Source of the DNA: Carboxylicivirga fragile | GTDB lineage: Bacteria > Bacteroidota > Bacteroidia > Bacteroidales > Marinilabiliaceae | Length of the DNA: 64,000 nt | Direction: 5' to 3' | NCBI GenBank assembly: GCA_025499625.1 | Contig: JAFMVD010000011.1 | Location: 62,001-126,000, forward strand | Shown: positions 1-64,000 of the stretch, in pieces | How positions within the stretch are numbered: the first letter of the stretch is position 1 | How the letters are laid out: each line of letters starts with the position of its first letter | Position numbers and translations under genes: made by a program | The notes under the pieces: model-generated | Databases searched by the model: none | The model's input: the letters and a program-made list of their open reading frames with translations, nothing else | What the model was told of the DNA's origin: nothing

Positions 1-457
1 TACCATTAATTTCACCTACACGCACCCACTTATTCCATCTGAACTGCTCTATGATGTATGGTAACTCACCTGATTCACCTTTTGATGACCAAGTTAATTC
101 ACCATCCGTCACATTCATATTAGTAATTTCAAATGTGGCGCGAGCATTTAATACTTCAGGATTAAGTACCTTAGGAGCACAATCATCTTTGTATTTAATG
201 CCAACACTAATGGCTTGTCCAATGGCAAATTGAAAAACGGAAAGATCCACTTCAAATGCACTTGAGTTTATTTCGTCTGTAGTTGTTTGCCCGTTCACGG
301 TAACTTCGTACACGCAAAAACCAACACCAGATGCTGCAAAAGGATTTTTAACATAGAGGTTTTCCCCTTGAAAGGAACCCTTTAAGGTCATCTCTCCAGC
401 ACTTAAACTGCTAAAAGAAACAACTGCAACAAGACATGCAAATAATATTTTTTTCAT
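1..457 (-). CDS. Secreted protein of unknown function, C-terminus cut by window edge
   Basis: The gene runs off the left edge of the window; about 152 residues are visible. It starts MKKILFACLVAVVSFSS, a clear Sec signal peptide ending near residue 20 (SLSAGEM). The rest is polar and beta-rich without a motif I recognise. It has regularly spaced aromatic residues (FCVYEVTVNG, WSSKGESGELPYIIEQF) that look like an Ig-like or fibronectin-like sandwich. The last visible stretch, with its alternating hydrophobics, resembles the start of another such domain. It is separated from ispG by 130 bases with no obvious gene. Function cannot be assigned; export to periplasm or surface is the only safe inference. 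Confidence 0.7.
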   Translation of the reverse strand, partial: MKKILFACLVAVVSFSSLSAGEMTLKGSFQGENLYVKNPFAASGVGFCVYEVTVNGQTTTDEINSSAFEVDLSVFQFAIGQAISVGIKYKDDCAPKVLNPEVLNARATFEITNMNVTDGELTWSSKGESGELPYIIEQFRWNKWVRVGEING

Positions 458-586
458 GTAGGCCTGATTCAATGTTATTTTTTGGGTGATGCAATTTAAA
501 AAAACATCCGCACCATTGCAAAATTTTAATTACCTGACAGCTAAAAAATCCACGATTAAGTAACTTTTCTTGATAAACAGCCCGTT

Positions 587-2437
587 TTACCCTTCGGGAT
601 CGAACCAATCGCCGTGTTCTTTTATCAAATTTATCAACTCATTTACAGCTTCTGCTTTAGGAAGATTGCGTTTTACCATCTCCCTATTCTTAAATAAGCT
701 GACAGTTCCAGGCCCTGATCCAATGTAACCATAGTCGGCATCGGCCATTTCGCCAACACCATTTACGATACAACCCATCACGCCAACTTTTAAACCTTTA
801 AGATGCGATGTTTTAGCTTTAATTTGTTTAGTTGTGTCTTGCAGATCGAATAAGGTTCGTCCACACCCCGGACAAGAAATGAATTCTGTTTTTGTAAATC
901 GAACTCTTGATGCTTGTAAAATACCAAAGTTCGTCTCGTTTATGGTTTCCAGACTTATTGAACCTTCGTTCTTTAACAACAAGCCATCAACTAATCCATC
1001 CAGAAATAATATACCGGCATCTGCAGCCGCTTTAATTTGCAGATCTTCTGTATTATCCTCTTTGTAAGTGTTATTTAAAACAACAGGATGTTCTAAACCA
1101 AGTTCATCCATCTTAAAGATGAAAGCACGTTGCTCAATTGGTTTATTTATATGATTGGAACTCAAAACGATTACCACATTGGTGTTTTCCTTTAACTTCT
1201 TAATAACATCCTCATTAAGCTCAGGTAGGGATAAACTAAGAAAGATGACCTTTGGTAATTTGGGTTCGCTTAAAAACTGATCGGAAGAAAAACATGGGTA
1301 AACATTCTCTCGTTCATTATCCCAAAGTGAATAAGGGATAATGTATTTTAGTTCAGGATTAGTCATTTCCTGAATGGAATGAACCACATTGTAATCGGCT
1401 TGTTGAGCACTTTCAATAAATTTGCTTAAGACAACAGGAACATTATCACCTCCAATATTTAATACAGCTTTAGTTTTACGTCGGTTATATTCAAAAGGAG
1501 TAAATGATTTTACAGGAATTGGATCTATGGACTCGTGATTTGCACGTTTATTAATATAGTCAACCAGTTTAGTGGCAACAGGTACTTCTTTCTCAGGATC
1601 TTCTGTTAGTGAAACACGAATGGTATCGCCCAGCCCGTCGGCTAAAAGTGCACCTGAGCCAACGGCCGATTTGATGCGCCCTTCATCTTCGCTACCAGCT
1701 TCGGTAACACCTAGGTGAAGCGGGTAGTTCATGTTTTCTTTTTTCATCGATGCAACCAACAAACGAACGGTGTGCACCATGATGCGTGTATTACTCGCTT
1801 TGATACTTAATACGATGTCGCGAAATTCGAGTTCTTCACATAGGCGCAAATATTCGAGGCACGATTCAACCATACCTTGGGGCGTATCGCCATAGCGACT
1901 CATAATTCGATCAGAAAGAGAACCGTGATTTGTACCAATACGGATGGCGGTGTTATTGTCCTTACATATCTGTATAAATGGTTTCAACTTACTTTTGGCC
2001 ACTTCCAATTCTTCGGCATAAGCTTCATCGGTATAATCGATGAGCTTAAATTTTTTAGCGCCACCAGCAAAGTTACCTGGGTTGATACGAACTTTTTCCA
2101 CATTGGCTGCAGCAATCTCCGCAGCATTAGGGTTGAAATGGATGTCAGCTACAATAGGTGTGGTATAATTATCTTTGCTCAGAATTGATTTAATGTTTAC
2201 CAGATTTTTGGCTTCGCTTCTACCTTGTGTTGTAATGCGAACAATATCAGCCCCAGCATCAACAATGGATTTAACCTGATTGCAGGTTGCATCCGTATCC
2301 ATTGTGTTGGTGGTGGTCATCGACTGTATTTGTATCTCAGCATCACCGCCAATACTTGTGTTACCTACTTTTACCTTACGTGTTGGGTTGCGATGATAAT
2401 TGAATAAATCTTCGCAGTATAGTGCTTGTTCTTGCAT
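587..2437 (-). CDS. ispG: (E)-4-hydroxy-3-methylbut-2-enyl-diphosphate synthase, long Bacteroidota form
   Basis: IspG (GcpE) carries out the penultimate step of the MEP isoprenoid pathway, converting 2-C-methyl-D-erythritol 2,4-cyclodiphosphate to HMBPP with a [4Fe-4S] cluster. The N-terminal TIM barrel begins NPTRKVKVGNTSIGG. The C-terminal cluster domain shows CPGCGRTLFDL and GCIVNGVGEM, giving cluster cysteines 522, 525 and 556. At 616 residues it is much longer than the roughly 370-residue E. coli enzyme because of an insertion between barrel and cluster domain; this long form is known from Bacteroidota, chlamydiae and plants. I chose the start at 2437 (MQEQALYC) because a longer reading to 2500 would run through the TACATTTG promoter element. 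ispD, another MEP gene, lies at the far end of the window. Confidence 0.95.
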   Translation of the reverse strand: MQEQALYCEDLFNYHRNPTRKVKVGNTSIGGDAEIQIQSMTTTNTMDTDATCNQVKSIVDAGADIVRITTQGRSEAKNLVNIKSILSKDNYTTPIVADIHFNPNAAEIAAANVEKVRINPGNFAGGAKKFKLIDYTDEAYAEELEVAKSKLKPFIQICKDNNTAIRIGTNHGSLSDRIMSRYGDTPQGMVESCLEYLRLCEELEFRDIVLSIKASNTRIMVHTVRLLVASMKKENMNYPLHLGVTEAGSEDEGRIKSAVGSGALLADGLGDTIRVSLTEDPEKEVPVATKLVDYINKRANHESIDPIPVKSFTPFEYNRRKTKAVLNIGGDNVPVVLSKFIESAQQADYNVVHSIQEMTNPELKYIIPYSLWDNERENVYPCFSSDQFLSEPKLPKVIFLSLSLPELNEDVIKKLKENTNVVIVLSSNHINKPIEQRAFIFKMDELGLEHPVVLNNTYKEDNTEDLQIKAAADAGILFLDGLVDGLLLKNEGSISLETINETNFGILQASRVRFTKTEFISCPGCGRTLFDLQDTTKQIKAKTSHLKGLKVGVMGCIVNGVGEMADADYGYIGSGPGTVSLFKNREMVKRNLPKAEAVNELINLIKEHGDWFDPEG

Positions 2438-2477
2438 GACTTTTATTTGTTTACAACATTTTAAATGTGGCAATTGA

Positions 2478-2485
2478 CAAATGTA
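2478..2485 (-). promoter_or_regulatory. Candidate -7 box of ispG promoter (TACATTTG)
   Basis: On the minus strand this reads TACATTTG, an exact match to the Bacteroidota -7 consensus TAnnTTTG. Transcription would begin near 2471, giving a 5' UTR of about 35 bases before the ispG ATG at 2437. No good TTTG at -33 is seen at the expected spacing. Confidence 0.45.
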
Positions 2486-2561
2486 ATACAAAGCATTCAT
2501 CTTTACTTTGAGATGCTTGTTACTTTTTTAATAACTTTATTGCCATTAAGAATAACAAAGT

Positions 2562-3479
2562 ATGTCGATAGTAGTTAAAGGAATTCAGAAGAAATTTGGA
2601 AATCAGAAAGCGCTTGATGATGTTAGCTTCTCAATTTCAAGTGGTGAAGTTGTTGGTTTTTTAGGGCCAAATGGGGCTGGTAAATCAACCATGATGAAAA
2701 TTATATCCGGTTTATTAAGCCAAACGGAAGGCAGCGTTGAAGTGTGTGGTTTAAATAACGAACTAGTAAGCAACCATTATCGACGAAAGATTGGCTACTT
2801 GCCAGAGCATAATCCGCTTTATCTCGATATGTATATAAAGGAGTACCTTGAGATGGTAGTTGGAATTTATAAGTTACCCAAGCCAAAAGATAAGGTACAA
2901 GAGGTGATCGAATTAACCGGTTTGCAGTTGGAGCAACACAAGCAAATAGGCATGCTTTCCAAAGGCTATCGTCAGCGTGTTGGCTTGGCGCAAGCTTTAA
3001 TTCACGATCCAGAGGTTTTGATTTTAGATGAGCCAACAACAGGTTTGGATCCCAATCAGATTATAGAGATTCGTGATTTGATAAGAACCGTGGGGAAAGA
3101 AAAGACAGTGATGTTGAGTACGCACATTATGCAGGAGGTGGAGGCCATTTGTGAGCGTGTTATTATTTTAAATCAAGGTGAGTTAATAGCTGATTCCCCA
3201 TCTAATAACTTGAATCAACTCAAAGGTGAAAAAGAAACAATCGTCAACATTGAATTTGATAAGGCCATTGATATAAACTTGATAAACGAGCTAGATGGCG
3301 TGTTGAGCTGTGAGAAAAATGGAAAAGCCAGTTACCGAGTAAAGTCGGAGTCTTCAAAAGATATCCGACCATTATTGTTTAAATTAGCAGTTGATCAGCA
3401 ATTAATCATATTGGCTCTGTCGCAAGTTGAACTTGGTTTAGAGGGCTTATTCCATGAATTAACCAAGTCTAACAATTAG
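2562..3479 (+). CDS. gldA: ABC transporter ATP-binding protein, GldA-like
   Basis: This is an ABC ATPase of 305 residues. Walker A is GPNGAGKS (35-42), the signature is LSKGYRQR (132-139), Walker B is VLILDEP (152-158) and the H-loop is STH (186-188). The N-terminal pattern and the YLPEHNPLYLDMYIKEYL stretch are those of GldA, the ATPase that works with GldFG in Bacteroidota and is linked to gliding and envelope export. No gldF or gldG membrane partner is in the window, so a role in gliding here is inference; it could serve another permease. It is divergent from ispG, and its stop overlaps the stop of pdxH by a few bases (convergent). Confidence 0.85.
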   Translation: MSIVVKGIQKKFGNQKALDDVSFSISSGEVVGFLGPNGAGKSTMMKIISGLLSQTEGSVEVCGLNNELVSNHYRRKIGYLPEHNPLYLDMYIKEYLEMVVGIYKLPKPKDKVQEVIELTGLQLEQHKQIGMLSKGYRQRVGLAQALIHDPEVLILDEPTTGLDPNQIIEIRDLIRTVGKEKTVMLSTHIMQEVEAICERVIILNQGELIADSPSNNLNQLKGEKETIVNIEFDKAIDINLINELDGVLSCEKNGKASYRVKSESSKDIRPLLFKLAVDQQLIILALSQVELGLEGLFHELTKSNN

Positions 3480-4114
3480 GGAGCCAGTTGTTCAATCTTC
3501 CATGTGTTAGCCTCTAAAGTATATAGGTATCGGTCGTGCATGCGATTGCTACGGCCTTGCCAGAATTCGATTTTATTAGGCATAAGTACATATCCTCCCC
3601 AGTGTTCGGGGCGAGGAATGTTTTTGCCTTCGTATTGTTTTTCCAGCTCATTGTATCTGGCCTGAAGATCCTCACTTGTTTTAACCAAACTACTTTGTTC
3701 TGAGGCCCAGGCGCCCAATTGACTTTCACGGGGACGCGATTGAAAATATTCATCTGATTTTGCAGGCTCTACTTTTTTAACTTCGCCGCTAATTCGAACT
3801 TGACGTTCTAGCTCTGCCCAGAAAAAATTTAAACAAGCAAAACTACTTTGCTCCAGCTCGCTACCTTTCTGGCTCTTGTAATTGGTGAAATACACAAAAC
3901 CTTCATCGCTCACTTCTTTAAGTAATACAATGCGAGTACTAGGGCGAAGTTGTGAGTCAACGGTTGCCAAATTGACTGCCGTTGGGTGAAGACATTCTGA
4001 ATCGATGGCTTGTTTCATCCAAAGATCAAATTGCAAATAGGGGTCGTCTAGTAATTCACTGCGTAATAAATTACCTTTATTGTAGTGTTCTCTTATGTCA
4101 GATAGTTTCTTCAT
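3476..4114 (-). CDS. pdxH: Pyridoxamine 5'-phosphate oxidase
   Basis: PdxH oxidises pyridoxine or pyridoxamine 5'-phosphate to pyridoxal 5'-phosphate using FMN and O2 in the cytoplasm. The protein is 212 residues, the usual length. It shows the FMN-binding core RPSTRIVLLKEV followed by FVYFTNYKSQKG, the conserved SRPRESQLGAWAS segment, and a typical C-terminal dimerisation region WQGRSNRMHDRY ending in LAP. It is convergent with gldA, with overlapping stop codons. PLP supply links it loosely to the PLP enzymes of this window (IlvA, ArgD), but there is no operon connection. Confidence 0.95.
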   Translation of the reverse strand: MKKLSDIREHYNKGNLLRSELLDDPYLQFDLWMKQAIDSECLHPTAVNLATVDSQLRPSTRIVLLKEVSDEGFVYFTNYKSQKGSELEQSSFACLNFFWAELERQVRISGEVKKVEPAKSDEYFQSRPRESQLGAWASEQSSLVKTSEDLQARYNELEKQYEGKNIPRPEHWGGYVLMPNKIEFWQGRSNRMHDRYLYTLEANTWKIEQLAP

Positions 4115-4232
4115 TGTCCATGTTTTGTTGATAGCATAACAAGGATTTCAATTTTTTGTTGAACAAAATTGGGATATAACTCAACCTTTATGTCAACTTC
4201 TTGTTTTGGTTAAATACGATAAAAAACAACAG

Positions 4233-4805
4233 ATGAAGATATATACAAAAACAGGCGATAGAGGTCAAACCGGATTATTGGGTGGAAGCCGCGTTAACAA
4301 AGATGACATACGTGTAGATTGTTACGGCACATTCGACGAAGTCAATTCTTTTCTTGGATTATTAAGAACGAAGCTTGATCCTGATCATGCATGGCAAGAT
4401 AAATTACATTTAATACAGGTGGAGTTGATGAATACCATGTCGCATTTGGCAACACCTGCTGATCAAAAAGACAAAAACACCATGCCTTTGCCTGAGACTA
4501 TGGCTGAGTTTTGTGAGAAGTGGATTGATGAAGTTGAAGCAGGTTTGAGTAGTAAATCAGATTATTTTATACTGCCAGGAGGAAATGAAGTTTCAGCTTT
4601 ATGTCATGTGGTGCGTAGTCAGCTTCGACGTGGTGAGCGAAAATTAATTGCTCTTCACAGAGAGTATCCAGTTGAGCGCAGTATACTGTTTTTTATTAAT
4701 CGTTTATCCGATTTGTTTTTCAGTTTGTCGCGAGCAGCCTTAGAAGAAGCTAACATGCCTGAAGAGCGTTGGAAAGCCTTTTTATATAACCGCGAGGAAA
4801 AATAG
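4233..4805 (+). CDS. Corrinoid adenosyltransferase, PduO type
   Basis: The enzyme transfers the adenosyl group of ATP to cob(I)alamin to form adenosylcobalamin. The diagnostic N-terminus KIYTKTGDRGQTGLLGGSR is followed by VDCYGTFDEVNSFLG. The helical core carries FILPGGNE and the RSQLRRGERKL stretch that matches the PduO-type ATP-binding arginines. Length is 190 residues from the ATG at 4233; the ORF opens slightly further upstream, but family members begin at MKIYTKTGD. It appears to be a single gene. Adenosylcobalamin would be used by enzymes such as methylmalonyl-CoA mutase elsewhere in the genome. Confidence 0.92.
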   Translation: MKIYTKTGDRGQTGLLGGSRVNKDDIRVDCYGTFDEVNSFLGLLRTKLDPDHAWQDKLHLIQVELMNTMSHLATPADQKDKNTMPLPETMAEFCEKWIDEVEAGLSSKSDYFILPGGNEVSALCHVVRSQLRRGERKLIALHREYPVERSILFFINRLSDLFFSLSRAALEEANMPEERWKAFLYNREEK

Positions 4806-4857
4806 GTTTAATATTCTTTTTGATTCAATTTATTTTAGACTACTGCCTTCTGACTAT

Positions 4858-4875
4858 TCCCGATTTTTATCGGGA
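4858..4875. repeat. CCCGAT...ATCGGG palindrome, imperfect copy
   Basis: TCCCGATTTTTATCGGGA sits between the adenosyltransferase gene and rimM. It is a near-palindrome related to the perfect palindromes at 18562, 43099 and 58882. As a transcript it could form a hairpin downstream of the adenosyltransferase gene, but no U-run follows. Confidence 0.5.
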
Positions 4876-4890
4876 CTAATTAACTATTGC

Positions 4891-4898
4891 TATCTTTG
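4891..4898 (+). promoter_or_regulatory. Candidate rimM -7 box (TATCTTTG)
   Basis: TATCTTTG is an exact TAnnTTTG match 22 bases ahead of the rimM start codon, implying a very short 5' UTR. The -33 position holds only a T-rich stretch. Confidence 0.4.
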
Positions 4899-4920
4899 AG
4901 CTTTGAAAAATTGAATAGCA

Positions 4921-5454
4921 ATGATTGAAAAACACGAGTGTCGTCAGGTAGGTGTATTGGTAAAAGCACATGGCGTAAATGGGGAATTAGTTTTGCGTTT
5001 ATTCGAAGAGTTTAGTATCGATCACGTTGATGTGGAGTTTCTATTCATTGATATGGATGGGGGATTGGTTCCCTACTACCTGGAAGAAGCGCGTGAGAAA
5101 AAGCAAGCTGATGTTTTAATTAAGCTTGCCTTGGTTGACAACGATAAATCAACCGAACAACTCATCGATATGCCTGTGTATGTTAAAATGAAGGATACAT
5201 CAAATGATGAAGAAGAAGTTGAAGAACCTTTTTCGGCTTATCAGTTGGTGGGTTATCAAACCGAGGCTGTTGGCTTGGGGCAGTTAGGTGAAATAGTTGC
5301 CATTAAAGACATCGCCAAAAATCCACTTTTCGAAATAGACTATCAAGGGCGTGAATTATTAATCCCAATAGTAGAAGATTTTATTGTGAAGATTGATGAT
5401 GAAAAGCAAATAATTGTCTTTAAACTGCCTGAAGGTTTGGTTGATTTGGATTAG
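4921..5454 (+). CDS. rimM: 16S rRNA processing protein RimM
   Basis: RimM binds ribosomal protein S19 and assists maturation of the 30S head. The protein is 177 residues. The N-terminal RimM barrel includes VGVLVKAHGVNGELVLRL, the family hallmark. The C-terminal PRC-barrel ends with the usual LLIPIVEDFIVKID and LPEGLVDLD. In many bacteria rimM sits with rpsP and trmD; here it is alone, which is common in Bacteroidota. Its stop overlaps that of the convergent thioesterase gene by four bases. Confidence 0.93.
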   Translation: MIEKHECRQVGVLVKAHGVNGELVLRLFEEFSIDHVDVEFLFIDMDGGLVPYYLEEAREKKQADVLIKLALVDNDKSTEQLIDMPVYVKMKDTSNDEEEVEEPFSAYQLVGYQTEAVGLGQLGEIVAIKDIAKNPLFEIDYQGRELLIPIVEDFIVKIDDEKQIIVFKLPEGLVDLD

Positions 5455-5882
5455 AATTCTCTGTTTTCCATTTTACCAATTATATCTCGCCATTCTTGTG
5501 GTATCTCAATACTTTGGTGCAAAGATGTATCTATGCCTACCATTACTGATTTACAGACAACCTTCACTTGATTTTTATTGGTTTCAATAATGTGTTGTTC
5601 CATCTGAAGACTTTTACCACCAATACTTAAAATAGCCGTTTTCACAACAATATCTTCTTGTAAGAAGGTGGGCATCATAAAATCGGTATGAACCGAAGCG
5701 ATGATCAATGCCTTAGTGCCTTTGAATAAATCATCTCCAAAGGCTTTTTGAATGTAATGCATTCGGCCAAGGTCGAAGTATTCTTGCAACGTGGCATTGT
5801 TAACGTGCCCCAGTAAGTCTATGTCGTTAAAACGTATCTGAACAGGACTCTCGTTATGAAATAATATATCTTGAATTTCCAT
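5451..5882 (-). CDS. Acyl-CoA thioesterase, 4HBT hotdog family
   Basis: This 143-residue single hotdog domain has the 4-hydroxybenzoyl-CoA thioesterase-like signature RFNDIDLLGHVNNATLQEYF, in which the Asp-x-Asp and GHVNN segments form the active site and acyl-binding turn. Such proteins hydrolyse short or medium acyl-CoA esters in the cytoplasm; the exact substrate cannot be told from sequence. It is convergent with rimM, and lies on the same strand 57 bases downstream of tsaC (which starts at 6503 and stops at 5940), with a degenerate intergenic repeat filling the gap. Confidence 0.85.
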   Translation of the reverse strand: MEIQDILFHNESPVQIRFNDIDLLGHVNNATLQEYFDLGRMHYIQKAFGDDLFKGTKALIIASVHTDFMMPTFLQEDIVVKTAILSIGGKSLQMEQHIIETNKNQVKVVCKSVMVGIDTSLHQSIEIPQEWRDIIGKMENREF

Positions 5883-5900
5883 TATTTGCTAGGTCTATGA

Positions 5901-5940
5901 TCTAATAGTCTATTTGTCTCTTATCTAATAATCTCTGATC
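5901..5940. repeat. Degenerate TCTAATA-type intergenic repeat
   Basis: The gap between tsaC and the thioesterase gene consists of reiterated words such as TCTAATAGTCTATT and TATCTAATAATCTCT. The latter 15-mer recurs in the gap next to dapD (7984-8010), and related words recur at 13228-13320, 15085-15175 and 62776-62825. Confidence 0.5.
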
Positions 5941-6503
5941 TATTCCCTAATAATAACCACTTCGCCACCTTTGCCAATTTTTACAATGCTCGATGGGGCG
6001 GGATTTTTGGTTTCTTCTTGTCGGTGTCCAACAATGTAATCAACCCCTTCTTTTATAACATCACTAATTTCGCCAAAGTGCTGGGGCGATGGTTGGCCAC
6101 TCACATTCGCTGATGTTGAAACAATGGCTTTTTTAAAGCGAGCGCATAATTGATTCGAGAATTCTTCTTCTGTAATACGAATGCCCACACTGCCATCCTC
6201 TGCAATTAGGTTTGAAGCTATGTTTTTGGCATCATCGTATATAATTGTTAGCGGTTTGTTAGTCAATTCAGCCATGTCAAAAGCTACTTCAGGAATATCA
6301 TTGACATAACCAGCCAACTTAGCTGTGTTATCTAGTAGTACCAACATGCTTTTCGAGTCAGCACGTTGTTTCAAATCATAAATGCGTTTTACAGCATCCG
6401 CATTAGTGGCGTCGCAGCCAAGTCCCCATATGGTATCGGTAGGGTATAATATAATACCGCCATCGCGCAGTACTTCAAGTGCTTTCTTTAAATCGTCGTG
6501 CAT
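5940..6503 (-). CDS. tsaC: L-threonylcarbamoyladenylate synthase
   Basis: The enzyme condenses threonine, bicarbonate and ATP to threonylcarbamoyl-AMP, the first step of the universal t6A tRNA modification at position 37. The 187-residue protein is a single YrdC/Sua5 domain without the extra Sua5 C-terminal domain. It has ILYPTDTIWGLGCDA, the KQRADSKSM lysine-arginine motif and STSANVSGQPSP, all family hallmarks. Translation from the ATG at 6503 gives the normal length. The next gene upstream is divergent. Confidence 0.93.
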   Translation of the reverse strand: MHDDLKKALEVLRDGGIILYPTDTIWGLGCDATNADAVKRIYDLKQRADSKSMLVLLDNTAKLAGYVNDIPEVAFDMAELTNKPLTIIYDDAKNIASNLIAEDGSVGIRITEEEFSNQLCARFKKAIVSTSANVSGQPSPQHFGEISDVIKEGVDYIVGHRQEETKNPAPSSIVKIGKGGEVVIIRE

Positions 6504-6594
6504 GGTAATTGTATTCTATAATTTGCGCCTGCAAGATAGTGATTTCACAACTGATGAAGAAGCTCCTTTTTAATCAATTAGATATTTATGTCAC

Positions 6595-6625
6595 TTTGGA
6601 GGTTTCTTGTTAAATAATATCTTTG
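6595..6625 (+). promoter_or_regulatory. Promoter TTTG-N19-TATCTTTG
   Basis: A textbook Bacteroidota sigma-ABfr promoter: TTTG at 6595-6598, 19-base spacer, TATCTTTG at 6618-6625. Transcription would start near 6632 and read the barrel-protein gene at 6693. Confidence 0.7.
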
Positions 6626-6692
6626 TATCACTGAGAAATAACTTTAACCGAAGCAAATGTTGCTCTGTGGCGTTTGTGATAACCTTATTAGT

Positions 6693-7910
6693 ATGATTAA
6701 ATTTCGATTGCTGCTTGCAATGTCGTTATTGTATTTGGGTGCTTTACCTTCTATGGCCCAAAAAGATTTAAAGCCTGGTTTTATTATTAAGAATCATGTT
6801 GATACCATAAATGGTTTTATTGATTTGGGGTCAAACTTCAAAAATTCAAAAGCGTGTCGGTTTTATCAATCAGCGGATGGATCAGCAGAGGTTTTTCATC
6901 CTGGAGAAATTACAGCTTTTCGTATTGAGAACTCTAAGCTTTATATAAGTAAGGAAGTTAGCATTGACAGTATAAAGCAAACTGTTTTTTTGGAGTTTCT
7001 CTTGAGTGGTATTATTAACCTATATTATTTAAAGGAACCTAATGTTGATCGCTACTTTTTGGAAACGGATGGTAGGATGATTGCATTAAGCAATGAGGAG
7101 ATTATAGGTTACGATGAATATGGAGGAAAGTATGCTTACGATTCTAACAGGCATCGGAATGTGCTTGCCTATTTATTTAAGGAATATCCGGATTTGGTAA
7201 AGGATGTTCAGACCATTAAACTGGATCATAAACCTTTGATTGAGGTTGCAAAAAAGTATCACTATGAGGTTTGTGAAGGGGAAGAGTGTTATGATTACAC
7301 AAAGTCGATGAAATCAAATTGGTTCATTGAGCCTTATGGTGGCGTTTCCTTATCGTGGTTAGGTCTGGAGAATTCAAGTGATAAAGCACAAAGTGTTGAT
7401 CCGCTGGTTGGAGTTAACTTCAGATTTGCTTCATCAAGAGTACATTATTTGTGGAATTTTGTAACCGGTTTAAAATTGTCAACCAACAATTTTAGTGGGG
7501 ATTTCAAGGCTGCAATCTATAACGAAAAGCTAACGACCTATCGCATAGATGCAAAATATGCAGTTATTAGTATTCCATTAAAAGTAGAGTATTATTTACC
7601 GATAGAGTCATTTCAACCGTACTTGTCGATAGGATATACCAATACTTTTTTACTAGGTTCTGAATATGAAGCTAGGAAAGTTTGGAATGAACCACCAATG
7701 GTTGGGCCAGCCATGGAAACAAAATTTCAACCATATCATGGTGGAATTGTAATTGGAGGAGGAGTTCGGAAAGCCCTGGCTAATAAAAACTACTTTTATC
7801 TGAATTGCGAGTATGAGTATCGTCAACCACTTGTTAATACTCGGTATATTTTAGAGTATATTAATGTTAGCTCGGTTAATTTTACTTTGGGTTATGCTTT
7901 TAATAAATAA
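6693..7910 (+). CDS. Outer-membrane beta-barrel protein of unknown function
   Basis: The 405-residue product starts MIKFRLLLAMSLLYLGALPSMAQ, a signal peptide cleaved after AQ. Residues about 25-200 form a globular N-terminal region that resembles the domain found in many Bacteroidota barrel proteins (short beta-strands with DTINGFIDLG and a conserved acidic pattern). From about residue 215 (WFIEPYGGVSLSWLGL) the chain alternates hydrophobic and polar residues, with VNFRFASS, SIPLKVEYYL and FYLNCEYEY, ending in an aromatic strand VNFTLGYAFNK, as expected for a small porin-like barrel. A start at 6657 is possible but would put extra residues before the signal peptide. It is a single gene with its own promoter and terminator. 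Function unknown. Confidence 0.8.
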   Translation: MIKFRLLLAMSLLYLGALPSMAQKDLKPGFIIKNHVDTINGFIDLGSNFKNSKACRFYQSADGSAEVFHPGEITAFRIENSKLYISKEVSIDSIKQTVFLEFLLSGIINLYYLKEPNVDRYFLETDGRMIALSNEEIIGYDEYGGKYAYDSNRHRNVLAYLFKEYPDLVKDVQTIKLDHKPLIEVAKKYHYEVCEGEECYDYTKSMKSNWFIEPYGGVSLSWLGLENSSDKAQSVDPLVGVNFRFASSRVHYLWNFVTGLKLSTNNFSGDFKAAIYNEKLTTYRIDAKYAVISIPLKVEYYLPIESFQPYLSIGYTNTFLLGSEYEARKVWNEPPMVGPAMETKFQPYHGGIVIGGGVRKALANKNYFYLNCEYEYRQPLVNTRYILEYINVSSVNFTLGYAFNK

Positions 7911-7925
7911 ACTCGACATACAATA

Positions 7926-7960
7926 AAAGCCCTTGAAAATTAATTCAAGGGCTTTCGTTT
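7926..7960 (+). terminator. Rho-independent terminator, 12-bp stem
   Basis: AAAGCCCTTGAA pairs with TTCAAGGGCTTT across a six-base loop, followed by a T-rich tail. It lies just after the barrel-protein stop codon. An A-run on the left flank lets it act for the convergent dapD transcript as well. Confidence 0.8.
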
Positions 7961-7983
7961 ATTTATTCTGCAAGTAGTCTCAC

Positions 7984-8010
7984 AGTCTAATATCTAATAA
8001 TCTCTTATCT
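7984..8010. repeat. Degenerate TCTAATA-type intergenic repeat
   Basis: Built from AGTCTAATATCTAATAA and TCTCTTATCT words immediately after the dapD stop. It shares a 15-mer with the repeat at 5901-5940 and a 14-mer with the one ending at 13320. Confidence 0.5.
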
Positions 8011-8012
8011 CA

Positions 8013-8828
8013 TTAAACAGCCACATTATTTTCACGCAAAGCATCGTTAAGCGATGTTTTCTTATCTGTCGATTCTTTACGTTTACCTATAATTAAGGCA
8101 GCAGGTACCTGATATTCTCCGGCAGGGAACGATTTAGTATAAGACCCTGGAATTACAACTGAACGAGGAGGTACATAACCATTGTAAATTACTGGTTCAA
8201 AACCGGTCACATCAATAATTTTAGTTGATCCGGTTAATACCACATTAGCACCCAGAACAGCTTCTTTACCAACGCGACACCCTTCTACAACAATGCAACG
8301 TGAACCGATAAAAGCATCGTCTTCAATAATTACCGGAGCAGCCTGAATTGGTTCCAATACGCCACCAATACCAACACCACCACTTAAGTGAACGTTTTTA
8401 CCAATTTGTGCACAGCTTCCCACTGTAGCCCATGTGTCTACCATGGTTCCACTTTCAACATACGCACCAATATTAACGTATGATGGCATCATAACAACAC
8501 CACTTTCGATGAAGGCGCCATAGCGAGCAACAGCGTGCGGAACAACACGTACACCCAATTCTTTGTAATTGGTTTTCAAAGCAATTTTATCATGAAATTC
8601 AAAAGGGCCTACCTCAATGGTTTCCATTTTTTGAGTAGGGAAATACATGATAACAGCTTTTTTTACCCATTCGTTGACAATCCATTCGTCACCCTGTGGT
8701 TCTGCTACTCGTAATTCGCCTTTATCCAGTTTTTTAACTACTGTTTTAATGGCCTCAACCGTGTCGGCATTTTTTAATAAGCTTCTATCGTCCCAAGCTT
8801 TTTCAATTTGAATTTTTAAATCGCTCAT
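8013..8828 (-). CDS. dapD: 2,3,4,5-tetrahydropyridine-2,6-dicarboxylate N-succinyltransferase
   Basis: DapD succinylates tetrahydrodipicolinate with succinyl-CoA in the succinylase branch of the diaminopimelate/lysine pathway. The 271-residue protein shows the left-handed beta-helix of hexapeptide repeats (GAFIESGVVMMPSYVNIGA, VGSCAQIGKNVHLSGGVGIG, EDDAFIGSRCIVVEG) and the conserved GVLEP segment. The start at 8828 (MSDLKIQIEKAW) fits family alignments; the ORF reads nine codons further upstream to 8855, but that would overlap the TATTTTTG promoter box. It is a single gene, convergent with the barrel-protein gene. Confidence 0.95.
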   Translation of the reverse strand: MSDLKIQIEKAWDDRSLLKNADTVEAIKTVVKKLDKGELRVAEPQGDEWIVNEWVKKAVIMYFPTQKMETIEVGPFEFHDKIALKTNYKELGVRVVPHAVARYGAFIESGVVMMPSYVNIGAYVESGTMVDTWATVGSCAQIGKNVHLSGGVGIGGVLEPIQAAPVIIEDDAFIGSRCIVVEGCRVGKEAVLGANVVLTGSTKIIDVTGFEPVIYNGYVPPRSVVIPGSYTKSFPAGEYQVPAALIIGKRKESTDKKTSLNDALRENNVAV

Positions 8829-8852
8829 TTGTGATGATTTTTTTGTTTGCTG

Positions 8853-8883
8853 CAAAAATATATGTAATTAATAAGTTTTCAAG
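8853..8883 (-). promoter_or_regulatory. dapD promoter (CTTG-N19-TATTTTTG on minus strand)
   Basis: On the minus strand CTTG, a 19-base spacer and TATTTTTG form a good TTTG/TAnnTTTG promoter with one mismatch at -33. The start site would be near 8846, only about 18 bases before the dapD ATG, which supports the downstream start codon. Confidence 0.55.
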
Positions 8884-9158
8884 CATTAAAAAGACGACTT
8901 ACTCTTATTTTAACTATTTAGTTCAGTGGTGTTAAATTTTTAAAGTGTTATGCCGCTATTCAAAGACTAGATTTTTTACTCGCCCCAGGCAACCTTTTAC
9001 CAAGAAAGATCATTTATTTAAATAATAGTAATGGCACGTGCTTTGTCTCATTGCAGTGATTGATTCCGTTAATTCCTGTTAATTGTATTAAATGATGTTA
9101 AAAATATAGTTATCAGATTGAAAAGAAACTATCTTGATCATACTTAAGCCTGGCTTGC
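8884..9158. other. Non-coding gap between dapD and the 9159 gene
   Basis: AT-rich divergent intergenic region. I see no gene, RNA or strong hairpin. TATCTTGA near 9130 is a weak -7 candidate for the downstream gene. Confidence 0.4.
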
Positions 9159-9938
9159 ATGCGTATATATTTTTCAGTTTTACTAATTGTTAGTTTGTGC
9201 TCTGTGTCTAAGCGAACTGTGGCACAAGGTGTGGATCACGTATGGCTTGATGGTCTAGTGATTAATCAAGCCGATAGCTCACGTCTGCCTCTGACTCAGA
9301 TTGCGAGTTATAAGTTGGTTCAGATTTTTGCAGCCGATTCCTTAGGTGAATTTTTTATTCAAGTGCCAAAGGGTGATAGTCTAAAATTTATGGCATTGGG
9401 CTTCGAGGCAAAAAGTGTGTTGGTTGATGACTTAATCGATAGCATTGCGGGTAAAACAACCATAGCTCTTAGGAGAACGTCATACATGATTGGTCAGGTT
9501 GATATTAATTATTATAAAAAATTTAGCGAGTACCAGGATTATTTAAAAAAGATGCGAGCCAAACAAGCTGAATTAGACTTGTTTTTGCCTCCCGAAATTA
9601 AGCTGGGAAAAGGCAGTGATGTTCCGCCCGATTTGCGACCATTGTATCGAAGTAAACCTCCAGTTTTAGCCGCTTTTTTTCAGCCCATTAATTACATTTA
9701 TTATCATACAAGTAAGCTCGAAAAGTCAAAAATTAAGGTGCTGAAATTAATGGAAGAAACCATTATTAGAGAATTGTTGACGGTTGAAATGATGCGTGAA
9801 GTTTCTAGTTTAGAAGGGAAGGAATTGGAAAGTTTTATCGTCTATTGTAATGTAAACGTTGAGCTCAACAAATACGATACAACTGAGACCGTAAGGGTTA
9901 AAGTAATGGATTTATTTGCGCAATATATAAATGAATAG
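9159..9938 (+). CDS. Secreted protein with carboxypeptidase-regulatory-like domain (paralog 1)
   Basis: The 259-residue protein starts MRIYFSVLLIVSLCSVSKRTVAQ, a signal peptide. Residues about 27-105 form a small beta-sandwich (LDGLVINQADSSRLPLTQIASY ending TTIALRRTSYMIGQVDI) similar to the CarboxypepD_reg-like domain found at the N-terminus of many Bacteroidota secreted and TonB-dependent proteins. The rest is helical and conserved with the next gene, including an ESFIVYCNVN stretch aligned with DSFIVFLRSK in the neighbour. The two genes are 29 bases apart and are probably cotranscribed. Likely periplasmic or outer-membrane associated; function unknown. Confidence 0.75.
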   Translation: MRIYFSVLLIVSLCSVSKRTVAQGVDHVWLDGLVINQADSSRLPLTQIASYKLVQIFAADSLGEFFIQVPKGDSLKFMALGFEAKSVLVDDLIDSIAGKTTIALRRTSYMIGQVDINYYKKFSEYQDYLKKMRAKQAELDLFLPPEIKLGKGSDVPPDLRPLYRSKPPVLAAFFQPINYIYYHTSKLEKSKIKVLKLMEETIIRELLTVEMMREVSSLEGKELESFIVYCNVNVELNKYDTTETVRVKVMDLFAQYINE

Positions 9939-9967
9939 TTAGCTTGTAGGCTGCAAGAGGAAATTCT

Positions 9968-10723
9968 ATGAAGAAAAAGATATACAGTGTAGTGTTATTA
10001 ATTTTGATGTTTGGAAACGTTCAAGCTCAGGAGAACGAAACCATTCATATTTACGGTAAGGTCGAAGTTAGTAATACTGAAGAGGAGGTACCCTTTGCAT
10101 TTATAGCCAATAGTGCAACAGGAATAGGAAAAGAGACGAACGATAAAGGCCTTTTTAAAATACAGGTTTGTTTAAGTGATACCATTCTGTTTCGATGTAT
10201 GGGTTATGAAGATGGCGTTTGGCCTGTGGCTGAATTGGATTTAGATCAAACCATCATCATCTTAGAAGTTCAGCCCAAGCAATATGCGCTTGAGGCAGTT
10301 GATGTATTGTGGTTCAGATCGTATGCTACCTTCCGACATAAAATTGCCAATATGGATATGATGCCCACAAAAATGCATATGCCCATTCATATTGATATGA
10401 AGGAGTTGAATGCAATTGCGAAGGCCGAAAGTGGTATGTTTGGCGGAGGAATTTCAATGGGAACTTATAGAACGAAAGAAGAAAAACAATATGCCAAATT
10501 ATTAGCTTACGAAAGTTTGTACAGTAATTTCAACCGTTTGGCTAGCCGTGAAAACCTTCAGGTTTTTACAAAGTTCCAAGGTGGTAAGTTAGATTCGTTC
10601 ATCGTCTTTTTGCGATCGAAACATAATATTGATCCTAAGTTGCCTGATTACGAAATGATGGAAGCCATTAATTTAGTTTATGAGGAATTTCTCGCTCTTC
10701 AGACTGATACCATAGCAAATTAG
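9968..10723 (+). CDS. Secreted protein with carboxypeptidase-regulatory-like domain (paralog 2)
   Basis: The 251-residue product starts MKKKIYSVVLLILMFGNVQAQ, a signal peptide cleaved after QAQ. The beta-sandwich spans roughly residues 27-105 (IYGKVEVSNTEEEVPFAFIA, KGLFKIQV, LFRCMGYE). A Met- and His-rich middle (DMMPTKMHMPIHIDM, about residues 137-150) follows, then a helical region that matches the preceding paralog. The short spacing and shared architecture suggest tandem duplication followed by strong divergence. No catalytic motif is visible and I cannot assign a function. Confidence 0.75.
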   Translation: MKKKIYSVVLLILMFGNVQAQENETIHIYGKVEVSNTEEEVPFAFIANSATGIGKETNDKGLFKIQVCLSDTILFRCMGYEDGVWPVAELDLDQTIIILEVQPKQYALEAVDVLWFRSYATFRHKIANMDMMPTKMHMPIHIDMKELNAIAKAESGMFGGGISMGTYRTKEEKQYAKLLAYESLYSNFNRLASRENLQVFTKFQGGKLDSFIVFLRSKHNIDPKLPDYEMMEAINLVYEEFLALQTDTIAN

Positions 10724-11172
10724 CAGGCTTGTTAATATTTTTTTAAATTCGGTTAATAATATTCAATTAGAGAATTTATTCGCTAATGGTTTTGTGCCTC
10801 ATGCGAATGGGGGTGATGCTTGTGTAAATTAAAGTTTAACAGTTTTTTAGATTTGAATTACTATAGTTTCCCGAGTGTTTAAATGAGCTGTTTTATGAGT
10901 TTAATTGCATAGCTCAATATTTCCAGAGAAGCACCATTAAAGAAAAATTTCTGAACTTACAGTTTTAACGCGACAGAGCTTGTTGTTATAATTTTAACAT
11001 GACTACTATAATGTGTTATAAATCAGCCTTGATTATTCGGATGCTGATATCTTAAATAAGCTCTGTGTATTTCGAATATACTATATAAGTGTAAAAGCGG
11101 GTTTAAATAGTAAGATATAAAGGCTCTAAACTAACAAATGGTAAATTTTTTCAATATTTTTTTGACTATTCC
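10724..11172. other. Gene-free stretch before the ilv promoter
   Basis: About 450 AT-rich bases between the paralog pair and the branched-chain operon. No ORF longer than about ten codons with a plausible start, no RNA fold I recognise and no U-tailed terminator were found. It may hold regulatory sites for the ilv promoter but nothing specific can be shown. Confidence 0.4.
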
Positions 11173-11203
11173 TTTGGTGTTTTAAAAATCAATCCTACAT
11201 TTG
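11173..11203 (+). promoter_or_regulatory. Promoter of the ilv-leu operon (TTTG-N19-TACATTTG)
   Basis: TTTG at 11173-11176, a 19-base spacer and TACATTTG at 11196-11203 match the Bacteroidota consensus in both boxes. Transcription would start near 11210, about 17 bases ahead of the leader-peptide ATG. Confidence 0.75.
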
Positions 11204-11226
11204 CTCACGTAAAAAGCAGATAAAAG

Positions 11227-11289
11227 ATGAAATTCAATCTATCACTCATTCTCGATATTATTATTATTCTCGTGGTCATTATTACCTGA
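11227..11289 (+). CDS. ilvL: ilv leader peptide (20 codons, Ile/Leu/Val-rich)
   Basis: This short ORF begins ATGAAATTC and ends ACCTGA. It encodes 20 residues: 7 Ile, 4 Leu and 2 Val, with a run of four consecutive Ile codons (11257-11268) followed at once by Leu-Val-Val-Ile-Ile. That density of regulatory codons immediately upstream of ilvD, between a promoter and a terminator, is the signature of ribosome-mediated attenuation. It has no known function as a peptide; its translation rate is the sensor. It is too short for standard gene callers. The name follows the enterobacterial convention and implies analogy, not homology. Confidence 0.85.
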   Translation: MKFNLSLILDIIIILVVIIT

Positions 11290-11294
11290 GGGAA

Positions 11295-11371
11295 GTGAGA
11301 ATGCTGTATAGTTAAGATACTAACAAAATATATAGAGCCTTTCTCACAAACATGAGAAAGGCTTTTTTTTT
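11295..11371 (+). terminator. ilv attenuator: terminator with competing antiterminator
   Basis: The terminator stem is 11 perfect base pairs (11336-11346 with 11353-11363), a six-base loop and a run of T to 11371. An upstream segment, GTGAGAA at 11295-11301, is complementary to TTCTCAC at 11341-11347 inside the 5' arm, and GCT at 11303-11305 adds three pairs with AGC at 11336-11338, giving an antiterminator. GAGAAT at 11297-11302 can also pair with ATTCTC at 11266-11271 inside the leader ORF, giving the protector hairpin. Stalling at the Ile/Leu/Val codons would bury that last segment, so the antiterminator forms and the operon is read. Confidence 0.85.
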
Positions 11372-11390
11372 AGCAAAACAACCATATTCG

Positions 11391-13220
11391 ATGAAATTTA
11401 AATTAAGAAGTGCAACAACAACAGAAGGGAGACGAATGGCAGGAGCCAGAAGTCTTTGGCGCGCCAATGGAATGAAGGAGAATCATTTTGGCAAACCTGT
11501 TATTGCAGTGGTCAATTCATTTACACAATTTGTTCCTGGTCATGTTCATTTACACGACATAGGTCAAAAGGTAAAGAAGCAGATTGAAGCTAATGGCTGT
11601 TTTGCTGCCGAATTCAACACCATTGCCATCGATGATGGAATAGCCATGGGGCACGATGGTATGTTATATTCCTTGCCATCGCGCGATATAATCGCTGATA
11701 GTGTTGAGTATATGGCTAATGCACACAAGGTTGATGCTTTAGTTTGCATTAGCAATTGTGATAAAATTACCCCAGGTATGTTGATGGCTGCCATGCGTTT
11801 GAATATTCCTGCAGTGTTTGTGTCAGGTGGACCAATGGAAGCTGGAAAGGCCGGAGGCAAAGCGTTAGACTTAGTTGATGCCATGGTAATGGCTGCTGAT
11901 GATACCGTATCGGATGAAGAAGTAAATGAGGTGGAACGTAATGCCTGCCCTACATGTGGATCGTGTTCGGGTATGTTCACGGCTAACTCAATGAACTGTT
12001 TGAATGAAGCTATCGGTTTGGCTTTGCCGGGTAATGGAACGATTGTAGCAACACATCAAAATCGTTTTAAGTTGTTTGAAAGAGCGGCCGATTTGATTGT
12101 TGAAATGACCGAGAGGTATTACCGCGATGGTGATGCGTCGGTTTTACCACGTTCAATAGCCAGTAAAAAAGCTTTTGAAAATGCCATGACTTTAGATGTG
12201 GCTATGGGAGGTTCTACCAACACAGTATTGCATATTTTGGCAATTGCCCACGAGGCTGGTGTTGATTTCACTATGGATGACATCGATCAGATTTCGCGAC
12301 GTACGCCTGTTTTATCAAAAGTAGCACCAAACTCACATTATCACATCGAAGATGTAAATCGTGCCGGAGGTATCATGGGTATTTTGGCAGAATTAAACCG
12401 AGGTGGTTTGTTGCATGCCGATGTAAGTCGTGTTGACTATTCAACTTTGGAAGCGGCCTTGAAAGATTATGATGTAGCTGGCGGAACGGCCATTGATGCT
12501 GCAAAAGAGATATATAAAAGTGCACCTGCAGGTTTATTCAATTTGACAATGGGTTCGCAGAAAACCACTTATGCTGAGTTGGATTTGGATCGTGAAAAGG
12601 GATGTGTTCGTAGCATTGAAGGCGCTTATTCGAAGGATGGTGGATTGGCTGTGTTGTTTGGCAATTTGGCCGAGAAAGGTTGCATTGTAAAAACGGCTGG
12701 TGTTGACGAATCTATCTGGGTGTTTAATGGAACAGCCCGTGTTTACGAATCGCAAGATGATGCTTGTGATGGTATTTTGTCCGATGAGGTAAAAGCTGGT
12801 GATGTGGTTATTATTCGTTACGAAGGACCTAAAGGCGGACCAGGTATGCAAGAAATGTTATACCCAACCTCTTATCTTAAGTCGAAACATTTGGGTAAAG
12901 AATGTGCCTTGTTAACCGATGGCCGTTTCTCTGGAGGAACTTCTGGCTTATCCATTGGTCATGCCTCACCCGAAGCAGGAGCAGGAGGTAATATTGCTTT
13001 GGTTCAGAATGGCGACCCGATCTTAATTGATATTCCAAATCGTAAAATAGAACTTCAGATATCTGCAGATGAGCTAGCTGAAAGACGAAGTGCAGAAGTA
13101 GCCAAGGGTAAATTTGCTTTTCAACCTGGTGATCGAGTCAGGAATGTGTCCAAAGCATTAAAAGCCTACGCCAGCATTGTAAGTTCAGCTGATAAAGGCG
13201 CAGTTAGATTAATTGATTAA
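11391..13220 (+). CDS. ilvD: Dihydroxy-acid dehydratase
   Basis: IlvD dehydrates 2,3-dihydroxy-isovalerate and 2,3-dihydroxy-3-methylvalerate to the 2-keto acids in valine, leucine and isoleucine synthesis, using an Fe-S cluster. Seen: CDKITPGM near residue 125, [18 protein letters not shown] near residue 195, and GGSTNTVLH, all IlvD/Edd hallmarks; the C-terminal half has GPKGGPGM and [16 protein letters not shown]. Length is 609 residues from the ATG at 11391 ([18 protein letters not shown]). The ORF extends up to 11352, but that start lies in the attenuator stem-loop and adds 13 residues absent from the family. First structural gene of the operon. Confidence 0.96.
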
Positions 13221-13227
13221 ACATGAG

Positions 13228-13320
13228 ATATATAGATAATAGACAATAAGATAATAGAGGTTTATGCAATTTATCTGTAACAAGCTGAAAAAATCTATAA
13301 TCTATTAGTCTAATATCTAA
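13228..13320. repeat. Degenerate TCTAATA-type intergenic repeat
   Basis: The ilvD-ilvB gap contains ATAGATAATAGACAATAAG and TCTATTAGTCTAATATCTAA, low-complexity words that reappear beside other genes in the window. No stable hairpin with a U-run is present, so read-through is expected. Confidence 0.45.
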
Positions 13321-13385
13321 ACAACTATAAAAAGTCCATTAACATGGAAACAAAAACACAACCACAAACAAAGGAGGCTAATCCG

Positions 13386-15080
13386 ATGAAAAAGCAAAGA
13401 ATGACAGGCTCCGAGGCTGTAATGCAATCATTATTACACGAAGGTGTTGATTTATTATTTGGCTATCCGGGTGGCGCCATTATGCCGATTTATGATGCGC
13501 TTTACCATTATCAAGATAAATTGAATCATGTTTTGGTTCGTCACGAGCAGGGGGCTGTTCATGCAGCTCAAGGTTTTGCACGTGTTACGGGTAAAGTAGG
13601 TGTATGTATGGTGACAAGCGGACCAGGTGCCACCAATGCTGTTACCGGTATTGCTGATGCCATGGTTGATTCCACGCCAATGGTTGTAATAAGCGGTCAG
13701 GTGGCTTCTCCATTATTAGGTACCGATGCCTTTCAGGAAACGGATGTAGTAGGTATTACGCAACCAATAACAAAGTGGAATTATCAGGTGAAACGTGCTG
13801 AGGAAATTCCTGAAGCCATAGCAAAAGCATTTTATATTGCACGTAGCGGTCGTCCTGGGCCTGTGTTAATCGATATAACTAAAGATGCTCAGTTCGCTCA
13901 GATTGATTATGAATATAAACCAGTAGAAAAGGTTAGGTCCTATACACCGGCAACACCAACCAAGAAGGATAAGGTAGCAGAAGCTGCACGATTAATAAAT
14001 TTGGCTAAGAAACCTTTAGCTTTAGTTGGGCAAGGTGTAGTACTAGGTAATGCTGAAAAGGAGTTAAAAACGTTTCTTGAGAAATCAGGAATACCAGCTG
14101 CTTGGACTTTGTTAGGATTATCCGCTTTACCAACTGAACATGAGTTGAACGTTGGTATGTTAGGTATGCATGGAAATTATGGACCTAACGTTAAGACAAA
14201 TGAGAGTGATTTGATCATTGCCATCGGTATGCGTTTCGATGATCGTGTAACGGGTAATGTTCAGAAATATGCGACTAATGCCAAGGTGGTTCATTTAGAG
14301 ATTGATCCGGCTGAGATAAATAAAATTATATACGCTGATGTGCCAGTGGTTGGTAATGTGAAAGAATCTTTACCAATGCTAACAGCAATGGTTTCGGAGA
14401 ATGAGCATACCGATTGGTTGAACGAATTCAGAGTGTGTGATAAGGTTGAGAATCAAAAAATAATCAACGAAGAGTTATTTCCTTCTAAAAAAGGAATGAC
14501 CATGGGTGAGGTGATTCGAAGAGTAACAGATTCATATGGTGATGATGCGATTATGGTAACCGATGTAGGACAGCATCAGATGATGGCTTCGCGTTATTTT
14601 AAGTTTAAGAATACACGAAGCGTTGTAACTTCTGGTGGATTGGGAACCATGGGGTTCGGTTTACCTGCCGCTTTAGGAGCTCAAATGGGGCAGCCAGAGC
14701 GTCCGGTATGTTTATTTGTTGGTGATGGTGGTTTTCAGATGACAATACAAGAGTTAGGAACCATTTTCCAAACCAATGCACCTGTTAAAATTATCTTGTT
14801 AAATAATAATTTCTTGGGTATGGTTCGCCAATGGCAAGAAATGTTTTTCGATAAGCGCTATGCATCAACTGAATTGGTTAATCCTGATTTCCAAATGATA
14901 GCAAAAGGATATGGAGTTGCAGGCGCAATAGTTGATGACCGTGATAACTTAGATGCTGCTGTTCAACAAATGGTGAGTCACGACGGGCCATTCTTATTAG
15001 AAGTGAAAGTTGAGAAAGAAGGTAATGTATTTCCTATGGTACCAACTGGCGCTTCGGTATCTGAAATTCGACTTGAGTAA
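13386..15080 (+). CDS. ilvB: Acetolactate synthase, large catalytic subunit
   Basis: IlvB condenses two pyruvates, or pyruvate and 2-oxobutyrate, with thiamine diphosphate as cofactor: the first common step of the branched-chain pathway. Seen: N-terminal TPP pyrimidine domain with GYPGGAIMPIYDAL and the catalytic glutamate in RHEQGAVHAAQGFAR, the GPGATN segment, the central FAD-like domain, and the C-terminal TPP motif GDGGFQMTIQEL...LNNNFLGMVRQWQ. Two in-frame starts exist (13344 and 13386). I prefer 13386 because AAGGAGG precedes it by eight bases and MKKQRMTGSEA matches the family N-terminus, giving 564 residues. Works with IlvN encoded next. Confidence 0.95.
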   Translation: MKKQRMTGSEAVMQSLLHEGVDLLFGYPGGAIMPIYDALYHYQDKLNHVLVRHEQGAVHAAQGFARVTGKVGVCMVTSGPGATNAVTGIADAMVDSTPMVVISGQVASPLLGTDAFQETDVVGITQPITKWNYQVKRAEEIPEAIAKAFYIARSGRPGPVLIDITKDAQFAQIDYEYKPVEKVRSYTPATPTKKDKVAEAARLINLAKKPLALVGQGVVLGNAEKELKTFLEKSGIPAAWTLLGLSALPTEHELNVGMLGMHGNYGPNVKTNESDLIIAIGMRFDDRVTGNVQKYATNAKVVHLEIDPAEINKIIYADVPVVGNVKESLPMLTAMVSENEHTDWLNEFRVCDKVENQKIINEELFPSKKGMTMGEVIRRVTDSYGDDAIMVTDVGQHQMMASRYFKFKNTRSVVTSGGLGTMGFGLPAALGAQMGQPERPVCLFVGDGGFQMTIQELGTIFQTNAPVKIILLNNNFLGMVRQWQEMFFDKRYASTELVNPDFQMIAKGYGVAGAIVDDRDNLDAAVQQMVSHDGPFLLEVKVEKEGNVFPMVPTGASVSEIRLE

Positions 15081-15084
15081 AATA

Positions 15085-15175
15085 TTAGAAACCTAGACTT
15101 AGAGACGATAGACTATAAGAAAAGAGGAATTTCTAAAAGTCTATTGTCTACAAATCTCAACATCTAAAAAACAAC
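15085..15175. repeat. Degenerate TCTA-type intergenic repeat
   Basis: The ilvB-ilvN gap is made of CTAGACTTAGAGACGATAGAC and AAAAGTCTATTGTCTAC-like words, related to the repeats at 5901, 7984, 13228 and 62776. Confidence 0.4.
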
Positions 15176-15177
15176 AC

Positions 15178-15720
15178 ATGAAACAAGAATTCACATTATC
15201 AATATATTCCGAGAACCATGTTGGTTTGTTAAATCAAATCACAACGGTTTTCACTCGTCGACACATTAACATCGAAAGTTTAAATACTTCTGAGTCGGCC
15301 ATCCCGGGTATTCATAAATTTACCATTGTGGTGTTCACATCACGCGATCAGGTAAATAAATTGTTGGGGCAAATTGAAAAGATCATCGACGTGATTAAAG
15401 CTTATGTTTTTACAACAGATGAAATCATTCATGAAGAAGTTGCTTTATATAAGGTAAAAACCGAATCGTTGTTAAACAGTAACGAGATTGAGCGTTTGGT
15501 GCGTCAGTATGGTGCTCGCATTTTGGAAGTAACATCGGACTATACAGTTATAGAGAAGACTGGTCATAAGGCAGATACCCAAGAACTATTTGATAAGCTC
15601 GATAATTTTGGCGTATCTCAGTTTGTTCGCTCTGGTAGAATTGCGGTAACCAAACTTAAAGAAGAGTTGCTCTCTAATTATTTGAAGAAACTCGAAAAAC
15701 AAAAGTCGCTTCTGGATTAA
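15178..15720 (+). CDS. ilvN: Acetolactate synthase, small regulatory subunit
   Basis: IlvN stimulates the large subunit and carries the valine feedback site. The N-terminal ACT domain is clear: FTLSIYSENHVGLLNQITTVFTRRHINIESLNTS, with the glycine-leucine ligand loop at about residues 15-16. A second domain follows (EVALYKVKTESLLNSNEIERLVRQYGARILEVTSDYTVIEKTG), as in the ALS_ss_C family. At 180 residues it belongs to the longer (about 160-180) two-domain class. It is fourth in transcript order after the leader, ilvD and ilvB. Confidence 0.92.
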   Translation: MKQEFTLSIYSENHVGLLNQITTVFTRRHINIESLNTSESAIPGIHKFTIVVFTSRDQVNKLLGQIEKIIDVIKAYVFTTDEIIHEEVALYKVKTESLLNSNEIERLVRQYGARILEVTSDYTVIEKTGHKADTQELFDKLDNFGVSQFVRSGRIAVTKLKEELLSNYLKKLEKQKSLLD

Positions 15721-15813
15721 TCAGAAGATGAGAATATAATTAAGAAGTACAAAAAGCTAGTAGCTATCGGCTAATAGCCAGAAGCTAAAAAACAAACATT
15801 AATTAAATAAATC

Positions 15814-16860
15814 ATGGCTAGAATTAATTTCGGAGGAACCGAAGAAAGTGTTGTTACAAGGGAAGAGTTCCCATTGGAGAAAGCACGCGAAGTATTAAAA
15901 GATGAAACCATTGCTGTAATTGGTTATGGTGTGCAAGGTCCGGGACAATCACTCAACCTTAAAGACAACGGATTCAACGTGATCATTGGTCAGCGTAAGG
16001 AGTCAAAGACTTGGGACAAAGCTATTGCTGATGGATGGGTTCCTGGTGAAACATTATTTGAAATTGAAGAAGCACTTGAAAGAGCAACTGTTATTCAATA
16101 CTTATTGTCAGATGCAGGACAAATTCAAATGTGGGATACGGTTAAGAAGCACTTAACTCCTGGGAAAGCACTTTATTTCTCACACGGATTTGGAATTACT
16201 TACAAAGAGCGCACAGGTATTGTACCTCCAGCTGATGTTGATGTAATTTTGGTGGCTCCAAAAGGTTCAGGTACAAGTCTTCGTCGTATGTTTCTTGAAG
16301 GACGTGGATTGAATTCTTCATACGCTATCTTCCAGGATGCAACAGGAAAAGCATTTGATCGTGTTGTTGCCTTGGGTATTGGCGTAGGTTCGGGTTACCT
16401 TTTCGAAACAGACTTCAAACGCGAAGTATACTCTGATTTAACTGGTGAGCGCGGAACGCTTATGGGATGTATCCAGGGAATATTTGCTGCTCAGTACGAT
16501 GTATTGCGTGCAAATGGTCACTCACCATCAGAAGCATTTAACGAAACAGTTGAAGAATTAACTCAGAGTTTGATGCCTTTAGTTGCTGAAAACGGTATGG
16601 ATTGGATGTATGCCAATACCTCTACTACAGCTCAGCGTGGTGCATTAGATTGGTGGAAGCCTTTCCGCGATGCTACCAAACCGGTCTTTGAAAAGCTTTA
16701 TAAAGAAGTTGCTGCCGGAAACGAAGCACAACGTTCAATTGACTCTAACAGTCAGAGCGATTACCGTGTAAAGTTAGATGCCGAGCTTAAGGAACTGAAT
16801 GATTCAGAAATGTGGCAAGCAGGTGCTGCTGTTCGCAAATTGAGACCAGAAAACCAATAA
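15814..16860 (+). CDS. ilvC: Ketol-acid reductoisomerase, class I
   Basis: IlvC isomerises and reduces acetolactate or acetohydroxybutyrate with NAD(P)H and Mg2+. The N-terminal Rossmann domain shows GYGVQGPGQSLNLKDNGF and VIIGQRKESKTW. The helical knotted domain carries the metal-binding DLTGERGTLMGCIQGIF and NETVEELTQSLMPLVAENGMDWMY. At 348 residues it is the short class I enzyme. The dinucleotide loop has Val-Gln where many class I enzymes have Ser-Gln, and the residues after the second strand (GQRKESKTW) make the preference for NADPH or NADH uncertain. The gene sits between ilvN and leuA, with a strong stem-loop right after its stop. Confidence 0.95.
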   Translation: MARINFGGTEESVVTREEFPLEKAREVLKDETIAVIGYGVQGPGQSLNLKDNGFNVIIGQRKESKTWDKAIADGWVPGETLFEIEEALERATVIQYLLSDAGQIQMWDTVKKHLTPGKALYFSHGFGITYKERTGIVPPADVDVILVAPKGSGTSLRRMFLEGRGLNSSYAIFQDATGKAFDRVVALGIGVGSGYLFETDFKREVYSDLTGERGTLMGCIQGIFAAQYDVLRANGHSPSEAFNETVEELTQSLMPLVAENGMDWMYANTSTTAQRGALDWWKPFRDATKPVFEKLYKEVAAGNEAQRSIDSNSQSDYRVKLDAELKELNDSEMWQAGAAVRKLRPENQ

Positions 16861-16868
16861 TAATTGAC

Positions 16869-16914
16869 AATTCATCGGATGACTAGAAAGAAATATTAAG
16901 TCATCCGATGAATT
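16869..16914 (+). repeat. 16-bp perfect stem-loop between ilvC and leuA
   Basis: AATTCATCGGATGACT (16869-16884) pairs with AGTCATCCGATGAATT (16899-16914) over a 14-base loop. It is not followed at once by a U-run, but AGCTATTGGC-type repeats and a six-T run at about 16944-16950 come next. Possible roles are transcript stabilisation, partial termination, or a transcription-factor palindrome. Confidence 0.8.
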
Positions 16915-16952
16915 AGCTATTGGCTGACAGCTATCAGCTATTAGCTTTTTTA
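16915..16952. repeat. AGCTATNGGCT-type intergenic repeat
   Basis: AGCTATTGGCTGACAGCT and AGCTATCAGCTATTAGCT are reiterated near-palindromes. The same family appears at 15754-15792, 18554-18600 and 22266-22305, always in gaps of this operon. Confidence 0.45.
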
Positions 16953-16994
16953 AAGGGATTGAAATTCGGAATATTCATTCTTAAAACATTAACC

Positions 16995-18491
16995 ATGGAT
17001 AACAAAGTTCATATATTCGATACAACATTAAGAGACGGTGAGCAAGTACCGGGATGCCAGTTAAACACTATTGAAAAGATAGAAGTAGCCCGTCAGCTCG
17101 AGAAGCTCGGCGTGGATGTGATCGAAGCTGGATTTCCTATTTCAAGTCCCGGAGATTTTAATTCGGTGGTTGAAATTTCGAAAGCAGTTCAGAACCCAAC
17201 CATCTGTGCTTTAACGCGTGCGGTAAAAAAAGATATTGAAGTAGCTGCCGATGCCTTGAAATTTGCAAAACGCGGTCGTATACATACAGGTATTGGTACT
17301 TCACCATACCATATAAAATATAAATTAAACTCTAACGAAGACGAGATTGTTGAGCGTGCTGTTGAAGCAGTAAAATACGCCAAACGATTTGTTGAAGATG
17401 TGGAGTTTTATGCTGAAGATGCAGGTCGTTCAGATAATGAGTACCTGGCTCGTGTAGTCGAAGCGGTTATTAAGGCTGGTGCAACAGTTATTAATATACC
17501 GGATACTACTGGCTATTGTTTACCAAAAGAGTATGGTGAGAAAATAGCCTATTTGGTAAATAATGTGCCGAATGTAGATAAGGCTATCTTATCAACACAC
17601 TGTCATAACGATTTGGGTATGGCAACTGCCAATACTTTAGCAGGTGTTGTAAATGGAGCTCGTCAGGTTGAGGTTACTATTAATGGTTTAGGCGAACGTG
17701 CTGGTAATACTTCATTAGAAGAGGTAGTAATGGCAATGAAATCGCACCACGATTTGGATTACCAAACCGGAATCGATTCAAAGCAGTTAATGAAGTCAAG
17801 TAAGTTGGTTTCTACCTTGATGCGTATGCCAGTTCAGGCTAATAAAGCCATTGTTGGACGTAATGCCTTTGCTCACTCTTCTGGAATTCATCAGGATGGT
17901 GTGTTGAAGAACCGTGAGAATTATGAAATTATTGACCCGGCTGATGTTGGTGTAAAAGAATCAAGCATCGTATTAACAGCTCGTAGTGGACGAGCTGCCT
18001 TGAAACACCGCTTACATGTATTGGGTTACGAATTTGAAGGGCCTGAGTTGGATGAAATCTACAATCAGTTCCTTGATTTGGCCGATAAGAAAAAAGATGT
18101 GGCTGATGAAGATTTGGAAGCATTAGCTGGTACTGAAAAAGAAAAGCAAGATCGCTCCATCAAGTTAGAATCTTTACAGGTAATATCTGGTAGTTCAACT
18201 ATTCCAACCGCTACTGTAGCTGTAAGCTTCGATGGTGATGTGTTTACCGACACTGCTTCAGGTAATGGCCCTATTGATGCTGCTTTTTCTGCTGTTAAGA
18301 ATTTGGTAAAACGTAAGGTTCATTTGGAAGAGTTCTTGATTCAGGCAATCACACGCGGAAGCGATGATCTTGGTAAGGTGCATGTTCAGGTAGAACATAA
18401 GGGGCAAACTTATTATGGATTTGCTGCTAACGTAGATATTATAACTGCATCAGTGGAAGCTTTCTTAGATGCAATTTCGAAAATAGGATAA
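16995..18491 (+). CDS. leuA: 2-isopropylmalate synthase
   Basis: LeuA condenses 2-oxoisovalerate with acetyl-CoA, the first committed step to leucine. Seen: TIM-barrel catalytic signature [20 protein letters not shown], the metal-binding [12 protein letters not shown], the flexible [24 protein letters not shown], and a C-terminal regulatory domain (about 390-498) where leucine would bind. The ATG at 16995 ([11 protein letters not shown]) gives 498 residues; a longer reading to 16920 would translate the intergenic repeat and is rejected. This is the LeuA-type member; a second synthase of the superfamily (cimA) lies further down the operon. Confidence 0.95.
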
Positions 18492-18561
18492 ATAGATAGT
18501 AGTCAGTAGAAAAAAGGCAGTAGGCAGAAAATATCTCCGAAACCTTAAAATACGCTAGCAA

Positions 18562-18579
18562 CCCCGATAGCTATCGGGG
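18562..18579. repeat. Perfect 18-bp palindrome CCCCGATAGC/GCTATCGGGG
   Basis: Located in the leuA-leuC gap and nested within AGCTA-type words (GCTAGC on the left, GCTAGCAGCTAATAGCT on the right). The core CCCGATA..TATCGGG also occurs at 43099 and 58882, and imperfectly at 4858. Confidence 0.6.
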
Positions 18580-18601
18580 CTAGCAGCTAATAGCTTTAAA
18601 A

Positions 18602-20002
18602 ATGGGAAAAACATTATTTGATAAAATATGGGACAGCCACGTCGTCAAGACAATTGATGACGGGCCAAACGTTCTTTATATCGATCGTCATTTTATACAT
18701 GAGGTGACAAGTCCGCAAGCATTCGGAGGAATAAAAGCACGTGGGGGTAAAGTAGCACGACCAGATCAGGTTATTGCAACACCCGATCACAATATTCCGA
18801 CAATAAATCAACACCTGACCATACAAGACGAATTGTCGCGCGTACAGGTTGAGACTTTAAAGCAAAATTGTGAAGAAAATGGCATTACCATGTATGGTTT
18901 AAATCATCCCTACAATGGTATTGTTCACGTGGTTGGGCCTGAGCTTGGAATAACGCAGCCAGGAATGACCATTGTTTGTGGTGATAGTCATACTTCAACA
19001 CACGGAGCCTTTGGTAGCATTGCCTTTGGAATTGGCACCAGTGAGGTTGAAATGGCTTTGGCAACACAGTGTATTATGCAGCCAAAACCTAAAAGCATGC
19101 GCATTAATATCGAGGGTGAGCTTCATAAAGGAGTGACATCAAAAGATATTATCCTTTATATCATTTCGAAGTTGACAACTGGTGGAGGAACTGGTTACTT
19201 TGTTGAATTTGCAGGATCTGCTATCCGCAGTTTGTCAATGGAAGCACGTATGACCATTTGTAACATGAGTATCGAAATGGGTGCTCGTGGCGGTATGATT
19301 GCACCTGACGAAACAACTTTTGAATACATCAAAGGGCGTGAGCAAGCACCTAAAGGTGCTAAATGGGACGAGGCTGTTGCTTATTGGAAATCACTTTGTA
19401 CCGATGCCGATGCTGTGTTTCATAAGGAATTAAACTATGAGGCTGCTGACATTGAGCCAATGATTACTTATGGAACTAACCCAGGTATGGGGGCTAAGGT
19501 TTGTGGTAATATTCCAACGCTTGATTCTATCGAAGATAGCTCAAAAAATTCTTTCCAGAAATCGATGGAGTATATGGGTTTTGCTGCTGGCGATAAGCTG
19601 GAAGGTAAAAAAGTAGATTACGTTTTTGTTGGTAGTTGTACCAATGGACGTATCGAAGACTTACGTTCTTTCTGCGAGGCTGTAAAAGGAAGGAAGAAAG
19701 CAGATAGTGTGACTGCCTGGATTGTTCCCGGAAGTAAGCAAGTTGAAAAACAGGCTATTGAAGAAGGTTTGAAAGAGCAATTAGAAGCTGCAGGTTTTGA
19801 GTTGCGTCAACCGGGTTGTTCGGCTTGTTTAGCAATGAATGATGATAAAATTCCTGAAGGCATGTATGCTGTTTCTACATCAAACCGAAACTTCGAAGGT
19901 CGTCAGGGACCAGGTTCGCGTACGCTGCTAGCTAGTCCCTTAACGGCTGCTGCTGCTGCAGTAACTGGTGTTGTTACAGATCCACGTACCATTTTTAATT
20001 AG
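18602..20002 (+). CDS. leuC: 3-isopropylmalate dehydratase, large subunit
   Basis: LeuC holds the [4Fe-4S] cluster of the aconitase-like isomerase that interconverts 2- and 3-isopropylmalate; with LeuD it can also isomerise citramalate to 3-methylmalate. Seen: [12 protein letters not shown] start, [28 protein letters not shown] and [11 protein letters not shown]. These give the three cluster cysteines in the usual spacing. Length 466 matches the bacterial type. leuD follows after 18 bases with a strong ribosome-binding site, so the two subunits are probably made in step. Confidence 0.96.
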
Positions 20003-20020
20003 AAATCAGGAGGAAAGAAT

Positions 20021-20620
20021 ATGCCAATAGAAAAATTTGTAACGGTGCAAACAAGCTTTGTACCAATGCCAATCGAAAATGTGGATACTGATCAAATTAT
20101 TCCTGCTCGATTTTTAAAAGCCACAACTAAAGAAGGTTTTGGAGATAACTTATTCTTCGACTGGAGATATGATAAGGCTGGTCAGCCTAAGGCTGATTTT
20201 GTATTGAATAAGCCATCTTACGATGGAACGGTTTTAGTTGCCGGTAAAAACTTTGGAAGTGGATCAAGCCGCGAGCATGCTGCTTGGGCCATTGCAGGAT
20301 ATGGATTCAAAGCTGTTGTGTCAAGTTTCTTTGCCGATATATTTCGCGGAAACTCGTTGAACAATGGTGTATTACCGGTGCAAGTGTCGGAGGAGTTTTT
20401 AGCTGGTTTGTTTGCATCTGTTGATGCAGATAATAAGACTGAAGTTAAAATTGATTTAGCGAATCAGACAATCACTAATGTTGCTACTAGTGCATCAGAA
20501 GGTTTTGAAATCAATTCCTACAAGAAAAGTTGTTTGATGAATGGCTACGATGATATTGATTATTTGTTGAGTCTTGAAAAAGAAATTGCAGCCTACGAAA
20601 AGCAAGCTGTAAAATTTTAA
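20021..20620 (+). CDS. leuD: 3-isopropylmalate dehydratase, small subunit
   Basis: LeuD is the swivel-domain subunit that closes the active site over LeuC. Seen: [35 protein letters not shown] and [19 protein letters not shown], all conserved. Length 199 is typical for the bacterial type. A clear Shine-Dalgarno AGGAGG sits eight bases ahead of the ATG, which is unusual for Bacteroidota genes. The gene is followed by two consecutive hairpins before cimA. Confidence 0.95.
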
Positions 20621-20626
20621 TAGTGT

Positions 20627-20660
20627 CTTACCAGTGGTGTTTTAGTTCATTGCTGGTAAG
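20627..20660 (+). terminator. First hairpin in the leuD-cimA gap (8-bp stem)
   Basis: CTTACCAG pairs with CTGGTAAG, followed by GTTTTAAAAA. The stem is short and the loop is 18 bases, so it may be a weak terminator that lets part of the transcript through. Confidence 0.45.
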
Positions 20661-20671
20661 GTTTTAAAAAA

Positions 20672-20708
20672 TACTTACATCGCACCACTTTATGATGTAA
20701 GTATTTTA
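20672..20708 (+). terminator. Second hairpin in the leuD-cimA gap (10-bp stem)
   Basis: TACTTACATC pairs with GATGTAAGTA over a 12-base loop and is followed by TTTTAAC. Together with the first hairpin it could reduce expression of cimA, leuB and ilvA relative to the upstream genes, or act as a site of transcript processing. Confidence 0.5.
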
Positions 20709-20732
20709 ACATTAACCTAAAATTACAAAGGA

Positions 20733-22259
20733 ATGACAGTTGAGCTAATGGATACAACCCTTAGGGATGGCGAGCAGACCACAGGCGTGTCGTTCAACGA
20801 CGCCGAAAAGCTCGCTATGGCGCGTATTTTACTCGAAGAATTAAAAGTAGATCGAATTGAAGTTGCATCCGCTCGTGTGAGTGAAGGTGAATTCAAGGCG
20901 GCACAAAAAATATGTGAATGGGCCTCTCAGAATGGTTATCACGATAAGGTTGAAGTGCTTGGTTTTGTTGATAAGGGCATTTCCTTACAGTGGATAAAAG
21001 ATGCTGGAGGACGTGTTGTCAATTTATTAACTAAAGGATCGTTGAAGCATGTCACAAGTCAGTTGCGAAAAACTCCTGAACAACACGTTAATGATATTAA
21101 AGAGCTAATAGCACAGGCTGATTCTATGGATATTGATGTTAATATCTATCTCGAAGATTGGTCAAATGGCATGTTGGATTCTCCTGATTATGTATTCTAT
21201 TTATTGGATCAGTTAAAAGATGAATCGATAAAACGCTATATGTTGCCTGATACGCTTGGGGTGCTTAATCCTGAACAGGTGCTGGACTTTTGCTCATCAA
21301 CCATAACACGTTATCCAGATTTGCATTTCGATTTTCATGCGCATAACGATTACGATTTGGCGGTTGCCAACGTATTTGCTGCAGTGAAAGCTGGTGTACA
21401 AGGAATACACACCACCATTAATGGATTAGGCGAACGAGCAGGCAATGCACCGTTGGCAAGTATTACTGGTATATTGAATGATCACTTAAATGTTAGCACC
21501 AACTTGGATGAGTCAAAACTAACACGCATGAGTCAGATGGTTGAGAGTTTTAGTGGAATTCGTATTCCTGGAAATAAACCATTGACAGGTGAATATGTGT
21601 TTACCCAATGCAGTGGTGTGCACGCTGATGGTGATAACAAGGATAATTTGTATTTCAATAATTTGATGCCTGAGCGTTTTGGACGTGTACGTAAATATGC
21701 ATTAGGTAAGACATCAGGAAAGGCGAATATTCTAAAGAACCTTGAAGAGCTGGGTATTAGTCTAAGTCCAGAAGAAATGAAGCGCGTAACGCAAGAGGTA
21801 ATTGAGTTAGGTGATAAAAAGGAGATGGTTACGACCGAAGATCTGCCTTATATTATTTCTGATGTGCTAAAAAGTGCTTCCATAGGCGAGTATATTAAGA
21901 TGAATAACTATAGCTTATCCTTAACTCGTGGGATGAAACCAACAGCATCGGTAAGTATTCGGATTGAAGATATAGACTATCAGGCGTCTTCCACGGGAGA
22001 TGGTCAGTACGACGCTTTTATGAAGGCGCTTTGGAAAATATATGATGAGTTGAAAAAGCCTCATCCATTATTGGCCGATTACTGGGTAACCATTCCCCCT
22101 GGAGGAAAAACAGATGCCTTGGTAGAAACGGTTATATCCTGGGATTACAATGGGAAGTTATTTAAGACCAGAGGGCTGGATGCCGATCAAACGGAAGCTG
22201 CCATTAAAGCGACCGTAAAAATGCTTAACTTGATTGAGAACGGAAATTTAAAATTATAA
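20733..22259 (+). CDS. cimA: (R)-citramalate synthase, leptospiral CimA type
   Basis: The 508-residue protein belongs to the LeuA superfamily but differs clearly from the LeuA upstream. It reads [20 protein letters not shown], then [70 protein letters not shown] and YALGKTSGKANI, ending in a LeuA-like regulatory domain with VTIPPGGKTDALVET. From memory this pattern follows Leptospira interrogans CimA nearly throughout, including the leucine-rich stretch in the pyruvate pocket. It would condense pyruvate and acetyl-CoA to citramalate, which LeuCD and LeuB turn into 2-oxobutyrate. A second isopropylmalate synthase is the alternative. Confidence 0.78.
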   Translation: MTVELMDTTLRDGEQTTGVSFNDAEKLAMARILLEELKVDRIEVASARVSEGEFKAAQKICEWASQNGYHDKVEVLGFVDKGISLQWIKDAGGRVVNLLTKGSLKHVTSQLRKTPEQHVNDIKELIAQADSMDIDVNIYLEDWSNGMLDSPDYVFYLLDQLKDESIKRYMLPDTLGVLNPEQVLDFCSSTITRYPDLHFDFHAHNDYDLAVANVFAAVKAGVQGIHTTINGLGERAGNAPLASITGILNDHLNVSTNLDESKLTRMSQMVESFSGIRIPGNKPLTGEYVFTQCSGVHADGDNKDNLYFNNLMPERFGRVRKYALGKTSGKANILKNLEELGISLSPEEMKRVTQEVIELGDKKEMVTTEDLPYIISDVLKSASIGEYIKMNNYSLSLTRGMKPTASVSIRIEDIDYQASSTGDGQYDAFMKALWKIYDELKKPHPLLADYWVTIPPGGKTDALVETVISWDYNGKLFKTRGLDADQTEAAIKATVKMLNLIENGNLKL

Positions 22260-22269
22260 ACAAGTCAAT

Positions 22270-22290
22270 AGCTGCTAGCCTCTAGCAGCT
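22270..22290 (+). repeat. 9-bp stem-loop AGCTGCTAG/CTAGCAGCT
   Basis: A tight hairpin with a three-base loop lies in the cimA-leuB gap, inside AGAAGCTAGAAGC words of the AGCTA repeat family and followed by TTTTTAT up to the leuB start. It may be a partial terminator or a structured ribosome-binding region. Confidence 0.5.
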
Positions 22291-22310
22291 AGAAGCTAGA
22301 AGCTTTTTAT

Positions 22311-23369
22311 ATGAAATTGAATATTGGAGTTTTGCCAGGAGATGGCATTGGACCGGAAATAGTTGAACAAGCGCAGAAAGTAATTGATGCAGTTGCTGTA
22401 AAGTTTAACCACGAAGTAGTTTATACAAATGCATTGGTTGGAGCCACAGCGATTGATCAGGTTGGGAATCCTTATCCGGACGAAACGCACGAAGTATGTA
22501 TGAATTCTGATGCTGTTTTATTTGGTGCTATCGGAGATCCGAAGTACGATAATGATCCAAAAGCAAAGGTGCGACCTGAGCAAGGATTGTTAGGTATGCG
22601 TAAAAAATTGGGCTTGTATGCGAATATTCGTCCGGTTACAACTTTCCCATCTTTGTTAGACAAGAGTCCATTGCGTTTGGATATTGTTGAAGGTGCCGAT
22701 TTTGTTGTAGTACGAGAGTTAACTGGTGGTATTTATTTTGGTGAAAAAGGACGTTCGGAAGATCTGAAAAAGGCCTTTGATACCTGTACTTATACAACGG
22801 AAGAAATTGAGCGTATCCTGAAATTAGCATTCTCATACGCAGGTAAACGCGATAAGCGATTAACAGTAATTGATAAAGCTAATGTATTGGCAACGTCTCG
22901 TCTTTGGAGAGAAACTGCTCAGGCAATGGAAGCCGATCATAAGGATATTGAAGTAGACTATATGTTTGTGGATAATGCAGCAATGCAGTTGATTCAATGG
23001 CCTAAGAAATTTGATGTGATGGTGACCGAGAATATGTTTGGTGATATCATTAGCGATGAGGCTTCTGTAATTACAGGTTCATTAGGTTTATTGCCTTCCG
23101 CGTCGGTTGGTGTACATACTTCAGTATTTGAGCCTATTCATGGATCGTATCCACAGGCAGCAGGTAAAGATATTGCAAACCCTATTGCAACAGTTCTTTC
23201 TGCAGCAATGCTTTTAGAATCATTAGATTTATTAGACGAAGCTCAGGCGGTAAGAGATGCGGTTAATAAATCACTTGAAGCAGGCATTGTTACCGAAGAT
23301 ATTGTTAAAGATGGCAAAGCTTACAAAACATCGGAAGTAGGTGATTGGCTCGCTAATGCTATAAAATAA
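22311..23369 (+). CDS. leuB: 3-isopropylmalate dehydrogenase
   Basis: LeuB oxidatively decarboxylates 3-isopropylmalate with NAD+; related enzymes also take 3-methylmalate from the citramalate route. Seen: [14 protein letters not shown] at the N-terminus, [19 protein letters not shown], the substrate loop [32 protein letters not shown] with the catalytic lysine, and the metal site [15 protein letters not shown]. 352 residues is the normal length. The position after cimA fits a role in both pathways. A strong terminator follows its stop. Confidence 0.95.
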
Positions 23370-23377
23370 AGAATTGT

Positions 23378-23413
23378 AACGCCGATTAGTCTTCCTGATG
23401 ATCGGCGTTTTTT
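23378..23413 (+). terminator. Rho-independent terminator between leuB and ilvA
   Basis: AACGCCGAT pairs with ATCGGCGTT over a 14-base loop and is followed by six T. The ilvA ATG is only 23 bases downstream, too close for a separate consensus promoter, so ilvA either depends on read-through or has a promoter inside leuB. Confidence 0.75.
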
Positions 23414-23435
23414 ATCCCAACAACAAAACAAATTA

Positions 23436-24725
23436 ATGAAACCACGCTCAAAGACCACAAAAGCAGATAATGCCCAATCGTATTATCCCAAGGTTGAAGA
23501 TATTATTGCAGCAAAACAAACGCTCAATAAAATATTGGAGACAACTCCGCTCAATCGAAATTTAAATCTTTCGAATAAGTACAATGCTAATATTATGCTT
23601 AAGCGCGAAGATTTACAGAATGTACGATCGTATAAAATTCGTGGAGCTTACAACAAAATTAAAAGCTTGAGTGAGGCTGAGTTGAATGTAGGTATTGTGT
23701 GTGCAAGTGCAGGTAATCATGCTCAAGGTGTGGCTTATTCATGTCAGACCTTAGGAATTGATGGTATTATTTACATGCCCAGTACAACGCCTAAACAGAA
23801 GGTGAATCAGGTTAAGATGTTCGGGCAGGATAATGTTCAGGTGGTGTTAATTGGCGATACCTATGATGATGCCTATGATGCGGCAATGGAAGATTGTCAG
23901 CAACGTGGACGTACCTTTATTCATCCCTTTGACGATCCCAAAATTATTGAGGGACAAGCCACAGTAGGTTTAGAAATATTAGAACAGAGTAAGGAAAAAA
24001 TAGATTATATATTTGCACCTATTGGAGGTGGGGGACTGATCTCAGGTTTGGGAAGTTATTTCAAAAACATGAGCCCCGATACAAAAATAATAGGAGTAGA
24101 GCCGGAAGGAGCTCCGGCCATGGATTGGTCTTTACGTGCTGGTGAAGTTATAGAACTGGAAGAGATTGATAAATTTGTGGATGGTGCTTCGGTGCAAAAA
24201 GTTGGCTCTTATACCTTTGATATTTGCCAAAAGGTGATTGATAAAATGCTATTGGTACCAGAAGGTAAGGTTTGTACCAAAATATTAGAGTTATATAATT
24301 TTGACGCTATCGTTGTGGAGCCAGCCGGAGCACTCAGTATAGCAGCTTTGGATTTATATGCTGATGAGATAAAAGGTAAGAATGTAGTTTGCATCCTTAG
24401 CGGTAGTAATAATGACATTACGCGAACCGAAGAAATTAAGGAGCGCTCGCTTCTTTATGAAGGTTTAAAACATTATTTCATAGTACGATTTCCGCAACGT
24501 GCCGGTGCTTTGCGCGATTTTGTGGATCAAGTACTCGGGCCTGGGGATGACATAACCCACTTTGAATACCGTAAAAAAACAAGTCGCGAAAAAGGACCCG
24601 CTTTAATTGGCGTTGAATTGCAGAAGAAAGAAGATTTCGATGGCCTTATTGAGCGAATGGAAGCGAATGGTTTTGTGGTTGAGTACCTCAATGAACGACC
24701 TGATTTGTTTCAATACTTAATATAG
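23436..24725 (+). CDS. ilvA: Threonine ammonia-lyase (threonine dehydratase), biosynthetic
   Basis: IlvA deaminates threonine to 2-oxobutyrate, entering isoleucine synthesis; it uses PLP. Seen: VRSYKIRGAYNKI with the Schiff-base lysine, SAGNHAQGVAYS for phosphate binding and IGGGGLISGLGSYF. The C-terminal ACT-like domain begins at about residue 345 (HYFIVRFPQRAGALRDFVDQVL) and would carry isoleucine feedback. Only one such domain is present, as in many Gram-positive and Bacteroidota enzymes (E. coli has two). The 429-residue length agrees. The 5' end (MKPRSKTTKADNAQSYYPKV) is a little long and polar. It is the last gene of the operon. Confidence 0.93.
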   Translation: MKPRSKTTKADNAQSYYPKVEDIIAAKQTLNKILETTPLNRNLNLSNKYNANIMLKREDLQNVRSYKIRGAYNKIKSLSEAELNVGIVCASAGNHAQGVAYSCQTLGIDGIIYMPSTTPKQKVNQVKMFGQDNVQVVLIGDTYDDAYDAAMEDCQQRGRTFIHPFDDPKIIEGQATVGLEILEQSKEKIDYIFAPIGGGGLISGLGSYFKNMSPDTKIIGVEPEGAPAMDWSLRAGEVIELEEIDKFVDGASVQKVGSYTFDICQKVIDKMLLVPEGKVCTKILELYNFDAIVVEPAGALSIAALDLYADEIKGKNVVCILSGSNNDITRTEEIKERSLLYEGLKHYFIVRFPQRAGALRDFVDQVLGPGDDITHFEYRKKTSREKGPALIGVELQKKEDFDGLIERMEANGFVVEYLNERPDLFQYLI

Positions 24726-24839
24726 GCAGACCGTAAATATTGATTCTTATCAATTTGTTAATATTAAATACTTGATGATTTTGTGAAAAGTTGAAATAGG
24801 CTTAGCTTTTGGGTGAGATTTAAACTTAAACCCAATTTT

Positions 24840-27176
24840 ATGAAAGTCAAAGGCGTTTTTATTAGCTGTCTAATATTACTGAATTTCCATTTAGCACTTG
24901 CTCAAACTGAAGATCTAACAGAGTATGTCGATCCCTTTATTGGTACTCAAGAGATGGGACATGTGTTTCCCGGAGCTTGTTCACCATTTGGTATGGTACA
25001 GTTAAGCCCGGATACCGATAGTGTTCTGTTTTTTAACGATGGCAAATATAATAAGGATGTTTACCGTTATTGTGCCGGCTATCAATATACCGACAAGTCG
25101 ATTGTTGGTTTTAGTCATACCCATTTAAGTGGTACCGGTCATTCTGATTTAGGCGATTTTTTGGTGATGCCGACTGTGGGTCAAGTACAGCATAATCCTG
25201 GAACTATCGATGATACATCTTTGGGGTATCGATCATTATTCCGGAAAGAGACAGAGCATGCCGAACCAGGTTATTACTCAGTTGAGCTCGACGATTATAA
25301 AATTAAGGCTGAGTTAACAGCTACCCAACGAGTTGGTTTTCATCAGTATACTTTTCCTGAAGCGGATGATGCCCATATAATTCTAGACTTAACACATGGA
25401 ATCTATAATTACAATGGTAAGGTGCTTTGGTCAACTATTCGTGTTGAGAATGACACATTGGTAACAGGTTATCGAATTACTCGAGGTTGGGCACGTACCA
25501 ACTATCAGTATTTTGCCATGAGTTTTTCTAAGCCCATCAAAAACTACGGTTGTAGTAATGATGAAGAAGTGAAATACAATGGTTTTTGGCGCAAGTTCGA
25601 CCAAGGGGATAATTTCCCGGAGATGGCAGGGAAAGCCTTAACGGCCAACTTTGACTTTTCAACAGAAGAAGGCGAGGAGATTAAGGTTAAATTTGCTTTG
25701 TCGGCGGTTAGTACAGAAGGCGCTCTTAAGAATCTGGAGGCAGAAGTGCCACATTTTGATTTTGAACGTACACGAAAAGAAGTTAAGGCTGAATGGCAAA
25801 AAGAACTAAGTCGAATTCGGATTGATGCACCTGAAGAAAAAAAGGTGACTTTCTATACTTCTATGTACCATTCGTTTATTCATCCGAGCGAATACATGGA
25901 TGTGGATGGAAAGTATCGCGGCATAGATCACAATATTCATCAGGCCGATGGCTTTACCAATTATACGGTGTTTTCCTTATGGGATACTTATCGTGCGCAA
26001 CATCCTTTTTTGACATTGGTTCAGCCCACGCGTTCGTCTGATATGATTAATTCAATGTTGGCACATTACGAGCAGAGTGTTCACAATATCTTGCCAATTT
26101 GGAGTCATTTTGGAAATGAAAATTGGTGTATGATTGGCTATCATGCGGTACCAGTTATTGCAGATGCCTACGTAAATGGAGTCAGAGGTTTTGATGCGGA
26201 TAAAGCTTTGGAAGCTTGTGTAGCAAGTGCTAATTATGACCGTTACGAAGGTATTGGTGAGTACAAAAAGTACGGTTACGTTCCCCATGAAACGAGTCAT
26301 TATGGTGCATCCATCACATTGGAATATGCCTATGATGATTATACCATTGCTCAGCTAGCAAGGGCTATGGGTAAGGAGTCCTTAGTTAATCTATATTTAT
26401 CACGTTCTGAAAACTGGCGAAATTTGTTTGATGCCAACACAGCTTATGTTCGAGCGAAGACAAAGGATGGCAAGATGCTTGCAAATTTTGATCCTTTAGA
26501 TACGCATGGAGCTGGTTTTATTGAAGGGAACTCATGGAATTACTCCTTGTATGTACCTCAAAATGTTGGCGGATTAATTTCTGAGATGGGAGGAAAAGAA
26601 CGTTTTTCCATGCATTTAGATTCACTATTTACGATGCACATACCGGATGAATATTTTGCACATACCGAGGATATTACCCGTGAAGGTATTATGGGTGGAT
26701 ATGTTCATGGAAATGAGCCAAGTCATCATGTAGCGTACATGTATAATTGGGCTGGTAAACCATGGAAAACGGCTGAACGAATCCATGAGATTATGGAAAC
26801 TAAATATTTGAATAAACCTGATGGACTTTGTGGAAATGACGATTGTGGGCAAATGTCGGCATGGTATATTTTCTCATCGATGGGATTTTATCCTGTTTGT
26901 CCTGGGTCGGGCCAATATGTAATAGGGTCACCATCAGTAAATCAAGCTGTAATCAATCTTGAAAATGGCAAGAAATTTTCTATCCTAGCTAAAAATGCTT
27001 CTAAGAAAAATATCTACATCAAGTCTGTAACCTTAAACGGGCAGCCTTGGGATAAGAACTTTATCAATCACAAGGATATTGCTGAAGGAGGCGAATTAGT
27101 ATTTATAATGAGTAGTCGTCCGAATAAAAAATGGGCTATTGATGTTAAGTCAATGCCATACTCAAAGGATTACTAA
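24840..27176 (+). CDS. Alpha-1,2-mannosidase, glycoside hydrolase family 92
   Basis: GH92 enzymes are calcium-dependent inverting exo-mannosidases that trim mannose from N-glycans and yeast mannan; Bacteroidota carry many. The signal peptide MKVKGVFISCLILLNFHLALAQ indicates export. Seen: YVDPFIGTQEMGHVFPGACSPFGMVQLSPDT at the mature N-terminus (the lectin-like domain), GFSHTHLSGTGHSD, then the catalytic (alpha/alpha)6 domain with EGNSWNYSLYVPQNV, GNEPSHHVAYMYNW and GLCGNDDCGQMSAWY. 778 residues is typical. I start at 24840 to give a proper signal peptide. It is a lone gene, not in a recognisable polysaccharide utilisation locus. Confidence 0.93.
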   Translation: MKVKGVFISCLILLNFHLALAQTEDLTEYVDPFIGTQEMGHVFPGACSPFGMVQLSPDTDSVLFFNDGKYNKDVYRYCAGYQYTDKSIVGFSHTHLSGTGHSDLGDFLVMPTVGQVQHNPGTIDDTSLGYRSLFRKETEHAEPGYYSVELDDYKIKAELTATQRVGFHQYTFPEADDAHIILDLTHGIYNYNGKVLWSTIRVENDTLVTGYRITRGWARTNYQYFAMSFSKPIKNYGCSNDEEVKYNGFWRKFDQGDNFPEMAGKALTANFDFSTEEGEEIKVKFALSAVSTEGALKNLEAEVPHFDFERTRKEVKAEWQKELSRIRIDAPEEKKVTFYTSMYHSFIHPSEYMDVDGKYRGIDHNIHQADGFTNYTVFSLWDTYRAQHPFLTLVQPTRSSDMINSMLAHYEQSVHNILPIWSHFGNENWCMIGYHAVPVIADAYVNGVRGFDADKALEACVASANYDRYEGIGEYKKYGYVPHETSHYGASITLEYAYDDYTIAQLARAMGKESLVNLYLSRSENWRNLFDANTAYVRAKTKDGKMLANFDPLDTHGAGFIEGNSWNYSLYVPQNVGGLISEMGGKERFSMHLDSLFTMHIPDEYFAHTEDITREGIMGGYVHGNEPSHHVAYMYNWAGKPWKTAERIHEIMETKYLNKPDGLCGNDDCGQMSAWYIFSSMGFYPVCPGSGQYVIGSPSVNQAVINLENGKKFSILAKNASKKNIYIKSVTLNGQPWDKNFINHKDIAEGGELVFIMSSRPNKKWAIDVKSMPYSKDY

Positions 27177-27196
27177 TATTGAAATTTATAAAGCAA

Positions 27197-27226
27197 AAAA
27201 GGCAAACTCAAGTGAGTTTGCCTTTT
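27197..27226. terminator. Bidirectional terminator between GH92 and HIT genes
   Basis: AAAAGGCAAACTC pairs with GAGTTTGCCTTTT around a four-base loop, giving U-runs in both directions. It serves the convergent GH92 (plus) and HIT (minus) genes. Confidence 0.85.
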
Positions 27227-27247
27227 GTATATTATGTAATCACCAAC

Positions 27248-27640
27248 TTATAGCTGAACCTTAATCTTATCCGCAATTGCAATAAATTCCTCTTGCGAAA
27301 ACTTCAACTTCGGTTTTGAAAAGTTGATGTCGGTTTCGTTTTGAAGCGGGATTAAATGAATGTGTGCATGAGGTACTTCAAGTCCTAATACTGCTATGCC
27401 TACTCTTTTGCAATCAATTACCTTTTTTTGAGCTACCGCAATTTTCTTAGAAAAAACCATCATATCAGCCAATAATGTATCTTCTAAATCAAAAAGATAA
27501 TCTTCTTCTAATTTAGGAATAACCAATGTATGGCCTTCTGACAATGGATTGATATCCAAAAAAGCGAAAAAACGATCGTCTTCGGCTATTTTGTAACAAG
27601 GGATTTCACCATTGATGATACGTGTAAAAATGCTAGGCAT
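27248..27640 (-). CDS. HIT family nucleotide-binding hydrolase
   Basis: A 130-residue histidine-triad protein. The N-terminus MPSIFTRIINGEIPCYKIAEDD and NPLSEGHTLVIPK are standard HIT features. The C-terminal HAHIHLIPL gives the His-phi-His-phi-His triad that forms the nucleotidyl intermediate. Bacterial members of this branch hydrolyse dinucleoside polyphosphates or adenosine 5'-monophosphoramidates; the exact substrate is not determined by sequence. It follows greA by 11 bases on the same strand and is probably cotranscribed. Confidence 0.9.
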   Translation of the reverse strand: MPSIFTRIINGEIPCYKIAEDDRFFAFLDINPLSEGHTLVIPKLEEDYLFDLEDTLLADMMVFSKKIAVAQKKVIDCKRVGIAVLGLEVPHAHIHLIPLQNETDINFSKPKLKFSQEEFIAIADKIKVQL

Positions 27641-27651
27641 AATTGAATGTA

Positions 27652-28125
27652 TTAAATTGAAATATCGATTATTTCAAATGTCATTACACCATTTGGTACA
27701 TTAATCTCAACCTTTTCACCAACTTTCTTGCCAAGTAAACCTTTGGCAATAGGCGTTGATACCGAAAGCTTCATTTCTTTTAAGTTAGCTTCGCTTTCAG
27801 GTACAATGGTGTAAGTCATTGAAGCTCCATTGTTGAGGTTTTTGATTTGCACCTTGTTTAATAACTGTACCTTAGATGTGTCAATTTTTGACTCGTCAAG
27901 GATTCGACTATTGGCAAGGGTGTTTTTAAGTTTAGAAATACGCATCTCTAACAATCCCTGTGCTTCTTTTGCAGCATCATATTCTGCATTTTCCGATAAA
28001 TCACCTTTGTCTCTTGCCTCCGCAATTTGTTTTGAAATTGATGGACGTTCGAAAGTTTCCAACTGGTGAATTTCTTCTTTTAATTTCTTTAAACCTGATT
28101 CGGTTATATATTGAATGTCTGACAT
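27652..28125 (-). CDS. greA: Transcription elongation factor GreA
   Basis: GreA enters the secondary channel of backtracked RNA polymerase and stimulates cleavage of the 3' end of the RNA. The N-terminal coiled coil reads YITESGLKKLKEEIHQLETFERPSISKQIAEARDKGDLSENAEYDAAKEAQ, with the tip residues DLSENAEYDA that reach the active site (a D and E acidic pair). The C-terminal FKBP-like domain ends SPIAKGLLGKKVGEKVEI-like, here STPIAKGLLGKKVGEKVEI. 157 residues is the family length. A ribosome-binding AGGAGG lies eight bases upstream of the start codon. Confidence 0.95.
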   Translation of the reverse strand: MSDIQYITESGLKKLKEEIHQLETFERPSISKQIAEARDKGDLSENAEYDAAKEAQGLLEMRISKLKNTLANSRILDESKIDTSKVQLLNKVQIKNLNNGASMTYTIVPESEANLKEMKLSVSTPIAKGLLGKKVGEKVEINVPNGVMTFEIIDISI

Positions 28126-28286
28126 TTTATTTTTCCTCCTAATTTTATATTTCTAGTATCACCTAAAAAAATAAAAGAATCCCGATTAACTCAGAACTCT
28201 TTCGTGCAAATATACGAAAGATTACATCAACTGCAAACTACGTTAATCGTGAAATGATTTTAAGTGTTTGTTATTAAGTCTATTAC

Positions 28287-28685
28287 TTATTGGTACGGTC
28301 GATTTAGAATTTCTGAATAAATAACCGCTTGTCGTAAGTCTATTTGATCTTGATCGAATTCCTGTTCTTCTTCTTCCTTTGTTTCTATGTCAACCACTTT
28401 AATTGGTTGACGAACCACTTTTTCTCGTTGAGCCTGTTGAAATAGAGGCTGAGTCTTGGGTTTTTCTTTAACTGGCTCTGGTACAGGTTTTGGAGCCTGT
28501 GGTTTAAAAAGTTCCCTCAAGTCATCAATAAAGGGCTCTTCTTCATCCATTGGATCATCCAAAGGGTGCATATTTTCGTTTGGCAATGGTGATGTACGCT
28601 TGTTCTTTTGCGCTTTTCGAAAAGCACTATATGCAACTGCGATTATCATTGCCACAACGTATATAATATCTCCTATGTCTTCCAT
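28287..28685 (-). CDS. Small membrane-anchored protein, unknown
   Basis: A 132-residue protein with one N-terminal hydrophobic segment (IGDIIYVVAMIIAVAYSAF, residues about 4-22) followed by a basic patch RKAQKNKR. A long, Pro-, Glu- and Asp-rich tail follows (DPMDEEEPFIDDLRELFKP, then PKPVPEPVKEKPKTQ) and is probably disordered in the cytoplasm. Such architecture is common in Bacteroidota and is often left as hypothetical. The gap to greA (about 160 bases) contains no clear terminator. Function unknown; a scaffold or adaptor is possible but unsupported. Confidence 0.65.
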   Translation of the reverse strand: MEDIGDIIYVVAMIIAVAYSAFRKAQKNKRTSPLPNENMHPLDDPMDEEEPFIDDLRELFKPQAPKPVPEPVKEKPKTQPLFQQAQREKVVRQPIKVVDIETKEEEEQEFDQDQIDLRQAVIYSEILNRPYQ

Positions 28686-28796
28686 GGTGTTTTTATTTCA
28701 GTTTCTAAATTTAGTGGAGGAGAAATGAAACTCAAAATTAATTGCGGTTTTTTTGAGGATTAACAGTAATTATTTCTTCATTATGCGCATAAAAAA

Positions 28797-28804
28797 TATC
28801 TTTG
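28797..28804 (+). promoter_or_regulatory. Candidate -7 box (TATCTTTG) for the Rieske-like gene
   Basis: TATCTTTG matches TAnnTTTG, 42 bases ahead of the ATG at 28846. TTTC is present at the -33 spacing instead of TTTG. Confidence 0.5.
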
Positions 28805-28845
28805 GCCGTTATATATCCATTAGGTAAAGATAAATAGGAGTAGGT

Positions 28846-29283
28846 ATGAGAAGAATAATAGGGTTTGCTTTCCTTGTGTTTATTAGCTTTGCGTGCAATA
28901 AGGATAATGATGAGATTATTCCTGAGGTTCGTTTTAGTGCGGAAGTTGATTTGGATAATCCGCAATACAATGGCAAAAATCCCTTTATTGTTCGACCGGG
29001 TGGTTTGAACAGAATTGTTGGAATCAATGGCGTTGTTGTTTTTGGTGTAACAAACTCTGAATTTTATGCTTTTGACCTTCTATGTACTCATGAACATGAA
29101 AAAGCTGGATTTTTTTATGTTGAGATGACTGAACCTGGTAGTATCGTTATGAAATGTCCTGAGTGCGAATCGGAATTTAGTGTTGCAGCTGAATATGGAA
29201 GTGTGATACAAGGGCCAGCTAAATGGGCTTTGAAACGTTATCAGACGGATGTGCGAGGATCTACTTTGCGAATCTGGAATTAG
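28846..29283 (+). CDS. Rieske-like lipoprotein with Cys3-His1 ligand set
   Basis: The 145-residue protein starts with a lipoprotein signal (MRRIIGFAFLVFISFAC, lipobox SFAC, Cys17). The mature domain has the Rieske fold pattern: a first cluster loop LLCTHEHEK with Cys80 and His82, and a second loop MKCPECESEF with Cys104 and Cys107. A canonical Rieske site has Cys-x-His and Cys-x2-His; here the second histidine is cysteine. The following GSVIQGPAKWALKRY matches the conserved end of Rieske domains, so the alignment is secure. It probably binds a [2Fe-2S] cluster with altered potential, or may have become structural. No oxygenase or cytochrome partner is nearby. Confidence 0.72.
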   Translation: MRRIIGFAFLVFISFACNKDNDEIIPEVRFSAEVDLDNPQYNGKNPFIVRPGGLNRIVGINGVVVFGVTNSEFYAFDLLCTHEHEKAGFFYVEMTEPGSIVMKCPECESEFSVAAEYGSVIQGPAKWALKRYQTDVRGSTLRIWN

Positions 29284-29467
29284 AACGGTTACAGTTTAAG
29301 CTTAGAGTGCTAGTAAGGAGCGTATCTTTGTTAGAAAGACTATAGGTGGAAAAACTAAAATTCTTTTCATAAGATTATTTGATTCATTGAAAAAACATTA
29401 CACTTGTAAGTGTTAATATATATTTAATTGTCTTAGTGTTGTAGATTAACCAACACAAACCTAACTT

Positions 29468-30280
29468 ATGAAATATTTTAATTTTTGTCTATTCACCGTT
29501 ATAGCATTATCATTCTTTACTTCTATTGTCTCAGCACAAGACAAATTAATAAAAAGTAATAATGACACTATTCAGTGTTTAATTAAAGAGATTGGCGATT
29601 TAGAGATTAAGTACAGTGACCCAAAGATTAGTGATACCATTATTTTCGGCATTGATAAGGCTGATGTTTCTGAGGTAATACTTGCCAATGGAAATATATT
29701 GACATTTTCAAAGGCCATACTTAATCCGGAGAATTATGTGGATAATCACAAAAACATTATTAAAACCAATTTCTTATCGCCGTTATTTAATAGCGTGAAG
29801 TTTACCTATGAACGGAGTATTAAACCTGGGGGAAGTATAGAAGCAACTGTAGGAATAATAGGTGTAGGTAATGACGCTTATGATGCGGACGAACAAGGAG
29901 CTTTTATTAAGCTTGGCTACAAGTTCATCAAGAGTCCTGATTATTATTTGCGTGGTCAACGTTACGCACACATTCTTAAAGGTGCTTATATTAGGCCAGA
30001 GCTTGCATTTTCGTATTATTCATATGATTACGAATCTTATTATTACTATAGCTACTCCTATTCAAAGGAACGAAAGACCAATGCAATGTTTGGTATCCTG
30101 TTAAACTTTGGTAAGCAATGGGTGATTGATAATGGATTTGTTGTTGATACTTTCGTTGGTGTGGGTTATGGTTTTGGAAATAGTAATGATGACTTTACTT
30201 CCCATAAAGCCTTTCTGGGTGGAGTAGATGATTTTCCTCTGGCCATTTCAGGGGGGGTAAGAGTTGGTTGGTGTTTTTAA
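29468..30280 (+). CDS. Outer-membrane beta-barrel protein with Tyr-rich segment
   Basis: The 270-residue product begins MKYFNFCLFTVIALSFFTSIVSAQ, a signal peptide. Residues about 25-95 form a small globular domain (NDTIQCLIKEIGDLEIKY, DKADVSEVILANG) of the type fused to barrels in this phylum. From residue 105 the sequence alternates as membrane strands (SVKFTYERSI, SIEATVGIIGVG, FIKLGYKFI), ending GGVRVGWCF. Residues 182-199 are nearly all Tyr and Ser, probably an extracellular loop or turn. It has the same general type of domain order as the barrel protein at 6693. Function unknown. Confidence 0.75.
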   Translation: MKYFNFCLFTVIALSFFTSIVSAQDKLIKSNNDTIQCLIKEIGDLEIKYSDPKISDTIIFGIDKADVSEVILANGNILTFSKAILNPENYVDNHKNIIKTNFLSPLFNSVKFTYERSIKPGGSIEATVGIIGVGNDAYDADEQGAFIKLGYKFIKSPDYYLRGQRYAHILKGAYIRPELAFSYYSYDYESYYYYSYSYSKERKTNAMFGILLNFGKQWVIDNGFVVDTFVGVGYGFGNSNDDFTSHKAFLGGVDDFPLAISGGVRVGWCF

Positions 30281-30304
30281 AAGAATCAATTTGATACAAA
30301 AAAT

Positions 30305-30340
30305 AAGAGCCGTTCATTTTTTTTGAACGGCTCTTTCTTA
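30305..30340. terminator. Bidirectional terminator, 12-bp stem
   Basis: AAGAGCCGTTCA pairs with TGAACGGCTCTT around seven T. It serves the convergent barrel-protein gene and ahcY. Confidence 0.85.
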
Positions 30341-30353
30341 TTTATTTTTACTG

Positions 30354-31778
30354 TTAGTACCTATAATGTTCTGGCTTATATGGACCATCGGCATTAATGC
30401 CAATGTATTCAGCTTGTTCGTCAGTTAAGCGTGTCAATTTCACACCTAGCTTACCCAAATGCAAGCGAGCTACTTCTTCATCTAAATGCTTAGGAAGTGT
30501 ATATACCCCAACTTTGTAATCGTTGTTCCATAACTCAAGTTGAGCCAAAGTTTGGTTAGTAAATGAGTTACTCATTACAAAACTTGGGTGACCAGTTGCA
30601 TTTCCAAGGTTAACTAAACGACCTCTTGATAATAAAATAATGCTGTTGCCATTAGGAAAACGGAATTGATCAACTTGTGGTTTAATGTTGATTTCCTGTA
30701 TGCCAGGGAATGTTTCTAGTTTCTCAACTTGAATTTCATTGTCGAAATGACCAATGTTACAAACAATGGTTTGATCTTTCATGGCTTCCATGTGTTCAAT
30801 AGTGATCACATCTTTATTACCTGTAGTGGTAACCACAATATCAGCTTCACACAAAGCATCTTCCACGGTGCTAACTTCATAACCTTCCATAGCCGCTTGA
30901 AGTGCACAGATAGGATCAATTTCGGTAACGATAACACGAGCACCAAAACCACGCATACTTTGCGCACATCCTTTACCCACATCACCATAACCACAGATAA
31001 GCGCTGTTTTACCAGCAACCATTACGTCAGTGCCACGCTTGATACCATCGGCCAAACTTTCGCGGCATCCGTATAAGTTATCAAATTTCGATTTTGTTAC
31101 GGAGTCGTTAACATTGATAGCAGGGAATAATAATTCACCCTTTTCCATCATTTGGTATAAACGGTGAACACCGGTTGTCGTCTCTTCACTAACCCCTTTA
31201 ATTCCTTTGGCAACATTTGCCCAGCGGTTTGGGTCTGCTTCGAAAGTACGCTTAACCAAAGCAATTAATTCGCGGAAATCTTCGCCCTCAGCACTGTAAT
31301 CATCATCCAGAAAAGATGCATCTTTTAGAGCCTCTGCTCCTTTATGTATCATTAAGGTAGCGTCGCCACCATCATCTACAATCAAATCAGGTCCTAAACC
31401 ATTACCAAAGTCAAGTGCGCGTTCGGTACACCACCAGTATTCAGCCAGTGTTTCACCTTTCCATGCAAATACAGGAACTCCGGCTTTTGCAATGGCAGCA
31501 GCAGCATGATCTTGCGTACTGTAAATATTACAACTACACCAACGCACATCAGCGCCCAGGTCAACTAATGTCTCGATCAAAACAGCGGTTTGAATAGTCA
31601 TGTGAAGCGATCCCATAACGCGAGCACCTTTCAATGGCTTATTCTGTCCATGCTTTTCACGAAGCGCCATTAAACCTGGCATCTCTTTTTCCGCAATATC
31701 AATCTCTTTTCTACCGTAATCGGCCTGACTAAGGTCTGCAACCTTGTAGTCTGCTGTATTATTCAATAAATCTGCCAT
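30354..31778 (-). CDS. ahcY: S-adenosylhomocysteine hydrolase
   Basis: AhcY splits S-adenosylhomocysteine into adenosine and homocysteine, removing the inhibitor of methyltransferases; it holds tightly bound NAD+. Seen: [16 protein letters not shown], the substrate segment [24 protein letters not shown], the Rossmann motif [27 protein letters not shown] and the C-terminal YRY tail whose lysine and tyrosine reach the partner's cofactor. 474 residues is the long bacterial type. The start at 31778 ([16 protein letters not shown]) is conventional. It is a single gene between the terminator and ribF, with TATTTTTG (31801-31808, minus) as its likely promoter box. Confidence 0.95.
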
Positions 31779-31831
31779 TGTTATTTTTTATTTTGGACTG
31801 CAAAAATAGTTAATTATTATGAAGGATGAAA

Positions 31832-32782
31832 CTATTCACCCTTAGGCAAATAATTACAAACAACCGACCGTATCATACGCTCATCTTTTTGCAATTGTTG
31901 CATTAAAGCGTCTACGTTTTCAAATTTCATTTCTTCTCTCACTCTCTCAATGAATTCCACTTGTACTTCTTCGGAGTATATATCGCGGTTGAAGTCAAAA
32001 ATATGCACTTCGAGTGAGCGGTGATCTACATTGTGATTAACAGTGGGGCGATAACCAATGTTTAACATGCCTCCAAAAAGTTTGCCTTCAACCCGAACTA
32101 AACAGGCATATACACCATCAGGAGGGATTAATTTATGCGATTCATTTACTTCGATATTAGCTGTTGGGTAACCTATTCGCCTCCCCAATTGCTGCCCGCC
32201 TACAACTCTTCCGCTTACCAAAAAATGATAACCAAGAATGGTGTTTGCGTTTGTAATATCTCCATTACTTAAATAATTACGGATGTCGGAAGAACTAGTT
32301 TTAAGCCCATTGGTTAGAACTGCTTCAACTTGTGAAATGGAAAAGTTGTATGTTTTTGCGAAATCTTCATATTCGCTGAAACTGTGTTGACGACCTTTCC
32401 CAAAGCGATGATTAAATCCGACTAGTAGGTGTTTGATATTTATTTGTTTGACCAAGAAGTCAGTGATAAACTCTTCGGATGTAAGGTTGGCTAATTCTTT
32501 AGTGAAAGGAATGAGTAGTAAATGGTCGATGCCCAATTGGCTGAACAAAATGGTGCGTTCTTCGGGTGACGTCAGAAAACGTAGTGCTTCCTTATCTTGA
32601 TTCAGCACCATGCGAGGATGTGGCCAAAAGGTGATGACAACAGATTCGCCATTGAGTTGCTGAGCTTTACCAATAAGTTGTTTTAACAATTCGCGATGAC
32701 CTGAATGCACACCATCAAACATGCCTATTGTTACAGCAGGGTTATGAGCTTTGAATGTTGATAAATCTGAATGAACCTTCAC
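31832..32782 (-). CDS. ribF: Bifunctional riboflavin kinase / FAD synthetase
   Basis: RibF phosphorylates riboflavin to FMN and adenylates FMN to FAD. The N-terminal nucleotidyltransferase domain has TIGMFDGVHSGHRELLKQL and, later, NHRFGKGR. The C-terminal kinase domain has VVGGQQLGRRIGYPTANI, GVYACLVRVEG and LEVHIFDFNRDIY. 316 residues is the usual length. No riboswitch fold was seen upstream; the 5' region is very short, with TATTTTTG on the minus strand at 32797-32804, giving an almost leaderless transcript. Independent of ahcY, 53 bases away. Confidence 0.94.
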   Translation of the reverse strand: MKVHSDLSTFKAHNPAVTIGMFDGVHSGHRELLKQLIGKAQQLNGESVVITFWPHPRMVLNQDKEALRFLTSPEERTILFSQLGIDHLLLIPFTKELANLTSEEFITDFLVKQINIKHLLVGFNHRFGKGRQHSFSEYEDFAKTYNFSISQVEAVLTNGLKTSSSDIRNYLSNGDITNANTILGYHFLVSGRVVGGQQLGRRIGYPTANIEVNESHKLIPPDGVYACLVRVEGKLFGGMLNIGYRPTVNHNVDHRSLEVHIFDFNRDIYSEEVQVEFIERVREEMKFENVDALMQQLQKDERMIRSVVCNYLPKGE

Positions 32783-32796
32783 CTTTTAATTTTCAA

Positions 32797-32804
32797 CAAA
32801 AATA
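32797..32804 (-). promoter_or_regulatory. Candidate ribF -7 box (TATTTTTG)
   Basis: Reads TATTTTTG on the minus strand, matching TAnnTTTG, about 15 bases upstream of the ribF start codon. No TTTG is at the -33 position. Confidence 0.35.
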
Positions 32805-32871
32805 GGAAAAAGGAGTAAGTAATACCAATTAGATAGTGAATGGCCGGGGAAATTGGTTTTTAATAAAAAGT

Positions 32872-32983
32872 TGAATCCCTTTAGGATTCATTATCCACAT
32901 CATTAATGAACCCCGAATTTCATTCGAGGCTATTCAAATTAAACCACATTCGTGGTTTTTTATGAAGGAATCCTGAAAGGATT
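32872..32983. repeat. REP-like cluster of four small hairpins
   Basis: Four short stem-loops follow one another: TGAATCC/GGATTCA (32872-32890), CCCCGAAT/ATTCGAGG (32911-32929, one mismatch), AAACCAC/GTGGTTT (32941-32958, then a T-run) and AATCC/GGATT (32969-32983). The first and last share the GAATCC word. Alternating palindromes of this kind are typical of REP elements mobilised by RAYT (IS200-like) transposases, which in Bacteroidota can be encoded elsewhere in the genome. No transposase gene is present here. Confidence 0.5.
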
Positions 32984-33062
32984 TAGATGTCTGTTTTTTT
33001 GTGCTTGACTTTTATTTTGGCATCACTTTTGCTTTATACCAACTACCTAAAACTAAATTGTA

Positions 33063-33203
33063 ATGAGAAAGTATTTAATGGAAAGTAAGCGAATGACTTT
33101 TATCTGGAACCGGATAAGACGAGTTGAATTTCCATTGATTATACTTACCTATCAGTTGATCGTCTTGTTAATTTCAGTTGTTTGGTTAGTTAGTAGGTAT
33201 TAA
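33063..33203 (+). CDS. Candidate small membrane protein (46 aa)
   Basis: An open frame from ATG at 33063 to TAA at 33203 encodes 46 residues. The first third is basic (MRKYLMESKR, then WNRIRRVEFP); residues about 23-43 are hydrophobic (PLIILTYQLIVLLISVVWLV), a likely single transmembrane helix with the positive N-terminal side inside. A strong rho-independent terminator follows 31 bases after the stop, which supports transcription of a real short unit. No consensus promoter or ribosome site is obvious. No family is recognised; it could be a chance ORF, or part of a regulatory RNA. Confidence 0.4.
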   Translation: MRKYLMESKRMTFIWNRIRRVEFPLIILTYQLIVLLISVVWLVSRY

Positions 33204-33234
33204 AAAGTTAGTAATTCTTATATTTGAATGAAGA

Positions 33235-33277
33235 AATCCCGATTGGATCGAGGGCAAGTATCCAATCGGGATTTTTG
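33235..33277 (+). terminator. Rho-independent terminator, 14-bp perfect stem
   Basis: AATCCCGATTGGAT (33235-33248) pairs perfectly with ATCCAATCGGGATT (33260-33273) over an 11-base loop and is followed by a T-run. No annotated gene lies immediately upstream except the small ORF at 33063. Confidence 0.85.
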
Positions 33278-33282
33278 TGTTT

Positions 33283-33327
33283 ATACCATTTGTATTCCAA
33301 AATGATTGATAAAGTATTTTGCTAATT
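33283..33327. repeat. Dispersed hairpin repeat, copy A
   Basis: Begins ATACCATTTGTATTCC, then AAAATGATTGATAAAGTATTTTG and GCTAATT. It is closely related to copies at 33630 and 43053. The AAAATGATT core is a degraded hairpin here. It directly abuts the first unit of the 21-bp array. Confidence 0.7.
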
Positions 33328-33621
33328 ACATACAACGGCAACCATCTTACAAACGCGTCTGTCAGACTTACATATAATGCTGCCTGACTTACATAGCCTG
33401 CTGGTATTAATACATACAATGCTGGCACTTTTGCATACTCCTCTGTTACGATTACATACCATGCTGACTGCCTTACTTAGTCGGCTGACATTGAAACATA
33501 CACCGCACACACCTTTACATACCCTTCTATCCGCCTTACATACTTAGCTTCCTACCTTACATTGCGAACCGACATTGAAACATACAGCTCTGTCAACACT
33601 GCATACTACTTCACCATTAAT
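33328..33621. repeat. Array of fourteen degenerate 21-bp units, no indels
   Basis: Every 21 bases the motif ACATAC recurs at the same phase, with variable middle (core GCTG or CTCTG at positions 10-13) and usually CTT or ATT at the end. Unit starts are 33328, 33349, 33370, 33391, 33412, 33433, 33454, 33475, 33496, 33517, 33538, 33559, 33580 and 33601, all exact 21-base steps. Units 8 and 12 share a 14-base stretch (GACATTGAAACATA). Read on the minus strand, each unit is seven codons with pattern x-x-x-S/R-x-V-C, interrupted by a stop in unit 11. It is not a CRISPR, because there are no separate conserved repeats and spacers. Nature unknown. Confidence 0.85.
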
Positions 33622-33629
33622 ACCATATA

Positions 33630-33681
33630 ATACCAATTGTATTCCCAAATGATTGTTAAATCATTTTATTAATTACAATGG
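33630..33681. repeat. Dispersed hairpin repeat, copy B
   Basis: Starts ATACCAATTGTATTCCC, then AAATGATT-GTTA-AATCATTTT, an eight-base inverted repeat, and ends AATTACAATGG. It lies in the same orientation as copies A and C, immediately after the 21-bp array. Confidence 0.7.
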
Positions 33682-33702
33682 TTGTGTATCGATATCATAC
33701 TA

Positions 33703-35568
33703 TTATTTCTTTATCTCAAGTAAAAGGAATGAACGTGCATCAATGCTAAGTTCATCTTGTTTAAGATTAATAGTTTTGTCGGTCATTACATTTATGGCTT
33801 CTGTAGCATCACCAAGTACTTCATTTTTAAAATTGCTTAATGACAGATTTTTTGCCTCAGAATTCTTATTCATTACCAACATTACAATGCTGTCGTCGTT
33901 ATATCTAAACAAAGTGTAGATGCCTGATTGTTTTGCTGGTGCAAAATGTTTTAGTTCACCATTGTGAATGGCTGTATTGCTTTTGCGCCAGTTGAATAAC
34001 TTCTTAAGCAAAGCTTGTGCTTCTTTTTGATCAGCACTTAAGCCCTCACCAGTAAAGGCATTTATTTCATCACCTTCCCAGCCTCCAGGAAAATCACCAC
34101 GTATTTCACCATGAGAATCACTATTAGGGTTAGTCATTAGAATCTCGGTACCATAGTATATTTGAGGTATTCCACGGGTAACTGTTAGGTAGGCCATTCC
34201 CATTTTAAATAAGTCAAAATCCTCATTTATTTGAGTATAGAAGCGACTCATGTCGTGATTGTCGGGAAAGGTAACCAGTTGCATCGGGTCAGCATACAAA
34301 TGATCGTTGGCCAGAGTTCCGTATAGTTTTATAAGACCTTGTCCCCAATGACTATCATCTTCATTAAGCCCTTTAATCAATGCTTCCTGAAGTGGGAAAT
34401 CAAAAATGCCTGGCATGTACGAGATGTATCCATCATGGTTAATTTTCCCTTTTTGCCAATATGATACGATGGATGGATTTGTTGACCACTCTTCTCCAAC
34501 AATATTGAAATTAGGATACTCCTTCATTACACGACGCGTCCATTCCGACATAAATTCTTTATCAGGATAAGGATAGGTATCCATTCTTATTCCGCCCAGA
34601 TTGGCGTATTCAACCCACCAAATAGTATTGTAAATTAAATAGTCGGCTAATAATGGATTGCGTTGATTTAAGTCAGGCATGGTTTCGACGAACCAACCAT
34701 CGCTGTGCATTTTTTTATCGTAGTCAGATGCGTAAGGATCCATATTTGTTTCACGAACATGTGTTGTGGGCTGCCATCCATCCTGAAAATTCAACCAGTC
34801 GTTGCAAGGCAAATCTTCCATCCACCAATGTTCTGAACCACAATGATTCAAAATCATGTCGATGATTAATTTGATGCCTCGTTCCTCTGCTTTTTCTGAT
34901 AATCTCAGATAATCTTCGTTGCTCCCGTAGCGAGCATCAGTTTCGTAAAAGTCAGTAATGGCATATCCGTGATACGATGTGCTTGTCATGTTATTTTCCA
35001 TAACAGGATTGAGCCAAAGTGCTGTGTAGCCCATGTCATCCAAATAATCCAGATTGTTGATAATTCCATCTAAATCGCCACCGTGTCGCCCATTAAGATC
35101 AGCTCTATTAGACTGCTCGGTCATGCCAGCTACGTTGTCGTTATCAGGGTTGCCATTGGCAAAACGATCAGGTGTAATAAGGCACATCACATCCGAAGCA
35201 TCATAACCTTGACGGGCCGCCGATCCTTCTTTACGTGCTTTTAGTTCATAGGTGTATGAAAGTACCTTTTTTCCTTTTCTGTTAAAAGTAATGTCGAAAG
35301 TGCCAGGTTTTACAGATTTATCAATGTTTAAATAAAGGAAAAGGTAGTTTGGCGATTCAACCAGAGTGCTTCTTTCGATACTAACACCTGGGTAATCTAT
35401 GCTCGGGCGAAGGTCAGAGATATTTGGGCCATAAGCCATGATTTGAAGTTCTGAATTCTCCATTCCTGCCCACCAAAAAGCGGGTTCCAATCGATCAATT
35501 TTGTATTTGGCATCAATCGTTGCATTTAATGCCAGTGTCATAATGAGAATACTTATTATCTTCTTCAT
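33703..35568 (-). CDS. Secreted alpha-amylase family protein, GH13 (neopullulanase-like)
   Basis: 621 residues with signal peptide MKKIISILIMTLALNATIDA. Residues 25-115 are an N-terminal beta-sandwich as in cyclomaltodextrinases/neopullulanases. The barrel follows with DRFANGNPDN, the catalytic nucleophile Asp330 in GGIRMD, the acid/base Glu359 in IVGEEW and Asp439 in FPDNHD. A C-terminal beta-domain closes the protein, with SIVMLVMNKNS. It would hydrolyse alpha-1,4 (and perhaps 1,6) glucans in periplasm or at the surface. It is the second gene after the esterase on the minus strand, 19 bases downstream of it, and ends only 20 bases from the repeat copy B. Confidence 0.92.
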   Translation of the reverse strand: MKKIISILIMTLALNATIDAKYKIDRLEPAFWWAGMENSELQIMAYGPNISDLRPSIDYPGVSIERSTLVESPNYLFLYLNIDKSVKPGTFDITFNRKGKKVLSYTYELKARKEGSAARQGYDASDVMCLITPDRFANGNPDNDNVAGMTEQSNRADLNGRHGGDLDGIINNLDYLDDMGYTALWLNPVMENNMTSTSYHGYAITDFYETDARYGSNEDYLRLSEKAEERGIKLIIDMILNHCGSEHWWMEDLPCNDWLNFQDGWQPTTHVRETNMDPYASDYDKKMHSDGWFVETMPDLNQRNPLLADYLIYNTIWWVEYANLGGIRMDTYPYPDKEFMSEWTRRVMKEYPNFNIVGEEWSTNPSIVSYWQKGKINHDGYISYMPGIFDFPLQEALIKGLNEDDSHWGQGLIKLYGTLANDHLYADPMQLVTFPDNHDMSRFYTQINEDFDLFKMGMAYLTVTRGIPQIYYGTEILMTNPNSDSHGEIRGDFPGGWEGDEINAFTGEGLSADQKEAQALLKKLFNWRKSNTAIHNGELKHFAPAKQSGIYTLFRYNDDSIVMLVMNKNSEAKNLSLSNFKNEVLGDATEAINVMTDKTINLKQDELSIDARSFLLLEIKK

Positions 35569-35587
35569 ATTGAATGTGTTTGTATGT

Positions 35588-36487
35588 TTATTTTTTTAGT
35601 AGAAATTCTATAGGGATGTGGAGTCTTTTATTCCACGCAATCTCAGTGTGTGCTTCTCCTTCAAACTTGTGAGTTTCGAAATGTTTACCTTTTATAAATT
35701 CGTTACGAATCATCATGGCATCTACTTTTAATTGATATGGTTCGTACAAGGAATCGAGTGTTGCTGTTCCGTAGTCAAAGTAAATTTTGTGTGTTTCAGG
35801 ATTCGGATAGTTCTTATCCACATAGCTAAGCGTAATACCCGATGCAGCTGGCCAATGGGTTGAAAGGCAAGCCGCCCCTCCGAAAACTCCAGGATATTCC
35901 GATATGGCATAATAACTGATCAGTCCGCCCATGCTTGAACCCATAATGAATGTATTTGCCTTACACGGTAGGGTACTGTATGTTTTATCAATAAAAGGCT
36001 TGAGTTCTTGAACAATAAAACGTAGATAATTATCGGCAAGCAGTTCTTTAGATGAGAACGATTGCTTGGTATAAGCATCACCATTAATAATTTCTTTCTG
36101 TTTTTGAGGACTGATATTATCCCATGCTCGTTGAGGGAAATATTCCGCAAATCGATATTGATCGTTATTCCAGATGCCTATAACGATGCAATCTTTGATT
36201 CTATTTTCACTAATTAATTTACCAAATACTTCGTCAACACCCCATTCTTGTTTATTCCAGGTGGTATTGGCGTCAAAAAGCATTTGTCCATCGTGCATGT
36301 AGACGACTGCGTATTGCTTCTCGTCAGAGTAATTGTTTGGAAGCCAGACATCAATGTTTCGGTTATCAACAAATGTTGATTCAAAATTAGCATGACGTAT
36401 AAGTTCCCCGCTTGCTACTTGTGGAAGTTGTGCATTTATTGAGTTGAATGCGATGAGGCTGAAAATTAATAGGCTTAGGTTTTTCAT
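35588..36487 (-). CDS. Secreted esterase, alpha/beta hydrolase (enterochelin-esterase-like)
   Basis: 299 residues from ATG 36487, which begins MKNLSLLIFSLIAFNSINAQ, a signal peptide; a longer frame to 36592 lacks one. The fold is the esterase-D-like branch often annotated as putative esterase/IroE-like: YAVVYMHDGQMLFDANTTWNKQEW, then the nucleophile elbow GSSMGG in FIMGSSMGGLISYY, and a C-terminal HTEIAWNKRL with the histidine. In Bacteroidota such proteins often accompany carbohydrate enzymes and act as carbohydrate esterases. It is directly upstream of the GH13 gene on the same strand, so a role in removing acyl groups from starch-like or related glycans is plausible but not shown. Confidence 0.82.
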   Translation of the reverse strand: MKNLSLLIFSLIAFNSINAQLPQVASGELIRHANFESTFVDNRNIDVWLPNNYSDEKQYAVVYMHDGQMLFDANTTWNKQEWGVDEVFGKLISENRIKDCIVIGIWNNDQYRFAEYFPQRAWDNISPQKQKEIINGDAYTKQSFSSKELLADNYLRFIVQELKPFIDKTYSTLPCKANTFIMGSSMGGLISYYAISEYPGVFGGAACLSTHWPAASGITLSYVDKNYPNPETHKIYFDYGTATLDSLYEPYQLKVDAMMIRNEFIKGKHFETHKFEGEAHTEIAWNKRLHIPIEFLLKK

Positions 36488-36702
36488 AGCACTAATATTT
36501 GATTTGCTAAGTTTAATTTCTGACTGATATTTGATAAAGTCAAATAAAATGAAGTATTTACTTGATTGCAAGTTAGTAGGACAAATGACCAATATTGATG
36601 CATCAACAGCAAAATGTTGGCTAAAGACCGATACCTTATGGCTTTATGCTTTTTGTCCTGATGAATTAAACTTTCGTCCCCTATTAAATGGGGGATTACT
36701 TT

Positions 36703-36710
36703 TATCTTTG
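36703..36710 (+). promoter_or_regulatory. Candidate -7 box (TATCTTTG) for the two-component genes
   Basis: TATCTTTG lies 30 bases ahead of the histidine-kinase start codon at 36740 and matches TAnnTTTG exactly. No clear TTTG at -33. Confidence 0.45.
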
Positions 36711-36739
36711 TAATTTGCCTTCTTACTATTGATAATGCC

Positions 36740-37819
36740 ATGCAGATTTTTAAAACGGATAAGACATTTCTCAACAGGATTCTTAATAACCGCTTATTCC
36801 AGCATCTGACTTACTGGGTGGTTTTTGTGTTTTTCTTTGCATTTGCGTGGGGCACGCACGATGATAATTATAAAAAAACCATTTGGATAGAGTTAATTAA
36901 CTTACCTGCCAAAATCATTTTGGTTTACACGGTTATCTATTTATTATTTCCGAGGTTTTTGTATAAGGGAAACGTATGGTTGTTTATTTTTTTACTCCTT
37001 CATAGTTTGCTCTTTGCTTCTATCCTTCAACGACTGACGGATAACTATTTAATAATTGATAATTTCTTTCCTGAGTGGAATAAGGAATCCAGTTTAAGCA
37101 TTGTTCAATTGGTTCGAGCCAGTGTTAATTTTGGCGCTGTCTTGGCCGTTCCTATGACCGTTAAAATAATGGAGCATCTGAATGATGTGAAACAGCGCCA
37201 GCAAAATTTGGCTAAAGATAAGTTGGAAGCTGAGTTGATGTTTTTAAAGAATCAGGTGCAGCCTCATTTTTTATTTAATACCTTAAATAGCTTGTATTCG
37301 CTCATATTAACTAAATCAGAAAGATCTCTAGAAGTAATTCTGAAATTATCGGACTTGTTACGCTACATGCTCTATGAAACCAATGCGCCACAAGTGGATT
37401 TAAGCAAGGAGCTTGGAAGTATTCGGAGTTATCTGGATTTAGAGAAGATACGTTATGGTAGCCGGGTAGAGCTTAGTTTTAATGCATGGGGCGATTTTGA
37501 GGGCAAACGAATTGCTCCAATGTTAATACTTCCCTTTATCGAAAATAGTTTTAAGCACAGTACCAAGGGCTTAAATGAAACTGCTATGATTTCGATTGAA
37601 ATGGGAGCTAAGGAAGATAAGCTAATTTTGAAAGTGGAGAATAGTATTCCATTATCCTTGCCTAATGATGTGGATATTGTTGGTGGTTTAGGCCTTCAGA
37701 ATGTGAAACGACGCTTGGATCTTTTGTATGCGAATGAGCATCAGTTGAAAATTGAATCAAATGATGATTCGTTTTTAGTTATATTAAAGATCAATTTAAA
37801 GGACGGAAACGATCAATAG
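36740..37819 (+). CDS. LytS/YehU-type sensor histidine kinase
   Basis: A 359-residue membrane kinase. Four hydrophobic segments (about 22-39, 55-72, 78-95 and 128-144) anchor it, with almost no periplasmic domain. The His_kinase region has the phosphoacceptor in QVQPHFLFNTLNSLYSLI (His176), the N-box PMLILPFIENSFKHST and a glycine-rich ATP lid GGLGLQNVKRRL. This is the LytS-type family that signals to LytTR regulators, and such a regulator gene follows just seven bases downstream. The input signal is unknown and may be membrane-derived. Confidence 0.9.
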   Translation: MQIFKTDKTFLNRILNNRLFQHLTYWVVFVFFFAFAWGTHDDNYKKTIWIELINLPAKIILVYTVIYLLFPRFLYKGNVWLFIFLLLHSLLFASILQRLTDNYLIIDNFFPEWNKESSLSIVQLVRASVNFGAVLAVPMTVKIMEHLNDVKQRQQNLAKDKLEAELMFLKNQVQPHFLFNTLNSLYSLILTKSERSLEVILKLSDLLRYMLYETNAPQVDLSKELGSIRSYLDLEKIRYGSRVELSFNAWGDFEGKRIAPMLILPFIENSFKHSTKGLNETAMISIEMGAKEDKLILKVENSIPLSLPNDVDIVGGLGLQNVKRRLDLLYANEHQLKIESNDDSFLVILKINLKDGNDQ

Positions 37820-37825
37820 AATTTT

Positions 37826-38554
37826 ATGATGAAGATAAAATGTTTGATAGTAGATGATGAGGAGTTGGCCATTGATGTGATAGCCGAATATGTGAAACGA
37901 ATAGATTATCTTGAATTGGTAGGTTCAAGTAATAATGCTGTAGATGCGATGGCATTGTTGAATCAGCATAAGGTTGATCTTCTTTTTTTAGATATACAAA
38001 TGCCCGGATTAACCGGTTTACAAATGTTGCGAAACCTAAGCGATCGCCCTGAAGTGATCTTAACAACGGCCTATTCAGAGTATGCACTGGAAGGATACGA
38101 ACTGCAGGCTCTGGATTATTTAATTAAACCAATTTCTTTTGAACGTTTCATTAAAGCTATTAATCGTTTTTTTAAGATACGACAATCGCAAATTCAATTA
38201 CCCGAAGCGGAAACCAATAAATCGACAAGCGATGCCTTCATTTTTGTGAAATCAGAAAAGATGATGGTGAAAGTTGTCTTGAGTGAAATATGCTACATCG
38301 AGAGCCTTCGAAATTATGTATCCATATTCTTGAAAGATGGTAAGGTTATCAAGACCATGAATACCATTACTAATATTGAAGAAAAGTTACCTGAAACCCA
38401 GTTTTTGAGGGTGCACCGATCGTTTGTTATTGCTATTGATAAAATCGATAGTTACACTTCAGGAAGTTTTAAAATTAACAAGCAAATTATTCCCCTTGGT
38501 CGTTTATATAAAGATAATGTTAGGGCTAAGTTGGAGCATTTGAGTATTGAATAG
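37826..38554 (+). CDS. LytTR-family response regulator
   Basis: 242 residues: receiver domain with the acidic pair DDEE near residues 10-13 and phosphoacceptor Asp56 in DLLFLDIQMP, and a C-terminal LytTR DNA-binding domain (about 140-240) with FIFVKSEKMMVKVVL, YIESLRNYVSIFL, FLRVHRSFVIAID and the final PLGRLYKDNVRAKL. It partners with the kinase encoded just upstream. Targets are unknown; the downstream secreted cluster (38735-41523) is a natural candidate but has no evident direct repeat for LytTR binding. Confidence 0.92.
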   Translation: MMKIKCLIVDDEELAIDVIAEYVKRIDYLELVGSSNNAVDAMALLNQHKVDLLFLDIQMPGLTGLQMLRNLSDRPEVILTTAYSEYALEGYELQALDYLIKPISFERFIKAINRFFKIRQSQIQLPEAETNKSTSDAFIFVKSEKMMVKVVLSEICYIESLRNYVSIFLKDGKVIKTMNTITNIEEKLPETQFLRVHRSFVIAIDKIDSYTSGSFKINKQIIPLGRLYKDNVRAKLEHLSIE

Positions 38555-38707
38555 AATATTACTATATATGAGTATTTATTCAAGTTAGTTAGGAAGTATC
38601 TGGTGTTTTGTTGCAGTAAGCGAGCTGTTTAAGGTTGGCGTTTCTAGGTTTCATAGAAATTATTATAAATAGTTAGGATGAAGTGTTATAGTTGTAAACT
38701 TTAGGTT

Positions 38708-38715
38708 TATATTTG
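38708..38715 (+). promoter_or_regulatory. Candidate -7 box (TATATTTG)
   Basis: TATATTTG matches TAnnTTTG, 20 bases ahead of the LRR-lipoprotein start codon. The -33 region is TGTT rather than TTTG. Confidence 0.45.
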
Positions 38716-38734
38716 CATTACTAAACCTAACTGT

Positions 38735-39667
38735 ATGAAAATTATTGGAACCTTTCTAATGCTACTTTGTGTGGTAGCTTGCTCTGAAGATGAAATTCTT
38801 CCAACTGATATCACCTTGTCAACCCAGGAGCAAGTTGATCAATTTACTGCATCAACTGTTGATGGCGATTTAACCATTACCGGACCTGAAATTACCAACC
38901 TTGATGCGCTAAAAAGCTTAAAACACATTAAAGGACATTTTTATATTCGAAATACCTACCAATTAACTAAGCTTGAGGGGTTAAAAAACCTGGGAAAAAT
39001 TGATAGTAGTTTGCTAATATATGAAAACTATGCTTTGCAAAGTGTTGATGATCTTGACGCTCTATGTTTTATCGATAAGTCAATTCATATAAGTCATAAT
39101 GATAACCTTGTTGAGATTAATTTTAGCAGTACTAATTTTACATATGAAGGGGATATTATAATTTTCTTAAATCCTGAACTTGAATCTATATCTTTCAATG
39201 GAATATTGGATCGAAGCAGTATTAGCCTATCTCATAATGATAAACAGACCGACCTACCTGATCTTGGTAAAACATCACATTTGAATTATTTAAGTTTAAC
39301 CTCTCTTAAATCTTTTAAAACATTGAGTGTTCCGTCGTCTATTAATCGAATACAACACTTAGCGATTGCTGATTTGAATCATTTGGAAGAAATAATCATC
39401 AATGCTGCATTGAAGAATATGGAAGGTCTTAGTATAAACAATAATCCTCTTCTCACTTCTCTTGACGGTCTTGCTAGTATAATTGAAATCAAGAATCGAT
39501 TAATGGTGGTAAATAATGTTACTTTAAGTGATTTATGTGGCCTATATCAAGCTATCAGCACTATTGACTATGATAAGGTTATCATTTACAACAACCAACA
39601 TAATCCCACAAAAAAAGATTTTGAGCTTAACAACTGTAAGCTGATTGTGGAAAGTGCAAACCGCTAG
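38735..39667 (+). CDS. Leucine-rich-repeat lipoprotein
   Basis: 310 residues; MKIIGTFLMLLCVVAC is a lipoprotein signal with Cys16 at the lipobox. The rest is built of short repeats with consensus like LDALKSLKHIKGHFYI, LEGLKNLGKIDSSLLI and MEGLSINNNPLLTSLDGLASI, resembling receptor-L/LRR beta-helix units with asparagine ladders (NNPLL, ENYALQS, HNDNLVE). Such lipoproteins are on the cell surface in Bacteroidota and are thought to bind ligands. It heads a group of three exported proteins followed by a barrel and an S41 peptidase. Ligand unknown. Confidence 0.78.
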   Translation: MKIIGTFLMLLCVVACSEDEILPTDITLSTQEQVDQFTASTVDGDLTITGPEITNLDALKSLKHIKGHFYIRNTYQLTKLEGLKNLGKIDSSLLIYENYALQSVDDLDALCFIDKSIHISHNDNLVEINFSSTNFTYEGDIIIFLNPELESISFNGILDRSSISLSHNDKQTDLPDLGKTSHLNYLSLTSLKSFKTLSVPSSINRIQHLAIADLNHLEEIIINAALKNMEGLSINNNPLLTSLDGLASIIEIKNRLMVVNNVTLSDLCGLYQAISTIDYDKVIIYNNQHNPTKKDFELNNCKLIVESANR

Positions 39668-39703
39668 TTTAGCGATAATGCCAATTTAACCTTATCCGTT
39701 ACC

Positions 39704-40507
39704 ATGTTCCTAACAATTATAAAATCATGGCGCCTTATATTTTACATAGGCCTATTTCAGTTTTTGTTCATATTTATTTCACAGAAGCTGACTGCCCAAA
39801 AGCATGAATATATACCATACATTGGAACTGGTGTTCTCCAATTGAAAAATGACATGATCATCCCCATGGGGATGAAGGGTAAAACTATTTTGTTTGGCTT
39901 TCAATATCAAAGAGGCAAAAACGATAAGATCAGAACACATTATCGCATAGAAGCCAGACAGTCCAATCTCTATTCTTCTTGGTTTAACAATCAAACGCTA
40001 TATCGATTTTGGCAAGCTGAACTGGGTGGGGGTTATAGGTGGTATGTGCTGGATAAAGCTAAAACCGATTTGTCCATTGGTTTTGAAGGGCTGTTAACAG
40101 GTGAATACATTGACCCAAGTACTTATAATATATCAGTTGCTATCAATCCGTCTATGTATGGGAGGTACGATATTGGTATTCGTAATTTTATTTCTTTTAA
40201 TTCTCAAATAGGCAAAATCAAGTTAGCCAATGTGTTTAGTTACCACCTCATTGGTTTTGGCTATTACCCTAAACCACCATACTATTCACTTGATTTATCT
40301 GATACGTCCAATAGTTATTACACTAAACCCAATACTGTTTCACATCTTTTTAATATTGTTCATCTTAATAACAGGTTTAGTGTTTTTTTAAAAATAAAGA
40401 AAGTGCCATTTTTACTATCCTATGGTATACAATATCAGAAACAGAATGTGATCCATTATAAACAGCAGTATATTCAAAATACCTTTCATCTAGGCCTTAT
40501 ATTATGA
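39704..40507 (+). CDS. Secreted/outer-membrane protein of unknown function
   Basis: The 267-residue protein has an N-terminal hydrophobic segment (YIGLFQFLFIFISQKLTAQ) that is a long signal peptide or anchor. The mature part is rich in alternating strands (ILFGFQYQRGKND, YRIEARQSNLYSS, AELGGGYRWYVL, LSIGFEGLLTGE), suggesting a small barrel. It is 36 bases after the LRR gene and its stop overlaps the start of the S41 peptidase (ATGA, 40504-40507), so the three genes are translationally coupled. No motif recognised. Confidence 0.65.
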   Translation: MFLTIIKSWRLIFYIGLFQFLFIFISQKLTAQKHEYIPYIGTGVLQLKNDMIIPMGMKGKTILFGFQYQRGKNDKIRTHYRIEARQSNLYSSWFNNQTLYRFWQAELGGGYRWYVLDKAKTDLSIGFEGLLTGEYIDPSTYNISVAINPSMYGRYDIGIRNFISFNSQIGKIKLANVFSYHLIGFGYYPKPPYYSLDLSDTSNSYYTKPNTVSHLFNIVHLNNRFSVFLKIKKVPFLLSYGIQYQKQNVIHYKQQYIQNTFHLGLIL

Positions 40508-41523
40508 CAAAAAGACACTTTCTTGGCAACTTAATTTTTCTGATTTTTAGTTTGGCTGTACTAATTAGTAGTTGCACTAAGTTGGTAAATGAAGATGATT
40601 CAAACCTTGGTGTATTTGAAGCTTTCTGGGATATAATGGACAAGAATTATGTGTACTTTGAATTGAAAGAGCTTGATTGGAGTCAAATTCGAAAAGAGTA
40701 CAGTCCTAAATTTGCATCTGCTCAGAGTCACAATGAAGTTGCTACTTTATTTCAAGAATTGATTTATAAGATCAATGATGGACATGTATGGTTAAGTTAT
40801 AAAGGTAAAGAAGTAATTTCTAACTTTTCTGATACAAGCATTATTACACTGCATTATAATTTAATGCAATTTCATTATCAATTTGCGGATATACGATTTG
40901 AACCCAACATTACTTTTGCTCAGGCAACAGATGAGATTACTTATCTTAGAATTTCAACTGACTTTGTTAATGCTGATTATTTTAAGTCAGTAATGAGCGA
41001 ATACAATATGAGCAAAGGGCTTATAGTTGATATGCGCGATTGTATGGGTGGAAGTTTTGATGGATTAGAGTTTTGCAAGTATTTTCATAAGGGTAAAAAA
41101 GTATTGTGTTATAGACAATTTAAAAATGGTACTGGTCATTGTGACTTTACAGACTTCTATCCCGTATATTCAATAGGAGATCAAATAGTGAATGAAGATA
41201 TTAAGATGGTCGTTATTATAAATCGTAATGCCTATAGCATGGGTAATCATATAGTCTCAGCTTTAAATGATTTAAGAGACTGTCAGCTATTAGGTGAAAA
41301 TACAGGCGGTGGGGGTGGTTCTGTTTTGGCTGTGCATTTAACAGGAGGTTGGGTATTAAATTATACCTTTTCAAGAAGTTTAGATGTTAATAAGAAATGG
41401 ATTGAAGATGGCATAGAGCCTGATATAGAAGTAACGCGTCCGTATGAGTTTTGGAAAAATGAACATTGGCAGACGGGAGAAGATCCGCAATTGGAGAAAG
41501 CACTTGAAATACTTAATAGATAA
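40504..41523 (+). CDS. S41-family peptidase lipoprotein
   Basis: 339 residues with lipobox LISSC (Cys24). The C-terminal protease domain has the S41 pattern: YLRISTDFV strand, GLIVDMRDCMGGSFDG oxyanion region, NRNAYSMGNHIVSAL with nucleophile Ser245, and GENTGGGGGS. Such tail-specific peptidases cleave or process exported proteins. There is no PDZ domain at the usual place; residues 30-110 are a helical N-terminal domain resembling the IRBP/tricorn-like branch. The start codon overlaps the previous stop (ATGA), which implies coupled translation with the barrel-like gene. Confidence 0.85.
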   Translation: MTKRHFLGNLIFLIFSLAVLISSCTKLVNEDDSNLGVFEAFWDIMDKNYVYFELKELDWSQIRKEYSPKFASAQSHNEVATLFQELIYKINDGHVWLSYKGKEVISNFSDTSIITLHYNLMQFHYQFADIRFEPNITFAQATDEITYLRISTDFVNADYFKSVMSEYNMSKGLIVDMRDCMGGSFDGLEFCKYFHKGKKVLCYRQFKNGTGHCDFTDFYPVYSIGDQIVNEDIKMVVIINRNAYSMGNHIVSALNDLRDCQLLGENTGGGGGSVLAVHLTGGWVLNYTFSRSLDVNKKWIEDGIEPDIEVTRPYEFWKNEHWQTGEDPQLEKALEILNR

Positions 41524-41723
41524 GGGAAAGACTCTATCGCAATAAGTCTATGTAATAGAGCTATCTAGTTTGTTCTTTTTTTTAATGCTTAAAAGTTGTT
41601 CATGATTTTTAAATTTCCTTAAGTAATAGATCCAAAGGAGCATGTGGCATGCGTATTGCTTTTATTCAGTGAAATCTTTTTTAGATAAAGTATGCAAAGC
41701 AATCTAATTACTTTGCTTATTAT

Positions 41724-41733
41724 CCCCCCCCCC
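41724..41733. repeat. C10 homopolymer tract
   Basis: Ten consecutive cytosines between convergent genes (S41 peptidase and the PLP enzyme). Homopolymers of this length slip in replication and sequencing; here it is intergenic, so any length change would not shift a frame. Confidence 0.9.
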
Positions 41734-41736
41734 AAG

Positions 41737-41764
41737 AAATGGTTTGTCGCTAGGCAAACCATTT
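41737..41764. terminator. Terminator hairpin (10-bp stem) between convergent genes
   Basis: AAATGGTTTG pairs with CAAACCATTT over an eight-base loop. T-rich sequence follows on the plus strand. It is immediately after the stop of the minus-strand PLP enzyme. Confidence 0.7.
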
Positions 41765-41770
41765 TATTTA

Positions 41771-42718
41771 TTAAAACGGTAATTTCCCTAAATCTACATT
41801 TCCACCGGACAGAATAATGCCAATATTTTGATCTTTAAATAAAGTTGGATTTTCTAATATGGCAGCCAATGGAACGGCTGACGATGGTTCAATTATAATT
41901 TTCATGCGTTCCCAAATCAGGCGCATTGCATCTATTATTGATTTTTCCGATACACAAATAATGTCGTCAACTTTATCTCTGATGATACTATAGGTTAATT
42001 CACCAAGTGAGGTTCGTAGTCCATCGGCAATGGTTTGTGGATTCGAAACCGGAATAAGATGACCACTCTTGAATGAGCGATAGGCATCATCGGCCATGGC
42101 TGGTTCGCCTGCAATTACTTTGATATGAGGGTGTATTTCCTTAGTGTAGCTTGCTGTACCACTCAATAAACCACCACCGCCAACAGGAGTCATTATGGTG
42201 GATAACTGTGGCACTTGTTTTACCAATTCGAGGCTTGCTGTACCTTGTCCGCAGATGACTTCAAATTGATTGTAGGGATGTATGAGTTTAGCACCGGTTT
42301 TTGAAATGACTTGTTCCAATGTGCTTTCTCTGGCTGATAACGTTCCCTCGCAAAACGTAATTTCGGCGCCGTAACCAGCTACTGCTTTCTTTTTAATTTC
42401 TGGTGCATTCTCAGGCATTACAATGTGCGCCTTAACACCGTTTTTAGCAGCGGCCAAAGCCAATGCCGCTGCATGATTTCCGGATGAGTGTGTGGCAACG
42501 CCAATTTGCTTTTCTGCATCAGAAAGAGATAGGATAGCATTGCAAGCACCTCTGTATTTAAAGGCGCCCACTTTCTGAAAATTTTCACACTTGAAGAAGA
42601 TATTAGTCCCACAAATTGAATTGATTGACTCAGATGTTAAAACAGGTGTTTTATGAATCTGCGTATTAATTCGATTGTGTGCTTCGATAATATCTTGTGC
42701 ACATGGTAATTTCAGCAT
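41771..42718 (-). CDS. PLP-dependent serine/threonine dehydratase or serine racemase
   Basis: 315-residue fold-type II PLP enzyme. Schiff-base lysine in AFKYRGACNAI, phosphate-binding HSSGNHAAALALAA, glycine-rich GGGGLLSGTASYT and the final SGGNVDLGKLPF. It lacks the ACT domain of the biosynthetic IlvA encoded at 23436, so it is a catabolic or racemase-type relative: the branch includes serine racemase and threo-3-hydroxyaspartate ammonia-lyase. Sequence alone does not decide between these activities. It precedes a DUF2007 gene by three bases on the same strand. Confidence 0.82.
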   Translation of the reverse strand: MLKLPCAQDIIEAHNRINTQIHKTPVLTSESINSICGTNIFFKCENFQKVGAFKYRGACNAILSLSDAEKQIGVATHSSGNHAAALALAAAKNGVKAHIVMPENAPEIKKKAVAGYGAEITFCEGTLSARESTLEQVISKTGAKLIHPYNQFEVICGQGTASLELVKQVPQLSTIMTPVGGGGLLSGTASYTKEIHPHIKVIAGEPAMADDAYRSFKSGHLIPVSNPQTIADGLRTSLGELTYSIIRDKVDDIICVSEKSIIDAMRLIWERMKIIIEPSSAVPLAAILENPTLFKDQNIGIILSGGNVDLGKLPF

Positions 42719-42721
42719 GTG

Positions 42722-42961
42722 TTAATCTTGAATGGTTGCTTTAAATTTTTCGATGATAGGTTCAGCCTTATCCTTATCAACTTCCTGAATATATAAATCA
42801 ATTGCAAAAGGTGTTCCGCCCATAAAACCTGCTGATTGTCCGGCTGCATAATCGTTTTTGATCAAGGAAGGAACATTGTTTTCTTCAAGAATGTTTTTGA
42901 GGTGATTAACCGTTATTTCTGTCCCTGAGAATACATGTAATATGCTGCTATTGTCGTTCAT
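42722..42961 (-). CDS. DUF2007 domain protein
   Basis: 79 residues covering a complete DUF2007 fold: LHVFSGTEITVNHLKNILEENNVPSLIKND, then a PFAIDLYIQEVDKDKAEPIIEKF segment. The domain is a small alpha/beta unit related to PII-like signal transduction proteins, function unknown. The stop and the start of the downstream PLP enzyme are three bases apart, so the two are cotranscribed. Confidence 0.82.
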   Translation of the reverse strand: MNDNSSILHVFSGTEITVNHLKNILEENNVPSLIKNDYAAGQSAGFMGGTPFAIDLYIQEVDKDKAEPIIEKFKATIQD

Positions 42962-43052
42962 AACTATATAGATTAAAAGGTTTGTGTTCTTACAATATAG
43001 TCAAATTAACCGAGAAAGAAATAATTCGGGATGCGACAATTGACATCAGGTT

Positions 43053-43098
43053 ATACCAATTGTATTCCAAAATGATTGATAAATCATTTTGCTAATTA
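43053..43098. repeat. Dispersed hairpin repeat, copy C
   Basis: Best-preserved copy: ATACCAATTGTATTCC, then AAAATGATT-GATA-AATCATTTT, a nine-base perfect inverted repeat, and GCTAATTA. It is located ten kilobases from copies A and B, in a gene-free gap between DUF2007 and carA. Confidence 0.75.
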
Positions 43099-43116
43099 TC
43101 CCGATAATTATCGGGA
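43099..43116. repeat. Perfect 18-bp palindrome TCCCGATAA/TTATCGGGA
   Basis: Begins where hairpin repeat copy C ends, and shares the core CCCGATA..TATCGGG with palindromes at 18562 and 58882. The rest of the gap (43117-43200) holds no recognisable gene. Confidence 0.6.
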
Positions 43117-43214
43117 GTTAATGCCGATACAAAAGCACAGGTTGATTTTTTTATCAATCGTTTTGGTTTGTAAGCGGTATTACAAGTCGCGCCCCCGTAT
43201 TGTTTGTAATTAAA

Positions 43215-43247
43215 AAGGAGCAACCAGTTATGATTGCTCCTTGAAAA
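43215..43247 (-). terminator. carA terminator
   Basis: On the minus strand AAGGAGCAA pairs with TTGCTCCTT and is followed by a T-run (TTTTTA). Located just downstream of the carA stop codon. Confidence 0.75.
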
Positions 43248-43265
43248 AAAAATATGTTGAGTTAA

Positions 43266-44345
43266 TTACTTACTTTTTTCGATCAAGCCAATAAATTCAT
43301 CGAACAAGAATTCAGTGTCCGTTGGTCCACTAGAGGCTTCGGGGTGAAATTGTGTTGAGAAAAATGGTTTGCTCTTGTGTTTTATACCTTCGTTGGTTTT
43401 GTCATTCACATTGAGGTACAATGGTTCCCAATCATCACTTAGGCTATCATTATCAATGGCAAAACCATGATTCTGGCTCGTAATATAGCAAGTGTCAGTA
43501 CCAACTTTTATTACAGGGTGATTGTGAGCTCTGTGACCATACTTTAGTTTGTACGTGCTCGCACCTGATGCAATACCTAAAAGTTGATTACCCAGGCAAA
43601 TACCAAATATTGGTTTGCCAATCTCCATTGCTTTCTGAATGTGTTTAACTGTAGCAGCACACATTTGCGGATCGCCAGGGCCATTCGAAAGCATGATGCC
43701 ATCGTAATCTTCCTGAGTGAAGTCGTAATCCCAAGGTACACGAATAACGGTTGTATCGCGCTTAAGTAAGCAGCGTAGGATGTTGTTCTTGGCACCTGTA
43801 TCCACTAAAACGACTTTGTGTTTCCCATTGCCATAAACTTGCTTTTCTTTCACACTTACCTTAGCAACAAGGTTTTCCTTATTAGGATCATCAAAGTCAA
43901 TACTTTCTCCTTCAATCTCGATCTTGCCTAACATCGAACCTTTCTCACGAAGTACTTTGGTTAGGGCGCGTGTGTCGATGTCAAAAATACCTGGAACTTT
44001 ATTTTGAATTAACCATTCGCGAAGGCTGTTTTCTGCATTCCAATGGCTGTATTCAAAAGAATAATCCGATATAATTAATCCTGAAATATGAATGCGATCT
44101 GATTCATAAAACTTAGGGATGCCATTCTCCTTTTCATCTTTTGGAACACCGTAGTTTCCAATCAAAGGATAGGTAGCTACCAATATTTGTCCTTCGTACG
44201 ATGGATCTGTTAAACTCTCAGGATATCCCGTCATGGCTGTATTGAAAACAACTTCACCTGCAATGGATTTGTGATATCCGAATGATTTTCCCTCGAAGAC
44301 CGTACCGTCTTCCAACACTAATTTAATCTTTTGTAAATCTGGCAT
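43266..44345 (-). CDS. carA: Carbamoyl-phosphate synthase, small subunit
   Basis: CarA is the glutamine amidotransferase subunit: it hydrolyses glutamine and channels ammonia to CarB to form carbamoyl phosphate for arginine and pyrimidines. The N-terminal domain has LEDGTVFEGKSFG and FNTAMTGYPESLTDPSYEGQ. The class I glutaminase has GLSNGPGDP-type MLSNGPGDP, the nucleophile in FGICLGNQLLGIASG and the catalytic histidine in FSTQFHPEASSGP. 359 residues is typical. Its partner carB is 15 kb away, divergent from argR. The 5' region has a -7 box, a hairpin and an ARG-like site. Confidence 0.95.
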   Translation of the reverse strand: MPDLQKIKLVLEDGTVFEGKSFGYHKSIAGEVVFNTAMTGYPESLTDPSYEGQILVATYPLIGNYGVPKDEKENGIPKFYESDRIHISGLIISDYSFEYSHWNAENSLREWLIQNKVPGIFDIDTRALTKVLREKGSMLGKIEIEGESIDFDDPNKENLVAKVSVKEKQVYGNGKHKVVLVDTGAKNNILRCLLKRDTTVIRVPWDYDFTQEDYDGIMLSNGPGDPQMCAATVKHIQKAMEIGKPIFGICLGNQLLGIASGASTYKLKYGHRAHNHPVIKVGTDTCYITSQNHGFAIDNDSLSDDWEPLYLNVNDKTNEGIKHKSKPFFSTQFHPEASSGPTDTEFLFDEFIGLIEKSK

Positions 44346-44389
44346 ACCTACTGATAATTAAGTCTTTCGTATTCAATTAAACAGAAAAA

Positions 44390-44420
44390 ATGCATTTATC
44401 TAATTTGCGGATAAATGCAT
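44390..44420 (-). promoter_or_regulatory. carA leader hairpin (11-bp stem, T-run after it)
   Basis: ATGCATTTATC and GATAAATGCAT form an 11-base inverted repeat around a nine-base loop. On the carA strand it is followed by ATTTTTTC and lies between the TACCTTTG promoter box and the ATG at 44345, inside the roughly 95-base leader. It looks like an attenuator/terminator hairpin, or a protein-binding palindrome. Confidence 0.6.
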
Positions 44421-44445
44421 GCATATCGACTTTTATTATGCGCTT

Positions 44446-44453
44446 CAAAGGTA
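44446..44453 (-). promoter_or_regulatory. Candidate carA -7 box (TACCTTTG)
   Basis: Exact TAnnTTTG on the minus strand. Transcription would begin near 44439. The -33 position lacks a clear TTTG. Confidence 0.45.
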
Positions 44454-44522
44454 ATAATTATTTGCTTAATTGGCTAATTTTTCATGAATAAGCGCATATT
44501 TATAATTTAAATGAAATATTTA

Positions 44523-44536
44523 TGAATATATATGCA
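44523..44536. promoter_or_regulatory. Candidate ARG box near carA
   Basis: TGAAT-ATAT-ATGCA, one or two bases from the general ArgR operator TGAATwwwwATTCA. About 70 bases upstream of the carA -7 box and just past the gltA terminator. Related candidates occur at argH and argR. Confidence 0.4.
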
Positions 44537-44538
44537 AT

Positions 44539-44583
44539 AAAAAATGAGGGGCCGTTCAATCTCCCCCTTGAAACAGCCCCTCA
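44539..44583 (-). terminator. Terminator of the arg/pro operon after gltA
   Basis: On the minus strand TGAGGGGC pairs with GCCCCTCA, with an inner TTCAA/TTGAA pairing, followed by a T-run. It ends the operon about 20 bases after the gltA stop codon. Confidence 0.85.
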
Positions 44584-44602
44584 TACCCAATCAACAAAAT
44601 TC

Positions 44603-45943
44603 TTATCTATTCTCCATTTCCATGTATGGAATATGGTCGTGTACGTTTTTATATGCTGGTCTGATAATTCGTTTGCTCGAACCACACACTTCTTCGATGC
44701 GGTGAGCACACCATCCCGCAATGCGTGAAACTGCAAAAATTGGTGTGTAAATCTCCTTAGGTATTTGTAAACAATCGTAAACAAAGCCGCTGTAGAAATC
44801 GACATTCGGACAAATTACCTTGGCATTTTCACCCTTAAATTGATAAAATACTTCTGGTGCCAACTTCTCAATGGAAGCATAAAGATTAAACTCATCCAAT
44901 CGCCCCTTTTCGATGGCCAATGCCTTCGCTTTTTCCTTTAATAATACAGCGCGAGGATCGGAGTATGTGTAGATGGCATGGCCAATACCGTATATCTTAC
45001 CGGTATTATCAAAAGCCTTTTTATTCAATATCTTCAATAAATAGTCACTTACTTCTTTCTCGTCAGACCAATCGGAAACATTTGTTTTAATGTTTTCAAT
45101 CATGTCCATTACCTTTAGATTGGCGCCACCGTGTAGGCCACCTTTTAGTGAACCCAATGCAGCCGCAATAGCTGAATAAGTGTCGGTTTGTGCTGAGCTT
45201 ACAACCCTTGTTGTAAAGGATGAGTTATTCCCACCACCATGTTCGGCATGTATTACCAATGATAAATCAAGTAAATCAGCTTCTAACTTGGTGTAGTTAT
45301 CGCCCTTAAGCATGTAAAGAAAGTTCTCTGCTGCACTTAATCCCGGTTGTGGGTGGCGTATTACCAATGACTTACGTTGGTAGGAGTGACGCATTCCAAA
45401 ATAGGAGTAGGCTACAATTACTGGGAATTTCGCAATTAAACTGATTGACTGCTTAATGAGGTTTTCAGGAGAAAGATCCTCCGCTTTATCGTCGGCTGTG
45501 TATAAACCAAGAACAGAACGAGCCAGCATATTCATGATATCGCGACCTCGTAAGGATAGAATCATGTTTTTGGAAAAGAATGGTGGTAGTTCGCGCTCTG
45601 CTGATAATATGTCATCAAATTCTTTTAGCTCTGTATCGTCAGGAAGTTGTCCCGATAGTAAGAGGTAAGCTGTTTCTTCGAAACCATGACGCTTATTGTC
45701 TTGAAAACCTTGTACTAAATCCTTTAGCTCAACTCCTCTGTAGAATAGTTTTCCTTCTTTTGGAGTTATCTTTCCATCTGCTTTATCGTAACCTTCAACG
45801 TCGCCAATGGTGGTTAAACCAACAAGCACTCCTGAAAAATCGGCATTACGCAAGCCTCGTTTTACACTATAGGTGTCAAATAAGGTTTTATCGATGTTGC
45901 TTGATGTTTCTGCGTTTTGTGCTAATTTTTCAAATAATGTCAT
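44603..45943 (-). CDS. gltA: Citrate synthase
   Basis: Condenses oxaloacetate and acetyl-CoA to citrate. 446 residues, in the longer class used by Bacteroidota. Seen: GVLVGLTTIGDVEGYD near the N-terminus, the catalytic histidine region VIHAEHGGGNNSSFTTRVV, GGLHGGANLKVMDM, GKIYGIGHAIYTYSDPRA, and FYSGFVYDCLQIPKEIYTPIFAVSRIAGWCAHRIEE with the C-terminal aspartate/arginine residues. It is the last gene of the arg/pro cluster, 18 bases after argH, and is followed by a terminator. Its product leads to 2-oxoglutarate and glutamate, the precursor for both pathways encoded upstream. Confidence 0.93.
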   Translation of the reverse strand: MTLFEKLAQNAETSSNIDKTLFDTYSVKRGLRNADFSGVLVGLTTIGDVEGYDKADGKITPKEGKLFYRGVELKDLVQGFQDNKRHGFEETAYLLLSGQLPDDTELKEFDDILSAERELPPFFSKNMILSLRGRDIMNMLARSVLGLYTADDKAEDLSPENLIKQSISLIAKFPVIVAYSYFGMRHSYQRKSLVIRHPQPGLSAAENFLYMLKGDNYTKLEADLLDLSLVIHAEHGGGNNSSFTTRVVSSAQTDTYSAIAAALGSLKGGLHGGANLKVMDMIENIKTNVSDWSDEKEVSDYLLKILNKKAFDNTGKIYGIGHAIYTYSDPRAVLLKEKAKALAIEKGRLDEFNLYASIEKLAPEVFYQFKGENAKVICPNVDFYSGFVYDCLQIPKEIYTPIFAVSRIAGWCAHRIEEVCGSSKRIIRPAYKNVHDHIPYMEMENR

Positions 45944-45961
45944 TCAATTTAAGTTTTATGG

Positions 45962-47293
45962 TTATCGAATTAGTTTGTCAATGGCATCGGCCACTTGGTT
46001 AAAACTGAATTCGTTAATTACTTTGTCTTTCTTTTTACTAATCTCTTTGGTGCACAAATTACCTATCGATCCTTCGTGTGTATGCTTTACCTGGCAATCC
46101 GTCTTGAAGAGATCATTATTAATCTGTTCACCAATCTGTTTATAGGCATCTCTGAATGGTACACCTTGTAAAACTAATTTATTCACTTCCTCTACACTAA
46201 ATGCCAGGCGATAGCGTTCATCGTTCATTATCTCATCCTTCACTTCGATGTTTTCGATGGCAAAGGTGGCAATCTCCAAACAACTAATGATTTCTTCAAA
46301 AGCTGGTATAAACTGCTCCTTTATCAATTGCAAATCACGAAAGTAGCCAGTTGGCAAGTTGGCAGTAATCATGCTAATGCTTTCGGGCAAAGCCTGAATT
46401 CGGTTGCATCGTGCGCGTAGCAATTCAAATACATCCGGATTCTTTTTGTGCGGCATTATGCTCGAACCAGTTGTTAACTCATCTGGTAACTTCAGAAAAG
46501 CAAAATTCTGACTCGTGTACAAGCATCCATCAATGGCTAGTTTTCCAACCGTTTGTGCAATGGATGATAAAGCATAGGCAATAGTTCGTTCCATTTTCCC
46601 ACGACCCATTTGGGCATAAACCACATTGTAGTTTAAATCGTCGAAACCAAGCAACTTTGTAGTTAGCGTACGATCAAGCGGAAAGGATGATCCATAACCA
46701 GCCGCAGCTCCCAAAGGATTTTGATTAGCCGTTTTCCAGGCTGCCAATACCATGTGTAAGTCATCAACCAAACTTTCAGCAAAAGCACCAAACCACAAAC
46801 CAAAGGACGATGGCATAGCAACTTGCAAATGCGTATAGCCCGGAATGAGCACATCTTTGTGTTGTTCGCTCTTTTGTTGCAATACCTTAAACAACTTGTT
46901 TACTGCTTCAACCACATCATGAATGCGATGGCGAGAAAAAAGTTTTAAATCGAGTAATACCTGATCGTTTCGTGATCGCCCACTGTGTACCTTTTTACCA
47001 GTGTCACCAAGTTTTTGTGTCAATAAAAGTTCAACTTGCGAATGCACATCTTCCACTCCATCCTCAATGGTGAAATCGCCAGCCTGTGCTTTTTTATATA
47101 AATCCTTTAGTTCTTTTAATAGAGCATCTAAATCTGCTTTATTTAAGAGGCCAACATTTTCAAGCATTGTGATGTGTGCCATGGTACCCATAATATCGAA
47201 GGGTGCCAGATAAACATCCAATTCACGATCGCGTCCCACCGTGAATTCTTCAATCTTTTTATTTACCGATGTTCCTTTATCCCATAATTTCAT
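45962..47293 (-). CDS. argH: Argininosuccinate lyase
   Basis: ArgH splits argininosuccinate into arginine and fumarate, the last step of the pathway. 443 residues, fumarase/aspartase fold. Seen: N-terminal MKLWDKGTSVNKKIEEFTVGRD, HSGRSRNDQVLLDLKLF, HLQVAMPSSFGLWFGAF and the signature GSSIMPHKKNPDVFELLRARCN. The catalytic serine is in the GSSIMPHKKNPD loop. Preceded by a 175-base gap with a promoter and an ARG-like box, so it can be expressed apart from the genes upstream. Confidence 0.95.
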   Translation of the reverse strand: MKLWDKGTSVNKKIEEFTVGRDRELDVYLAPFDIMGTMAHITMLENVGLLNKADLDALLKELKDLYKKAQAGDFTIEDGVEDVHSQVELLLTQKLGDTGKKVHSGRSRNDQVLLDLKLFSRHRIHDVVEAVNKLFKVLQQKSEQHKDVLIPGYTHLQVAMPSSFGLWFGAFAESLVDDLHMVLAAWKTANQNPLGAAAGYGSSFPLDRTLTTKLLGFDDLNYNVVYAQMGRGKMERTIAYALSSIAQTVGKLAIDGCLYTSQNFAFLKLPDELTTGSSIMPHKKNPDVFELLRARCNRIQALPESISMITANLPTGYFRDLQLIKEQFIPAFEEIISCLEIATFAIENIEVKDEIMNDERYRLAFSVEEVNKLVLQGVPFRDAYKQIGEQINNDLFKTDCQVKHTHEGSIGNLCTKEISKKKDKVINEFSFNQVADAIDKLIR

Positions 47294-47333
47294 AACGAAT
47301 TACTTTATAGAGTAGATAAAAAGTGAAGATGAT

Positions 47334-47347
47334 TGAATAAATATTCC
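47334..47347. promoter_or_regulatory. Candidate ARG box before argH
   Basis: TGAAT-AAAT-ATTCC: four A/T spacer bases between TGAAT and ATTC, one base short of the ArgR consensus. It lies in the leader, between the argH promoter box and the start codon. Confidence 0.5.
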
Positions 47348-47385
47348 TAATTGTAAATATTTAAAGGGTATTTATTTCAATTCGA

Positions 47386-47416
47386 CAAATATATTCACTT
47401 TTAGTAATAAATTAAA
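47386..47416 (-). promoter_or_regulatory. argH promoter (TTTA-N19-TATATTTG)
   Basis: On the minus strand TTTA (one base from TTTG), a 19-base spacer and TATATTTG (47386-47393). The transcript would begin near 47379, leaving an 86-base leader that contains the ARG box. Confidence 0.6.
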
Positions 47417-47468
47417 ATTTACTGATGTATATTTATGACTTATGTCATTAATTTGTAATGTTTATAAA

Positions 47469-48536
47469 CTACTTTATTTCTAGTTTGTCTAACATTTTTA
47501 CATAGATAGCCACGCCTTCTCTTATCTCATTTAAATAAATGTATTCATCAGGCGTGTGCGAACGAGCCGAGTCGCCGGGACCCATTTTTAAAGTTGTGAA
47601 GTCCATCACTGCCTGATCGGATGTGGTAGGAGATCCGTAATGATTACGCCCAAGCTCAATACCTCTTTCTACAAGAGGGTGGTCAATGGGAATGGACGAA
47701 CTATTGATACGATAGGAACGAGCTTTAACATCACAATCAACTTCCTTAGCTATTAATTGATGTAACTCCTTGTTGGAGTAACATTCGTTTAGGCGAACAT
47801 CTACGACAAATTTGCAGCTATCAGGTACAACATTGTGTTGATTACCAGCCGATATTTGGGTGACGGTCATTTTTACTTTACCAAGATGAGGCGATACTTT
47901 TGGGAATTCATAGGTTTGAAACCAAGCGATATCTGACATTGCTTTGTAAAGCGCGTTTTCACCTTCATCGCGAGCGGCATGGCCAGTTTTGCCATGTGCT
48001 TCACAATCAAGTACGAGTAAGCCCTTTTCGGCAACAGCCATTTCCATTTGTGTGGGTTCGCCTACAATGCCCAGGTCAATTTTGCCTAGTTGGTCAAGAA
48101 TGGAAGCTACGCCGTTGACACCTGAAATTTCTTCCTCAGCAGTTGCTGCAAAAACCAGATTGTAATCCTGTTCAGTGTCTTTGAGGCACAAAAAAGTAGC
48201 CATTAATGCAACTAATGGCCCACCTGCATCATTGCTCCCAAGTCCTGTAAGTTTATCACCTTCAAGAGTTGCAGCAAAAGGGTCGTAGGTCCACTTTGAA
48301 GAGGGTTTAACTGTATCGAGGTGAGAATTGAGTAGTATGCTTGGTAATTCAGGGTTTGGTTTTTTAGCCCAGCACCAGATGTTATTATTGCTGCGATTTA
48401 CATTTAGGCCTTTAGAGCTTAAATACCTTGACATTAATTCAAGCACCTTATCTTCATTTCTACTGAATGATTCGGTTGTGATGAGTTGCTTTAGAAGCTC
48501 AATGGCTTCATCTGTATATTGCTCTATATTTAGCAT
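47469..48536 (-). CDS. argE: M20 metallopeptidase, N-acylornithine deacylase (ArgE-like)
   Basis: 355-residue M20 family enzyme. Metal-binding pieces: LLNSHLDTVKPS (first His-Asp), GLGSNDAGGPLVALMA and ATAEEEISGVNGVASI with the catalytic Glu pair, plus a dimerisation lid domain (about residues 165-275) and a final GPGDSARSHTPDEYI. Placed next to argB it is expected to remove the acyl group from the ornithine/citrulline intermediate: acetyl in most organisms, succinyl in Bacteroidota with SOTCase. Which acyl group, and whether acyl-citrulline is the substrate, is inference from the ArgF' type. Confidence 0.82.
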   Translation of the reverse strand: MLNIEQYTDEAIELLKQLITTESFSRNEDKVLELMSRYLSSKGLNVNRSNNNIWCWAKKPNPELPSILLNSHLDTVKPSSKWTYDPFAATLEGDKLTGLGSNDAGGPLVALMATFLCLKDTEQDYNLVFAATAEEEISGVNGVASILDQLGKIDLGIVGEPTQMEMAVAEKGLLVLDCEAHGKTGHAARDEGENALYKAMSDIAWFQTYEFPKVSPHLGKVKMTVTQISAGNQHNVVPDSCKFVVDVRLNECYSNKELHQLIAKEVDCDVKARSYRINSSSIPIDHPLVERGIELGRNHYGSPTTSDQAVMDFTTLKMGPGDSARSHTPDEYIYLNEIREGVAIYVKMLDKLEIK

Positions 48537-48554
48537 TCTTATTGGTTGTGGTAA

Positions 48555-49334
48555 TTATAATTCGAGTTGTGTGCCTTTAGAAAAGCCATTCTTGAGGCCT
48601 TCAGAATTGGAAATCAGAACTTGCTTAACACCATGTTTCAAAGCTGAAAACCCATTGTCGAGTTTCGGAATCATGCCATCAGAAATAGTGCCGTCATCTT
48701 TATAAGTTTGGTAAAGTTCTGTATTCAAATTTGTAATGACTGAGTTATCATTGTTCGGATCAGTTAGTACGCCACTTTTCTCAAAACAATAGGCCAACTG
48801 AACACTAAAGTCCATGGCAAATGCTTTTGCCAATTCGGCGGCTATGGTGTCAGCATTGGTATTTAATAGTTGGCCCTTGCCATCATGGGTGAGTGGTGCA
48901 ATTACTGGAATTACCTCATTTTTGATTAAGTCGTTAAGCTGTTCTGTGTTAACTGATGTAACATCACCCACATAACCATAATCCACATCTTTAACTTCGC
49001 GTTTCTTGGCTCTAATTAAATCAAGATCAGCTCCGCAAAGGCCAATGGCCGATTTGTTAAGGGTCTGTAGTTGAGCCACAATATTTTTATTTACTAAGCC
49101 GCCATAAACCATTACCACTACGTTAAGAGTGTCGGTATCTGTAATGCGTCGGCCATCTACCATCTTAGTCTCAATGCCTAATTTTTCGGCTATGGCGGTT
49201 GCTGAGCGCCCACCTCCATGTACAAGAATTTTGTGCCCGGCTATTTTTGAAAAGTCCTGGATGAAGGTTTCGAGGCTTTCGGCGTTTTCAACCACTTTAC
49301 CTCCAACTTTGATTATCGTAAGACGTTCTTGCAT
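48555..49334 (-). CDS. argB: N-acylglutamate kinase
   Basis: ArgB phosphorylates N-acetylglutamate, or here perhaps N-succinylglutamate, on the gamma-carboxyl. Amino-acid kinase fold with IIKVGGKVV-type N-terminus (TIIKVGGKVVE), VHGGGRSATAIAEKLG, GADLDLIRAKKR, NADTIAAELAKAF, and PKLDNGFSALKHGVKQVLI. 259 residues is usual for the arginine-insensitive, non-feedback class. Overlaps argF' by a single base at 49334, so translation is coupled. Confidence 0.93.
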   Translation of the reverse strand: MQERLTIIKVGGKVVENAESLETFIQDFSKIAGHKILVHGGGRSATAIAEKLGIETKMVDGRRITDTDTLNVVVMVYGGLVNKNIVAQLQTLNKSAIGLCGADLDLIRAKKREVKDVDYGYVGDVTSVNTEQLNDLIKNEVIPVIAPLTHDGKGQLLNTNADTIAAELAKAFAMDFSVQLAYCFEKSGVLTDPNNDNSVITNLNTELYQTYKDDGTISDGMIPKLDNGFSALKHGVKQVLISNSEGLKNGFSKGTQLEL

Positions 49335-50290
49335 TAGTCTTGATTTAAATTTTCGAGCATTCGTTTAATCACAACCTGAGCTGATACTTCTCTGTTAGCT
49401 GCTTCATCAATTACAATGCTGTTTTCACTATCAATCACTTCGTCGCTTACAATCATGTTTCGTCGAACAGGCAGGCAGTGCATGAATTTGGCATTGTTTG
49501 TTAATTTCATTTTTTCTTCATCAACTGTCCAGGAGCGATCTTTGCTTAAAATCTGTCCATATTCGGAATAGGATGCCCAGTTTTTAGCATAGATGAAGTC
49601 TGCATTTTCAAAAGCTTTATTCTGATCATACTCGATTGTAGCACCATTGCTAAATTCAGGAGCCAACTCATAACCCTTGGGGTGCGTAATTACGAACTCA
49701 ACATCGGCTTTCTTCATCCACTCAGCAAATGAATTTGGTACAGCCTGTGGCAGTGCTCGTGGGTGTGGTGCCCAGGTTAGTACGACTTTTGGGCGTGCCT
49801 TGGTTTTGTATTCTTCAATGGTAAATAAATCGGCAAAGGCTTGCAAAGGATGGCGTGTAGCACTTTCCATGCTGATAACCGGTACACCTGCAAATTCGAT
49901 AAACTGGTTTAGAATGTTTTCTTCATAATCAGCTTTTTTATCTTCGAATGTTGCAAATGAGCGAACCGCAATGATATCGCAATAACGACCAATGACTGGT
50001 ACAGCTTCACGCAAATGCTCAGGTTTGTCGCCATCCATTATCACGCCGAACTCACTTTCCAACTTCCAACCATCCTTATTGACATCCAGAACGATGACAT
50101 TCATGCCAAGGTTCATAGCTGCTTTTTGAGTGCTTAATCTGGTACGCAGGCTTGAATTAAAAAAGATCAGAATAATGGTTTTATTCTTACCAAGAGTGTC
50201 CCAGGCATATGGTGTGCGTTTAACTTCTTTGGCCTCTTGTAAAGCTTGACTTAAATCGCCTATATCGTCAACGGTTAAATATCTCTTCAT
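49334..50290 (-). CDS. argF': N-succinyl-L-ornithine carbamoyltransferase (ArgF')
   Basis: The 318-residue enzyme is a carbamoyltransferase with FFNSSLRTRLSTQKAAMN for carbamoyl phosphate and HCLPVRRNMIVSDEVID at the C-terminus. The loop that selects the acyl-ornithine reads VIMDGDKPEH. Counting from the start codon, the proline falls exactly at residue 90. Shi and co-workers showed that Pro90 versus Glu92 decides between the Bacteroides fragilis succinylornithine enzyme and the Xanthomonas acetylornithine enzyme, so this one should use N-succinylornithine. It would not use ornithine itself. It overlaps argB by one base. Confidence 0.9.
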   Translation of the reverse strand: MKRYLTVDDIGDLSQALQEAKEVKRTPYAWDTLGKNKTIILIFFNSSLRTRLSTQKAAMNLGMNVIVLDVNKDGWKLESEFGVIMDGDKPEHLREAVPVIGRYCDIIAVRSFATFEDKKADYEENILNQFIEFAGVPVISMESATRHPLQAFADLFTIEEYKTKARPKVVLTWAPHPRALPQAVPNSFAEWMKKADVEFVITHPKGYELAPEFSNGATIEYDQNKAFENADFIYAKNWASYSEYGQILSKDRSWTVDEEKMKLTNNAKFMHCLPVRRNMIVSDEVIDSENSIVIDEAANREVSAQVVIKRMLENLNQD

Positions 50291-50314
50291 GATGGTATGT
50301 TTTACTTTTGTGGT

Positions 50315-51559
50315 TTAATCTCTAATTTGTCCCTCTCCACGAACGATCCATTTATAACTGCAAAGTTCGTTTAATCCCATTGGACCGCGAGCGTGCAATT
50401 TTTGGGTGCTAATGCCTATTTCAGCCCCAAGACCAAACTGAGCCCCATCGGTAAAGGCTGTGCTGGAGTTGACATACAAGGCCGCTGCATCTACTTCATT
50501 TAAGTAGCGTTCAATTCTATCTGCGTCAGTGGCAATAATAGCCTCGCTATGTTTTGAGCTATATTTGTATATATGATCGAGAGCTTCGGTTAAGGTATCA
50601 ATGGTTTTAATCGACATTTTGTAATCCAAAAATTCAGTGCCAAAATCTTCAGGTTTAGCTTTTTCTAAGAGATTTTTCGGGTACAGAGAATCAAGTTTAT
50701 TATAGGCTCTCTCGTCTGCATAGATTTGGACTTGTTTTTTTGCCAACTCGTGAACCAAAATTGGCAGATCGTTAATTCTGTTGCTGTGTATAAGTAAACA
50801 GTCAAGCGCATTACAAACGCTCACGCGCCTTGTCTTGGCATTGAGTACGATTTTTTTTCCCGTATCCAGATCGGCAGATTTATCGAAATAAGTGTGCACA
50901 ATCCCTGCACCAGTTTCAATTACAGGAATTTTCGCGTTATCGCGAACTGAATTAATTAGACTTTGTGAACCTCTTGGAATGAGTACATCAACTTTGCCAA
51001 CTGCATTCATCAACTCTGTGCTTGCAAGTCGATCGCTTGGTAGAAGTTGAATGATATCAGGATCAACGCCAAGGCTTTTAAGAACGTTTTTGATGATTCG
51101 AACCAGTTCTGTGTTACTGTTTTCTGCATCGCTTCCACCCTTTAGTACACAGGCATTACCTGAGCGCAGGCACAAGGCAAATACATCAATGGTAACATTA
51201 GGGCGAGCTTCGTATATGATACCAATTACGCCAAGAGGTACGCGTACTTTTTCGAGATTGAGACCATTTGCGAGAGTTCTTTTTTCAAGGCTCTCGCCAA
51301 CAGGTACGGGCAATTCTGAAATAGAAACTAGGTCGTGTGATATTAATTCCAAGCGCTCGCGCGATAGCTTTAAACGATCATATCGTGGATCGCTTTTATC
51401 CATTTTATTTAAATCAAGCAGATTAGCCTCAAGTATTTTGGACTTCTCAACCAGGATAGCCTTACTCAACGATTTAAGAATCATTTCGGTTTGCTCTGCG
51501 TCAAGTTTTGGCATGCTACGTGAAGCCTGTTTTACTTTTTGAAAATAATTGTCGTACAT
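50315..51559 (-). CDS. proA: Gamma-glutamyl phosphate reductase
   Basis: Reduces glutamyl 5-phosphate to the semialdehyde in proline synthesis, aldehyde dehydrogenase-like fold with NADPH. 414 residues. Seen: [60 protein letters not shown] with the catalytic cysteine, and [23 protein letters not shown]. 24 bases after argF' and 11 before proB in transcript order, within the arg/pro block. Confidence 0.95.
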
Positions 51560-51569
51560 ATTGTTTGTA

Positions 51570-52664
51570 TTAAGGCTCAGTAATTAGTTCAGGATAGAGG
51601 TATAGGTAGTCGTAATGAACGAGGGGTTTATACTTTTTATCGTGTTTATGTTTTTCTGCTTTGTCGATGTCGTATGCAGCTTTTCCAATGCCAATGGTTT
51701 GTTTTTCTGTATTTAATATGCGTACCAAATCACCTTTTTTGAAACCGCCATTAATGGCTGTGATTCCTGCTAAAAGTAGGCTGGTAGCTTTGGGCGAATA
51801 CAGAGCTTGTAGTGCGCCCTCATTAATTGTGATTTCAGCTTTGGTAAAACCTTCGGAATAGGCAATCCATTGTTTTATGGCCGGGCTTGGCTCACTTGCT
51901 TCGAAGTGGGTATGGACAACCTTTTCAGATTGATCCAATAGGCTCAATAGAATATTGTCAATGGTGCCATTGGCAATGTGCACATTAATTCCTGATGCGG
52001 CTGTTTTCTTAGCTATGTTGCACTTGGTTAGCATACCACCTCGCCCAAAGTCTGATTTATTGGTTGAGATATATTTGGCTAAATCTGTATCCTTATGGTT
52101 TATATTTTCAATGACCTTTGATTCAGCTAAATCAGGATGTCCATTGTAAATGCCGTTAATATTAGATAGAATAATTAGCCCCTGACAGGCCATCATCGAA
52201 GCCATCATGCCACTCAATTCATCATTATCGGTGAACATGAGTGCGGTAACCGAAACAGCATCGTTTTCATTAACAATTGGGATGACATTGTTCTGCCACA
52301 GCGCATTTACACAATTCTTCATGTTTAAGTAATGCTCACGCGTTCTAAAATCTTCCTTTGTTACAAGCACCTGCGCCACTTGAATATTGTGTTTTGCAAA
52401 GAGTTCGGCATAAAGGTTAATAAGTTTTACCTGGCCAATGGAACTTAATAGTTGACGTTGCGAAACGCGATCCAGCTTTTTATCAATAGATATTAATCCA
52501 CGCGCTGAAGCAACAGCTCCGGATGAAACCAATACTACTTTCTTACCCGAGTTATGCAACTGAGCGATTTGTTCAACAAGCTGGTTTACCCGTTGACGAT
52601 TTAATCCGCCTTCGGAGTTAGCCAACACATTTGAACCAATTTTTATGGTCAATTTGTTGTACAT
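51570..52664 (-). CDS. proB: Glutamate 5-kinase
   Basis: First enzyme of proline synthesis, transferring phosphate from ATP to glutamate. The amino-acid kinase domain includes [30 protein letters not shown] and NENDAVSV. Residues about 275-355 form the RNA-binding PUA-like domain, which in this family tunes feedback inhibition. 364 residues is the PUA-containing type. Only four bases separate it from proC. Confidence 0.95.
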
Positions 52665-52668
52665 AGTA

Positions 52669-53469
52669 TTATTTGCCGTTTTCTATTTTATTAAATGAGG
52701 TTAATAAACCTTTGATCAAGGACGAACTAAAACCTTGGTGCTCCATTTCATTTAATCCAGAAATGGTAACGCCTCGTGGAGTAGTTACTTTGTCAATTTC
52801 ATCTTCGGGATGATTGCCTTTCTGGATGAGTAGATCGGCGGCACCTTTAACTGTTTGTGCCGCAATTTGAAGAGCTAATCTAGAGCCAAAGCCAATTTCG
52901 ATACCTCCTTGGGTAGCCGCGCGAATGAAACGCATGGCATAGGCTATTCCACAAGCAGCTAGTACCGTTGAGGCTGCCATTAATTCTTCAGGAACAATGA
53001 GTGCCTGCCCCATTTGACGAAATAGTTCCAATACAATTTCGTCTTGCTCTTCTTTGGCATTATATGAAGAAATACATGTCATTGATTCGCCAATTTCAAC
53101 AGCTGTATTTGGCATTGCTCTGAATATAGGCAGTTGAATTCCACAGAATGAATGAATTTGTTCTGAATCAACACCTGTAGCGAGCGAAACAACAATCGTA
53201 TCTGCTTTTAAAGCTGGTTTGATTTCTTGTACAATGGCTTCTAACTGATAGGGTTTAACAGCAAGAAGAATGATGTCAGCATTCTGCGAAGCTTCTAAAT
53301 TGTTCTTGGTAATAACTACACCTTTTTCTTTAAAATCAGATAATAAATTGGTGCGTCGGCGTGTAATAGTGAGCTGAGAGGGTTTGAATAAACCTTTATC
53401 AAGTATACCTGCAGCTATTGCAGAACCTAAATTTCCACCACCTATGATAACTAATTTATCTGCTTTCAT
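52669..53469 (-). CDS. proC: Pyrroline-5-carboxylate reductase
   Basis: Reduces pyrroline-5-carboxylate to proline with NAD(P)H. 266 residues, N-terminal Rossmann motif IIGGGNLGSAIAAGIL, then ADIILLAVKPYQ, RAMPNTAVEIGESMT and the C-terminal helical dimer domain with TPRGVTISGLNEMEHQGF. First of the three pro genes in transcript order, after the NUMOD4 gene and a 96-base gap. Confidence 0.95.
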   Translation of the reverse strand: MKADKLVIIGGGNLGSAIAAGILDKGLFKPSQLTITRRRTNLLSDFKEKGVVITKNNLEASQNADIILLAVKPYQLEAIVQEIKPALKADTIVVSLATGVDSEQIHSFCGIQLPIFRAMPNTAVEIGESMTCISSYNAKEEQDEIVLELFRQMGQALIVPEELMAASTVLAACGIAYAMRFIRAATQGGIEIGFGSRLALQIAAQTVKGAADLLIQKGNHPEDEIDKVTTPRGVTISGLNEMEHQGFSSSLIKGLLTSFNKIENGK

Positions 53470-53565
53470 AATTCGATTTTTTGGAAAATAAATGTGTCAT
53501 TTTATCATTGAGAAACCCAATGCGCTTATAAATTTACACAAAACTCCCAAAAAATCGTTAGAAAG

Positions 53566-54162
53566 TTATTTGCTTTCTTCCGCTGGTTCGTTCGAATCGA
53601 CTTTAACGTGTGCCCAGTTTTCGCCAGATTTAATTCTGTAGAGTTGCATTTCGCTGATGCCAAACTGTTTTGCTATTAGTTTTAAACGTGTTTTGCGATT
53701 CGGATCCATGATCTTCATCTTTAATCGCATTACTTGTGTGGCAGTAAGCTTATGACCTTGTTGTGTTTTGCGCCCTTTTTGTTTCTCTCTTGCCTCAAGA
53801 ACCATTGGATTTTTTTGTTGATGTTCAAACATCTCATCCTTATTGGCCCATACGAGGTTTTCAATGTAGTTATTTGATTTATTAAAATCCTTATGTATTA
53901 CAAAGGTCTGGTCATCTGACTTATTTGTTAAGAAAAGTTCTGCAACTAACTTATGAACGTAATAGGTTTTTGATTTCCCAAAAGGTCTTAGAGGCAGGGT
54001 GGGATAGCCACGTAATTTTCCGCCTCTGATATAGGTGCCTTTCTCTCTTGAATCAGTAAAACTGATTATTCTCCCATAATTTGAAATAGCATAACGTTTT
54101 TTTAAGGCGCCTTCTTCAAATTTTAATTCTTTCCATTCTTCGTTCCAGTGTGACCTAACCAT
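53566..54162 (-). CDS. NUMOD4-HNH-HTH protein within the arginine/proline operon
   Basis: 198 residues in three parts. Residues about 8-55 are a NUMOD4 domain (YAISNYGRIISF). Residues 66-112 are an HNH-like segment (VHKLVAELFL, then FVIHKDFNKSNNYIENLVWAN), with His70, His90, Asn97-98 and Asn102. The motif usually reads NHIDGN, so the Asn before His90 is Ile here. Residues 138-185 are a helix-turn-helix (LTATQVMRLK, IAKQFGISEMQLYRIKSG). Such proteins are usually homing or phage endonucleases; between argD and proC it may be a domesticated regulator. The 20-base gap from argD suggests cotranscription. Catalysis and regulation are both untested. Confidence 0.82.
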   Translation of the reverse strand: MVRSHWNEEWKELKFEEGALKKRYAISNYGRIISFTDSREKGTYIRGGKLRGYPTLPLRPFGKSKTYYVHKLVAELFLTNKSDDQTFVIHKDFNKSNNYIENLVWANKDEMFEHQQKNPMVLEAREKQKGRKTQQGHKLTATQVMRLKMKIMDPNRKTRLKLIAKQFGISEMQLYRIKSGENWAHVKVDSNEPAEESK

Positions 54163-54181
54163 TATTCTAATAATAAATTGT

Positions 54182-55312
54182 TTAACCGCTCTCTACAGCT
54201 TCGCTTAAGCAGTCGATAAAATAGTCCACATGACTCTTTTTGAGAGTCAGTGGAGGTAATAACCTCATAGTACTTGTGCCGGAAACGCCAGTAAAAATAT
54301 AATTTTTTCTTAATAATTCCATTCTTATAGGTTTAATAGGCTTATTTAGATCGATTCCAATCATTAGTCCTTGACCCCTAACTGCCTTTATGTTGCTTAT
54401 TTCTGATAGTTTCGACAGTAGATAATTACCTGTTTCTAAACTATTGTTGATTAATTTTTGGTTCTCGATAGTTTCTAATACAGCCAAGGCTGCGGAGCAC
54501 GCCAAGTGGTTGCCCCCAAAAGTTGTTCCAAGTAATCCATAACTTGCTTCCAGATGTAGCGCAATTAAAACTCCACCGATGGGGAAACCATTACCCATTC
54601 CTTTAGCTATTGTAATCAAGTCGGGTTTCACATTGGTATACTGAAAGGCAAAAAACTTTCCGCTTCGTCCGTAGCCCGATTGAATTTCATCAAGTATTAA
54701 AAGCGTGCCATATTTTTTGCAGAGCGTTTCTAATTTTTCTAGAAATTTCGGGTCAGGAACAATGATGCCACCAATTCCTTGGATGCCTTCTATAATCACG
54801 GCAGCAACATCTTGTTTGGATAAACAAGCTTCAATTTTTTCCAAGTCATTCAGAGGAAGAATTTCTACCACATGATTGGCATTGAAGGGCGCAATGATAT
54901 TCGCATTGTCCGTAATGGCAACTGCGCCGGAAGTACGGCCATGAAAGCCTTTTTCGAACGCAACTATCTTTTTACGACCTGTTTTAAACGAAGCTAGTTT
55001 TAAAGCATTTTCATTTGCTTCGGCACCTGAGTTACATAAAAACAATTGGTAGTCAGGTAGCTCAGCTAACTCTCCCAGTTTATTAGCAAGCTCTTGCTGT
55101 AAAGGATTTTGAATAGAATTACTATAAAAACCAAGTTTGCTCAGTTGATTGCTTATGCGATCAACATAATGAGGGTGGCTATGGCCAATGGAAATGACGG
55201 CATGGCCACCATAAAGGTCAAGGTATTTATTGCCCATATCGTCCCATACATAACAATCCTCGCCTTTTACAGGCGTAATGTCAAATAGTGGATAAACCTC
55301 AAATAGTTTCAT
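54182..55312 (-). CDS. argD: N-acylornithine aminotransferase
   Basis: Class III PLP aminotransferase that turns N-acyl-glutamate semialdehyde into N-acylornithine. 376 residues. Seen: DLYGGHAVISIGHSHP, LCNSGAEANENALKLA, GFHGRTSGAVAITDN, LDEIQSGYGRSGKFFAF with the PLP-contacting aspartate, and TIAKGMGNGFPIGG with the lysine. The first residues MKLFEVYPLFDITPVKGEDC are family-typical. It is separated from argC by 150 bases that hold a perfect hairpin. Confidence 0.94.
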   Translation of the reverse strand: MKLFEVYPLFDITPVKGEDCYVWDDMGNKYLDLYGGHAVISIGHSHPHYVDRISNQLSKLGFYSNSIQNPLQQELANKLGELAELPDYQLFLCNSGAEANENALKLASFKTGRKKIVAFEKGFHGRTSGAVAITDNANIIAPFNANHVVEILPLNDLEKIEACLSKQDVAAVIIEGIQGIGGIIVPDPKFLEKLETLCKKYGTLLILDEIQSGYGRSGKFFAFQYTNVKPDLITIAKGMGNGFPIGGVLIALHLEASYGLLGTTFGGNHLACSAALAVLETIENQKLINNSLETGNYLLSKLSEISNIKAVRGQGLMIGIDLNKPIKPIRMELLRKNYIFTGVSGTSTMRLLPPLTLKKSHVDYFIDCLSEAVESG

Positions 55313-55363
55313 GGTTTTTATATTAATTATACTCTAGTAAAAACGGTAATCGTGGTAGGATGT

Positions 55364-55393
55364 AGCACCACAGACTCGTTAGTCTGTGGTGCT
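55364..55393. repeat. 13-bp perfect hairpin in the argD-argC gap
   Basis: AGCACCACAGACT (55364-55376), loop CGTT, AGTCTGTGGTGCT (55381-55393). No U-run follows. The form is that of a REP-like palindrome or a transcript-stabilising hairpin within the operon. Confidence 0.75.
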
Positions 55394-55462
55394 GATAAGC
55401 TAAGGAGCCCTCTTATACAAAGAAGAATGAACACCTAAAAATTTAAACCAAATAAACCAATG

Positions 55463-56428
55463 CTAAAAAGCAACCGACTTAAGTTGAAGACCCATTGCTT
55501 CATCCAAACCATAAATGATATTCATATTTTGAACAGCCTGACCAGATGCTCCTTTTACAAGGTTGTCTATCACGCTGATGATATGTAATTTGTTATTGTG
55601 TTTTTTAACTTGTACCAATGCTTTGTTTGTGTTAACCACTTGTTTTACATCAGGACTTGACTTAACCATGTGTGTAAAAGGTTGATCTGAGTAGTACTCA
55701 TTGTATAACTTCAAAGCTTCTTCTTCACTTAAATCACAATCAAGATAAACTGATGCTAAGATTCCTCGTGGAAAATTACCACGCATTGGAACGAAATTAA
55801 TGTCGTGCCTAAAACCTGGCTGTAATTGTTGCATGGTTTCACCAATCTCTCCTAAATGTTGATGAGAAAATGATTTGTAAACCGATGCATTGTTATTGCG
55901 CCAGCTAAAATGTGTGGTTGCTGAGGGTGCTTGTCCAGCACCTGTGGAACCAGTAATGGCATGAATATGCACTTCGTTTAACAAAGCTGCATTAGCAAGC
56001 GGTAGTAAAGCCAGCTGAATGGCTGTAGCAAAACAACCAGGATTAGCGATCTTATTAGCTTTAGCAATGGCTTCTTTATTACATTCTGGTAGGCCATATA
56101 CAAAACCGTCTGCATCTTCGTTTAAGCGAAAGTCGTTACTTAGGTCAATTATATTACCCTCAAACGATGTTGGAATGGCATCGACAAAACTTTTTGATCG
56201 ACCATGGCCCATGCATAGAAATAATACATCTGCCTCATTGTAGTCAACATCCTTTGCAAAAAGCATATCAACATTACCAACCAAGTCGGTATGAGTACTG
56301 CATACTTCCAAGCCAGCCTGACTTGAGCTTTGAATAAAACTAATTTTAACCTGCGGATGGTGTATCAATATTCTGATTAATTCACCAGCGGTATAACCTG
56401 CGCCACCAACAATTCCAACGTTAATCAT
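55463..56428 (-). CDS. argC: N-acyl-gamma-glutamyl-phosphate reductase
   Basis: Reduces N-acylglutamyl phosphate to the semialdehyde. 321 residues from ATG 56428 (MINVGIVGGAGYTAGELIRIL); a start four codons earlier (56440) is possible. Seen: NAD(P)-binding GGAGYTAGE, LCMGHGRSK, YGLPECNKEAIA, and the catalytic cysteine in NPGCFATAIQLALLPL. C-terminal HTHFSWRNN-type and the MRGNFPRGILASV segment. It overlaps the end of argG by eight bases. Confidence 0.94.
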   Translation of the reverse strand: MINVGIVGGAGYTAGELIRILIHHPQVKISFIQSSSQAGLEVCSTHTDLVGNVDMLFAKDVDYNEADVLFLCMGHGRSKSFVDAIPTSFEGNIIDLSNDFRLNEDADGFVYGLPECNKEAIAKANKIANPGCFATAIQLALLPLANAALLNEVHIHAITGSTGAGQAPSATTHFSWRNNNASVYKSFSHQHLGEIGETMQQLQPGFRHDINFVPMRGNFPRGILASVYLDCDLSEEEALKLYNEYYSDQPFTHMVKSSPDVKQVVNTNKALVQVKKHNNKLHIISVIDNLVKGASGQAVQNMNIIYGLDEAMGLQLKSVAF

Positions 56429-57638
56429 CTTTCCCTTCAAGGTTAAGTTGCCCTTTATTTACGGCATTATAAATTTTCATTGGCGTTGCCATGATGGTTG
56501 TAAATCCTTCAACATCACTTGCAGTCCAGGCTTTATTCATCTCACCATATTCACCAAAAGTACTATTCATTAAATCGTGATCTGATTCGATACCAACCAT
56601 CTCGTAACGATATGGCTTTAGTTTCATGATGACCTTGCCAGTCACATTTTGCTGCGTGTTTTCAAGAAATTTCTCAATATCACGCATGCTTGGTTCAAGG
56701 TATTGCGACTCGTGTAAAAACATGCCGTACCAATTGCCCAATTGCTCTTTCCAATGCATTTGCCACTTGCTCAAGACATGTTTTTCGAGCATATGGTGTG
56801 CCTTAATAATTAATATCGGAGCAGCAGCTTCGAAACCAACGCGGCCTTTAATACCAATAATAGTATCGCCTACGTGCATGTCGCGACCAATGGCATAAGG
56901 CGTAGCTAAGGCTTCAATTTTCTGTATGGCTTCTATGGGTGTAGCAAATGTTTCATCGTTCACTTTACTAATCTCACCCTTTGTGAATTCTATCGTTAAA
57001 GTCTCCTCATCTTTTGCTTTCAGTTGACTTGGGTAGGCATCTTCGGGCAAAGTTTGGTTTGAAGTTAAGGTTTCTTTACCACCCACACTTGTTCCCCAAA
57101 GTCCTTTGTTGATGGAGTACTCCATCTTGGTCCAATCGCGATCAACGCCACGTGATTTGAGAAAGTCGATTTCTTCCTCACGCGATAATTTTAAATCTCG
57201 AATTGGTGCAATCACTTTTATTTCTGGCGCTAAAACCTGAAAGGTTAAATCAAATCGAATTTGATCGTTACCGGCACCAGTGCTTCCATGAGCAATGTAT
57301 TTGGCACCTATTTTTCGGGCATACTCAACAATGGCAAGTGCTTGAAAGATGCGTTCAGAACTTACTGATAAAGGATAAGTATTGTTTTTTAAGACATTAC
57401 CGTAGATCATATAGCGAATGCAGCGCTCGTAATAGCGATTGGTAACATCTAAAGCTGTATGCTCTGTTACGCCTAACTCGTAGGCTTTGGTTTCGATGTC
57501 TTCCAATTCTGCTTCAGAAAATCCACCTGTATTAGCTAAGGCTGAATACACATCTAAATCCTTTTCTTCGCAAAGATACTTCACGCAATATGAGGTATCT
57601 AATCCGCCGCTATACGCTAAAACTACTTTATCCTTCAT
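56421..57638 (-). CDS. argG: Argininosuccinate synthase
   Basis: Joins citrulline and aspartate with ATP to argininosuccinate. 405 residues, argininosuccinate synthase fold with PP-loop AYSGGLDTSYCVKYL at the N-terminus, YIAHGSTGAGNDQIRFDL, APIRDLKLSREEEIDFLKSRG and the C-terminal domain. The motif SGGLDTS binds pyrophosphate. Preceded by the GNAT gene (31-base gap) and followed by argC with an eight-base overlap, so the upstream operon section is argR-GNAT-argG-argC. Confidence 0.95.
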   Translation of the reverse strand: MKDKVVLAYSGGLDTSYCVKYLCEEKDLDVYSALANTGGFSEAELEDIETKAYELGVTEHTALDVTNRYYERCIRYMIYGNVLKNNTYPLSVSSERIFQALAIVEYARKIGAKYIAHGSTGAGNDQIRFDLTFQVLAPEIKVIAPIRDLKLSREEEIDFLKSRGVDRDWTKMEYSINKGLWGTSVGGKETLTSNQTLPEDAYPSQLKAKDEETLTIEFTKGEISKVNDETFATPIEAIQKIEALATPYAIGRDMHVGDTIIGIKGRVGFEAAAPILIIKAHHMLEKHVLSKWQMHWKEQLGNWYGMFLHESQYLEPSMRDIEKFLENTQQNVTGKVIMKLKPYRYEMVGIESDHDLMNSTFGEYGEMNKAWTASDVEGFTTIMATPMKIYNAVNKGQLNLEGKDD

Positions 57639-57669
57639 CTTTATTATTATTAGCTACATTTTGTATATC

Positions 57670-58338
57670 CTATAAAAAAGCAGTTACTTTTTTAATGCCA
57701 TTGATTGTATTGTTCCTGTTTAATTGGAATACTGATTTCTTTATGGTATTCCATTTGCTTTTAAGTCCCTTTTTTGATTTACTGTTATTTGCTTCCTTAA
57801 CTGGTTTTATTCGGCTGGGATCAAACAACATGCCTGTGCATAAACAATGACGTCGCTCGGTACGCAAAAGAATATCATAGTTAACGCACGTTTTGCAGCC
57901 TTTCCAAAAATTTTCGTCGTCGGTTAATTCCGAAAATGTAACAGGACGATAACCTAAATCAGAATTTATTTTCATCACGGCTAATCCTGTGGTTAAACCA
58001 AAGATCTTAGCATCAGGAAATCGTTCTCTGGATAGATCAAAAGCTTTACTTTTAATTGCTTTGGCCAAGCCGTGGCCTCTATAATCATCCACTACAATTA
58101 AACCCGAGTTAGCTACATATTTGTCGTGTCCCCAAGTTTCGATGTAGCAAAAGCCGGCAAATACATCATCTTGAAGCGCAAGAATTGCCTTGCCCTCTTC
58201 AATCTTTGAAAGAATGTATTCAGGACTACGTTTAGCAATTCCTGTCCCGCGAACCTTTGCTGCTTCAGCAATGGTGCTCAGAATTACATCAACATAACTC
58301 TTGTGTTCTTTTTGTGCGACAAAAATGTTAAACTTCAT
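57670..58338 (-). CDS. GNAT acyltransferase, likely N-acylglutamate synthase
   Basis: 222 residues. The GNAT core spans roughly residues 1-165: YILSKIEEGKAILALQDDVFAGFCYIETW, VDDYRGHGLAKAIKSKAFDLS with the acyl-CoA pyrophosphate loop, and FGLTTGLAVMKINSDLGYRPV. The rest is a Cys- and Lys-rich tail (WKGCKTCVNYD, RRHCLCTGM, SKSKKGLKSK) that is unlike usual GNATs. Its place between argR and argG suggests the first enzyme, acetyl- or succinyl-glutamate synthase; with the succinyl-selective ArgF' downstream, succinyl-CoA is a plausible donor. This is inference from context. The tail cysteines could bind a metal. Confidence 0.78.
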   Translation of the reverse strand: MKFNIFVAQKEHKSYVDVILSTIAEAAKVRGTGIAKRSPEYILSKIEEGKAILALQDDVFAGFCYIETWGHDKYVANSGLIVVDDYRGHGLAKAIKSKAFDLSRERFPDAKIFGLTTGLAVMKINSDLGYRPVTFSELTDDENFWKGCKTCVNYDILLRTERRHCLCTGMLFDPSRIKPVKEANNSKSKKGLKSKWNTIKKSVFQLNRNNTINGIKKVTAFL

Positions 58339-58378
58339 TAGGCTTATATTATTAAGCGCTTGTTACGCTCATTGATAT

Positions 58379-58858
58379 TTATAATATTTTCTCTTTTAGG
58401 CCTGGCATAAATAAGGACAAGGCATTGATTACATCCGTTTTACTTACGCCTTCGCGGCTTATAAGTAATATGGTATCGTCGCCAGCTATTGTTCCTAATA
58501 TTTCGTATGGACCATGACTATCTATTACCGATGCTATGCCATTTGCAAAACCAGGTCTTGTTTTTATGATGGCCATTTGCCCTGAAAATTCAATGGATTC
58601 AACGCCACTTACAGGAAACTCCTCTAATCGTCCAGGCTCTTCATTTTTTTGCGCTGATTCAGGTATTACATATTTATATCCCGTTTCAGCATCGGGCACT
58701 TTTGCCACTTTCAAATATTTAAGGTCGCGCGAAAGTGTTGCCTGTGTTATTTTATAACCTTCGTTTTCTAATAGGCTAACCAACTCTTCCTGCGAACTAA
58801 TTTTTTGTGATCCGATTAATTGCTTTATCGCCATTAATCGTTGAGCTTTTATTTTCAT
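58379..58858 (-). CDS. argR: Arginine repressor
   Basis: ArgR binds arginine as co-repressor, forms hexamers and controls arg genes. 159 residues from ATG 58858 (MKIKAQRLMAIKQLIGS); a start at 58876 would add six residues. The N-terminal winged HTH includes KISSQEELVSLLENEGYKITQATLSRDLKYLKVAK. The C-terminal arginine-binding part has MAIIKTRPGFANGIASVIDS and GTIAGDDTILLIS with the GTIAGDD arginine-binding signature. It heads the operon, and its promoter overlaps an ARG-like box, which implies autoregulation. Confidence 0.94.
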   Translation of the reverse strand: MKIKAQRLMAIKQLIGSQKISSQEELVSLLENEGYKITQATLSRDLKYLKVAKVPDAETGYKYVIPESAQKNEEPGRLEEFPVSGVESIEFSGQMAIIKTRPGFANGIASVIDSHGPYEILGTIAGDDTILLISREGVSKTDVINALSLFMPGLKEKIL

Positions 58859-58881
58859 ATGACTATGTTTTTTCAATTGCC

Positions 58882-58899
58882 TCCCGATAGCTATCGGGA
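58882..58899. repeat. Perfect 18-bp palindrome TCCCGATAGC/GCTATCGGGA
   Basis: Located in the argR leader. Same core as the palindromes at 18562 and 43099. As part of the argR mRNA it would form a hairpin just before the gene. Confidence 0.6.
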
Positions 58900-59081
58900 T
58901 GGAACTCGCCTGAAAATAACTATCCTCGAATGTGATAATTATTTATTATGGCTCGTTTCATGTGCCAAGTACTAATTGAAATTATTACTTGAACCAAGTT
59001 ATTCATTTAAGCATCCTTCTTCAATAAATACTTAAACGAATGATTTGATTCATTCTCCATTGTATATTTATACGGTGTCGA

Positions 59082-59113
59082 TGCAAATTTATTCATTAAT
59101 TATTAAAATCAAA
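59082..59113 (-). promoter_or_regulatory. argR promoter with overlapping ARG-like operator
   Basis: On the minus strand TTTG (59110-59113), an 18-base spacer and TAAATTTG (59084-59091) form a strong promoter. The site TGCAA-ATTT-ATTCA (59082-59095) covers the -7 box. A bound ArgR would block RNA polymerase, so autorepression is expected. Confidence 0.6.
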
Positions 59114-59135
59114 GCTGTTTTTTGTAAAAAATATG

Positions 59136-59143
59136 TATTTTTG
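59136..59143 (+). promoter_or_regulatory. Candidate carB -7 box (TATTTTTG)
   Basis: Exact TAnnTTTG, with TTTG only 11 bases upstream rather than 19. It would leave a leader of about 300 bases before the carB ATG at 59449. Confidence 0.35.
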
Positions 59144-59448
59144 TACGACAATATGATTCAATAATTAATAAAATTAAGGTCGACTAGTGACTGTATTCCG
59201 CTTGAACATAGGCTTTCTGCAAGATATTATCCGCTCAGTATATCTATTCATTGGTTCTTTTTATTTTTCTTATTCTTTGTTTTTTGCTTCAAATGAATCA
59301 ATAAATGAATGTATTTGTATAAAAAATGAATATTCTGAGGTGAAATATGATCTAGAAGTAAAGATGTGCGCTAAGTTTATGCATAAAATTCAAAAGGCAT
59401 AGGTGGAGTTGTTAGTAATTGATACGAAAAAATAAATCATATATAAAA

Positions 59449-62400
59449 ATGAAGAAGAACGTCAAAAAGGTAATTGTACTAGGTTCGGGAGCGCTTAAGA
59501 TTGGCGAGGCTGGTGAATTTGATTATTCTGGCTCACAAGCTTTGAAGGCTTTAAAGGAAGAGGGAATTGAAACGGTATTAATTAATCCAAACATTGCAAC
59601 TGTACAAACTTCTGAAGGAATAGCAGATAAGATTTACTACTTGCCTGTAACGCCTTATTTTGTTGAGGAAGTGATGAAGAAGGAGAATCCCGAAGGTATT
59701 CTTTTGGCGTTTGGAGGTCAGACTGCATTAAATTGTGGTACTGAATTATATGAAAATGGCATTCTTGAAAAGTACAATGTTGAGGTGCTTGGTACACCTG
59801 TGCAATCTATTATTGATACTGAAGATAGAGAGATATTTGCCAACAAGCTAAAGGAGATTGATGTAAAAACTCCTATTAGTATAGCGGTTACCTCTGTTGA
59901 GGAGGCTGTAAAAGCATCCAAAGAAATAGGTTTTCCAATCATTGTTCGTGCTGCCTATACGCTTGGCGGAATGGGCTCTGGTTTTTGCCACAGCACTGAG
60001 GAATTGATTGAGCGAGCTGAAAATGCTTTTTCATACTCCAATCAGATATTGGTTGAAGAATCATTAAAAGGTTGGAAAGAGGTAGAGTACGAAGTGGTTC
60101 GTGATGCTTACAATAACTGTATTACTGTTTGTAATATGGAAAACTTCGATCCACTTGGTATACACACTGGGGAAAGTATTGTAGTAGCGCCATCGCAAAC
60201 ACTATCAAATTCGGAGTATCATAAGCTAAGGGAGCTTGCCATTAAAATAATTCGCCACATTGGAGTTGTTGGTGAGTGTAATGTGCAATATACTTTAGAT
60301 CCTAACTCTGAAGATTACCGTGTAATTGAAGTGAATGCACGTTTATCTCGTTCGAGCGCTTTGGCATCAAAAGCCACTGGTTATCCATTGGCTTTTATTG
60401 CGGCTAAACTTGGTTTGGGTTACAGTTTGCATGAGTTGAAAAACTCTGTAACGAAAACAACTACAGCCTTTTTTGAGCCAGCTTTAGATTATGTTGTGTG
60501 TAAGATACCTCGTTGGGATTTAGGGAAGTTTTCAGGCGTATCTAAACAGATAGGATCAAGTATGAAGTCCGTTGGAGAGATTATGGCCATCGGTCGTAAT
60601 TTTGAAGAAGCCATTCAGAAGGGACTTCGTATGGTAGGGCAAGGCATGCACGGCTTTGTGGCCAACCAAGAGTTTAAGCAGGAAGGAATAATTGAGGAGC
60701 TGACAGAGCCGACTGATCAACGCGTTTTTGCAATTTCGGAGGCTTTGCAAGCAGGTATGAGCATTGATGAAATTCATGAGCATACACGAATAGATAAGTG
60801 GTTTCTTGAAAAATTAAAGAATATAACGGATCATCAGAAAGTATTGGAGTCGCATAATTCACTGGAGACATTACCTCGCGAAGATCTGTTGTTGGCGAAA
60901 AAGATGGGTTACTCTGATTTTCAGGTGGCACGATTGGTGTTGAACACACCTTCTGCTCAAATGGAGAAAGGTCTGCTACAAGTTCGCGCTTTTCGTAAAG
61001 CCAATGGTATATTACCTGTGGTTAAACAGATTGATACAATGGCGGGTGAGTTTCCAGCACAGATCAATTACCTGTATCTTACTTATAGTGGACAATTTCA
61101 TGATATCGATTATGAACAGGATGGTAAGTCGGTTATTGTGTTGGGTTCTGGTGCCTATCGCATTGGATCATCGGTCGAGTTCGACTGGTGCAGTGTAAAT
61201 GCCCTAAATACGATTAATAAGCAAAACCATCGATCAATAATGATCAATTATAATCCTGAGACGGTGAGTACGGATTACGATATGTGTGATCGTCTTTACT
61301 TTGATGAATTAACTCAGGAGCGTGTTTTGGATATCATTGATCTGGAAACACCAAAAGGAGTGATTGTTTCGGTGGGAGGACAGATTCCAAATAATCTGGC
61401 CATGAAGTTGCATCGTCAGGATGTACCTATTTTGGGTACTTCACCAGAGGATATTGATCGCGCCGAAAACCGTCAGAAGTTTTCGAGTTTGTTGGATGAG
61501 TTAGAAGTTGATCAGCCGCGTTGGAGCGAGTTAACCTCCATTGAAGATATATTCACATTCGTTGAAGAAGTTGGTTTCCCTGTTTTGGTTCGCCCATCTT
61601 ATGTGCTTTCAGGAGCTGCCATGAATGTGGTTTCGAACAAGGATGAGTTAGAGCATTTCTTAACACTTGCGGCTAATGTGTCAAAAGAATTTCCTGTGGT
61701 TGTATCTGAGTTTATTGAACAAGCTAAAGAAATTGAAATTGATGCGGTAGCTAACAAAGGTGAAGTTGTAGCTTATGCCATTAGTGAGCATATTGAGTTT
61801 GCTGGAGTTCACTCGGGTGATGCTACCATCGTGTTTCCACCTCAGAAGCTATATATTGAGACGATTCGTCGTGTAAAGCGCATATCAAAAGAAATTGCCA
61901 AAGGATTAAATATCTCGGGGCCTTTCAATATGCAGCTGTTGGCCAAGGATAACGATATAAAAGTGATTGAGTGTAATCTGCGCGCATCTCGTAGTTTCCC
62001 ATTTGTATCAAAAGTACTGAAGGTTAACTTAATTGATATTGCTACTCGTGTAATGCTTGGCTTGCCTGTTGAGAAGCCAAACAAGAGTTTGTTTGAACTG
62101 GATTACGTTGGGATAAAAGCTCCTCAATTCTCATTTGCTCGCTTGCAAAAGGCCGATCCTGTACTGGGGGTTGATATGTCATCGACAGGTGAAGTGGGTT
62201 GTATTGGCGATAATTATTACGATGCGGTGTTGCAAGCTATGTTATCGGTAGGTTACAAAATTCCTGAAAAGAACATTTTGATCTCATCGGGGCCTGCTCG
62301 TTCGAAACTGGAGTTGCTGAACAGTGCTCGTATGTTGAAGCAACGTGGTTTTAATTTATTCGCAACAGGAGGTACGCATAAATTCTTTGCGGAAAATAAT

Positions 62401-62670
62401 GTGGAAACTACTTTGCTTCACTGGCCAAATGAGGATAAGAAACCAAATACCTTGGATTATATCAGGGAGAAGAAAATTGATTTGGTGATAAATATTCCTA
62501 AGAATTTAACAGAAAGTGAATTGAAAAATGGCTACAAGATTCGTCGTGATGCCATTGACTTTAACATTCCATTAATTACCAATGCGCGACTAGCAAGTGC
62601 TTTCCTTTATGCCGTATGTAAATGGGGCAAGGAAAAGATTAGTATCAAACATTGGGATGAATACAAATAA
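59449..62670 (+). CDS. carB: Carbamoyl-phosphate synthase, large subunit
   Basis: CarB makes carbamoyl phosphate from bicarbonate, ammonia and two ATP. 1073 residues in two homologous halves: first ATP-grasp with [23 protein letters not shown] and [20 protein letters not shown], second with [24 protein letters not shown] and [16 protein letters not shown], then the C-terminal allosteric MGS domain (about 930-1060; [22 protein letters not shown]). The ATG at 59449 ([12 protein letters not shown]) fits; the frame opens earlier with a TTG at 59419. It is divergent from argR, and carA lies 15 kb away, so the two subunits come from separate transcripts. Confidence 0.96.
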   Translation: [1073 protein letters not shown]

Positions 62671-62698
62671 AGATTATTAGTAGGTTTTTAATCTTTAC

Positions 62699-62740
62699 AA
62701 ATTCCCGCTCTGGACAGCTCTAGGCGGGAATTTTTTTATT
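62699..62740 (+). terminator. carB terminator
   Basis: AAATTCCCGC pairs with GCGGGAATTT over a 15-base loop and is followed by a T-run. It lies 28 bases after the carB stop. Confidence 0.85.
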
Positions 62741-62775
62741 TAAAAAAGTTGGTCAGTTGAAATAGATAAAACTTA

Positions 62776-62807
62776 AGCGTCCCACAGCCAAGTCTATTAT
62801 CTAAAAT
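62776..62807. repeat. Degenerate TCTA-type intergenic repeat
   Basis: Words like AGTCTATTATCTAAAATC next to the ispD stop codon belong to the family at 5901, 7984 and 13228. Confidence 0.4.
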
Positions 62808-63479
62808 CTAGCAATCTATAGTCATATAAGCCTCAGCCAATACTAAATCCGAAGGCGTTGTAATTTTAATGTTTTCACGATTACCCTCAACTAAATGAAT
62901 GCTTTCGCCCATGGATTCCACTACCGAAGCGTCATCGGTAAAGAGTGGATCAAAATCTTGTTCGTATGCTTTTAACAGAATATCCGACTGAAAAACTTGA
63001 GGTGTTTGAACTAGCTTAACGGTGTTGCGGTCTATTGCTTTACTAGTTTTATCTTGAGTTAAACGAACCGACTCAAAGGCATCAAGCACAGGAATGGCAT
63101 TGCCCTTATTATTGGCCTCATCATAACATCGTTTCAATGTATCTTCGGAGACAAGTGGACGAACGCCGTCGTGAATGCCAATTAAGGCGGGCGTATCAAC
63201 CAGAGCTAGCCCATTTTTAACACTGTTGAAACGGTTCTCTCCTCCCGTGGTCAGATGATGTTTGATGGTAAAGTTGTGTTGTTCGCAAAGCTTACGCCAA
63301 TGCTCCATTTGGTTTGCAGGTAAAACCAATACGAGTCTTATGGTACTGTCGAAATTGAAAAATGCGTTTAGGGTATGCATAAGTATGGGCAAGCCTTTTA
63401 CTTCAAGGAATTGTTTTGGGATTTCGCCTCCCATTCTGGTTCCACTGCCACCTGCCACTATAATTGCGTATCTATGCAT
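62808..63479 (-). CDS. ispD: 2-C-methyl-D-erythritol 4-phosphate cytidylyltransferase
   Basis: IspD transfers CMP to MEP in the third step of the MEP isoprenoid pathway, the same pathway as IspG at the start of the window. 223 residues, with the nucleotide loop AGGSGTRMGGEIPKQFLEV, DGVRPLVSEDTL, and ADDASVVESMG-type (TDDASVVESMGESIHLVEG). The usual length. Convergent with carB, separated by terminator and repeat; the next gene upstream (DUF2461) is divergent. Confidence 0.95.
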   Translation of the reverse strand: MHRYAIIVAGGSGTRMGGEIPKQFLEVKGLPILMHTLNAFFNFDSTIRLVLVLPANQMEHWRKLCEQHNFTIKHHLTTGGENRFNSVKNGLALVDTPALIGIHDGVRPLVSEDTLKRCYDEANNKGNAIPVLDAFESVRLTQDKTSKAIDRNTVKLVQTPQVFQSDILLKAYEQDFDPLFTDDASVVESMGESIHLVEGNRENIKITTPSDLVLAEAYMTIDC

Positions 63480-63609
63480 TAGCTATTTTTTGAGTATTGA
63501 ATAAATCAAAATTACATTGCTTGCGGTAAGCATCCAAGCCTCTCGGTTTATTCTTTCCATTTTTTTGATTCTATTGTGCATTTGCGTATTTTTCAGAAAA
63601 AGCAATTTT

Positions 63610-64000
63610 ATGATAGAACCAATAGTGTATGACTTTCTGAAAGATCTGAAAGTGAATAACAATCGCGAGTGGTTTGCCGAACATAAGCCAAGATTTCAAG
63701 CTGCAAAATTATCTTTCGAAAACTCCATTCAGCAATTTATTGAGATGATACATAAGGAAGATCCTTCGATAGGTTTGCCTGCACCCAAGGATTGTGTTTT
63801 CCGGATTTATCGCGACACACGTTTTGCAAAAGATAAAACGCCATATAAAACCAACATGGGAGCTTATGTTGTAAATGGCGGTCGCAAAAGTCCAATGGGT
63901 GGATACTACATACACATTGAACCGGGCGCTTCGTTTGTGGCTGGAGGAATATACTGTCCTCCTTCGGATGTACTGAAGAAAGTGCGCAAGGAGGTTTATA
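63610..64000 (+). CDS. DUF2461 domain protein, C-terminus cut by window edge
   Basis: About 130 residues are visible before the window ends. The N-terminus MIEPIVYDFLKDLKVNNNREWF and AEHKPRF, followed by FRIYRDTRFAKDKTPYKTNMGAYV, GGYYIHIEPG and VAGGIYCPP, is typical of the DUF2461 family (about 220 residues in full). Function is not known. The ATG at 63610 follows a short AT-rich region after divergent ispD. Confidence 0.88.
   Translation, partial: MIEPIVYDFLKDLKVNNNREWFAEHKPRFQAAKLSFENSIQQFIEMIHKEDPSIGLPAPKDCVFRIYRDTRFAKDKTPYKTNMGAYVVNGGRKSPMGGYYIHIEPGASFVAGGIYCPPSDVLKKVRKEVY

Follow-up and report, generated by a model that had tools for sequence, protein, structure and literature searches.

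Iteron and partition-centromere arrays (RepA iterons, sopC, parC, tubC) consist of direct repeats that lie about one or two helical turns apart and are degenerate outside the contacted positions. They stand beside the gene of their DNA-binding partner, and their specificity is private to each system. Iteron- or centromere-binding proteins contact one face of the helix and stack in register. In type III toxin-antitoxin systems (ToxIN and its kin) structured RNA repeats are combined with an endoribonuclease. Further repeat systems are described in three reports. The BrickBuilt minisatellite-MITE of Porphyromonas gingivalis is built from 23-nt units with a leader and a tail, carries terminal inverted repeats and has varied neighbours (PMC4596501). 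TIGR-Tas systems possess 36-nt RNA units with edge and loop repeats and a Nop-domain protein (PMC12045711). TAACTGA heptamers occur as direct repeats upstream of genes, some Bacteroidetes included (PMC4679880). No description of the array-gene module reported here was found in the literature searched, which covered few subscription journals; its gene family is likewise undescribed.

The window, a stretch of 64,000 nucleotides from the Carboxylicivirga fragile genome (G000), contains an array of 21-bp units with the following features and neighbours.

31832..32782, minus strand: RibF-like gene, on the other side of the array from the amylase
33281..33327, plus strand: left flank, formed by the 5' portion of a repeat that is dispersed in the genome and has the ends ATACC/GGTAT (about 115 bp when complete)
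33328..33621, plus strand: array of 14 units of 21 bp of the type ACATACnnnnCTnnnnnnnTT, genus consensus ACATACGCTGCTGACGGCCTT (direct reading)
33622..33633, plus strand: array tail ACCATATAATAC, 11 of 12 bases (0.92) in common with the paralogous array G000:C68
33626..33683, plus strand: right flank, second partial copy of the ATACC/GGTAT dispersed repeat in the same orientation
33622..33702, no strand: gap of 81 bp from the array to the amylase stop; the 224-aa family gene is absent here and present between array and amylase in another genome of the genus, G010
33703..35568, minus strand: alpha-amylase-like gene with its 3' end toward the array

We take 33703..35568 to be alpha-amylase-like from the look of its sequence and 31832..32782 to be RibF-like; the gene opposite the amylase in several relatives is presumably carB.

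The original prediction of fourteen 21-bp units in perfect register was borne out by direct reading, every step between 33328 and 33621 being exactly 21 bp. Exact ACATAC is present in 7 of the 14 units, and the remaining ones carry ACAAAC, ACATAT, ACATAG, ACTTAG, ACATTG or, in two units, GCATAC. A three-unit ACATAC pattern with at most two mismatches gave nine matches in the window, all inside the array, and none in 100 dinucleotide shuffles. The array reached a weight-matrix chain score of 204.9 with a matrix whose source arrays include the window array itself, and no chain of at least 30 appeared in three mononucleotide shuffles of the window. The dinucleotide shuffles and the weight-matrix score thus exclude a chance origin. 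The suspected 84-bp higher-order period was confirmed in the window array as well. Non-core identity was 0.52 at an offset of four units (order-shuffle p = 0.0002) and not raised at offsets of 1, 2, 3, 5 and 6 units, and TRF gives a period of 84 across 33368-33522. Elsewhere in the window, a weak periodic region of lag 45 was noted at 59850 (z 5.5).

The window array and the paralogous G000:C68 array have 14 units each and are 81% identical over 307 bp, with 57 substitutions and no indel. Random indels in relatives had been named as an observation that would speak against selection on the spacing, and the outcome was mixed: some indels and changes of unit number exist in relatives, and none separates the window array from its 81% paralog. 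A few steps of 22, 18 or 42 bp occur in other ACATAC-type arrays; hence an indel-free register is no rule of the array family. Between the window array and G000:C68 the substitutions fall on 18 of 126 core positions and on 39 of 168 positions in the other columns (p = 0.07), a weak sign of constraint on the core columns. An array pair from G009 and G011 gave 9/114 core and 42/146 other substitutions in a Fisher test. Such tests on pairs besides window/C68 were dropped as evidence of selection, since the units of these pairs lack one-to-one homology and even wrongly paired units would agree in the core.

Both flanks of the window array are partial copies of a dispersed repeat, as had been noted. 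The repeats were rejected as a component of the array element because the paralogous array G000:C68 is without them. Apart from the window array, the ATACC/GGTAT repeat, which looks like a MITE, was located at 14 sites of G000 (16 candidates were scored), 7 of them at contig ends. It was noted at window positions 43053-43165 and on contigs of G000 (L012-L022). Two arrays (L061, L067) have a hairpin repeat with CCCCTTGGGGAAG at their side, and this repeat also occurs in the array-free carB-amylase gap of G011 (L225). BrickBuilt shares with the arrays the occurrence in Bacteroidota, the intergenic position, imperfect tandem units with conserved and non-conserved sites and many copies per genome, but its period is 23 nt instead of 21 (PMC4596501). 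As to the embedding in a MITE seen in BrickBuilt, the window copy lies between two partial dispersed repeats in direct orientation, while its paralog C68 is without such flanks, a comparison of two arrays.

In the genus, 14 ACATAC-type arrays with 214 units were found in seven genomes (G000, G003, G005, G007, G009, G010, G011). Three of them belong to the window genome, namely the window copy, G000:C68 and G000:C77. Over the 214 units, columns 1-5 (ACATA), 11-12 (CT) and 20-21 (TT) hold at least 0.87 bits each and columns 7, 8, 14 and 16-18 at most 0.22 bits, and the shared core of the units amounts to about 12 bits. The nine kept columns read TTACATA, followed about 10 bp away, one turn of B-DNA, by CT. 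To the single conserved block of the original prediction, ACATAC, the 214 units add a second, CT[G/A] at columns 11-13, about one turn from TTACATA.

The differences between units were compared over 12 arrays with 185 units at the 12 non-core columns, two close paralogs being excluded. They amounted to 0.653 for neighbouring units, 0.611 for pairs within an array, 0.638 for random draws and 0.645 for units of different arrays; at the core columns the difference was 0.23 both within and between arrays. Because neighbours differ as much as random draws, the units are not homogenised. The view that the spacing is conserved and the middles are randomised is supported, the 12 columns differing about like random draws. 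The G003:C30 array (L060, 19 units) contains a five-unit (105-bp) higher-order repeat with a non-core identity of 0.75 at offset five. Over the 14 arrays offset one was least alike (0.337), so that the arrays seem to grow by blocks and not by single units. Two arrays of G005 are 95% identical over 149 bp. Such duplications bear on the explanation that an old minisatellite without any function hitch-hikes with a gene module; its period would go back to a single ancestor and be maintained by slippage and homogenisation. Block duplication in the window (84 bp) and in G003 (105 bp) and the pair of G005 agree with a minisatellite, whereas nine columns are fixed across loci and species although neighbouring units differ like random draws.

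Of the 14 arrays of the genus, six are followed after 215-355 bp by a gene encoding a 224-aa protein. Carboxylicivirga marina possesses an array as well as the gene. Seven, the window copy included, have no gene of this family among the nearest ORFs, and the G000:C77 array is cut by a contig end. The gene-less ACATAC-type arrays are about as intact as the gene-linked ones. A periodicity scan without motif, covering lags 8-63, gave lag 21 or 42 in 75 of 81 periodic regions, a count biased by loci partly chosen for ACATAC and by overlapping loci that repeat the same arrays. The family loci used for a direct test were among the matches listed in profile searches. In the 1 kb before the start codon the top lag was 21, 42 or 63 in 51 of 56 family genes, with z of at least 5 in 50. 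This set leaves out eight duplicate loci, fragments and genes without a usable start (L102, L106/L145, L107, L128, L129). The misses were L090, L095, L114 (278 bp of upstream sequence), L120 (lags 20/62) and L131, and L083 was weak (4.8). In the 1 kb after the start codon of the same 56 genes only three loci exceeded z 6, at lags 42 (L090), 50 and 14, and top lags of 21, 42 or 63 appeared in 13 loci, nearly all weaker. As a control, none of 211 array-distant 1-kb blocks showed lag 21, 42 or 63 at z of at least 5, such a lag being weakly on top in 25.

The mark of z of at least 5 was used in the control and then in a fresh sample, and was applied to the 56-gene set afterwards. The fresh sample comprised 27 new loci of the class survey (49 genomes with matches) together with L182 and L184; L162 was dropped (98 bp upstream), and L170 begins a few residues inside the gene. 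Here 17 of 28 family genes had an upstream array of 21-bp period, and 16 of 25 where at least 500 bp of upstream sequence was present. The 11 misses include L166 with lag 41 at z 16 and L163 with a 21-bp array downstream, which may belong to a next gene. Arrays of 21-bp period downstream instead of upstream of a family gene were thus seen in L090 and L163. Over 63 arrays the medians were 298 bp for the array length and 182 bp for the distance from the start codon, with about 14 units per array at the median and a range of 7-29 (segment caller). A search around the 63 arrays for TAnnTTTG, which we take to be the Bacteroidota-type promoter consensus, found no enrichment, with 8/63 in the spacers vs 6.3 in shuffled sequence, 5/63 in the arrays vs 6.9 and 0/63 before the array vs 5.2. 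Minisatellites of 21 or 42 bp with higher unit identity were also observed (L071 and L072 in G002, L076 in G013, L073 in G097, L075 in G047); by eye no family-like ORF lies near them, and some stand in open heptapeptide frames.

The site that is syntenic with the window locus is marked by amylase orthologues, which are 72-75% identical and come from 12 further genomes of the genus. In G010 a family gene and a 17-unit array are present within 1.5 kb beyond the amylase, the gene lying between the array and the amylase. In G005 an array and a family gene are located farther on, beside carB. The amylase faces carB across 97-731 bp, with no array and no gene, in G001, G002, G003, G006, G009, G011 and G012. 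G004 has a carB-like stretch by eye with another ORF between and no array, and G013 has a different gene at the site beyond the amylase; G008 did not enter this comparison. The window carries RibF where relatives have carB, and a search of the window for the family gene in six frames gave no match at E<=1. The nearest sequence relative of the window array is the G000:C68 array, which has the gene; consequently, copying within the genome has also occurred. The window array seems to be a copy orphaned from its gene, and we infer a loss of the gene at this locus rather than a copying of the array alone.

This distribution may also be explained by an attachment or exchange site that moves an array-gene cassette between chromosomal spots. 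Array and gene are present at the carB-amylase site of G010 and beside carB in G005 and absent in seven species, and both gene-less arrays and duplicated array-gene pairs exist. However, no common integrase or transposase was seen, as nothing except the family itself recurred in three or more of 29 neighbourhoods. Searches likewise gave no relatives of the family in viral contigs (member A2; 13 stretches matched a pattern, with no relative among them), in plasmids (two member queries) or in phages (one member query). We regard an exchange site as distinctly improbable.

The relation between array motif and linked protein was analysed with 47 of 56 arrays (segment score of at least 10, length of at least 150), of which 38 remained once similar arrays had been taken out; inclusion of the fresh sample gave 62. 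The mean motif likeness was 0.736 at protein identities of at least 70% (18 pairs) and 0.275-0.373 below 70%, compared to 0.253 for permuted columns. Arrays of the same genome with protein identity below 40% had a likeness of 0.315 (n=22) vs 0.286 (n=1733), which is borderline (p = 0.057). Four array pairs whose proteins are 24-27% identical also exceeded 0.6, contrary to a motif that follows the protein. Mainly, the array motif tracks the protein above 70% identity and differs between protein lineages. Since motifs are alike mainly at such identities, the 21-bp period outlives the sequence. Compared to the TAACTGA repeats, which have one fixed heptamer and varied downstream genes, the sequence varies here and the gene family is fixed (PMC4679880).

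The conservation profile of the 38 non-redundant arrays showed a 10.5-bp harmonic of 0.228 vs 0.10 expected (z 8.6), which was the top harmonic in 16 of the 38, the 21-bp harmonic being on top in 9. In the genus the 10.5-bp harmonic took 0.398 of the power and was on top in 17 of 21 arrays. Outside the genus it amounted to 0.191 vs 0.180 for the 21-bp harmonic, and in 16 fresh arrays it was slightly weaker (0.202 vs 0.207). Among eight 21-bp minisatellites taken as unlinked to the family, it was on top in two. Both low harmonics are overestimated by column permutation where the conserved columns adjoin one another. For this reason, and because the 10.5-bp excess outside the genus is small, the claim that the conserved columns lie on one face of the helix rests on the genus, where it is firm; elsewhere it is suggestive. 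With these grades, the original proposal that 21 bp represents two helical turns, as in an array of operators, gains support from conserved columns in helical register. The alternative of a curved-DNA element did not, as A+T was unphased at 10.5 bp (z 1.0) and raised at 7 bp (z 3.1) in the 38 arrays, a verdict drawn from A+T phasing. Taken overall, the earlier interpretation of the window array was partly supported; the link to a gene family and the lack of that gene at the window copy, which only a comparison with other genomes could bring out, were not part of it.

These data also bear on the functionless minisatellite. Other 21-bp minisatellites exist in some of these genomes without a family-like ORF nearby by eye, and the gene is absent at half of the ACATAC-type arrays, both of which would fit. 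However, the period of 21 survives the loss of sequence likeness between families, conservation is not random over the columns, and the control blocks gave 0/211. A hitch-hiking minisatellite is in our view unlikely, though a serious contender.

A repeat of 21 nt might also represent seven codons, and the minus-strand frame of the window array with the recurring V-C pattern and a stop in unit 11 is present as claimed. A heptad repeat, decayed or unusual, would give both the 21-nt period and, through coiled-coil a/d positions, two conserved blocks. Open frames do exist: G010 has one of 137 aa, of the 38 non-redundant arrays, 18 are free of stops in one or more of the six frames, and a His-Thr-x-Leu-x-x-Leu pattern was noted in open array frames. 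Nevertheless, in the arrays of the genus five frames had stop counts no more than 1.7 sd away from column shuffles, and the sixth had more stops than the shuffles; the lowest count was 26 vs 31.6 expected (z -1.7). There was no period-3 signal (power 0.067 vs 0.10 expected), and the third-position deficit in the forward frames was no larger than for permuted columns (-0.158 vs -0.184). Ten arrays lack a nearly open frame, the best frame of each having 0.12 or more stops per unit, and still showed the 10.5-bp harmonic at z 3.7 and the 21-bp harmonic at z 3.0; this matters because a heptad repeat, too, would produce two blocks per 21 nt. Doubts about coding had been voiced in the original prediction and are supported by the stops and the missing period-3 conservation. 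Heptapeptide coding is not supported, with stops about at or above shuffle level and no third-position relaxation, and we consider it highly improbable.

Another possibility is that the array is transcribed and its repeat RNA is the ligand of the encoded protein, on the model of type III toxin-antitoxin systems or TIGR-Tas. In common with the former, tandem repeats lie directly upstream of one gene, as the array usually does here. TIGR-Tas resembles the module in layout, with short repeats of variable part beside a single gene and repeat sequences that differ between loci (PMC12045711). In contrast to its dual-repeat 36-nt units (PMC12045711), the period found here is 21 with the multiples 42 and 63, and a Nop domain is not among the matches listed for the family protein. 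Nop gave no row for the first family member to E 0.1 and was absent from the 25 families listed of 36 for 24 members. A ToxN-like endoribonuclease was not found among the Pfam and PADLOC matches listed either, while NCBIfam gave sub-threshold rows alone. The fold z of the sense-strand RNA averaged -0.14 (sd 1.48), with 5 of 62 arrays below -2, for the first 210 bases of each array and a model without pseudoknots. A structured RNA is not supported, the fold z being on average that of shuffled sequence. Rfam gave no match in the window at the gathering threshold, and the one-turn spacing of the blocks has no obvious meaning in single-stranded RNA. Compared to type III toxin-antitoxin systems, no RNA structure was seen here on average and no endoribonuclease is among the matches listed; the protein is predicted to be an all-alpha bundle. 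A repeat RNA is improbable.

The product of the family gene is predicted to be all-helical and has 224 aa in the genus. It had no Pfam match at E<=0.001 and no PADLOC match, and NCBIfam and PHROGs returned sub-threshold rows alone, with prefoldin (0.023) and a helical binary toxin subunit (0.14) in NCBIfam. The Pfam family HBM weakly matched 2 of 24 members (best E 0.0052), and no recognised DNA-binding domain appeared in the Pfam searches. Family proteins are mildly acidic, with a median net charge of -3 and a range of -13 to 7. The model calculated from a 68-member alignment is an all-alpha bundle (pLDDT 92, pTM 0.68). Fold searches (PDB, VIA list) returned generic helical bundles and no clear structural relative; sensor bundles such as those of PilJ, McpS and TorS rank first or nearly first in the VIA list with weak likeness, and a profile search of solved sequences had a designed bundle as its best match (E 0.01). 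Sequence and model would weakly liken the protein to helical sensor bundles, which neither shows nor excludes any fold family.

A family member is present in 13 of the 14 genomes of the genus. A profile survey of the phylum found the family in 14 of 296 genomes, and a broader profile then found it in 49 of 395 genomes in the class and in 17 of 395 in the phylum; each of these counts includes the window genome. Many of the class matches lie in open frames of about 300-430 codons, and a CarboxypepD_reg domain was detected in two of three long members tested. The longer members L149 and L152 have a C-terminal CarboxypepD_reg domain and a helical domain from residue 1, with no evident signal peptide by eye. 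In G007, G009 and G011, genomes with gene-less ACATAC arrays, no family protein found exceeded 57% identity to the query.

Array and gene form a module. The association, the fixed period and the conserved columns amid a randomised rest lead to a reading as multi-site recognition of double-stranded DNA, which is the likely working form of the array. We give about an even chance to the reading that the window array is the orphan of a two-part Bacteroidota module, a row of 21-bp double-stranded DNA sites and the downstream gene of a helical protein. Such a module would consist of the row of sites and, just downstream at most sampled family loci, the gene of a putatively elongated, all-helical protein of about 220 aa, with longer forms that carry a C-terminal extension. 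A sequence-specific protein would recognise one face of the double helix through two contacts in every 21 bp and may stack in register from unit to unit; the resulting cooperative occupancy could control the neighbouring gene or mark the locus. The candidate binder is the encoded protein or another factor. As motifs differ between lineages, a lineage-specific partner is suggested, most simply the linked protein; its mild acidity, the lack of a known DNA-binding domain, the lean toward sensor bundles and the persistence of gene-less arrays disfavour it. In the window the gene may be missing by loss or by copying of the array alone, and the array would be a relic or act with a partner elsewhere.

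With iteron and partition-centromere arrays the module shares direct repeats and conserved columns in helical register, which is firm in the genus and suggestive outside, as well as a place next to the gene of a putative DNA-binding partner and motifs that are private to each lineage. It differs in its linked protein, for which our searches gave no match to a known Rep or Par family and which is probably a mildly acidic helical bundle. Furthermore, the arrays are chromosomal, with several per genome. On a bolder extension of the module reading, which we put forward tentatively and hold to be rather unlikely, each lineage would have a private 21-bp code and a cognate protein that polymerises in register. 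Several mutually orthogonal protein-DNA filaments would then be present side by side in the same genome, with control over expression, segregation or spread of the module, and gene-less arrays would be remnants or trans-acting outposts.

A period that persists while the sequence is replaced, and that goes with a single unnamed family across many genera, speaks for a protein-DNA system that has so far gone unrecognised in the Bacteroidota, a major phylum of the gut and the sea. Even after sequence similarity has vanished, the phasing of conserved columns can betray a function. If each protein binds its own array alone, the family would provide a set of orthogonal DNA-binding pairs.
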